Part shown: one piece after another, positions 1 through 29,599 of the stretch
How positions within the stretch are numbered: the stretch's first letter is position 1
How the letters are laid out: every line of letters starts with the position of its first letter
Virus record (IMG/VR): IMGVR_UViG_3300032267_000958
Location: 1-29,599 of that record
Length of the DNA: 29,599 nucleotides
Direction: 5' to 3' (one strand)
From: a virus
The notes under the pieces: model-generated
Seen by the model: only the letters and a program-made list of their open reading frames with translations
The model's database searches: none
What the model was told of the DNA's origin: nothing
Translations under genes and position numbers: made by a program

Positions 1-249
1 GGCATCAAAAAGTTGAAATGCTACTGCATAATGCAATTTATCCCCTTGTACTCGATCCCAAAAACCTGTTTTGTAAATGGGTTTTTCTTGCTCACGTGTC
101 ATTGCTCGCATATCGCCGTTGTAACCGTAAGCACGGGCTGTATTGCGAGTGACGCCCCAGTTAGTTTCACCGCCTGGGTCGCTTGGATGATTAACATAAC
201 CACCTTCATGTCCAATGACGCGGTCAAATGCTTTGTTAAAATCGCTCAT
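1..249 (-). CDS. Endolysin, glycoside hydrolase family 108 N-acetylmuramidase (partial)
   Basis: Only the first 83 codons lie in the window; the gene runs off the left edge. The N-terminus reads MSDFNKAFDRVIGHEGGYVN, and the H-E-G-G-Y stretch near residues 14-18 is the GH108 signature with the catalytic glutamate. It is followed by P-S-D-P-G-G-E-T-N-W-G-V, also typical of the family. GH108 enzymes cleave the glycan chain of peptidoglycan and act as phage lysins. There is no signal peptide, so export through a holin is expected; two small membrane-protein genes sit directly upstream. The ATG at 249 is preceded by an AAGGA ribosome site. Family assignment is from recognised motifs; function in lysis is inferred from family and context. 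Confidence 0.93.
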   Translation of the reverse strand, partial: MSDFNKAFDRVIGHEGGYVNHPSDPGGETNWGVTRNTARAYGYNGDMRAMTREQEKPIYKTGFWDRVQGDKLHYAVAFQLFDA

Positions 250-270
250 ACTTTATCCTTATAAAATAAA

Positions 271-287
271 ACCGCCTAGTTGGCGGT
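271..287 (-). terminator. Hairpin between membrane protein and endolysin genes
   Basis: ACCGCC (271-276) pairs with GGCGGT (282-287) around a 5-base loop. Read on the minus strand the stem is followed by TTTTATTTTAT. The stop codon of the upstream gene lies within it. It could be a weak terminator/attenuator ahead of the lysin. Confidence 0.45.
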
Positions 288-527
288 GTGGTTTTTGATA
301 ATGATGTTGATCGTAATAATGAGTATCAGACATCGGACAATTACTGTCCAAACCACTGGCTCAAAACCTGTGAAATCTGCCAGTGCGAGCAGTAGATAAA
401 TTGCAACAAATAAAACAAAGTTAAGCACATTGATGCGCGTTGCAGTGCAAACTTTGTGTGATAGCAGTGCGTAAGTGCAAATAACTAACCCTACATATGG
501 TACGGCATCATTGATAAAGTCAATCAT
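276..527 (-). CDS. Small membrane protein, candidate holin component
   Basis: This 83-residue protein has about three hydrophobic segments (roughly residues 8-22, 31-50 and 58-76) and a short polar tail. I do not recognise a named family with certainty. Its start overlaps the stop of the upstream 161-residue membrane protein (ATGA, 524-527), and the next gene is the GH108 lysin, so it sits inside the lysis cassette. Size, membrane segments and place fit a class-I-like holin or holin partner. It might instead be an antiholin. Function is inferred from context. Confidence 0.7.
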   Translation of the reverse strand: MIDFINDAVPYVGLVICTYALLSHKVCTATRINVLNFVLFVAIYLLLALADFTGFEPVVWTVIVRCLILIITINIIIKNHTAN

Positions 528-1009
528 TTAGCACCCCCAAAAAAGTTTGCGATGCTTTTAAACTTACTGATTAAAAACTGCTTAACCGTGTCTTTAACCG
601 CATCTAACAACTCTTTATCGCCAAGTAGCTCAAAGATTAAATGCAGCAAAATTGTGCCCGCTAAGCCGCCGAAAAATGCAGTTATCATCAAAAAAAGTAC
701 ACTCGGCGTGCTCACTGCCACGGGCAGTATCAAAAATGTGATGACAAGCCCAGCAAGCATGGCAGTTGCGACTTTTGACCACTGGCTACTGTCTAATTTT
801 TTAACAAAATCGACACGTAGCGATAGCAGTGCGCCCATAAAACACAGCACGATTGATGCTATCAAAAAATACTTGTACTCGATTTGCAGTCCCAAGTATT
901 CGTGCGGTGCTGATAGCTGTATCGCTATACTGACGCCGCTTACCACTGTACTAGCCGCAGCTAATACAGCAGACTGCGCAATTTTTATTGCGATGATGTT
1001 TTGCGGCAT
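524..1009 (-). CDS. Lysis-cassette membrane protein, candidate holin
   Basis: The 161-residue product has four hydrophobic stretches (about residues 10-32, 45-65, 80-100 and 104-128) and a charged, probably amphipathic C-terminus with lysines. It begins at an ATG after a strong AAGGGGG ribosome site and overlaps the next membrane-protein gene by four bases, so the two are probably translationally coupled. With the muramidase they form a holin-holin-lysin block at the end of the late operon. Which of the two proteins makes the lethal hole cannot be told from sequence. An intrinsic-terminator-like hairpin at 1028-1056 lies just upstream. Confidence 0.72.
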   Translation of the reverse strand: MPQNIIAIKIAQSAVLAAASTVVSGVSIAIQLSAPHEYLGLQIEYKYFLIASIVLCFMGALLSLRVDFVKKLDSSQWSKVATAMLAGLVITFLILPVAVSTPSVLFLMITAFFGGLAGTILLHLIFELLGDKELLDAVKDTVKQFLISKFKSIANFFGGAK

Positions 1010-1027
1010 GACGCCCCCTTAAAAGTA

Positions 1028-1056
1028 AAAACCCAAGATTTGTGGTCTTGGGTTTT
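1028..1056 (-). terminator. Terminator-like hairpin upstream of the lysis genes
   Basis: AAAACCCAAGA (1028-1038) pairs perfectly with TCTTGGGTTTT (1046-1056), an 11-bp stem with a 7-base loop. T-rich flanks occur on both strands. On the minus strand it stands between the tail genes and the holin, so late transcripts must pass it to reach lysis genes. No plus-strand gene lies before it. Confidence 0.65.
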
Positions 1057-1072
1057 GTTTGATGAAATGTTA

Positions 1073-1101
1073 TTGCTTGTAACTTAGTATTGCTAGATAA
1101 T
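1073..1101 (+). promoter_or_regulatory. Putative promoter of the acyltransferase gene
   Basis: TTGCTT (1073-1078) and GATAAT (1096-1101) are separated by exactly 17 bp, a good sigma-70 fit, 30 bases before the start codon. An autonomous promoter is expected for a lysogenic-conversion gene. Confidence 0.6.
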
Positions 1102-1130
1102 AAATAGAATTTATTATTGAGTAATTTATA

Positions 1131-2252
1131 ATGTCAAAAAATAATGCTGCTGAAAGCATACGTGGTTTAGCCTGTATGGCTGTTGTGTTTTCTCATTTAT
1201 CTTTAACATTTTACCCCTATCTACACAACTTTGATAAATTAACAACTTCGGGCAATCAGACATTAGACTTATTGCATGATTTGCCCTTTGGTTTTTTATA
1301 CTCCGGCACTGGTGCAGTATTTGTTTTTTTCGTTTTAAGCGGCTATGTACTTTCTTATGCAATTTTAAGCAAAAAAAATACAACACTTAAAATTAAATCC
1401 ATGGCTTTAAAACGATACCCCCGACTTGCTATACCTGCTGGATTTTCAGGGTTAGTTGCATTTGCTGCCTTATTCACTTCGATTGATAGCTCACATCTAC
1501 CAGGGAATTTTGTTTCTCATTACCATGCTCAAAATTATACATTGCTTCAATGTCTATATGAGGGATTTATAGGTTCTTTTCTGTTTGGACAGGCAAATAC
1601 AAATTTCGTGCTTTGGACTATGCAAGTTGAACTTTTTGCGTCATTTATGTTGTTTGCATTGCTGTATGTTTATACTATAAATAAAAAGTTATTCGTCTTT
1701 TTATCTTTAATCGCACCTTTACCATTTATATTGATATCATCCCCTGCGCTCTTGGGCGCGTACGGCTTTGTTGCCGGCTCATTCTTGTTTTTATATGGCA
1801 AAAAAATACCAACACACATTGCGATGATTTTATTGATTGTCGGTTTATATTGCGCTGGCATCAATGAGACAAGTCAGTCATACCAATTATTTAGCGCATT
1901 AGGCACCAAAGCCTATATACTGCTTAATTTTTTATCCGGCTTACTTATTGTTAGTAGCGTGCTGTTAAATGACAAAATATCAGCGTCATTAAACAAAAAA
2001 TCCTTGGTTAAACTAGGTGAGTTATCATTTTCAATTTATCTTTTACACTTACCTTTAATTTGCCTTATTGCTGTGCCAGTATTTAATCTAATATTTACAA
2101 AGTCAAATAGCTATCTACTTGCAGCATTGTTAGCGGCCTTAGCTTGTATAATCTTTGTTTTGTTTAGTGCAAATTTTTATAGCAAATATATTGACCAACT
2201 CTCAATCCGTGTTGCTAACAAGATTGAGAGTGTAATGACGCGTGAGGCTTAA
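1131..2252 (+). CDS. Acyltransferase 3 family membrane protein (O-acetylase-like)
   Basis: The 373-residue protein is a polytopic membrane protein with about ten hydrophobic segments. It starts with E-S-I-R-G-L-A and a histidine at residue 22 (R11 and H22), the conserved Arg/His pair of acyltransferase-3 (OafA/WecH-like) enzymes, followed by F-F-V-L-S-G-Y and K-R-Y-P-R-L. Such enzymes move acetyl or other acyl groups across or at the inner membrane onto surface glycans; in phages they modify O-antigen or LOS and change the phage receptor. It is the only plus-strand gene among late minus-strand genes, has its own promoter, is AT-rich compared with neighbours, and converges on the tailspike gene with a 12-base gap. 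Lysogenic conversion is inferred. Confidence 0.9.
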   Translation: MSKNNAAESIRGLACMAVVFSHLSLTFYPYLHNFDKLTTSGNQTLDLLHDLPFGFLYSGTGAVFVFFVLSGYVLSYAILSKKNTTLKIKSMALKRYPRLAIPAGFSGLVAFAALFTSIDSSHLPGNFVSHYHAQNYTLLQCLYEGFIGSFLFGQANTNFVLWTMQVELFASFMLFALLYVYTINKKLFVFLSLIAPLPFILISSPALLGAYGFVAGSFLFLYGKKIPTHIAMILLIVGLYCAGINETSQSYQLFSALGTKAYILLNFLSGLLIVSSVLLNDKISASLNKKSLVKLGELSFSIYLLHLPLICLIAVPVFNLIFTKSNSYLLAALLAALACIIFVLFSANFYSKYIDQLSIRVANKIESVMTREA

Positions 2253-2264
2253 ACAATCAGCATT

Positions 2265-4580
2265 TTATAGTCTTTTAACTTTCAAAATCCCTGAGTTTAA
2301 ATCTATATCAAAAGTGCCAATATTTCTGAAATAAACTCCGACATGATTATCACTAACTACCCTGGCGTCAATATTTAAATTGTCGCTATACACACTAAAT
2401 GAAGCCGCAATAGCATCACCTGATTTTACTCCATCTAACGTGACATCGAGAAAAGCATTACCCCCGCCGCTTAATTTTGGCGGGTCGTACGTTAGTGATG
2501 TTTCAACAACTGTATTCTGCTTAAGATTGGGTGTGACAGAATATAGATGATTGCTACTTATATAACTATTGATAATATTAATAACGCTATTGTCATTGTT
2601 TAGAAAAATAAAATAGCTACGATCTGCGATAACCGCACTGTCAATAATATTCACGATTGCAGGGTTAAAAACGGTATTTGCGGTGCACTGGATAAAGTAA
2701 TTAAATGATGTAACATTTGTCTTAACATTGTTCAACGTCAATAATTCAAACGCACAATCAATTAGTTTATCAATATTAGCCGTAACATTTTCAAGTGTAA
2801 TATTTTTTACTTTTGCACTACCACGAATAATACCAAACGGCTGCTGCACAACTTTGCTAACATTTCTAATCGTTAGATTTTCGCACGTTGCATCATCACC
2901 AACACATAACGCATTTTTAATCTCCCCAACATTGTCAATAGTTAAACTGCCAAATTTTGCAAGCCCAGCAAGTACAGGTGCATCTAGCGTCTTAATATTT
3001 TTAAATACTAGCTCTTTTACTGTTGCTACAAACGAACTATGGCAGTAACCAACATCGCTGACTTCTGCATAATTTATTTTCAGGAGGGCAATTAGTTCAG
3101 GCGTAGCACCGCCATAAAAAGTAACAGCACCGATATTTTTGTTTGCTATAAATCTATTAATTGTGGTGTCACCCTTTAATTCACAATGATATAGGACATA
3201 TTCATCTCCGTTTGTATATTTAATACAAGATGAGTCTTTAACAATTATATCACCACGATAAATAGGTCTATCTGCATAGTACAATTCGGGTTCTTCGTGA
3301 ATTAAGTTAGTGACAAGTACACGACCAGAGCCACCATGCAAATCATCTCTAAAGACACCATTTAGATTATCAACATATAGATTTTTACTATGATGATTTA
3401 CAAAAAGTCCCCAATATTGACCCCTACAATTTCTAATAATCATGTTATTAGTATATACTTGAGAATGTATGTTATAACTAACAGCAGGGCTTAGAAACTC
3501 TACATTATCAAACTCTAAATCATAATTTGTTTGTAAGTGTCCTGCAACATCCCATGTAATACCCGCAGTATTATCCCAATCCAAACCAAAACCTAACATA
3601 TGACCGTCAGCATGACCCCCACCTATCTCAAAATCACTAACGTACGGGTCGAATTTAATATTAGATAATTTAAACAAACCACTACCGTTAGGTAAGTCTG
3701 GGGCAAATAAAATAAGTGATGTCCCATGTTTTAGTTTAACCGTTTTATCATTCGCAATCGTTAAATTTTTAAGATGATGCACGCGTTTAAACCGCATCCC
3801 CCTAACTGGGTATTCATCAGTGTATCCAAACGCTGTCGGGTGTATGGTTTTAGGTGTCATCAAGCTATAACCTAAAAAGTCAATCTCGTAAATACGGCTA
3901 TCAGCATAATTAACCATACGCTGAATTTCTGTAGTTTGGTCAAGTGTGGAATTGTTGCGAATACCAAATTTACGGATATCAAAACTATCAGCAAAGACAG
4001 CGTGTAAGTTATTAGCGACAGGGATTGAGTAATCTGTAGCCGTGTCTTTGATTAAGTAACGCGCGCCGCCGCCATCGTTGGGTGTGTAATAGCCGTGCGT
4101 GATAACCGCTTTACCCGCTTTTAACTTAGTGTCTGCTACCATATCAGCAACAGTATTGTAAAATAGCGCAGTTTTATCATTGACTTGCTGCTGGGTCATG
4201 CCGCTTGAGTCTGCGACAAGTAATGCAGTCCAGCCGTTTTCTTGCGACTTAACAGCAGCAACGCTATCGATAGCGTTATCCATGTCATTTAATTTTGCAT
4301 CTAGCAAATTTTGCACATTGTCACGCGCTGAATTAATATCAAACATAGCAGCGTTAGCAGTCTGAGTTGTTAGCGTTTTATGAGCTTCGATTGCGCTAGT
4401 AGCTGCATTAGCTTGCTGATTGACAAGCTCAATCTTGTAACCGATAGTTGCAAGCGTCCAAATATAGCGACCTAATCGACTTTTAAATTGGATATTGGGT
4501 GCGCCATTAATCACATTCTCAAGGGTGTTAGCGTCTGTGATAGCGTTGCTAATCGCATTTACTACATCATTGTACGCCAT
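2265..4580 (-). CDS. Tailspike / tail fibre with beta-helix (pectate-lyase-like) body
   Basis: The 771-residue product has an N-terminal region (about 1-130) with alanine-rich helical segments that probably anchors it to the tail. Next comes a G-Y-Y-T-P-N-D-G-G-G-A-R-Y motif (about residues 163-175) common at the neck of phage tailspikes. The long central part has recurring short I-x-N-V/L-x and N-I-x-I-x-N patterns expected of a right-handed parallel beta-helix. Such proteins bind and often cleave surface polysaccharide. I see no unambiguous catalytic motif, so enzymatic activity is open. The ATG at 4580 follows a TTTGGAG site. It lies just after the TipJ tail-tip gene, as receptor-binding proteins do. 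Confidence 0.85.
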   Translation of the reverse strand: MAYNDVVNAISNAITDANTLENVINGAPNIQFKSRLGRYIWTLATIGYKIELVNQQANAATSAIEAHKTLTTQTANAAMFDINSARDNVQNLLDAKLNDMDNAIDSVAAVKSQENGWTALLVADSSGMTQQQVNDKTALFYNTVADMVADTKLKAGKAVITHGYYTPNDGGGARYLIKDTATDYSIPVANNLHAVFADSFDIRKFGIRNNSTLDQTTEIQRMVNYADSRIYEIDFLGYSLMTPKTIHPTAFGYTDEYPVRGMRFKRVHHLKNLTIANDKTVKLKHGTSLILFAPDLPNGSGLFKLSNIKFDPYVSDFEIGGGHADGHMLGFGLDWDNTAGITWDVAGHLQTNYDLEFDNVEFLSPAVSYNIHSQVYTNNMIIRNCRGQYWGLFVNHHSKNLYVDNLNGVFRDDLHGGSGRVLVTNLIHEEPELYYADRPIYRGDIIVKDSSCIKYTNGDEYVLYHCELKGDTTINRFIANKNIGAVTFYGGATPELIALLKINYAEVSDVGYCHSSFVATVKELVFKNIKTLDAPVLAGLAKFGSLTIDNVGEIKNALCVGDDATCENLTIRNVSKVVQQPFGIIRGSAKVKNITLENVTANIDKLIDCAFELLTLNNVKTNVTSFNYFIQCTANTVFNPAIVNIIDSAVIADRSYFIFLNNDNSVINIINSYISSNHLYSVTPNLKQNTVVETSLTYDPPKLSGGGNAFLDVTLDGVKSGDAIAASFSVYSDNLNIDARVVSDNHVGVYFRNIGTFDIDLNSGILKVKRL

Positions 4581-4644
4581 AAATTTACTCCAAAAATAAA
4601 GCCATCGTTTGGTGGTATTGGTAGTTGGTTTGGATAAGTTGAGA

Positions 4645-7314
4645 TTAAACTGTTATTTTGCCGTTGATAAAGTCTTTATCGTTAGCATAAAACCGCTCGT
4701 CATACGTCACGGCCTCAATGGCATTGTTAATGCCGTCGGCAGGGGTTTTTGATGTCACGATATAGCTTGAGTAATCAAGTTTGTTTTTTGCGACAAGCTC
4801 ATACGTCGCGCGTACCACGCTTGAGTACGACGTGCTGATATCATCCAAGGGCAAGCGGTCAAGCACAACTTTGTTGCTATCAGCATGCGCATGACAGATG
4901 ATATTGTCAGTCATCCCATTGACAAGCTGGACAAAGATGGTGTGCTGTACCTCATCTATAAACATCACATTGTTTGACAGCGTTAATACCACTTGATTGT
5001 TAATGACATCAATGCTCATCACACTACCCGCTTGCACATTTGCGCGAGCAATGTTGGTCACACCGATGCGCATAAACGGGATGACGATATTTGACTCATC
5101 AGCGCCGGTAAATTTGATGGTCTCACAGGCGTATTTATCTTTAGCAAACACACGCATCGCGTGCATGTGCGCTTGGACTTTATTGCGCACGCCCTTAACC
5201 TCCATTTCGTGGGGTTTTTTTGCGCTCTGATCGGCTGGATAGTGATAACTGACCTTGGCGTCATCGATGGGGTCGATGTAGTCAATTTTGACGCCGTCAT
5301 AATCTTTGGCGCTGCCAAAGCTGCCGCTGTGCTGGTAGGTGTTTGGCAAAATATTATGCGCATTAAACCAAACATTGGGCAGCAAGGTTGGGCACTCAAA
5401 TAGCAAACGGATTTTGTTGTTAGTGCGATACGCTTGGCAAAACACCGCTGTTGCGACAATCGCAATATAGTCTTGACCCAACATCCCAGACACATCAAAT
5501 GAGTAGCAAAACTCCGCGCATTTTGGTGTACCAAAGTACGCGATAAGTTTGTCTATCTCAGCTTTGATTTGTGGCATATCGATATGATTGGGCGTCAATC
5601 CGCAGATATGTGGACAGGTCACGATATCATAGATGATATCGTCGGCGCGCAAACTTGGGATAAGTGCGTCATAGTTTTGCCAATCTCTGACTTTGCGCGT
5701 TGCATCGATGTTGATTTTACGCTCTTTGAGCGCCATGGCGCCCTCAGTCGCACGCTGTTTGACATAGATAGTCGTCTCGTCATAGCGTAACTCGGCGTCA
5801 GTGGCGTATCGCGCAGTAAAAAAGTCTTTGATACGTATCTCTTGCACCACAGATTGGCCATCGGCTTTAATGGTTGGGGTCTTGCGGCGGATGCTAAAAC
5901 GGATAACATCCGTCAGCCGCTCACGACTCACTGGGATAAAATACGTCTTGGCAGAGGTGCGACGCACTTCATCATCTTTGGTGTAGTTGCCAAAATAAGA
6001 AAAGCCGCCGCCACTATTATTGCTCGCATATTTTGCCCCGGTGCGATTGCTAAGGGTATGCGTTGACGTGGCGCTATTGATAACTGCGTTGTCCCTGAGC
6101 GTCTCGACAAGTACTTCAAAACCTACACTAATCGGTTTCCAGCTACCACCATCTTTGGCATTGATATATAGACTGTTGGGGGCAATCACATTGAGTACAA
6201 TATTAAAATTAAGCTCGCTTTGATCCGTATAAAATGGACCTTGCCATAGTGTTTGAGACGCTGTTGATAGGTTTAATTCAGCGGTTTTGGTAAAGTCGGC
6301 ATTAGCCGCCAACGTAGCAAAGTCAGCATTAACCGCGCCGGGATTATCTAACGTCAATTTATCGGCGCTCACCGCTTTGACTTGATACGTACCGTTTAAA
6401 TTATAAAAGACGTCAGTTGCCGGGTCGCCTGCCTTAATGTTATTACCAGACGGCAATTTATCCGCTTTTTGTATGGTGACATTGTCGCCAACGACAAATT
6501 GACCCGTAAAGTCAATGTCTGAGCCTGTAATCTCACCCGCACCATTGATGGATAATTGAGCAATCAAGTAGTTGTCTGGCGGTGCCAATACTTGACCGTT
6601 GACCACGTCATAGCGGGTGACGTACATGTGGGCAAAGTTTTGCTCATCGATGGTAAAGTTATTGCCGACTTGTAGTTGTGGCGCATCGGTCACAGGTGAT
6701 TTGCCCGGCTCAAAGACTTTAACCGTGGTGCCGTTAATCGTTGCCACATCGGTTTTGCCGTCAAAAATTTGATGGATGTCAAAATGACCGTAACCAAGCG
6801 ACATATACGCAAACTCGGTCTCATCGTGATTGACATAAAACGAGTAAGGCTTGGCAATTAAGTCAGGTACCCACAAGCGGCGACCGTAGTTGTCACAGCG
6901 GCGACCGCCAAGTCGCTGGCGGTTGGTGCGCTGACTAAAGGCATTATTTGGGCTTGGCGGTTGACTGACACTTTCAGCCGTTGGGATATCTGGCATCATA
7001 GCGACCATCGCCACGGCAACACCGACGCCGATTAGCAGGGATGCAACAAAAAGCGTTGCAGGGTCCGCGGGATAGACGACGGCATATACTTTACCAGTGG
7101 TCGTAAGTAAACGCTCAACGCCCGCGCAATCATGTGCGGTGATATCATGCTCAACATCAATGGTATCTTGATAAAATCGAGTGCGTTTGACATCGATGCC
7201 GTTTTTAAACGCTTCTTTGACAGCCTCATCGAGACAATCAGCATAAATATGCTCAATCGTATTTTGCTCAAGCGAGTTACGCACAACGATAAGATGGACA
7301 GCTTTATCGGTCAT
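4645..7314 (-). CDS. TipJ-like host-specificity / tail-tip protein
   Basis: This 889-residue protein has an N-terminal domain of about 80 residues, a hydrophobic segment near 87-107, and then S-P-N-N-A-F-S-Q-R-T-N-R-Q-R, G-R-R-L-W-V-P-D-L-I. That pattern (S-P-N-N...V-P-D-L) is characteristic of TipJ-family tail proteins related to lambda gpJ. The central part is beta-rich and the C-terminus resembles the tail hub/fibronectin-like region. It forms the central tip that contacts the receptor and closes the tail. The start overlaps the end of the NlpC/P60-like gene by 11 bases. Together with the next two genes upstream it forms the tail-tip assembly block. Confidence 0.85.
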   Translation of the reverse strand: MTDKAVHLIVVRNSLEQNTIEHIYADCLDEAVKEAFKNGIDVKRTRFYQDTIDVEHDITAHDCAGVERLLTTTGKVYAVVYPADPATLFVASLLIGVGVAVAMVAMMPDIPTAESVSQPPSPNNAFSQRTNRQRLGGRRCDNYGRRLWVPDLIAKPYSFYVNHDETEFAYMSLGYGHFDIHQIFDGKTDVATINGTTVKVFEPGKSPVTDAPQLQVGNNFTIDEQNFAHMYVTRYDVVNGQVLAPPDNYLIAQLSINGAGEITGSDIDFTGQFVVGDNVTIQKADKLPSGNNIKAGDPATDVFYNLNGTYQVKAVSADKLTLDNPGAVNADFATLAANADFTKTAELNLSTASQTLWQGPFYTDQSELNFNIVLNVIAPNSLYINAKDGGSWKPISVGFEVLVETLRDNAVINSATSTHTLSNRTGAKYASNNSGGGFSYFGNYTKDDEVRRTSAKTYFIPVSRERLTDVIRFSIRRKTPTIKADGQSVVQEIRIKDFFTARYATDAELRYDETTIYVKQRATEGAMALKERKINIDATRKVRDWQNYDALIPSLRADDIIYDIVTCPHICGLTPNHIDMPQIKAEIDKLIAYFGTPKCAEFCYSFDVSGMLGQDYIAIVATAVFCQAYRTNNKIRLLFECPTLLPNVWFNAHNILPNTYQHSGSFGSAKDYDGVKIDYIDPIDDAKVSYHYPADQSAKKPHEMEVKGVRNKVQAHMHAMRVFAKDKYACETIKFTGADESNIVIPFMRIGVTNIARANVQAGSVMSIDVINNQVVLTLSNNVMFIDEVQHTIFVQLVNGMTDNIICHAHADSNKVVLDRLPLDDISTSYSSVVRATYELVAKNKLDYSSYIVTSKTPADGINNAIEAVTYDERFYANDKDFINGKITV

Positions 7315-7675
7315 AGTAGTTAATCTTTGGATAAGTGATGCTCAATAAATGCGGGGGTAGATACTGCAAGCCTGATTTAGTCAAATGCACGATGCAGCCA
7401 TCAATATAGACACCCGCATGGGTTTTGCCATCATCGCGGTGCATCAGGGCAAAACATGGTGATTTTGGTGCAGTTAGCGGCTTATAGTCGCGTAATTTTT
7501 GCGGATTGACCAGCCGCTTGCCTGTGTTTGGGCAAATGACAAACACGTCGTTACTGATATCTATATCGGTCAACTGGTGATAGATTTCACACGCAAAATG
7601 CAAACAATCATAATTGTCATCGTCATACTGTTTGCGCGCATATTTTGACCAATCAATTTGATTTGCTGTTTTCAT
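7304..7675 (-). CDS. NlpC/P60-like tail assembly cysteine peptidase
   Basis: The 123-residue protein has Y-D-C-L-H-F-A near residue 23 and T-H-A-G-V-Y-I near residue 85, matching the catalytic Cys and His of NlpC/P60 peptidases found at phage tail tips (lambda gpK-like C-terminal domain). These enzymes cut peptidoglycan stem peptides during DNA entry or help tail assembly. It is short, with no separate zinc-binding N-domain. Its ATG overlaps the DUF1833 stop by four bases and its end overlaps the TipJ start, so the three genes are tightly coupled. Confidence 0.8.
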   Translation of the reverse strand: MKTANQIDWSKYARKQYDDDNYDCLHFACEIYHQLTDIDISNDVFVICPNTGKRLVNPQKLRDYKPLTAPKSPCFALMHRDDGKTHAGVYIDGCIVHLTKSGLQYLPPHLLSITYPKINYYDR

Positions 7676-8175
7676 AGTACATACGCTCGCAAAAGTGGAT
7701 GGGTATCTAGGTTGTAAACCAGCCCCGTTTTTGTATTGCTGATATCTCGCGCTTCCGCTTTAAAAACCGTGCCCTCACGTTGCAGCGAGTAGTCAGTCAC
7801 TTCAAGCAATACATCTTCCAAGCATGGCTTAGTCAAGTCATCAGCGTAATACTCACGGTAATTGACAATGGGCTTGACCGTGCTAAACAGATTACTTTGT
7901 CGCACGCGGTCAATCTCGTTAGGGATAATCTCACTGACATCGCCAATGGTGATATTGATGGACTGGTCCAAGTCGCTGGATGCTTTGCTTTTTTGCAACT
8001 GTATCGGCATATACTGATAAAAGACTTGCTCACCGTCTTGGATGACAGTGACACCCAAGGCGTGATTGCGTACAAAGCGATAAACCTGGCTAAATGCCGG
8101 GTGTGTTATCTCAATCAGCTGCAAGCGCACGGACTGCGGATTGCCAACGAGATAAAAATCATAATCGGTTATCAT
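7672..8175 (-). CDS. DUF1833 family minor tail protein
   Basis: The 167-residue protein carries V-R-L-Q-L-I-E-I-T-H-P-A-F and Y-R-F-V-R-N-H, recognisable as the DUF1833 family found between the tape measure and the tail-tip genes of many siphophages. The molecular role is not established; position suggests a tail-tip or distal-tail component comparable to lambda gpL. The gene lies 9 bases downstream of the preceding tail gene and overlaps the NlpC/P60-like gene (ATGA). Confidence 0.8.
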   Translation of the reverse strand: MITDYDFYLVGNPQSVRLQLIEITHPAFSQVYRFVRNHALGVTVIQDGEQVFYQYMPIQLQKSKASSDLDQSINITIGDVSEIIPNEIDRVRQSNLFSTVKPIVNYREYYADDLTKPCLEDVLLEVTDYSLQREGTVFKAEARDISNTKTGLVYNLDTHPLLRAYVL

Positions 8176-8184
8176 GACAGCCCC

Positions 8185-8721
8185 TTACTTTAAGCCAGCT
8201 GTGGCGGCTGGTAAGTCTTGATTGACCAGTTTTTCAAGTTGATTAAAAAATACGTCAACTTGTCCATCGGTCATACTATAAATTGCAGTGATGGACAGAT
8301 CGTTATCCATCGTATGCGGATACGCCACCAGATTACCGTCTTTATCATACGCATACGGGATTGGCTCAACGGATAGCTCAACAGAGGCATAGGTCATACC
8401 ACCGCCCCATCGCGGCGATAGTTTTTTATTGTCAATAAATCGGCAACGGTGCCAACGATGGACAACATCATCAATCAGCAAGTACGCTAAAAATGAGCGT
8501 CCAGCATACGCCCGGCGAAAAGCGGTAAAATATTGCTTTTGCGCGGGTCGCAGTTTATACGTGGCAGATACTTGATGCCAACCGCCCTCAAATATCCGCC
8601 GTTGCCGTGGCTCACCGCCCTGCATTGGGGTGGTGATAAAGTCATCCGCCAATGTCACGTTATAACCGTCAGCAAACGGTTTAAGCATAAATTTTGGCAA
8701 CGTGTTGATATCATTTGCCAT
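8185..8721 (-). CDS. Minor tail protein (distal tail, gpM-like position)
   Basis: This 178-residue protein has no catalytic motif I recognise. Its first 110 residues look like a beta-rich tail domain (P-x-R-R-I-F-E-G-G-W-H-Q-V-S-A-T-Y, then R-A-Y-A-G-R-S-F), a pattern seen in phage minor tail proteins next to the tape measure. It starts three bases after the tape measure stop and precedes DUF1833, the place where lambda has gpM. It is probably a distal tail protein; the exact family is uncertain. Confidence 0.65.
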   Translation of the reverse strand: MANDINTLPKFMLKPFADGYNVTLADDFITTPMQGGEPRQRRIFEGGWHQVSATYKLRPAQKQYFTAFRRAYAGRSFLAYLLIDDVVHRWHRCRFIDNKKLSPRWGGGMTYASVELSVEPIPYAYDKDGNLVAYPHTMDNDLSITAIYSMTDGQVDVFFNQLEKLVNQDLPAATAGLK

Positions 8722-8723
8722 GA

Positions 8724-11700
8724 TTATACTCTCCGCGTGGCTGTGGTATTTTGCAACAATGCTTGGCTGATTGCGCTGTTAGTTCGAGATAATTGCTGTG
8801 GTACATAGTTGTCAATCTCATCTCTGATAATAAAACGCATCTCACCGTCTTTGCTTGGCGCTTGGCTGATTGTCGCTGATGTGTGATTTTCAAATACGAT
8901 GTTGACGTTGCCGCCGCCATTGCCTTTTTTGCTCACATCATCAAGAGTACGATCAAGGCGTTTTGCGGTATACTCAGGTAAGACGCGCTCACCTTTTTGC
9001 AAATTCCACGTGCCGGAATCAGGCACAGACATGATGCCGTCATGCGCTTGACCAACGGGATTTTTGATAGCCATCAAATCACTGACAATGCTTGCAGTGG
9101 CAGCAGCGACCGACACCATCGCCCCCAAATTCATAGGAAATGGATTAGCGGCTGCCATTGCAATACCGGTATTGATTGCCATTAATGAGCGGGCAATGTT
9201 AACGCCCTTCTCGATGGCAAACATATAACGGTACGCCTTGCTATGCTCGCCCATTGTAGCTTTAAGCGATGCGGTAATACTGCCAAGCACCTGTTGTCCT
9301 TGACTCATCGCCAACAAATTAGACTCGTTTGCATATGCTTTATCGATCGCTAACATTGCGTCTTTATGCTGTTGCTTAGATATAACTTCAGCTTTCAAGG
9401 CATTATCAACAATTTGCTGACGAGCGACATATTGATCTTGCAGTGACTGCCATTCGCTAGTGCCAGACATAGTAGCATTTAGATTATTGAACCCAGTTGC
9501 TGCTTCACGCTGTACACGCTGCGCTTCAGTTTCTGTACGCCCTTTTATAGCTGCCGCCATTTCATCTTTTTGAGATGGATTAAGGTCTTTTCTATTTGCC
9601 AAGGCGTTGATTTGCTTTTGACCTTCTTGACGTATGCGCTCAAGCTCAGACTTTGAGTAATCAGTAATGTTAGCAAGCTCAGACTCAAACCCAGCGCGCA
9701 ATTGACGCAATGTCTCTTGCTCTTTGGCATTAATCTCATTGATTCTTGCCGTGACAAGGTCTTTATGCAAGCCAACGGTAAGCCTAGTTTCACGTCTTTC
9801 GATTTCAGCATTGTTTTTAATGCGCTCTTCTTCAGTCTGCTGCCATTCTGTCGCTCTTTGAAATTTAACATCATATTCAAGCTGTGCCTTTTCGTTTGCA
9901 TTTTTAAACCGTGCATTTTCTTGAATAATTAACTCTCGTTGCAGTTTGGCATTATTGACCTTGGCAATTTCTTTCAGTTTGTTTTGATGCTCAATCGTGC
10001 GCTTGGCGTCTTCGTTGGCATATTCAGCCTTGAGCTTTTCTTGCAAATCAAGTTGCTCTTTAGCGGCTCGTTCAGCTTCTTTAGCTTGTTGCTGAGCATC
10101 TTTAGCGGCTTCTGCTTGTTGCTGTGCGATTAGCTGCGATGTTTCATCCTGCGCTCTTGTATAAGGTGATTTGATACCGCTTGAACCACCTTTAATACCT
10201 TTTGATGCTGGTGATTGGTGCAATAAGTCAACTGATAAACCATCAGCAAATAAAACGCGCTGAACGTAACCACCGCCTTTGCTATCGTAGAATGACTTAA
10301 TGTCTTTGATAGCAACTTTGGTGGTGATTGGTGTACCAACTGGCATCGCAAAATCGATGCCGCGATGGTATTTGGATGCGCCCGTAACGCCAATGTCACC
10401 ACGATAACCGTAATCCGATGTTTTGCGATAGGCGGTCAAGGGTTTGCCGTCGGCTTGAAAACGTGCTAGTTCAGCCGAGGTCAATCGACGACCACCGCCA
10501 GATGCGCGGATATCCAAATGCGCGCCGCTACCAATGCCGCTGTTGCCGCTGATACCAACCAATCTAGCTTGTTCATTTGCTAGTTTTGCCGTAGCTTTGG
10601 CATTTTTTTCTTTGGCTTCGGCTTCGTCTTTGAGCGCTTTGCCCGTTTTGCCCGTGGAATTTTTTAGTTTTTCGGACTGGATGTTTAAGTTAGTTAAAGT
10701 GCTAACCAAATTACTACCAGTCGGATTTGTCCCTAGTTTGTTAACTTTTTCCATCAGCCCATTGGTCGCATCGATGCGCTGCTGGATTTGTACCGCAGTA
10801 AATGCCACGTCAGCGCCCATTCTGACAGGCGTAAAAAACGCATTTTTTGCAAGCTGTAATGTGGCAAATGGGCTTTTAAAATCCACACCATCGGTTATTT
10901 TGCCCAGCTCCGAAAACGCTGTATGTAACCCGCGTACCCCGTCAATCATAATGCCAATGATGGACACAGCGGCTATACCGGTATTGGCAATTAACTTAAA
11001 GCCATCGGCCATGCCTTGTCCGGCTTTTGCGGATTGCTCTTTAAGCTTGGCATCTTTGACTAACTCAACTGCCAAATCGCGCAAAACTGGCATAAATGCT
11101 TGGGCGATTTGGTTTTTTGCCCCTTGTACAGATAAGTCTAAAAGTTCAGTTGAGGTTTTTAATTCTTGGGTCGCGCGGATGGTTTTTTCATCCATTGTGG
11201 CGCCGGCATTTTCGGCGGCAGTTGCCCAAAGGTCGAAGCCTTTGCCGCCGTCTTTAAGGTATGGGATTAGTGCTGATGCTTCATCCGCCACAGACTCCAT
11301 GTAAAAAATCATTTCCGACTGTGACAAATTGGCTTTTTGTAAGCTGTCGAAATACAACTGCAACGCATCGGGACCTGACAAATTGCGGAATTGGTCAGCA
11401 GTAACTTTGACTTGCGGGGCGATATTTTCAAAAAAATCCGCCATTTCGCCGCCGCCGGTGGTCAGAAAATCACCGACTTTGTCTTGCGTATCTTTAAAGA
11501 TGTCGCCAAGTTTATCGGTCTCAATACCCATGACCTTGGCAGCGACGACATATTTTTGAATATTTTCGACGGTAGTGTTTGCTATGTAAGCTGTTTTTGT
11601 CAGCTCAGCGGTCATCTCGATTTGGTTTTTGATGAGTGCGCCAATGGCTGCACTGGCGACGCCAATGGCAATGGCAACATAGCCATAGGCAGCTTTGGCT

Positions 11701-12038
11701 TTATCTGCAAAACCAGTGGTTGCACGCTCTTGCTGTGCAATCAAGTCAACTTGTTGTTGCGCATTTGCGCGCGCTTGGGCAATGTAGCGCTGCTCATCGG
11801 CAGTATTAAATCGCGCAGCACGAATACGCTCGACTTCGTCAGTCAATGCCATTTCGATGCGGCGATGCTCAGACGCATATTGCCGCTCGATTTGCAGACG
11901 TGACTGCGCTTGTTGTTGCTGTTCGCGTTGTAATTGTGCGGCAGCTCGTCGACTGGTAGTGCTGACGTTCTGAATTTCTTGTTGAAAACGGGCAGAGTTA
12001 GCACTGATTTCAATGTCTAGACGTGATAAGACAGCCAT
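8724..12038 (-). CDS. Tail tape measure protein with embedded M23-like domain
   Basis: The product of about 1104 residues is alpha-helical. It has an N-terminal coiled coil rich in Q/R/E, hydrophobic stretches near residues 110-130, a middle module, a second long coiled coil (about 640-860), and a hydrophobic region near 960-1010. It sets tail length and is ejected with the DNA. A metallopeptidase M23-like stretch lies around residues 520-615 (Y-H-R-G-I-D-F-A-M-P-V-G-T-P near 557, D-L-L-H-Q-S near 607), but the last H-x-H motif is not seen. I chose ATG 12038, preceded by AAGGAGTTGGAA, over a TTG two codons earlier. The gene follows the chaperone pair, as expected, although a zinc-ribbon gene is inserted between. 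Confidence 0.92.
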   Translation of the reverse strand: MAVLSRLDIEISANSARFQQEIQNVSTTSRRAAAQLQREQQQQAQSRLQIERQYASEHRRIEMALTDEVERIRAARFNTADEQRYIAQARANAQQQVDLIAQQERATTGFADKAKAAYGYVAIAIGVASAAIGALIKNQIEMTAELTKTAYIANTTVENIQKYVVAAKVMGIETDKLGDIFKDTQDKVGDFLTTGGGEMADFFENIAPQVKVTADQFRNLSGPDALQLYFDSLQKANLSQSEMIFYMESVADEASALIPYLKDGGKGFDLWATAAENAGATMDEKTIRATQELKTSTELLDLSVQGAKNQIAQAFMPVLRDLAVELVKDAKLKEQSAKAGQGMADGFKLIANTGIAAVSIIGIMIDGVRGLHTAFSELGKITDGVDFKSPFATLQLAKNAFFTPVRMGADVAFTAVQIQQRIDATNGLMEKVNKLGTNPTGSNLVSTLTNLNIQSEKLKNSTGKTGKALKDEAEAKEKNAKATAKLANEQARLVGISGNSGIGSGAHLDIRASGGGRRLTSAELARFQADGKPLTAYRKTSDYGYRGDIGVTGASKYHRGIDFAMPVGTPITTKVAIKDIKSFYDSKGGGYVQRVLFADGLSVDLLHQSPASKGIKGGSSGIKSPYTRAQDETSQLIAQQQAEAAKDAQQQAKEAERAAKEQLDLQEKLKAEYANEDAKRTIEHQNKLKEIAKVNNAKLQRELIIQENARFKNANEKAQLEYDVKFQRATEWQQTEEERIKNNAEIERRETRLTVGLHKDLVTARINEINAKEQETLRQLRAGFESELANITDYSKSELERIRQEGQKQINALANRKDLNPSQKDEMAAAIKGRTETEAQRVQREAATGFNNLNATMSGTSEWQSLQDQYVARQQIVDNALKAEVISKQQHKDAMLAIDKAYANESNLLAMSQGQQVLGSITASLKATMGEHSKAYRYMFAIEKGVNIARSLMAINTGIAMAAANPFPMNLGAMVSVAAATASIVSDLMAIKNPVGQAHDGIMSVPDSGTWNLQKGERVLPEYTAKRLDRTLDDVSKKGNGGGNVNIVFENHTSATISQAPSKDGEMRFIIRDEIDNYVPQQLSRTNSAISQALLQNTTATRRV

Positions 12039-12065
12039 TTCCAACTCCTTAAATGATGGGTAATA

Positions 12066-12093
12066 AAAAACCCCATCAAGTGACGGGGTTTTT
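12066..12093 (-). terminator. Intrinsic terminator after the zinc-ribbon gene
   Basis: AAAAACCCC (12066-12074) pairs with GGGGTTTTT (12085-12093); inner TCA/TGA can extend the stem. On the minus strand it ends in six T. It is a near copy of the hairpin at 17131-17160 (shared GGGTAATAAAAAA flank and ATCA-GTGA loop). Confidence 0.8.
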
Positions 12094-12107
12094 CAATTAG
12101 GTGTTTT

Positions 12108-12800
12108 TTAATGCTTCCATTCGAGTCCAGCAGTATCAAAATCAAACTGGGTGCGCGGCTCTTGAAAAAATGGTGCTTCAATAATAACTTTTTTGGATGT
12201 TTTTAACTTTTTAATAAAGGCATCTTCACCCGATGCCAAAAAGACAACATCATTTTTGCCAGCATCTGCTTCATTGACCGTGTAAGTTTTCACAGCCTCA
12301 TTATCAAATTTAACCGATATCTCACAGCCATCATAGCTGCAATGAAATTGACCCTTATCAATGCTAAACATCACATCATTACCCTGGCCTTTGTTGCGCA
12401 GCATGATATGAAAATGCGACTCACCCTGATAAGGGAATTGGAAATTTGCACTATTTAACGATGTTGCATTAGCAAAATAGCTGGTATTGCCACGCATTTT
12501 GTCAACGTCGCTGTCATAGCGCCAATTTGATGCCGTCGTTGGCTTTTCGGTTGGTGTTGCTTGGGCAACTGACGCATTATCTGTTAATGGTTGAGCAGTG
12601 TTTTGCGTAGTTGTTGGCTGTGTGGATGTTTCGCCACTACATGACTTAACCATTGCCCAAACAATCGAAAATAAAATAATACCTACAATGATGTTTAAAA
12701 TCGGTGATGAGCGTTTTATTTTTGCCCCACAATTTGGGCATTGTGTGGCATTCTTACTGACTTGATGACCACAATCTTTACATGTTGTTAATTTCGCCAT
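12108..12800 (-). CDS. Membrane-anchored zinc-ribbon protein (candidate moron)
   Basis: The 230-residue protein begins with C-K-D-C-G-H...C-P-N-C-G-A-K-I-K, a four-cysteine zinc ribbon (residues 7-27). A single membrane segment (about 32-50), a Thr/Gln/Pro/Ala-rich linker (about 55-95) and a C-terminal beta-rich domain of about 135 residues follow. The topology would place the ribbon in the cytoplasm and the C-terminal domain in the periplasm. I do not know a tail function for it. It sits between the chaperone genes and the tape measure, where lambda-like phages have no gene, with a terminator behind it and an inverted repeat over its start, which is moron-like. A role in host or superinfection control is a guess. 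Confidence 0.8.
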   Translation of the reverse strand: MAKLTTCKDCGHQVSKNATQCPNCGAKIKRSSPILNIIVGIILFSIVWAMVKSCSGETSTQPTTTQNTAQPLTDNASVAQATPTEKPTTASNWRYDSDVDKMRGNTSYFANATSLNSANFQFPYQGESHFHIMLRNKGQGNDVMFSIDKGQFHCSYDGCEISVKFDNEAVKTYTVNEADAGKNDVVFLASGEDAFIKKLKTSKKVIIEAPFFQEPRTQFDFDTAGLEWKH

Positions 12801-12842
12801 GCTGTAATCCTTTCTAGCAACAATTGTGTAAGATTACAGCAT
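12799..12842 (-). repeat. 11-bp inverted repeat covering the zinc-ribbon start codon
   Basis: ATGCTGTAATC (12799-12809) and GATTACAGCAT (12832-12842) are perfect inverted copies 22 bases apart. On the mRNA the second arm contains the start codon (ATG 12800) and the end of the AAGGA ribosome site, so read-through transcripts would fold and hide the start. Confidence 0.75.
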
Positions 12843-12852
12843 AAAACAAAAA

Positions 12853-13173
12853 TCAACTTCCATCAAACAACATTTTAGTCATTGCCTCGGTTTCAGCTCT
12901 TAGCCGATCAATCTCAGCTTCGCGCTCACGTTCAGCAGCGACCTCAGGTGATACTGGATGTGGATCAACAAACAGATAGTTCTTTAGCGGCATTGACTCG
13001 CCATCCATCCAATGTGTTGCCAATTGCAGTAGTTTTGCAAACTGGGCATCCATCCGATAATTGCCGAACGGGTCAATGCGGTCATACGCTATCCACTCTA
13101 TCAACTCATCGTTTGATAGCTCATTGGATAACTCATTAACCGTCTTACCCAGTTGCAGTGCTAACTTAAACAA
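12853..13173 (-). CDS. Tail assembly chaperone T portion (gpT-like, made as G-T frameshift fusion)
   Basis: The open frame encodes 106 residues from a TTG at 13173, but the same frame is open upstream to the slippery site at 13200-13206. The sequence (L-x-K-T-V-N-E-L-S-N-E-L-S, E-W-I-A-Y-D-R-I-D-P-F-G, then a charged helical tail) fits DUF4035 / lambda gpT-like chaperones. The frame is -1 relative to the G gene, and no good ribosome site precedes the TTG. I therefore read it as the 3' part of a fusion of about 233 residues: G codons 1-118, then nine linker codons, then this frame. G and GT proteins coat the tape measure during tail assembly. Confidence 0.85.
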   Translation of the reverse strand: MFKLALQLGKTVNELSNELSNDELIEWIAYDRIDPFGNYRMDAQFAKLLQLATHWMDGESMPLKNYLFVDPHPVSPEVAAEREREAEIDRLRAETEAMTKMLFDGS

Positions 13174-13206
13174 AAACCGCCGATTAGGGCGGTTTAGGAG
13201 TTTTTT
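13174..13206 (-). promoter_or_regulatory. Programmed -1 ribosomal frameshift site (G/GT)
   Basis: The minus strand carries the heptamer A-AAA-AAC (13206-13200) in the zero frame of the G gene (GAA AAA AAC TCC TAA), two codons before its stop. A 4-base spacer is followed by a stem AAACCGCC/GGCGGTTT (13195-13188 with 13181-13174) and a 6-base loop. Slippage leads straight into the T frame. The hairpin plus TTTTT could also act as a weak terminator. Confidence 0.85.
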
Positions 13207-13553
13207 TCGGCTTCATCCACTTTTTCAACGGTGATGCCGTTGTATTCGTTGTACGCGTTGAACACAGGCATGACGATACTTGCTGGATAGTTGGCGATGG
13301 CAGCGATGTCTTCGTCTTTATATAGGCGCTCGCCTTTTTCATCCACGACGGCATTGGCAAAAATCACTGCGCGAAATGGTTGCTTTGTTTTGTTTTTACC
13401 AAAACTTGCATCTTCCATCGCTTCGCGCTCAGCGACGGTTTGGATTTTGACATTGACGTCGCCGCCCAATGCGGGTACATACACAGACTTAAATGATACT
13501 TGAGATGCGGCAGCGATAGCCGATGCGATAGCAGCTTTTGATAATAGGGCCAT
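13194..13553 (-). CDS. Tail assembly chaperone G-like protein
   Basis: The 119-residue product starts at ATG 13553 after an AAGGA site. It lies between the tail tube and tape measure genes, the canonical place of lambda gpG. It has a Q-x-V-A-E-R-E-A-M-E-D-A segment and ends D-E-A-E-K-N-S, with the slippery heptamer inside the last codons. G is the major chaperone form and the frameshifted GT the minor form; the ratio matters for tail assembly in lambda. Assignment rests on position, size and the frameshift architecture more than on strong motifs. Confidence 0.85.
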   Translation of the reverse strand: MALLSKAAIASAIAAASQVSFKSVYVPALGGDVNVKIQTVAEREAMEDASFGKNKTKQPFRAVIFANAVVDEKGERLYKDEDIAAIANYPASIVMPVFNAYNEYNGITVEKVDEAEKNS

Positions 13554-13608
13554 GATAATATCCTTGGTTTATAGGTATTTAGTGGGTTAAAAGATTGAAA
13601 GGTCAAAA

Positions 13609-13628
13609 ACCCAGCGTTATGGCTGGGT
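13609..13628 (-). terminator. Terminator hairpin at the end of the tail tube gene
   Basis: ACCCAGC (13609-13615) pairs with GCTGGGT (13622-13628), 6-base loop, followed on the minus strand by five T. The tail tube stop codon lies in the loop. It would cut transcription between tube and chaperone genes unless antiterminated. Confidence 0.7.
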
Positions 13629-14057
13629 CAATGATGTGGTGATTGGTGTCACGTTTGAGATGGTAAGCGTGCCTTTTTTACGCAGTTTTTGCGTTTTAGT
13701 TTCGGTGACCTCTTCCCAACTCATTAACTGTGCATCAAAAGTCTTACCTTGTTTTGCTTCGACCAGCCAATATTCAAAATGCCCGTAGCTGTTGTCTTCA
13801 AACATTTGGTCAAGTTTTAAGTGGGTTGGGTCTTTCGGGTCGTATACCACTTCAATTTCAATATCGCCATTTTTCTTAAAGCCGACAATCGCATACTCTT
13901 CCTGACGACTATTAGTATCGGTGATTTCGTCTTTGACTTTCTCTTGAGTTGGCGGCGCAGCTTTTTGCAAGTGAGGGATTTGTTTATAACCGATTTTGTC
14001 GCCGACAGTGTCGAGACCAAGGGTATAAAAACTATCAACTAAATTTTCTTTTGCCAT
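13617..14057 (-). CDS. Major tail tube protein
   Basis: The 146-residue protein has the organisation of siphophage tube proteins: a hydrophilic N-terminal arm (P-P-T-Q-E-K-V-K-D-E-I-T), F-K-K-N-G-D-I-E-I-E-V-V-Y-D, and a final beta segment K-G-T-L-T-I-S-N-V-T-P. It lacks the extra Ig-like domain of lambda gpV. It follows the DUF3168 tail terminator and precedes the chaperones, as is standard. Hexameric rings of this protein would form the tail shaft. Note the hairpin over its stop codon. Confidence 0.87.
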   Translation of the reverse strand: MAKENLVDSFYTLGLDTVGDKIGYKQIPHLQKAAPPTQEKVKDEITDTNSRQEEYAIVGFKKNGDIEIEVVYDPKDPTHLKLDQMFEDNSYGHFEYWLVEAKQGKTFDAQLMSWEEVTETKTQKLRKKGTLTISNVTPITTSLTQP

Positions 14058-14067
14058 GTGTTAGCTC

Positions 14068-14427
14068 CTAAAAGGTTGTACCCCAGACATGGACGTCTAA
14101 GGATTGGCGGAAAATCTTTGGGTTGGGGTCAGGAATAGATTGACGGCTGCCAATCTCGGCTTTAATGTTGTTGAGCGCATTGATGACTTGTAGCATCAAC
14201 ACGTCAGTATCGCTATACGATGGGCTATACACATCAATTTGCATCAATGCGTATTCATGCCCTTCAAAACCATCATTACTGTTTTCTGGGTTGCTAGATA
14301 CTAACGTATAGACAATATAGCTTTGCCCAGCAATGGTTTTGGATTGGCTTTCAGGGACAATGACAGGATAGACGCGCCCAGCAACAAGCGGACTTAATGT
14401 CTGAAAAATCAATTTGCTTGCGTTCAT
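14068..14427 (-). CDS. Tail terminator / completion protein, DUF3168 family
   Basis: The 119-residue protein has V-x-G-R-V-Y-P, Q-S-Y-I-V-Y-T-L-V-S and M-Q-I-D-V-Y-S-x-S-Y-S-D-T-D, the core of DUF3168 (lambda gpU-like fold). These proteins cap the finished tail tube and dock it on the head. It overlaps the upstream HK97 gp10-like gene by four bases and is followed after 10 bases by the tube gene. Confidence 0.87.
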   Translation of the reverse strand: MNASKLIFQTLSPLVAGRVYPVIVPESQSKTIAGQSYIVYTLVSSNPENSNDGFEGHEYALMQIDVYSPSYSDTDVLMLQVINALNNIKAEIGSRQSIPDPNPKIFRQSLDVHVWGTTF

Positions 14428-14885
14428 GGGCTGCCTGTTAATTTATCAATGCGCTTGTGCATTTCATCTTTAAAGCGCTCAACTACTTGCTGCCAAGTCT
14501 GCTCAAAGGCGGGTCGTAAAAACGGTATAGCTGCCATGTTTGAGTTGCCATGCTCGACAAAATGCCAATAGTACGGGTAAGGCGCTGAGCGGTTTTTCTT
14601 ACCAACGCGGATAGTGACAGTTGGGTCAAGCCTGTCTTTAAGTCGTTGGCGCTTGACGCTGTTTTTCATGGTACCGGGTTGGATAAGCGTGTATTCACCC
14701 GTCTTGCTGTTGCGTAGATTGTGCGCAGCTTCAGACACTGCTGCATTTTCTTTGGCTTTTTTCATCATGGGCAAAGATGCTGCCATAAGTGACTGCTCAA
14801 TGACTTTACGCTTCATGATGTCGGTCAGCTCAGCAAGTTTATCGTCCAGATCGTCAAGTCCTTGGATTTCAAATGTCATATCCAT
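14424..14885 (-). CDS. HK97 gp10-like head-tail morphogenesis protein
   Basis: The 153-residue protein starts with F-E-I-Q-G-L-D-D-L-D-D-K-L and continues with a long charged helix and W-H-F-V-E-H-G, hallmarks of the HK97 gp10 family. Members join head and tail (neck/tail completion). Its ATG shares one base with the stop of the head closure gene (TAATG) and its stop overlaps the DUF3168 start, so this is a translationally coupled connector block. Confidence 0.88.
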   Translation of the reverse strand: MDMTFEIQGLDDLDDKLAELTDIMKRKVIEQSLMAASLPMMKKAKENAAVSEAAHNLRNSKTGEYTLIQPGTMKNSVKRQRLKDRLDPTVTIRVGKKNRSAPYPYYWHFVEHGNSNMAAIPFLRPAFEQTWQQVVERFKDEMHKRIDKLTGSP

Positions 14886-15214
14886 TATTTTTGCTCACAT
14901 AACACCATAATTTTTTTATCAGCGGGTACCGGCATCACACTGGCCACTGTGTAGGTTTGGTTGGTCTCAATCAGCCGGATTTTGTCCGTGGATTGGATAT
15001 CGGTTTCTATATCGACATAAAGTTTGGCAGTGATGTTGACGCCTTGCACTTTGCCTGTGATAGCCGCGTTGGCTGATATTGGTAGCCACTCGCAAAATAC
15101 GGTAGAAACGACTGACGGTTCACCATCAACCGGTTCGCCATAGTCATTGGTGGTAGCAATTGAGCGCAAAATCTCGATTGGCGTTTTAAGTTGATTGCGA
15201 CTGAGACGTGCCAT
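14885..15214 (-). CDS. Head closure (stopper) protein, SPP1 gp16-like
   Basis: The 109-residue protein matches head-tail adaptors: an N-terminal P-I-E-I-L-R-S, D-Y-G-E-P-V-D-G, and a beta strand E-C/W-L-P-I-S region ending in a short C-terminal strand (I-M-V-L-C-E). It would close the portal channel after DNA packaging. The first 29 bases overlap the small membrane-protein gene at 15186-15350 in another frame. Confidence 0.83.
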   Translation of the reverse strand: MARLSRNQLKTPIEILRSIATTNDYGEPVDGEPSVVSTVFCEWLPISANAAITGKVQGVNITAKLYVDIETDIQSTDKIRLIETNQTYTVASVMPVPADKKIMVLCEQK

Positions 15215-15350
15215 GCTTCACCTTATTTTTTGCATTTTTTTGGTTATTCGCCATCCGCCAAAACGGTATTGCGACAGTGACAAACATAACGATCGCAATC
15301 AGCCCAATGAAACCAACGGCTATCAGTAGATAAAAGATAAGCTCTAGCAT
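15186..15350 (-). CDS. 54-residue single-span membrane protein
   Basis: ATG 15350 directly follows the stop of the connector gene, with GGGGGTG as ribosome site, and reads 54 codons to TAA at 15186. Residues 3-30 are strongly hydrophobic (L-I-F-Y-L-L-I-A-V-G-F-I-G-L-I-A-I-V) and the rest is basic and polar (N-N-Q-K-N-A-K-N-K-V-K-H). It is therefore a small type-I or II membrane protein with a positive cytoplasmic tail, inside the head-connector block. Its end overlaps the head closure gene by 29 bases. I do not recognise the family. Nothing else explains the otherwise uncoded 136 bases here. Confidence 0.65.
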   Translation of the reverse strand: MLELIFYLLIAVGFIGLIAIVMFVTVAIPFWRMANNQKNAKNKVKHGTSQSQST

Positions 15351-15659
15351 TTACACCCCCATCCGTCGGTATTTGCTGATAAGCCGCTCAAACGCGGGAT
15401 TATCATAAATTTGCTCTGCTTGTTGGCTGCCACGGTAGTCATACAGTGAGCCAATCATCAGTAAAATGGCTTGTCGTAGCGGCGCTTTAAGCTCGCCGTT
15501 TTCATTGATACATTTGACGTCATCAAGTGAACGGTCAATAGTGTCCTCGACGCTGGTAATCGCCGTTGGTATCAAGCTAGAAATATAATCATCATTAACC
15601 GTATGAGTGATTGCCAAATGTTTTTTGACTTCAGCAAGGGTGATTTCTGGGTTAATCAT
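15351..15659 (-). CDS. gp6-like head-tail connector (adaptor)
   Basis: The 102-residue protein opens with I-T-L-A-E-V-K-K-H-L, followed by D-D-Y-I-S-S-L-I-P-T-A-I-T-S-V-E and Y-D-Y-R-G, the all-helical fold of HK97 gp6 / phage DNA-packaging adaptors. Twelve or so copies attach under the portal. It is the first gene after the capsid gene, with a strong terminator in between at 15730-15760. Confidence 0.88.
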   Translation of the reverse strand: MINPEITLAEVKKHLAITHTVNDDYISSLIPTAITSVEDTIDRSLDDVKCINENGELKAPLRQAILLMIGSLYDYRGSQQAEQIYDNPAFERLISKYRRMGV

Positions 15660-15729
15660 GATTAGATTCTCAATTACTACATATAGTGGTTAAGCTGCTC
15701 ATAAAAGACACAACATATAGATTTAACAA

Positions 15730-15760
15730 AAAAAAGCCTATCGATCTGACAGGCTTTTTT
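15730..15760 (-). terminator. Strong intrinsic terminator after the capsid gene
   Basis: AAAAAAGCCT (15730-15739) pairs with AGGCTTTTTT (15751-15760) around 11 bases; on the minus strand eight T follow. The surrounding 133-bp gap between capsid and connector genes otherwise shows nothing I can name. Confidence 0.85.
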
Positions 15761-15792
15761 GGGTAAGGGACTGATTTAGACCAGTCTTTTGG

Positions 15793-17094
15793 TTAGTCGG
15801 TTATATCGGCTGGTGTAGCATCCAAATCACCAGTCACACACGCATCAGGCATAATCACACCAAACGCGGCGCGCATTTCGGCACGGATAGTTACCAAGTT
15901 TTTGATAAAGTTGTCACGGTCTTCAGTGGATAACTCGACTGCGACATCTTCGCGGATATAACCTTCAGTCGCCATGACCACGTTGCCAATCCAGTATTTA
16001 CCTTTTGGCATACCTGCCGATTGGATGACACGGACGCCCCATAGTACAGGCGTTACCGTCGCACCTGGTGAGCCAAAGATATAGTGACCGTCGGTGCCTT
16101 TGGTGCGTTCAATTACTGACCAATCTTCTGGGTTCATGATGACCGCATCAGGTGGTACATAGCTTGCAAATGCCTTGGCTTTTGCCGCTGATACTGTGTC
16201 GATTGGGTTGTTCAACGCTGGCAAAACGATTGAGTTGCCTGTTTTTAGCAAACCGCTAAATGAGGTGGTGTTGCCATTGATAACCAGATACTCAAGTTTT
16301 AAGCGGATGCCATACGCCATGCGGCCGCGGATATACGCCACCAATGCGGGCATATCGTTAAGGAGCTGATTGGTCACACGCACCCAATGCGCGATGACAC
16401 TGATAGTCAGCTCTTCAACTTTAAAGTTAAGCTCTGATTCAGGCTTGATTTCACCTTCTGGCACTACATCCGCCATAAAGTTATGGGCAGACTCTTTAAG
16501 CAGTGGGATAAGTGACTCAGTCACTGGTGTCCAATTGATCAGCTCAACGATTGTCAGCGGCTGGGCAACAACTTCTTGCAAACGCAGCGCAGTATTGTTG
16601 AGATGTGCCGCATTACCTGAGATAGTGCCAAGTCCGATGGTGTTACGGGCGTTAAATTCACCGTCAAGCACCATTTTGCCGCGGGCTTTGGTGATTGCCT
16701 TGGCTTGGTTTAGTACATCTTCATTGCGCGCAAGCAATGCGCCGATATCATTGGCATCGTTACGACCTTCAAGGACACCTTCAACGAGTTTTTGCTCAAT
16801 ATCAGTCAAGCGGCTAGATAAGTCGTTGGCTTTTTCGACTTCTTCAGTCAGTTTTTTGAGCGCGTCGCGGGTTTCTTTATCGGCGGTGCCGTACTCATCA
16901 ATGGCTTTTTGGTGAGTTTCAACCAGTTTATCAACTTCAGCCAAACGGGTTTTGAGCTGTTTTGCAATCGCTTCAAGTTCGTTTGGTGTTTTGTCGTCAC
17001 GGGTAGCAAGTGGGAATTTGTGTTGCAATTCGCGGCTTGAGATGCCAGCAGTAGCAATGCCAACAGCAATGGCAGATAAATGGGTGTTTTTCAT
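15793..17094 (-). CDS. HK97-type major capsid protein
   Basis: The 433-residue precursor has an N-terminal coiled-coil scaffold (delta) domain of about 110-140 residues rich in K/E/L (for example E-L-E-A-I-A-K-Q-L-K-T-R-L), followed by the HK97 fold. Recognisable parts are P-L-T-I-V-E-L-I-N-W-T-P, the V-I-M-N-P-E-D-W segment in the A-domain and the C-terminal F-I-K-N-L-V-T-I-R-A-E-M-R-A-A-F. The scaffold is probably removed by the upstream prohead protease. ATG 17094 follows an AAGGAAA site. Unusually, a 100-residue gene and a terminator separate it from the protease gene. Confidence 0.93.
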   Translation of the reverse strand: MKNTHLSAIAVGIATAGISSRELQHKFPLATRDDKTPNELEAIAKQLKTRLAEVDKLVETHQKAIDEYGTADKETRDALKKLTEEVEKANDLSSRLTDIEQKLVEGVLEGRNDANDIGALLARNEDVLNQAKAITKARGKMVLDGEFNARNTIGLGTISGNAAHLNNTALRLQEVVAQPLTIVELINWTPVTESLIPLLKESAHNFMADVVPEGEIKPESELNFKVEELTISVIAHWVRVTNQLLNDMPALVAYIRGRMAYGIRLKLEYLVINGNTTSFSGLLKTGNSIVLPALNNPIDTVSAAKAKAFASYVPPDAVIMNPEDWSVIERTKGTDGHYIFGSPGATVTPVLWGVRVIQSAGMPKGKYWIGNVVMATEGYIREDVAVELSTEDRDNFIKNLVTIRAEMRAAFGVIMPDACVTGDLDATPADITD

Positions 17095-17130
17095 ACAGTT
17101 TCCTTGTCAGGTAGTGGGGTTTGGGTAATA

Positions 17131-17160
17131 AAAAAGCCCCATCATGTGATAGGGCTTTTT
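17131..17160 (-). terminator. Terminator hairpin upstream of the capsid gene
   Basis: AAAAAGCCC (17131-17139) pairs with GGGCTTTTT (17152-17160); ATCA/TGAT extends the stem past one C-A mismatch, and six T follow on the minus strand. It closely resembles the hairpin at 12066-12093. Confidence 0.8.
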
Positions 17161-17178
17161 GAATTTAAAAATGAGTGA

Positions 17179-17481
17179 TTAGGCTAGTGAGGGTAATCGA
17201 ATTGGTCTGGGTTTATGCAAGTTATCATCAAAAATAAAGTCTTTGCCAAATAACGGCGGGTCTTTTGGACAATCAGTCATGAAAAATTTATCCGTCCACT
17301 TACTGACTATTACTTTAATGCCCATAAAAGCAGAAAATGGCATGGGTTTATTTGGCAGTCCAGTCGCTAATGACGATAACTCTTTATATTCATTTTCGCT
17401 TAAAACTATAATGTCTGGGTCTTTGCCAAAATCGGCTTGATAGCGTACTAATGTTGCGATGATTTGCTCAGATAAAGTCAT
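17179..17481 (-). CDS. Hypothetical 100-residue protein between protease and capsid genes
   Basis: I do not recognise this protein. It has no membrane segment, a helical N-terminus (T-L-S-E-Q-I-I-A-T-L-V-R-Y), D-P-D-I-I-V-L-S-E-N-E-Y and M-G-I-K-V-I-V-S, which resemble a small alpha/beta fold, and a proline/arginine-rich tail. It starts two bases after the protease stop, so it is cotranscribed with it, and is followed by a terminator before the capsid gene. A capsid accessory (decoration) or inserted cargo role are both possible. Confidence 0.7.
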   Translation of the reverse strand: MTLSEQIIATLVRYQADFGKDPDIIVLSENEYKELSSLATGLPNKPMPFSAFMGIKVIVSKWTDKFFMTDCPKDPPLFGKDFIFDDNLHKPRPIRLPSLA

Positions 17482-17483
17482 AC

Positions 17484-18239
17484 TTAAACTCCAAAATCCA
17501 AGATATCCGCCACACTGCGCATGGCTTCAACGTCTGCCTGTGGCGTTGGGTGCAGCACATCATCCAGTTTGCCGATAAATGAGCGCGCTTGCTCTTCACT
17601 CAAGCCCAAACTGTGTAGCATCCGCGTGGCGTCCGCTTCGCTTTCCATTTGCTCGATGTTCTGCGTATCGGTACGGGCATCACGGTCACTTGGCTCATCG
17701 ACAACGCTGATTTCGTACAAATCAGCGCGTTTGATGATGATGCGATCCGCTTGCTCTTCATAGTCCATTGGTGAGACGGGATAAAAGCAGATGGATAGCC
17801 CATCAACGGTACCATGCGCCATCATTGCTTTTAAGTCTTCAGCAATGCTTAGCCCTGCGGTCAGCTCACCTGTGACTTTTAGCCCCGTGTCATCTTCTTC
17901 AAGCTTGACCCATTTGCCTACACGGCGGCGGATGGGTGTATCAATCCACTCGCGCCACCCGTGGTTGTAGTACATATACACGGATTTGGTGCCGGCATTG
18001 ACGGCAGTCAACAGGTCAGTAAATGCACCACGGGCAAACTGCTCGCCGTAGGTGTTGACGCTATCCCATTTGACCGCGTAACCCGTAAATTGGTACGCCG
18101 CTTTTGGACTTTTTCCGGATGAAAAGCGGATATTGCTACTCTCAATCGGTAGCAGTCGCACCGGCATATCGCGGTTAGGTCGATTGCGTGTTTTGAGTTG
18201 AGTCGGTTTTGACATTATTAATTTCTCGATTGGTTTCAC
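17484..18239 (-). CDS. HK97-family prohead protease
   Basis: The 251-residue protein has F-T-G-Y-A-V-K-W near residue 52, Y-Y-N-H-G-W (catalytic His), G-L-S-I-C-F (catalytic Ser) and L-Y-E-I-S-V-V-D-E-P-S, the signature of U35/HK97 prohead proteases, which cut the scaffold domain from the capsid protein. The frame opens with a GTG at 18239 (GGAG seven bases before), overlapping the portal gene by 65 bases; an ATG at 18215 with a weaker GAG site is the alternative start. The C-terminal 60 residues are acidic and helical. Confidence 0.92.
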   Translation of the reverse strand: MKPIEKLIMSKPTQLKTRNRPNRDMPVRLLPIESSNIRFSSGKSPKAAYQFTGYAVKWDSVNTYGEQFARGAFTDLLTAVNAGTKSVYMYYNHGWREWIDTPIRRRVGKWVKLEEDDTGLKVTGELTAGLSIAEDLKAMMAHGTVDGLSICFYPVSPMDYEEQADRIIIKRADLYEISVVDEPSDRDARTDTQNIEQMESEADATRMLHSLGLSEEQARSFIGKLDDVLHPTPQADVEAMRSVADILDFGV

Positions 18240-19443
18240 TGATTAGCTCCAAAGTGCCCATATTGATTTGCATAAATAAATGGTCGCCGCCCACCTGAGG
18301 TGGCAAGCCTTCATTGCGTCGCACTTCGTTTGGTGTTATTTGCCCACTGGCGATAGCACCGCGATACGTTTCAACACGCTCTTTTAGCGATGCCCGCAAT
18401 ACCGCATCGGCATTAAATGCAAACTCGTATTTGCCCCAGTCTTTACGTGGTAGCAAACTGATAAGCATCGATAACTCGATTTTTTCAAGATACGGGCGCA
18501 AGTTAAACTTATAAAATGCGTCAATAATCGACTGGATACCCGTGCCCCAGTTGCTCGACTGGGAGCTGTCATTAATCAAAATCGATGGCACGCCAAAGAT
18601 ACGCCCAATCTCCTCGATGCTATAACGCCGTGTGCTCAACAATTCGATATCGCTTGGCGTCAAACTAATCGGCTCAAAGCGCATATCAAGGGGTAAAACT
18701 GGGATAAACGTCTCTGCGCCGCTGGTTAATTCGCCAATTTCTTTGCGTAAATCATCGCGCTGGTCTTTGGTCGGCGCGCCTTTAGTCATCAAAACACCTG
18801 ACGGCTTGGCGCCATTGACCATCAAACTGGTAACTTTATCATCTGCGCTGTCGGCAACTGCAATCGCTTTGCGTGCATGCGCCAAGGGTGACATGCCGAT
18901 AAAACCTGTGCCAAATAACTTAACGTGCCAAATTTCGTCGGGCGTATAGTCCTTGGTGCTCTTGATACCGACGTCATCGGTCAAAGTACGTCGATAAATG
19001 ATTTTATTTTTATCAACAATCACGTCCATGTTGGCTGAGTTGACAATATCAAGACTGACAATATTGTCGCTTGACTTGCTTATTTTGCCTTTGATGACAT
19101 ACGCATTGCCACTACTCACCAGATTGAGCATCAGCTGCTCAAAAAACTCAATACGGGTTTGCCGTGCATTGGGCTTAAAACGTATCAAATTCATGACATC
19201 ATGGTCAGTTATAGTACGATTGCCATCTTTATCAATCGCGTACATCTCAAGCGGTAGGCTCGCTACCGTTTCAGCAAGCAGTCGGATACTGGCAAATACC
19301 GCGGATACGGTCATCGCACTATCAAATGTGACATTTTTACTGGTTTTGCTAGATGCCGTGATAGGCATTGCGTATTGGCTGCCCTGCTTCGGGTCGCTGG
19401 GGGCGTGCCCAAACCAGTTTGCTATGGTGCTAAATACGCTCAT
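18175..19443 (-). CDS. HK97-family portal protein
   Basis: The 422-residue protein has the HK97 portal landmarks: V-F-A-S-I-R-L-L-A-E-T-V-A-S-L-P near residue 50, G-N-A-Y-V-I-K near 111, D-E-I-W-H-V-K near 165 and F-G-V-P-S-I-L-I near 285. It forms the dodecameric DNA channel. The ATG overlaps the terminase stop (ATGA) and its end overlaps the protease start, which suggests coupling. Confidence 0.93.
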   Translation of the reverse strand: MSVFSTIANWFGHAPSDPKQGSQYAMPITASSKTSKNVTFDSAMTVSAVFASIRLLAETVASLPLEMYAIDKDGNRTITDHDVMNLIRFKPNARQTRIEFFEQLMLNLVSSGNAYVIKGKISKSSDNIVSLDIVNSANMDVIVDKNKIIYRRTLTDDVGIKSTKDYTPDEIWHVKLFGTGFIGMSPLAHARKAIAVADSADDKVTSLMVNGAKPSGVLMTKGAPTKDQRDDLRKEIGELTSGAETFIPVLPLDMRFEPISLTPSDIELLSTRRYSIEEIGRIFGVPSILINDSSQSSNWGTGIQSIIDAFYKFNLRPYLEKIELSMLISLLPRKDWGKYEFAFNADAVLRASLKERVETYRGAIASGQITPNEVRRNEGLPPQVGGDHLFMQINMGTLELISETNREINNVKTDSTQNTQST

Positions 19444-21179
19444 GCTCGGATACTCACAAAATCAGATAAATAATCATCAAGTTGACTGCTAAAATCGTTA
19501 CTCGGTAAATTGCCAGTTTCGGCAAAATGATACGCACGGTTGGATGCGATAATCCCTGCCAAGGCGGGGTCAATTTTGCTATCGTCAGACTCTTTGCGGG
19601 GGAAAATATTGCCATTGGCGTCAGCTTTGACCGTCACATTGCCCATGCCCCAAGTCAGCACTGGGTTGTTGGGGTGATGCAGCCGCCCCGCTGTCAACAT
19701 CGCAGATACCCACTTCATTGGCTCAGATAAATGCTTGACGTTTTGCGGCACTTCGACCATATTGACGTTGTTTTCGATGGCACGCATCGCAAAATACACC
19801 GCGTTAAACGGGTCATAACCACACTCCACAATGTCATATTTTTGGTTGTCATCGTACAAATCACGCTCGATACGCTCAAAGTCGGTGATGTTGCCATCGG
19901 TGACGGTAAGCCGGCCTTGCCGCTCCCACATTTGATACAGCTTTTGGTTGCGGTGCTGGGCATCCAAGCGCGCGCGGTTAATGTAGTTATCACTAAACCA
20001 GTAGTAGTGCTGCTCACCATCGATGGTGCGCACAAAGATTTTGTTTTTTGACGCCAAGTCTTGCTTGGATGCCAAGTCCAGCCCCATAAAGCATGGGTCA
20101 TTGACAAAATCAGACTCTTTTAAACTGCTATCACCCGCTTTTGCCCACAAATCCATGTTTAACCAGCCACTGCGCGCGGCCACCCAAACACAAAGATGCT
20201 TGGTTAAAAAGTCGGTTAACGCCTCAGGGTCAATCTGGGCACGGATACAAGCTGCTTCAAGCGCGTCTTTACTGACAGATATGCCATAGTTGGGGTTGGC
20301 TTTTCGCCAAGTTTTTGGGTTGGTCCAGTCGTCGCCATCATCCATGGTAAAGATAATGCCAAAGTAACGGTCATGACTTTCAACACCTGACAATACTTTA
20401 ATCACCAGTGTTCGCTGCTGATAGCAAACGCCGTCAAGGTTAAAGCCTGCGGTGGTAATGGCAAATAACAGCGGTTGGGTACGTGCCCCCATACCCGTTG
20501 CAATGACCTCGTAAGTGTCATTGGACTTATGCGCGTGTAATTCATCGATAACACCGCAATGCACGTTAAGCCCGTCCAAGTTGCCGCCGTAGTCACGACT
20601 CACAGGCTTAAACGTCGACATGCTTTTTTGCTGACTTACTGCATGACTTGATACTTCAATGCCCATCGCTTTTTGCATGTCGGGACGTTTACGTACCATG
20701 CCTTGTGCCGTTTCAAATACAATGCGTGCTTGGTCGCGGGTTGTCGCGGCACTATAAACTTCTGCGCCCTGCTCACCATCAGCAAATGCCATGTAGAGGG
20801 CAATACCCGCCGCCAACGTAGACTTGGCATTTTTACGAGGCACCTCAATATATGCGAAACGAAAGCGACGATATCCATCAAAATCCACCCAGCCAAACAA
20901 GTTGGCAACAATAAAAATCTGCCACGGCTCAAGCAATATCAGCTCTTTTTTATTCGCCAATTCGCCCTTGATGTGTGGCATCAGCTCGATAAATCGGCAA
21001 GCCTTTTCAACGCGCTTGGTATCAAACTCAAACTCATAACCGGACTTTTGCGTTTTTGCTAAGTCATCAATAAATCTCTGACACGCCTGGCGGACATATA
21101 CACACGCATCTACCCTGCCACTTATCACATCGTGAGCGTACTCACTGGCGATATTGGCGTATGCGATGATGTCTGTCAT
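19440..21179 (-). CDS. Terminase large subunit
   Basis: The 579-residue protein carries an ATPase P-loop variant P-R-K-N-A-K-S near residue 114, a Y-S-A-A-T-T-R-D-Q-A segment, C-G-V-I-D-E-L-H-A-H (Walker B) near 212, and the RNase-H-like nuclease with F-M-G-L-D-L-A-S near 360 and later G-Y-D-P-F-N-A. This is the HK97/P27-associated terminase group, which usually makes cohesive ends. It pumps DNA into the prohead and cuts concatemers. It follows the small subunit gene by eight bases. Confidence 0.95.
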   Translation of the reverse strand: MTDIIAYANIASEYAHDVISGRVDACVYVRQACQRFIDDLAKTQKSGYEFEFDTKRVEKACRFIELMPHIKGELANKKELILLEPWQIFIVANLFGWVDFDGYRRFRFAYIEVPRKNAKSTLAAGIALYMAFADGEQGAEVYSAATTRDQARIVFETAQGMVRKRPDMQKAMGIEVSSHAVSQQKSMSTFKPVSRDYGGNLDGLNVHCGVIDELHAHKSNDTYEVIATGMGARTQPLLFAITTAGFNLDGVCYQQRTLVIKVLSGVESHDRYFGIIFTMDDGDDWTNPKTWRKANPNYGISVSKDALEAACIRAQIDPEALTDFLTKHLCVWVAARSGWLNMDLWAKAGDSSLKESDFVNDPCFMGLDLASKQDLASKNKIFVRTIDGEQHYYWFSDNYINRARLDAQHRNQKLYQMWERQGRLTVTDGNITDFERIERDLYDDNQKYDIVECGYDPFNAVYFAMRAIENNVNMVEVPQNVKHLSEPMKWVSAMLTAGRLHHPNNPVLTWGMGNVTVKADANGNIFPRKESDDSKIDPALAGIIASNRAYHFAETGNLPSNDFSSQLDDYLSDFVSIRA

Positions 21180-21187
21180 GTCAAAAT

Positions 21188-21658
21188 TTATGTACCTGTA
21201 AATTGCTCAAAGTCACTACCAAACAAGTCGCCCTGCTCAGTATTAACTTTAATTGATGAGCGCGCAGCTGGCGTCATGCCAAACTCACGCCCCAAGGCGA
21301 CCATTTGCTTTTGAAGTGAGTTGCGCAGCTGGAATAAAACGGACTGCACCTCAAAACCGTTTGGCGTTGTTGCTGTGCATTTTTCGATAGTGTCTAGTTT
21401 CTCGCATACCTCACCATAGCGGGTGGCGGTCTCGACGTAGCTGCCAAAGATGTCACCATCGATGATAGATAGCAGACCTAATGCGACCAACTCTGGTCCG
21501 ATTTTGTGCCATTTTTTGCGCATTTTGGCATCTAGCCACTCTGGGCAGTTTGGCATTCCCAGTTCTGGTTGCGCTTGTTGTTTGAGTGCATCGCGGTCGT
21601 CACGAATACGGCCGCCTTGCAGCACTTTAAGCTGTGTTGGTTGACGTGGACGTGCCAT
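21188..21658 (-). CDS. Terminase small subunit, P27 family
   Basis: The 156-residue protein starts M-A-R-P-R-Q-P-T-Q-L-K-V-L-Q-G-G, the basic arm of P27 small terminases, followed by P-E-W-L-D-A-K-M-R-K-K-W and L-G-R-E-F-G-M-T-P-A-A-R-S. It recognises the packaging site, probably in the gap just upstream. The ATG follows an AGGTGA site. Confidence 0.92.
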   Translation of the reverse strand: MARPRQPTQLKVLQGGRIRDDRDALKQQAQPELGMPNCPEWLDAKMRKKWHKIGPELVALGLLSIIDGDIFGSYVETATRYGEVCEKLDTIEKCTATTPNGFEVQSVLFQLRNSLQKQMVALGREFGMTPAARSSIKVNTEQGDLFGSDFEQFTGT

Positions 21659-21759
21659 TTTTTCACCTAATTTGTTGATTTTATTGGGGTATACCCCCTA
21701 TGTGGTTTTGACCATGCGTAAAAAAGACGGGGGGCGACGGTCTTTATCGGCAAAGCCGT
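21659..21759. other. Presumptive cos / packaging region
   Basis: This 101-base gap lies between the HNH and small terminase genes, where HK97-like phages have cos. It holds a perfect 12-bp palindrome GGGGTATACCCC (21686-21697) and a G-rich stretch GACGGGGGGCGACGGTC (21726-21741 area). Exact nick positions cannot be read from sequence. Confidence 0.5.
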
Positions 21760-22182
21760 TTACTTTAAAACCGCCCCACCCGCTTTGCCGTTGGGTAAAA
21801 GCGCGGTCGTCAATTTACGGTCTATGGTTGCTGTCTTGATGTCATGACAAGATTTGCAAAGCGGCTGCCAGTTGTCTTGATCCCAAAAGCGTAACTGGTC
21901 GCCACGGTGCGGGATGATATGGTCCACGACTGTGGCAGCGACAATCATGTCTTTATCCTGGCAATGTTTGCAAAGTGGATGCTCATCCAAAAACGCCAAG
22001 CGCGCTTGATTCCATCGATAGTCATACCCGCGTTTGTGTGCGGATGGTCGTTTGTCTTTGGTGCGCTCACGTTTGATGGGTGCATCAGTGGGTCTTTGTT
22101 GATGCGCAGGGCATTTGCTATTGGCGGTTGCTTTGGCATTGCAGCCGGGATGACTGCATAACTTAGCGGGTGCAGTTGGCAT
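21760..22182 (-). CDS. HNH endonuclease
   Basis: The 140-residue protein has an N-terminal C-x4-C...C-P-A-H zinc-like group, L-C-K-H-C, V-V-D-H-I-I-P-H-R and D-N-W-Q-P-L-C-K-S-C-H-D, the full HNH motif with two C-x2-C zinc pairs. HNH proteins next to cos help terminase cut DNA in HK97-type phages (gp74-like). I chose ATG 22182, because the earlier in-frame ATG (22209) lies in a terminator hairpin and lacks a ribosome site. Confidence 0.9.
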   Translation of the reverse strand: MPTAPAKLCSHPGCNAKATANSKCPAHQQRPTDAPIKRERTKDKRPSAHKRGYDYRWNQARLAFLDEHPLCKHCQDKDMIVAATVVDHIIPHRGDQLRFWDQDNWQPLCKSCHDIKTATIDRKLTTALLPNGKAGGAVLK

Positions 22183-22204
22183 ACTTTGCCCCAAATAAAA
22201 AAGA

Positions 22205-22225
22205 CTCATAGCGGTTAACTATGAG
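22205..22225 (-). terminator. Second tandem terminator in the late leader
   Basis: CTCATAG (22205-22211) pairs with CTATGAG (22219-22225), loop of seven bases; on the minus strand TCTTTTTT follows. It lies directly behind the stronger hairpin at 22232-22261. Confidence 0.65.
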
Positions 22226-22231
22226 CCATAA

Positions 22232-22261
22232 AAAAGCTACCGGGAGGATGCGGTAGCTTTT
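22232..22261 (-). terminator. Strong terminator in the late leader (tR'-like)
   Basis: AAAAGCTACCG (22232-22242) and CGGTAGCTTTT (22251-22261) form a perfect 11-bp stem with an 8-base loop, ending in six T on the minus strand. It lies about 20 bases after the predicted late transcription start. Confidence 0.85.
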
Positions 22262-22286
22262 GGTTAGACTTATTGATTATGGAAAA

Positions 22287-22315
22287 ATCATATTAGTTTT
22301 TAACCGGAAATACAA
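22287..22315 (-). promoter_or_regulatory. Putative late promoter (PR'-like)
   Basis: On the minus strand TTGTAT (22315-22310) and TATGAT (22292-22287) are 17 bp apart, starting seven bases after the Q-like gene. Two tandem terminators follow at once, as at lambda PR'-tR'. Confidence 0.6.
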
Positions 22316-22321
22316 TAGACC

Positions 22322-22729
22322 CTATTGATGCGTCATCATTTGTAATTGTATCTCACGGCTTGCTGTGTCTGCATTTGAACGCACTGTATCAATGATAAAA
22401 TTAACGCTTTTGCATAGCTTGTTATCACTCCAAGTAGATTGTGAAATACCAGCATAAGCAGCTCGTTGACAGCCTGACCATGTATGCTTATCACCGTTGG
22501 TAGCGATTGGGTAAGTTAGCTCTGCCAAGGCAGTCATGACCACCAATTCGACGTACTTTGGTTTAACGCCATCAAGTAACAGGGCAGGCATAAAGTAATT
22601 ACGTAAAGCGATTTGGTAATGCTCGCTAAAGTTACTGGTCATGTAGTGATAGCTTGCTGATTGGATTGGTGATAATTGCGCAAAGGCTTCAGCACCAGCC
22701 ATATCGAATTTTTTGCGTTGTGATGTCAT
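22322..22729 (-). CDS. Candidate Q-like late regulator (antiterminator)
   Basis: The 135-residue protein is not clearly recognised. It has no membrane segment, a central helical part (Y-V-E-L-V-V-M-T-A-L-A-E-L) and a C-terminal helix-turn-helix-like stretch (A-A-Y-A-G-I-S-Q-S-T-W-S-D-N-K-L). It sits just before a promoter with tandem terminators and the terminase genes, which is where lambdoid phages keep Q. ATG 22729 follows an AAGGGA site. The antiterminator role is inferred from place and from the many terminators in the late region; a plain transcription activator is an alternative. Confidence 0.55.
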   Translation of the reverse strand: MTSQRKKFDMAGAEAFAQLSPIQSASYHYMTSNFSEHYQIALRNYFMPALLLDGVKPKYVELVVMTALAELTYPIATNGDKHTWSGCQRAAYAGISQSTWSDNKLCKSVNFIIDTVRSNADTASREIQLQMMTHQ

Positions 22730-22798
22730 ATTGTTTCCCTTTTAAATTTAATTTTGCTTATGACAGCATGATTTGTTGCTGTCATCGTTGCAGTCATA

Positions 22799-22835
22799 AC
22801 TTAAATTATTGATTTATTTAGATATATAATTGTTT
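22799..22835. other. AT-rich stretch in candidate origin
   Basis: About 37 bases with almost only A and T, flanked on both sides by TGACAGCA-type repeats. It may be a DNA-unwinding element, or simply a promoter-like spacer. Confidence 0.4.
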
Positions 22836-22862
22836 ATGACAGCAATGACAGCAATGACAGCA
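22836..22862 (+). repeat. Three tandem 9-bp repeats ATGACAGCA
   Basis: Three perfect copies at 22836-22844, 22845-22853 and 22854-22862. Further related copies, in both directions, lie at about 22760-22768, 22777-22785 and 22790-22797. They are iteron-like. Confidence 0.8.
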
Positions 22863-22866
22863 TATT

Positions 22867-22992
22867 TTATGTTTTGTACGTGCGCGCACATGGAAGTAGT
22901 TGAGTTTTGGTGTCATTGCGGTCAGTGCATTGATAACACTGGGTTTTTGCGGTCATCGCTGCGGTCATCGCTGCGGTCACTGCGGTCATCAT
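22867..22992 (-). CDS. Possible 41-residue C-x2-C protein coupled to the helicase
   Basis: ATG 22992 overlaps the helicase stop (TAATG) and reads 41 codons to TAA. The first 15 residues are M/T/A/V repeats produced by the DNA repeat array, followed by Q-C-Y-Q-C-T-D-R and P-C-A-R. The cysteine pattern is suggestive of a zinc site, but the frame may be open only because the repeats come in multiples of three. Low confidence. Confidence 0.3.
   Translation of the reverse strand: MMTAVTAAMTAAMTAKTQCYQCTDRNDTKTQLLPCARTYKT
22948..22992 (+). repeat. Repeats of TGCGGTCATCGC next to the helicase stop
   Basis: Units TGCGGTCATCGC at 22948-22959 and 22960-22971, a shortened TGCGGTCAC at 22972-22980 and TGCGGTCATCAT at 22981-22992. 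On the other strand the core is ATGACCGCA, one base different from the ATGACAGCA iterons at 22836-22862. Confidence 0.8.
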
Positions 22993-25001
22993 TATGATGT
23001 GGCCCAGTATGGCGCATCATCACCCATAGCTTTGCTAGTTGGATACAAAGCTTGGTTAAATGCGATAGCTTCGCGGGTCACGTGATCTATAGCGTAAGGG
23101 TCTTGCTTATCAAACAAAGCCTGAGCTATTGGTGTCAACCAGACGCGGTGCGTGGTCTTTGGAGCCTTAAATGTAGGGAAACACATATTTTTACGTGAGT
23201 TTATCATAATCCTGTCAATCTCTGCATTAAAATCTCTATCGCGTTTTGGGTACTCGTTGCGCTCATTACACCAATTGCGATATGCCTTGAATAAATCCGC
23301 CTTTACACAGCAGCCGTATGGTACTGATAAATCACCTGCTGACCACTCATCATAAAAAAGCACAGGGTTGGGCTTACTAGCGTCAATCAGTTTTTGCTTA
23401 TCATTGTTTAGCGGTGGCTTGGTATGTGGATTAAAGCCATCCATGGGCAATGCCATTAGGTAGTGATAAAAACTGGCCACACCATCGCCGTTGATTTCGG
23501 CGAACAGGTCGTCAAAGTACTGCTTATCCGGCACGTCATCGATGCGCAAAACAAAGTAGCGTCTATCACCGATGTCTAGCTCAAGCGGTATCGGTGAGTT
23601 GGACAAAAAGACAAAGTTAGCATGGTTGGTCTCTTTATATGCTGGTAGCATTTTTTCATTGATAATAAATTCTTTGCCCGTTACCAAATGTTTAAGTTGC
23701 CCTTTGTGGTGGTTACGCTCTGCCCGACTGACAACCTCTTCGCATTGTGCAAATAAAATCTTAGATAGCCATCCGTTAAATTGCGACTCCAGCTGCTGTT
23801 GGCCAATCGTCCGATGGTACTCACTGCCATAGATTTTACCCAAGACTTTTTCCCACAAAATAGATTTACCGGGGCCTTCGCTGCCGTACATAATGACAGC
23901 GGTATCCATCTTGGCGCCTAGGTTTTGTAGTGGATAAGCCATCCAGCGCAACAACCACCAGTATTCATCTTGGCGACTGCCACACAATCGCCAGATATGT
24001 TTTAGTATCTTTTGACACTTGTCGGGTGATACGTCATCTTGCAGTGGTAAACCAGTAAACAAATTTATGGTGTTTTCTGGGATTTCACCTGACGGCTCAA
24101 ACACTAAGTCTTTGATAGTCTTGCGCATTGGATGGGTTTGCCATAGTTTAAAGTCGTCATTATTGCCAACGGCATGGCGTAATGCACTTAGTCGCATCCG
24201 TGTCTGATTGAGATTATCCCAGACATTATCAGTGCCATAAATCAAAAACAGATGCTCAACCATCCCGTCCAGTGCCCATCGCCCGTAACCGTCGGTAAGG
24301 TTGACCTTACAAGCCGGGGTAGAGTCTTTAGCATTTAACGGGGTGAGGGGTTTTATTTTATTTAACCAGTCATTGAGCGGGTTAAAACACTCATTAAACA
24401 TCTCATCATCAAAACCGAGTGCATTGGCTGGGTCAATACGCATGGGGATCTGTTTGACTTTGCCTTTGTCATAAGTACTTTTGCCCAGCCACTCAACCAA
24501 GTCATCATGTACCAAAATCGCCATAATGCGTGTCTTGTATTGCTCAACAACATATCTAAGTGATGCGCGCTCAAAGTAGACCATCGCTTGCACGGGTGTT
24601 GAGACTTGCTCAAGTACTGCATAAGCTTCAGGTACTGTGCGACACAATACAATTGGTGCGTCACCTGTGACATCACCAAAGCTGGCTGTGCCACGTGGAT
24701 AACCAAGCGGGGTATAATGTAGCTGCTGAAATGTTGGTGCAAGCCCATAAGACTCGGTAAAGTACACTAAGTCAGTAACTTCGCCATCTTTGCTATGCAA
24801 TTGCATGACAATGTGGTCTTTGAGTGAGATGTCTTTAGCACCATCATTGATGGTTGCGTTATCATGACATTGACGTAATCGTCCCGGCTGCCAGTTGCCC
24901 CAAGTGTAAAATTCGTGGTCGTCTGGCAATGGTATACTGTCTTGCCACATTTGCTGTAGCATTTGTTTTTGCTCAGGCGTATTGATAGATTTTTTAGCCA
25001 T
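22992..25001 (-). CDS. Primase-helicase (DUF5906 / SF3-like replicative helicase)
   Basis: The product of about 669 residues has an N-terminal primase/toprim-like part (about 1-230, including G-D-A-P-I-V-L-C-R-T-V-P-E-A-Y and I-L-V-H-D-D) and a C-terminal helicase with P-loop Y-G-S-E-G-P-G-K-S near residue 374, F-A-Q-C-E-E Walker-B-like near 420, and V-F-L-S-N-S-P-I-P near 467. This is the D5/DUF5906 type found in phages that start their own replication. I chose ATG 25001, which shares one base with the upstream stop (TAATG), over a GTG at 25013. An iteron-like zone lies just after its stop. Confidence 0.88.
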   Translation of the reverse strand: MAKKSINTPEQKQMLQQMWQDSIPLPDDHEFYTWGNWQPGRLRQCHDNATINDGAKDISLKDHIVMQLHSKDGEVTDLVYFTESYGLAPTFQQLHYTPLGYPRGTASFGDVTGDAPIVLCRTVPEAYAVLEQVSTPVQAMVYFERASLRYVVEQYKTRIMAILVHDDLVEWLGKSTYDKGKVKQIPMRIDPANALGFDDEMFNECFNPLNDWLNKIKPLTPLNAKDSTPACKVNLTDGYGRWALDGMVEHLFLIYGTDNVWDNLNQTRMRLSALRHAVGNNDDFKLWQTHPMRKTIKDLVFEPSGEIPENTINLFTGLPLQDDVSPDKCQKILKHIWRLCGSRQDEYWWLLRWMAYPLQNLGAKMDTAVIMYGSEGPGKSILWEKVLGKIYGSEYHRTIGQQQLESQFNGWLSKILFAQCEEVVSRAERNHHKGQLKHLVTGKEFIINEKMLPAYKETNHANFVFLSNSPIPLELDIGDRRYFVLRIDDVPDKQYFDDLFAEINGDGVASFYHYLMALPMDGFNPHTKPPLNNDKQKLIDASKPNPVLFYDEWSAGDLSVPYGCCVKADLFKAYRNWCNERNEYPKRDRDFNAEIDRIMINSRKNMCFPTFKAPKTTHRVWLTPIAQALFDKQDPYAIDHVTREAIAFNQALYPTSKAMGDDAPYWATS

Positions 25002-25516
25002 TATGCAACACACTCCAAATATTTAGCTGGATTGCCCTGCTCTTGGCTACGCACAATACGGATTTTGCCTTGTTTTTCGAGTGTGCGGCAAGCAACCAAA
25101 AAGCTGTCGCGTCTGACTTTTGCTTGGGTAATTAATTTATCAACATCAAGATACGCATGTTCGTTTAAAAGTCTTAATACCATTTCGGCTTGGGTGGCAC
25201 TGTGAGGAATAACATACTGCCCAAAAAATGGTTTGTAACCATCAATAGATTTTGGCGATGTCAAATTAACATCTTTTTGACTGACATAACTATGTTTACG
25301 ATTACGATTTGCTTCGGCTTTGCGACGTTCAGCTTGTTGTTGTTTTTCTTTATCAGTTTTGATAAATAAATTACTATGCGCTTGTTTGACGTCTCGTTTT
25401 TTTAATGGATCATTGTTGATGACAGCCGTTTCTACAAATCCGCGCTCTTTTTTCCACTCAGCAATCATGCGCTCTTGCTCTGCCAAGTCTGTTTTTGCAT
25501 ATCCTGATATCATCAT
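25001..25516 (-). CDS. Hypothetical replication-module protein with C-terminal winged helix
   Basis: The 171-residue protein has a charged, probably disordered middle (K-E-K-Q-Q-Q-A-E-R-R-K-A-E-A-N-R, about 56-71) and a C-terminal domain of about 75 residues that looks like a winged helix (A-T-Q-A-E-M-V-L-R-L-L-N-E, then C-R-T-L-E-K-Q-G-K-I-R-I-V). It overlaps the CII-family gene by four bases and the helicase gene by one. It might bind the origin or load the helicase, but that is a guess. GGAGG lies about 10 bases before the ATG. Confidence 0.72.
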   Translation of the reverse strand: MMISGYAKTDLAEQERMIAEWKKERGFVETAVINNDPLKKRDVKQAHSNLFIKTDKEKQQQAERRKAEANRNRKHSYVSQKDVNLTSPKSIDGYKPFFGQYVIPHSATQAEMVLRLLNEHAYLDVDKLITQAKVRRDSFLVACRTLEKQGKIRIVRSQEQGNPAKYLECVA

Positions 25517-26007
25517 GATTTGTTTGCCTCCATGTTTTTGCGAGCTGATTCAGTCAATGCTTTAATTGTCGCCATTAGTGCATTACTAACTTTGGCAATC
25601 TCATCATATTCAGCAGGGGTAATCACCGCATCGGCATGGGCATTAACAGCAGTATTTAGCATTTCGCCAAACTTCTGACCCAATTCGCCTAGGTTTTTCA
25701 TATATTCGGTTTGGTCGTTGGTATCATCATCCGGCAGTAAGAACCAACCTGCATTGCCATGTGCCGCACAGATTGAGTCTAAGATGCCCGTGTCTTTGGT
25801 GTAATCAATGACCATCTCTATCGTTTCAGGCGGTAGAGTATGTCCGTCACGATTGGGATTAATTTGCAGTGATAGCGTGTGAGGGTTACAGCCAAAGGTG
25901 GCAGCAATTGCAGCAATAGTGCCATGCTCTTTTTTGCATGCTTGATATACGGCTTGTTTTAGCGGTAGTACGCAGGGCGGAATATTTCTTTGTTTTGCTT
26001 GTGACAT
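25513..26007 (-). CDS. Phage regulatory protein, CII family (Phage_CP76)
   Basis: The 164-residue protein has L-K-Q-A-V-Y-Q-A-C-K-K-E-H-G-T-I-A-A-I-A followed by a helix-turn-helix (F-G-C-N-P-H-T-L-S-L-Q-I-N-P) and P-P-E-T-I-E-M-V, the pattern of the Phage_CP76 / CII-like family. It also has G-W-F-L-L-P, typical of the group. These proteins regulate lysogeny or replication genes. ATG 26007 has a GAG site; the frame also has a TTG at 26031 without a ribosome site. It is the second gene of the leftward early operon. Confidence 0.87.
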   Translation of the reverse strand: MSQAKQRNIPPCVLPLKQAVYQACKKEHGTIAAIAATFGCNPHTLSLQINPNRDGHTLPPETIEMVIDYTKDTGILDSICAAHGNAGWFLLPDDDTNDQTEYMKNLGELGQKFGEMLNTAVNAHADAVITPAEYDEIAKVSNALMATIKALTESARKNMEANKS

Positions 26008-26048
26008 TTTATAGCTCACTTTGTCGTTCAAATTAAACCGTTAATCTT

Positions 26049-26294
26049 TTATGCTGATTGTGTTGATTGAGCATCACACTCGTTAGCGGGGACTGGGAAA
26101 ATGTCAGGACGCAATTCATAGCATGGCACCCCAGTCACTTCGCTGATTTTTGCGACATATTTGGCAGATGCTTTTTTGTCGCGATTGACCCAGTTGGATA
26201 CGTTTTGCGGTTTTTCGATACCGATTTGCTCAGCTAGTTTTGAGCGGTTGCCAGCAATTTCGATTGCTTTCTCGAGGGCTTGTAAAGGCGTCAT
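26049..26294 (-). CDS. Cro-like repressor (YdaS/HTH family)
   Basis: The 81-residue protein has a helix-turn-helix: A-L-E-K-A-I-E-I-A-G, S-K-L-A-E-Q-I-G-I, N-V-S-N-W-V-N-R, with Y-V-A-K-I-S-E-V-T-G-V-P-C-Y-E-L-R-P-D-I-F-P, as in YdaS-type Cro proteins of lambdoid phages. It is transcribed away from the CI-like gene from a shared operator region. An AAAGGAT site precedes ATG 26294. It likely turns off repressor synthesis at the start of lytic growth. Confidence 0.88.
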   Translation of the reverse strand: MTPLQALEKAIEIAGNRSKLAEQIGIEKPQNVSNWVNRDKKASAKYVAKISEVTGVPCYELRPDIFPVPANECDAQSTQSA

Positions 26295-26325
26295 AATTAA
26301 ATCCTTTGTTTAAAAATTTAATCAT

Positions 26326-26354
26326 ATTAAATCACTTGATTTATTAAATGTCAA
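26326..26354 (-). promoter_or_regulatory. Putative leftward early promoter for the cro-like operon
   Basis: TTGACA (26354-26349) and TTTAAT (26331-26326) are 17 bp apart; TAATAT overlaps two bases further. A perfect operator palindrome sits in the spacer. Confidence 0.75.
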
Positions 26355-26388
26355 TCATTTGTGTTTTTAGAAATAAATCATTTGCTTT
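26329..26388. promoter_or_regulatory. Three-site operator between repressor and cro-like gene
   Basis: Sites fitting AAATCA-NN-TGATTT lie at 26329-26342 (perfect), 26352-26365 (CAATCA..TGTGTT) and 26375-26388 (AAATCA..TGCTTT). Starts are exactly 23 bp apart. The perfect site is nearest the lytic gene. Confidence 0.85.
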
Positions 26389-26393
26389 ATATT
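26365..26393 (+). promoter_or_regulatory. Putative repressor maintenance promoter
   Basis: TATATT (26388-26393) is a fair -10, but the -35 position (26365-26370, TTTTAG) is poor. It abuts operator 2, as if the repressor activates its own gene. Confidence 0.45.
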
Positions 26394-26425
26394 GTAATTA
26401 AGCATTGATTGAAGGAGGGAAAAAA

Positions 26426-27148
26426 ATGGCATTAGGTGCGAGAGTTAGACAAGCAAGAGAAGCGCGCGGGCTTAACCAAACGGAACTTGCGGAAGCAATC
26501 AACTGGACGCCTCAAGCTTTATCTACACTTGAGAGACGAGATAGCAAAAAAAGTGAACGCGCTGGAGATTTAGCTAATTTTTTGCGTGTCAATTTAAGTT
26601 GGTTATTAAATGGTAGTGGTAAAAGTGGACTTGAAGGTGTAGATGAAGATGATAATGAAATGGTTATCACAGGTACTTTGGATTCTTGGGATGAACACAC
26701 TCCTTTACTAGATGATGAGGTGTTAGTTTCTTTGTTTGATGAGGTGCAATTCGCCTGTGGTGACGAGCTGTATAATATAGAGTATCAAGACACAGGTAAA
26801 AAAACTCGCTTTAGCAAAGCAAAACTTGATAAGGCAGGTGTAAAGGCAAAAAATGTTGTAGTCGCCAAGGCATATGGCAACAGCAACTATCCGCTCATTA
26901 CTGATGGGGCAACGATTGCTTATGATACTAGCAAGGCAACTGAGCGACTCAAAGAAGATAAGTTTTACGCAATGGAAGTAGGCGGTGGGCTTAAAATTAA
27001 AACCGTTCGGTTTTTGCATGATAACAATATAGAGATTTGCACCCACAACAGGGACTATCCTTGCATCACATTGACCAAAAAAGAATTTTCAGAGACGCAC
27101 CGCATACTTGGCTGGGTGTTCTGGTGGGAAAATTTAGAAAAATGGTAA
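26426..27148 (+). CDS. CI-like prophage repressor (XRE HTH plus S24/LexA peptidase domain)
   Basis: The 240-residue protein has an N-terminal XRE helix-turn-helix (V-R-Q-A-R-E-A-R-G-L-N-Q-T-E-L-A, T-P-Q-A-L-S-T-L-E), an acidic linker and a C-terminal S24 domain. The likely catalytic Ser is in Y-G-N-S-N-Y-P and the Lys in L-K-I-K-T-V-R-F. F-A-C-G-D before it offers a Cys-Gly self-cleavage site. RecA-triggered self-cleavage would induce the phage. ATG 26426 has AGGAGG seven bases before it; an upstream TTG does not. It is flanked by two operator triplets. Confidence 0.93.
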   Translation: MALGARVRQAREARGLNQTELAEAINWTPQALSTLERRDSKKSERAGDLANFLRVNLSWLLNGSGKSGLEGVDEDDNEMVITGTLDSWDEHTPLLDDEVLVSLFDEVQFACGDELYNIEYQDTGKKTRFSKAKLDKAGVKAKNVVVAKAYGNSNYPLITDGATIAYDTSKATERLKEDKFYAMEVGGGLKIKTVRFLHDNNIEICTHNRDYPCITLTKKEFSETHRILGWVFWWENLEKW

Positions 27149-27162
27149 CTTTTGGTTATTTT

Positions 27163-27222
27163 AAATCATTATTTTAAACAATAATAAATCAAATGATTGA
27201 CATTATATAAATCAAGTGATTT
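27163..27222. promoter_or_regulatory. Second three-site operator, upstream of the rightward operon
   Basis: Sites at 27163-27176 (AAATCA half only), 27186-27199 (AAATCA..TGATTG) and 27209-27222 (perfect AAATCA-AG-TGATTT), again with exact 23-bp steps. The perfect site is nearest the operon it would silence. Confidence 0.85.
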
Positions 27223-27225
27223 AAT
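27197..27225 (+). promoter_or_regulatory. Putative rightward early promoter
   Basis: TTGACA (27197-27202), 17-bp spacer with a perfect operator, TTTAAT (27220-27225). The 36 bp at 27190-27225 match the inverted 26326-26361 with two differences. Confidence 0.75.
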
Positions 27226-27256
27226 TATATCCATGCTCAACAACGACATGGATATA
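27226..27256 (+). repeat. Perfect 10-bp inverted repeat in the early leader
   Basis: TATATCCATG (27226-27235) pairs with CATGGATATA (27247-27256), loop of 11 bases, right at the predicted mRNA 5' end and six bases before the ATG at 27262. Confidence 0.75.
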
Positions 27257-27261
27257 TCACT

Positions 27262-27660
27262 ATGGCTTACACTGCATCTTTACCCAAAGCATTTAATCAA
27301 ATCGCGCACAACACTGCGCAACTCACTGAAGCTAACCGCCCACCTTTACCATGCTCAAGCCGTAATGGAGGGGTTTCAGATGATGTAATCAATCCCACCT
27401 CTATCAATAAATCTATCCTAGCTATTGATGCGCGTGATGATATCTATCAAGCAATGCTTGATGACGATATCGACCTTTACAACCCGCATCTTAACGTCCG
27501 TGACGCATATATCCGGCACGTTGAACAGCAAAACGCTGACCTCAAGACTCAAATCAACGACTTACAAGACCTATTAAGCCAGTCGGACCGCGTTATTCTT
27601 GCGCTGCTCGCCTCACTACTCGTATTTGCGGTCATTGCTGTCGCAATGGTTTGGAGATAG
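27262..27660 (+). CDS. Hypothetical C-tail-anchored membrane protein
   Basis: The 132-residue protein is not recognised. It has a polar N-terminal half, a short coiled coil (H-V-E-Q-Q-N-A-D-L-K-T-Q-I-N-D-L, about 86-101) and one membrane segment at its very end (I-L-A-L-L-A-S-L-L-V-F-A-V-I-A-V). It is the first gene of the rightward early operon. No clear ribosome site is visible; a hairpin fills the leader. Membrane placement early after infection would suit an exclusion or host-takeover role, but nothing in the sequence proves it. Confidence 0.72.
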   Translation: MAYTASLPKAFNQIAHNTAQLTEANRPPLPCSSRNGGVSDDVINPTSINKSILAIDARDDIYQAMLDDDIDLYNPHLNVRDAYIRHVEQQNADLKTQINDLQDLLSQSDRVILALLASLLVFAVIAVAMVWR

Positions 27661-27664
27661 TGAC

Positions 27665-28288
27665 ATGACTCAACAAACTTATATTCCAGACTGGTCAAAA
27701 GCCCCAAATGATGCCAATTGGCACGCGCGCGATAGCGACGGCTGTGGATTTTGGTACAACAAGCGCCCTGCCCCAATCCTCGGATTTTGGACAGCAGGTT
27801 GTAGCTTGACCATTGCCGATAACGATTGTCCTGTTTTAGACCATGACGCCGCGCTGGATAACTGGCGTGACACGCTGACAGTGCGACCATTTCAACACCG
27901 CGACATCCCACAAAATCTATCTGATTATTTTACCGGCAAAACGCCCTTTATCACTGCGTATGCTGATTTGCTTTTGGCGCGGATGGCGAAAGAAGACAGA
28001 TATAGTGATGACGATTGCGTTGGTGAATTTCCAGCGCCAGATGCGCCCGATGTATGTATTTATTCTCGAGATGGAGAAAGTGAGCATTTTGCAATCATCT
28101 TAGGCAAAGAAACTTCTGGATATAGCACTCGTTTATTTACTTGGGTTTTGGGTAGTAGAGATAACTCTTTTGGTTTCTTTAATTTAGACGACACCGATTT
28201 TTCATCCGAATCCGAATCTTGGTTACGCACCATCACCGAACTTGAAGCCGTGGAATTTCGCGCGGCAATGGAGGCAGTATATGGCTAA
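27665..28288 (+). CDS. Hypothetical acidic early phage protein
   Basis: The 207-residue protein begins with I-P-D-W-S-K-A-P-N-D-A-N-W-H-A-R and G-F-W-Y-N-K-R-P, a short W-rich motif I associate with uncharacterised phage proteins. The rest is very acidic (E/D-rich, for example Y-S-D-D-D-C) without membrane segments. ATG 27665 follows a GGAG site; the frame is open for 22 codons upstream but without a ribosome site. Function unknown; acidic small proteins of this sort are sometimes DNA mimics or inhibitors. Confidence 0.75.
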   Translation: MTQQTYIPDWSKAPNDANWHARDSDGCGFWYNKRPAPILGFWTAGCSLTIADNDCPVLDHDAALDNWRDTLTVRPFQHRDIPQNLSDYFTGKTPFITAYADLLLARMAKEDRYSDDDCVGEFPAPDAPDVCIYSRDGESEHFAIILGKETSGYSTRLFTWVLGSRDNSFGFFNLDDTDFSSESESWLRTITELEAVEFRAAMEAVYG

Positions 28289-28640
28289 AACAGCTACCCA
28301 ACTACTGCGTCGCTTGATGACCAAAGCTGACTTGAGTAACCAAGTTAGCGCCATTGCTTTATTAAATGCCCGTCAAACCTGGTCAGACTATGTTGATACG
28401 CCAGATAATCAGCGCGATTGGACTGACGTTCAGACTGTTTTAACTGAACTCAGCATCATTGTTAAGCAAATATGCGCGGGCGATTGTCGCATCAATCCAG
28501 AGACGCGCAAAGATTTGGCGGATTTGGTCACGATGCTACGCCATAGCATGGCAACAGGCGAAATCCTTGAGCCAAAACCAATCCCAATGCCAATGCCTGA
28601 ACCAGCCAATGATGATGACGATGGTAAGGAGGCTGCCTAA
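28281..28640 (+). CDS. Hypothetical helical protein with proline-rich acidic tail
   Basis: The 119-residue protein is mostly helical (A-T-Q-L-L-R-R-L-M-T-K, then V-L-T-E-L-S-I-I-V-K-Q-I) and ends in P-K-P-I-P-M-P-M-P-E-P followed by N-D-D-D-D-G. Not recognised. ATG 28281 has GGAGG eight bases before it and overlaps the previous stop by eight bases; an earlier in-frame ATG (28242) lacks such a site. Confidence 0.75.
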   Translation: MAKTATQLLRRLMTKADLSNQVSAIALLNARQTWSDYVDTPDNQRDWTDVQTVLTELSIIVKQICAGDCRINPETRKDLADLVTMLRHSMATGEILEPKPIPMPMPEPANDDDDGKEAA

Positions 28641-29128
28641 TGCCTTTTGTTATCAGTATAAGCGGCGCTGAAAAAATCGGTGTGAGCGTGGCTTGTCAAC
28701 GGCTCTACCATGCACTGCGCCACACGCACACGGTCAAAATTGTTGACATGAAAACGCGCAACAATGTCATGGCGTTTGAAGATGACCTGCTAACCGATGA
28801 ATACAAAGACTTTGACGTGCTGATCATCGATAAGCACCCGTATATCAGCTCTGCCCTGCATCGCAATCTGCGCTCATCGTTGTTTGATGATGACAGCGTC
28901 AAGCCTGACATCAGTTTTGTCATGGTTTGCCGTTTTGACACCTACAAACAGCGTCGACCACAAGCAAAAGTCTCTTATAACTTGCTTGATAGTTATGCCA
29001 CCAGTGCACCCAAGTACTTTGGCACAGACAATCATCACCGCATTGCTTGTGACGGCGCGGATGGTCAGCTTGCTTGTGCGGGGAAAATCATAGCAAAAGT
29101 GCGTAAGGAGTTAATCCGATGCAAATGA
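28640..29128 (+). CDS. Hypothetical protein with degenerate P-loop
   Basis: The 162-residue protein starts V-I-S-I-S-G-A-E-K-I-G-V-S-V-A-C, which lines up with a P-loop strand and helix, but where the catalytic Lys should be there is a Val (residue 15). F-D-V-L-I-I-D (59-65) looks like a Walker B strand. It could be an inactive relative of nucleoside-monophosphate kinases or ParA/MinD-type ATPases. The ATG shares its A with the previous stop (TAATG) after a strong AAGGAGG site. No known function. Confidence 0.72.
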   Translation: MPFVISISGAEKIGVSVACQRLYHALRHTHTVKIVDMKTRNNVMAFEDDLLTDEYKDFDVLIIDKHPYISSALHRNLRSSLFDDDSVKPDISFVMVCRFDTYKQRRPQAKVSYNLLDSYATSAPKYFGTDNHHRIACDGADGQLACAGKIIAKVRKELIRCK

Positions 29129-29406
29129 CGTTATCACTCAATCGCCGAACTCACCTATTTATCAGAGATGGCAGATTGTTTTTTAAGCTGTACAAACAAA
29201 GTCAGTTTACTGACAAAAAAGATTATGCGGTACTCAGTGACGTGCCAATTGAGCAAGCTGAGGCAATACATAAATGGTTGGGAGAGGCAATTGATGCAAC
29301 AAAACAAGGCGATCCAGTCACAATCAGCACCCCAAAACCGGATATCCAGCATCACATCGATAATCTACTTGTTTTTACAAAGTCAAAAAAAGCTGTCGGT
29401 CGCTGA
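29119..29406 (+). CDS. Hypothetical 95-residue early protein
   Basis: Not recognised. The first half forms beta strands (T-H-L-F-I-R-D-G-R-L-F-F-K-L-Y) and the second half a helix (I-E-Q-A-E-A-I-H-K-W-L-G-E-A-I). ATG 29119 follows AAGGAG and overlaps the previous gene by 10 bases. Its last 113 bases overlap another reading frame with a winged-helix protein. Confidence 0.68.
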   Translation: MQMTLSLNRRTHLFIRDGRLFFKLYKQSQFTDKKDYAVLSDVPIEQAEAIHKWLGEAIDATKQGDPVTISTPKPDIQHHIDNLLVFTKSKKAVGR

Positions 29407-29599
29407 AGTGATGGACAGTTTAACTATTAAAACAAGTCGCCGCACCATGCAACGCCTACTTAAAGATATGGTTGACGCAGGCGTCATTGAAGGCGACAAA
29501 GGCAATCCGCAAGGATTTACTCTTAATGATAATTGGAAGTTTTTACCCAACAGCCAAAACAGGAGACTACCCATGGCTAAACAACAAACCCCAATCCAA
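29294..29599 (+). CDS. Winged-helix DNA-binding protein (partial at window end)
   Basis: The frame is open from ATG 29294 (GGGAGAGG six bases before) to the window end, 102 codons. Residues 19-75 look like a winged helix: K-L-S-V-A-E-V-M-D-S-L, S-R-R-T-M-Q-R-L-L-K-D-M-V-D-A-G-V-I-E-G-D and a G-F-T-L wing, as in DeoR/WYL-type regulators. An in-frame ATG at 29573 has its own AGGAG site, so a shorter product or separate downstream gene may begin there. Stop codon not in the window. Confidence 0.6.
   Translation, partial: MQQNKAIQSQSAPQNRISSITSIIYLFLQSQKKLSVAEVMDSLTIKTSRRTMQRLLKDMVDAGVIEGDKGNPQGFTLNDNWKFLPNSQNRRLPMAKQQTPIQ

Follow-up and report, generated by a model that had tools for sequence, protein, structure and literature searches.

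In lambda-type phages, PR and PL are normally inversely oriented, and in both lambda and 434, CI bound at OR2 activates PRM, while OR3 serves to block it. The annotated layout of phi80 is OR-cI-40A-OL, with three sites in each operator (i.e., OR(3)-cI-OL(3)). Compact arrangements are known from HK022 and phiKO2, in which OL and OR are separated by ~700 and ~630 bp, respectively, and both of these loop in vivo (PMC8053113). In phiKO2, the repressor gene lies between three OR sites and two OL sites; the repressor (CB) binds these five sites, Cro binds only OR3, and OL is bound by the repressor only (PMC4997575).

We analysed the virus record IMGVR_UViG_3300032267_000958 (positions 1 to 29,599; this whole stretch of 29,599 bases is hereafter called the window), in which a cI-type gene is preceded leftward by Cro-like, CII-like, and primase genes and followed rightward by an early operon, i.e., the lambda gene order (Table 1). 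The phage appears to be temperate and of the lambda type, and its host is probably a bacterium of the Moraxella family. The initial annotation had proposed a compact switch with one repressor gene alone between OR and OL. This reading, in which the cI-type gene and its putative operators form a compact lysogeny switch, is strongly supported by gene order, by homology, and by at least 17 syntenic relatives that keep the same layout. Since HK022 and phiKO2 are compact and their looping has been demonstrated, a switch of this kind is not new; the host group is poorly studied.

Table 1. Coordinates of the features of the switch region and its neighbouring genes (positions in the window).
Feature	Position	Strand	Description
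Primase/helicase-like replication gene	22992..25013	-	DUF5906, VapE-like; PR operon
CII-like activator	25513..26016	-	PF06892, phrog_101
cro-like gene	26049..26294	-	YdaS/CI-type HTH, 81 aa; first PR-operon gene; same place in syntenic loci
Inverted repeat arm 1	26326..26369	+	44 bp, 89% complementary to arm 2
PR	26326..26354	-	TTGACA (26354-26349) -17- TTTAAT (26331-26326); mirrored copy of PL
OR1	26329..26342		AAATCACTTGATTT; exact, 12/12; within PR spacer
OR2	26352..26365		CAATCATTTGTGTT; 3 mismatches, 9/12; overlaps PR -35
PRM candidate	26366..26393	+	TTTAGA-16-TATATT; predicted start ~26400; 9/12
OR3	26375..26388		AAATCATTTGCTTT; 1 mismatch, 11/12; within PRM spacer
cI-type repressor	26426..27148	+	240 aa; HTH_3 + Peptidase S24; SD AAGGAGGG at 26412-26419
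Putative OL3	27163..27176		AAATCATTATTTTA; half-site only, 8/12; no match within 3 mismatches
Inverted repeat arm 2	27182..27225	-	44 bp, 89% complementary to arm 1
OL2	27186..27199		AAATCAAATGATTG; 1 mismatch, 11/12; overlaps PL -35
PL	27197..27225	+	TTGACA (27197-27202) -17- TTTAAT (27220-27225)
OL1	27209..27222		AAATCAAGTGATTT; exact, 12/12; within PL spacer
PL-leader hairpin	27226..27255	+	TATATCCATG-CTCAACAACGA-CATGGATAT(A); just upstream of first PL gene
First PL-operon gene	27262..27660	+	132 aa, hydrophobic C-terminus; conserved syntenic place
Further PL-operon genes	27665..29406	+	27665-28288, 28284-28640, 28640-29128, 29119-29406

The whole window was searched with the site pattern AAATCANNTGATTT, allowing up to three mismatches. 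Three regularly spaced operators (steps of 23 and 23 bp) lie between cI and cro and overlap PR and PRM, and a second group at PL bears the same type of site, with two clear members. The step between neighbouring sites is exactly 23 bp at both OR and OL, as the initial annotation had stated, and the centres of OR2 and OL2 are 834 bp apart. OR1 and OL1 are perfect palindromes in the 12 outer bases only. Among 60 simulated 29.6-kb sequences that kept the dinucleotide make-up, there was no exact site, and one-mismatch sites averaged 0.38 per sequence; since the window holds two exact and two one-mismatch sites, all in register, the cluster is not due to chance. Outside the cluster, only sites with two or three mismatches were found across the window, in keeping with chance expectation. 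The initial annotation had counted six sites, of which five are supported. The sixth (at 27163) has a perfect left half and matches 2/6 positions in the right half, for which the chance is ~0.03 at that place in DNA of that composition. Its description of "two triple operators" was therefore too strong: OR has three sites, while OL has two clear sites and a half-site, and the OLs that are legible in relatives likewise have two sites, as does that of phiKO2. Because OR2 is a poorer match than OR3, the filling order may differ from that in lambda.

The TTGACA-17-TTTAAT promoters that had been noticed in both blocks were confirmed, with O1 in the spacer of each. A stricter promoter scan does not return PR and PL, because their -10 box lacks an A at position 2 (i.e., the -11 A); each carries an extended TGn motif that doubles as an operator half-site. 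PRM on its own is a weak match to the consensus, and its position is that seen in phi80. Relative to the predicted PRM start, OR2 and OR3 are centred at ~-41.5 and ~-18.5, respectively, and the phi80 annotation places them at -42 and -18. The geometry of the window would thus fit activation of PRM from OR2 and its block from OR3.

The repressor consists of an N-terminal HTH and a C-terminal S24 (LexA-like) domain (HTH_3, 2.6e-10; S24, 1.7e-7; phrog_4 repressor, 1.6e-36). It is 35.7% identical to phi80 CI over the full length, and its N-terminal DNA-binding domain resembles that of the 434 repressor (2.6e-8). Single-sequence searches found no close relatives of the protein, and a DNA search of the region matched no phage record. 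Ser152, Lys191, and Gly111 are invariant in the repressor alignment, and the window protein has C110-G111; the Ser152/Lys191 dyad and C110-G111 fit a self-cleavage site, and the protein is predicted to be an SOS-inducible repressor.

On the basis of these features, we infer the following mechanism. The cro, cII, and replication genes would be transcribed leftward from PR and cI rightward from PRM, while PL, directly after cI, would drive the rightward early operon. A CI dimer would bind the AAATCANNTGATTT sites; on OR1/OR2 and OL1/OL2, it would cover the spacers and -35 boxes of PR and PL, which would leave both lytic operons silent. From OR2 (~-41.5 of PRM), CI may activate its own promoter, and CI or Cro on OR3, within the PRM spacer, would stop transcription from PRM. 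Prophage induction would follow from RecA-stimulated self-cleavage of CI (Ser152/Lys191, C110-G111). To this reading as a whole (i.e., silencing of PR and PL by CI at OR1/OR2 and OL1/OL2, possible activation of PRM by OR2-bound CI, limitation of PRM through OR3, and CI self-cleavage upon DNA damage) we assign a probability of about 0.9. The points against it are the match of OR2 at only 9/12 positions, the half-site at OL3, the -10 boxes of PR and PL without the -11 A, the weakness of PRM, and the departure of relatives from the 23-bp step (24 or ~25 bp).

Relatives of the switch were sought in IMG/VR and in 349 genomes from the family (Moraxellaceae) to which Acinetobacter sp. BY419 belongs. 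About 18 phages and prophages (at least 17) share a syntenic block of primase, CII, Cro, cI, and PL operon. They fall into six operator classes (AAATCAnnTGATTT, which is that of the window, TAATCAnnTGTTGT, TTACAnnTGTAA, GTTACAnnTGTAAC, AGCAnnTGCT, and AACAnnTGTT), all built on a CAnnTG core and all with arms that mirror each other near cI. The recognition helix of the repressor sorts with the operator (QALSTLE with AATCAnnTG, PSVIGN with TTACAnnTGTAA, QPVIGS with GCAnnTGC, and QGAIGN with AACAnnTGTT). The operator step, as read from the PR/PL blocks, is 23 bp in the window class, 24 bp in the second, and ~25 bp in the third. Related phages that keep the genes but not the 23-bp spacing had been named in advance as evidence against the switch. 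Such phages exist (24 or ~25 bp), but they do not refute it, since within each class the OR step equals the OL step and both change together with the repressor. The design is conserved across the relatives, while the 23-bp number is specific to one class. When IMG/VR was scanned for pairs of sites spaced by a 23-bp step, 20 loci were returned, and not one of them has a homologous repressor; as the identical operator pair was not found elsewhere, conservation was tested through homologues. An unrelated viral contig (L003, 10561-10592) carries two AATCAAGTGATT-type sites spaced by a 23-bp step, and no homologous repressor was found there.

Two of the relatives, L235 and L236, are close siblings of the window phage. 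Most of their replication and PL genes are 92 to 94% identical to its own, but their cI is foreign and their operators are foreign and match that cI. The difference is a classic heteroimmune exchange, and a recombination joint seems to lie inside cro. The C-terminal coding half of cro (window 26050-26190) is ~89% identical to that of the siblings, and the N-terminal half and the operators diverge. Mosaic repressors were also seen (L219, L220, L242, L244, L245, and L247), with a DNA-binding domain 55 to 58% identical to that of the window, an unrelated C-terminal half, and related operators.

The siblings and the operator classes bear on which protein reads the palindromes. These could primarily be operators of the Cro-like (YdaS-type) protein, or one protein could use a subset of the sites, with CI reading them secondarily. 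The Cro-like gene adjoins the sites, its product has an HTH, and split specificity exists, as in phiKO2, where Cro binds only OR3 and CB binds five sites (PMC4997575). However, the operator class changes with the recognition helix of CI, the heteroimmune siblings keep a Cro-like protein 72 to 73% identical to that of the window while cI and the operators change, and the phiKO2 OL region is bound by the repressor and not by Cro. We consider either arrangement very improbable.

The likeness of the two operator regions goes beyond the binding sites. An inverse match of 36 bp with two differences had been described; this description is correct, and the match extends to 44 bp at 89% (E = 1.3e-11; better than every shuffle). 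The mirrored block takes in O1, O2, and the promoter. The third sites lie outside it; their better half is the left one at OR as well as at OL, so that they do not mirror each other. That PR and PL point in opposite directions is itself expected from the lambda order, in which PR leads away from cI, PRM leads into cI, and PL runs along the cI direction. Within one phage, the PR and PL blocks have a mean identity of 77%, while a given promoter compared between classes averages 52%, which argues that both operators track the repressor. The operator may plausibly have been duplicated or homogenised, and selection for binding of one repressor also contributes to the likeness of the arms. We also considered the arms as mainly a recombination feature (i.e., the ends of an invertible segment carrying cI) without a regulatory role. 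The arms measure 38 to 46 bp in several relatives, with up to 39/40 identical positions, and their identical bases include spacer without an evident operator role. Yet the orientation of cI with respect to cro and the PL operon is constant in every relative examined, operator and promoter fully account for each arm, and no recombinase-type site was seen; the invertible segment is already disfavoured, and we regard it as extremely improbable.

Given operators that bind CI as proposed, cooperative binding and OL-OR looping over ~0.83 kb are plausible, because HK022 and phiKO2 loop in vivo at comparable distances. OR and OL might instead act as independent operators, each with short-range cooperativity and without long-range looping. 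OL3 is degenerate in the window, and contacts between OL3 and OR3 matter for PRM control in lambda. In addition, one lambdoid repressor, that of 933W, is described as apparently lacking cooperativity (PMC3317979). On the other hand, all three lambdoid repressors tested form loops (lambda, HK022, and phiKO2; PMC8053113), and the natural OL-OR distances of HK022 and phiKO2 resemble that of the window. Looping is thus likely, and independent operators are a serious but less probable alternative.

The sole unusual extra of the switch is a hairpin in the PL leader, which is not known to have been reported before. In the window, TATATCCATG-CTCAACAACGA-CATGGATATA directly follows the PL -10 box (-13.9 kcal/mol; z = -4.5). 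Besides the window, the hairpin loci include L218, L219, L221, L231, and L236-L248. The paired arms vary within the group, and the TCAACAA loop is constant; in the relatives that were read, which represent all six immunity classes, the -35 box and the loop start 39 to 40 nt apart, and the hairpin precedes the first PL gene wherever the neighbourhood was read. Among 13 distinct hairpin sequences, 116 of the 117 pair cells hold standard pairs, with two pairs altered on both sides and four with a one-sided change to G-U. With a covariance model, each of 19 group loci and six genomes of the family gave exactly one copy, on the forward strand. A search of distant compact relatives, among them phiEt88 and phi80, did not find the hairpin, and Rfam gave no match above threshold in the region.

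In IS10, a read-through protection hairpin blocks translation; hairpins of this type have the promoter start within the 5' arm and the initiation region within or beside the 3' arm. With its predicted start site, the geometry of the window would match this general description of the IS10 type, and the pairing is conserved. Since the predicted PL start falls within the 5' arm and a scan found no terminator between cI and PL, the full hairpin would be present only in cI read-through RNA. RNA started at PL, without most of the 5' arm, would be translatable, while in cI read-through RNA the full hairpin would form beside the first PL gene's start codon and so keep that gene silent. We suggest such an IS10-like RNA lock, which would shield the compact cI-OL layout from lysogenic read-through, only as a tentative and rather doubtful possibility, because the independent covarying changes are few and the PL start is predicted. 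We know of no description of such a lock in a phage early operon. The hairpin may instead be a nut-like antitermination element. Family searches of the PL operon found no N-like gene or known nut-type RNA; the genes that follow the first one have syntenic homologues in ~18 loci. The hairpin poses the simple, testable question of how, in a compact switch, the expression of lytic genes from cI transcripts is prevented. If PL starts at ~27233, its RNA would begin with the AUG of an overlapping 51-codon frame (27233-27388; MLNNDMDISLWL...). L236 also has AUGCUCAACAAC at its PL start, and the AUG may be a coincidence.

By itself, the switch is ordinary. Its value is that it belongs to a natural series of matched repressor/operator specificities. 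There are at least six of these, all sharing the CAnnTG core, and among the phages are siblings whose flanks are 92 to 94% identical and whose immunity has been exchanged. The series suits tests of the joint evolution of repressor recognition, operator spacing (23/24/25 bp), and OR-OL homogenisation.

Compact layouts also occur among more distant homologues. Profile searches gave 160 homologous repressors and 83 nonredundant testable loci, in which the region upstream of cI was compared with the 300 bp after cI for an inverted match (score of at least 28). Shuffles and mismatched pairs served as controls for the arm alignment, and an automatic operator finder, which was noisy in AT-rich loci, was replaced. 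An inverted OR/OL-type match was found in 12 of the 83 loci (window included), versus 6 of 602 mismatched pairs of similar composition. The positive loci include Erwinia phage phiEt88 (L032) and prophages of Xenorhabdus, Hafnia, Rosenbergiella, Gilliamella, and Morganella. Like the window, phiEt88 and these prophages have a homologous repressor and a mirrored compact OR/OL within ~190 bp of the cI stop. Their steps are mostly 24 to 25 bp on both sides where readable, compared with 23 bp in the window, and their operator sequences and early genes are different. In phi80 and HK225, the same mirrored arms lie 1.3 to 1.7 kb beyond cI. The window shares with phi80 a full-length CI homologue, a Cro-like homologue, an OR2 at about -42 of PRM (predicted in the window), and the mirrored arms; in phi80, however, a further gene separates cI from OL, which lies 1.3 kb downstream, the OR1-OR2 step is 33 bp, and the operators are 19 bp long and of different sequence.

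The compact OL-cI-OR of HK022 resembles that of the window, but HK022 belongs to another host group and has other sequences, and its OL2 and OL3 are 53 bp apart (PMC8053113), versus a step of 23 bp in the window. In the immB region of N15/phiKO2, as in the window, the repressor gene (cB) is alone between OR and OL (~630 bp), and the three OR and two OL sites of phiKO2 equal the clear-site count of the window, with operators of 16 bp in N15/phiKO2. CB of N15/phiKO2 is without the self-cleavage residues (PMC4997575), whereas the window CI has the Ser/Lys dyad and the C-G site. Unlike the window OL, that of phiKO2 controls plasmid replication. Lambda has ~2.3 kb between OL and OR, compared with 0.83 kb here, and the window is without a rex-like gene in this interval and differs from lambda and 434 in operator sequence. 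The cI-OL position that rex occupies in lambda is taken in L235 by an extra gene (~3684-4560), judged by eye to encode a DnaQ-like exonuclease, and the mirrored arms of L235 lie 0.9 kb beyond cI, past this gene. The window shares with lambda and 434 the same logic and gene order, and its DNA-binding domain resembles that of the 434 repressor. The 434 operators are 14-bp sites in steps of ~23 bp, as in the window.
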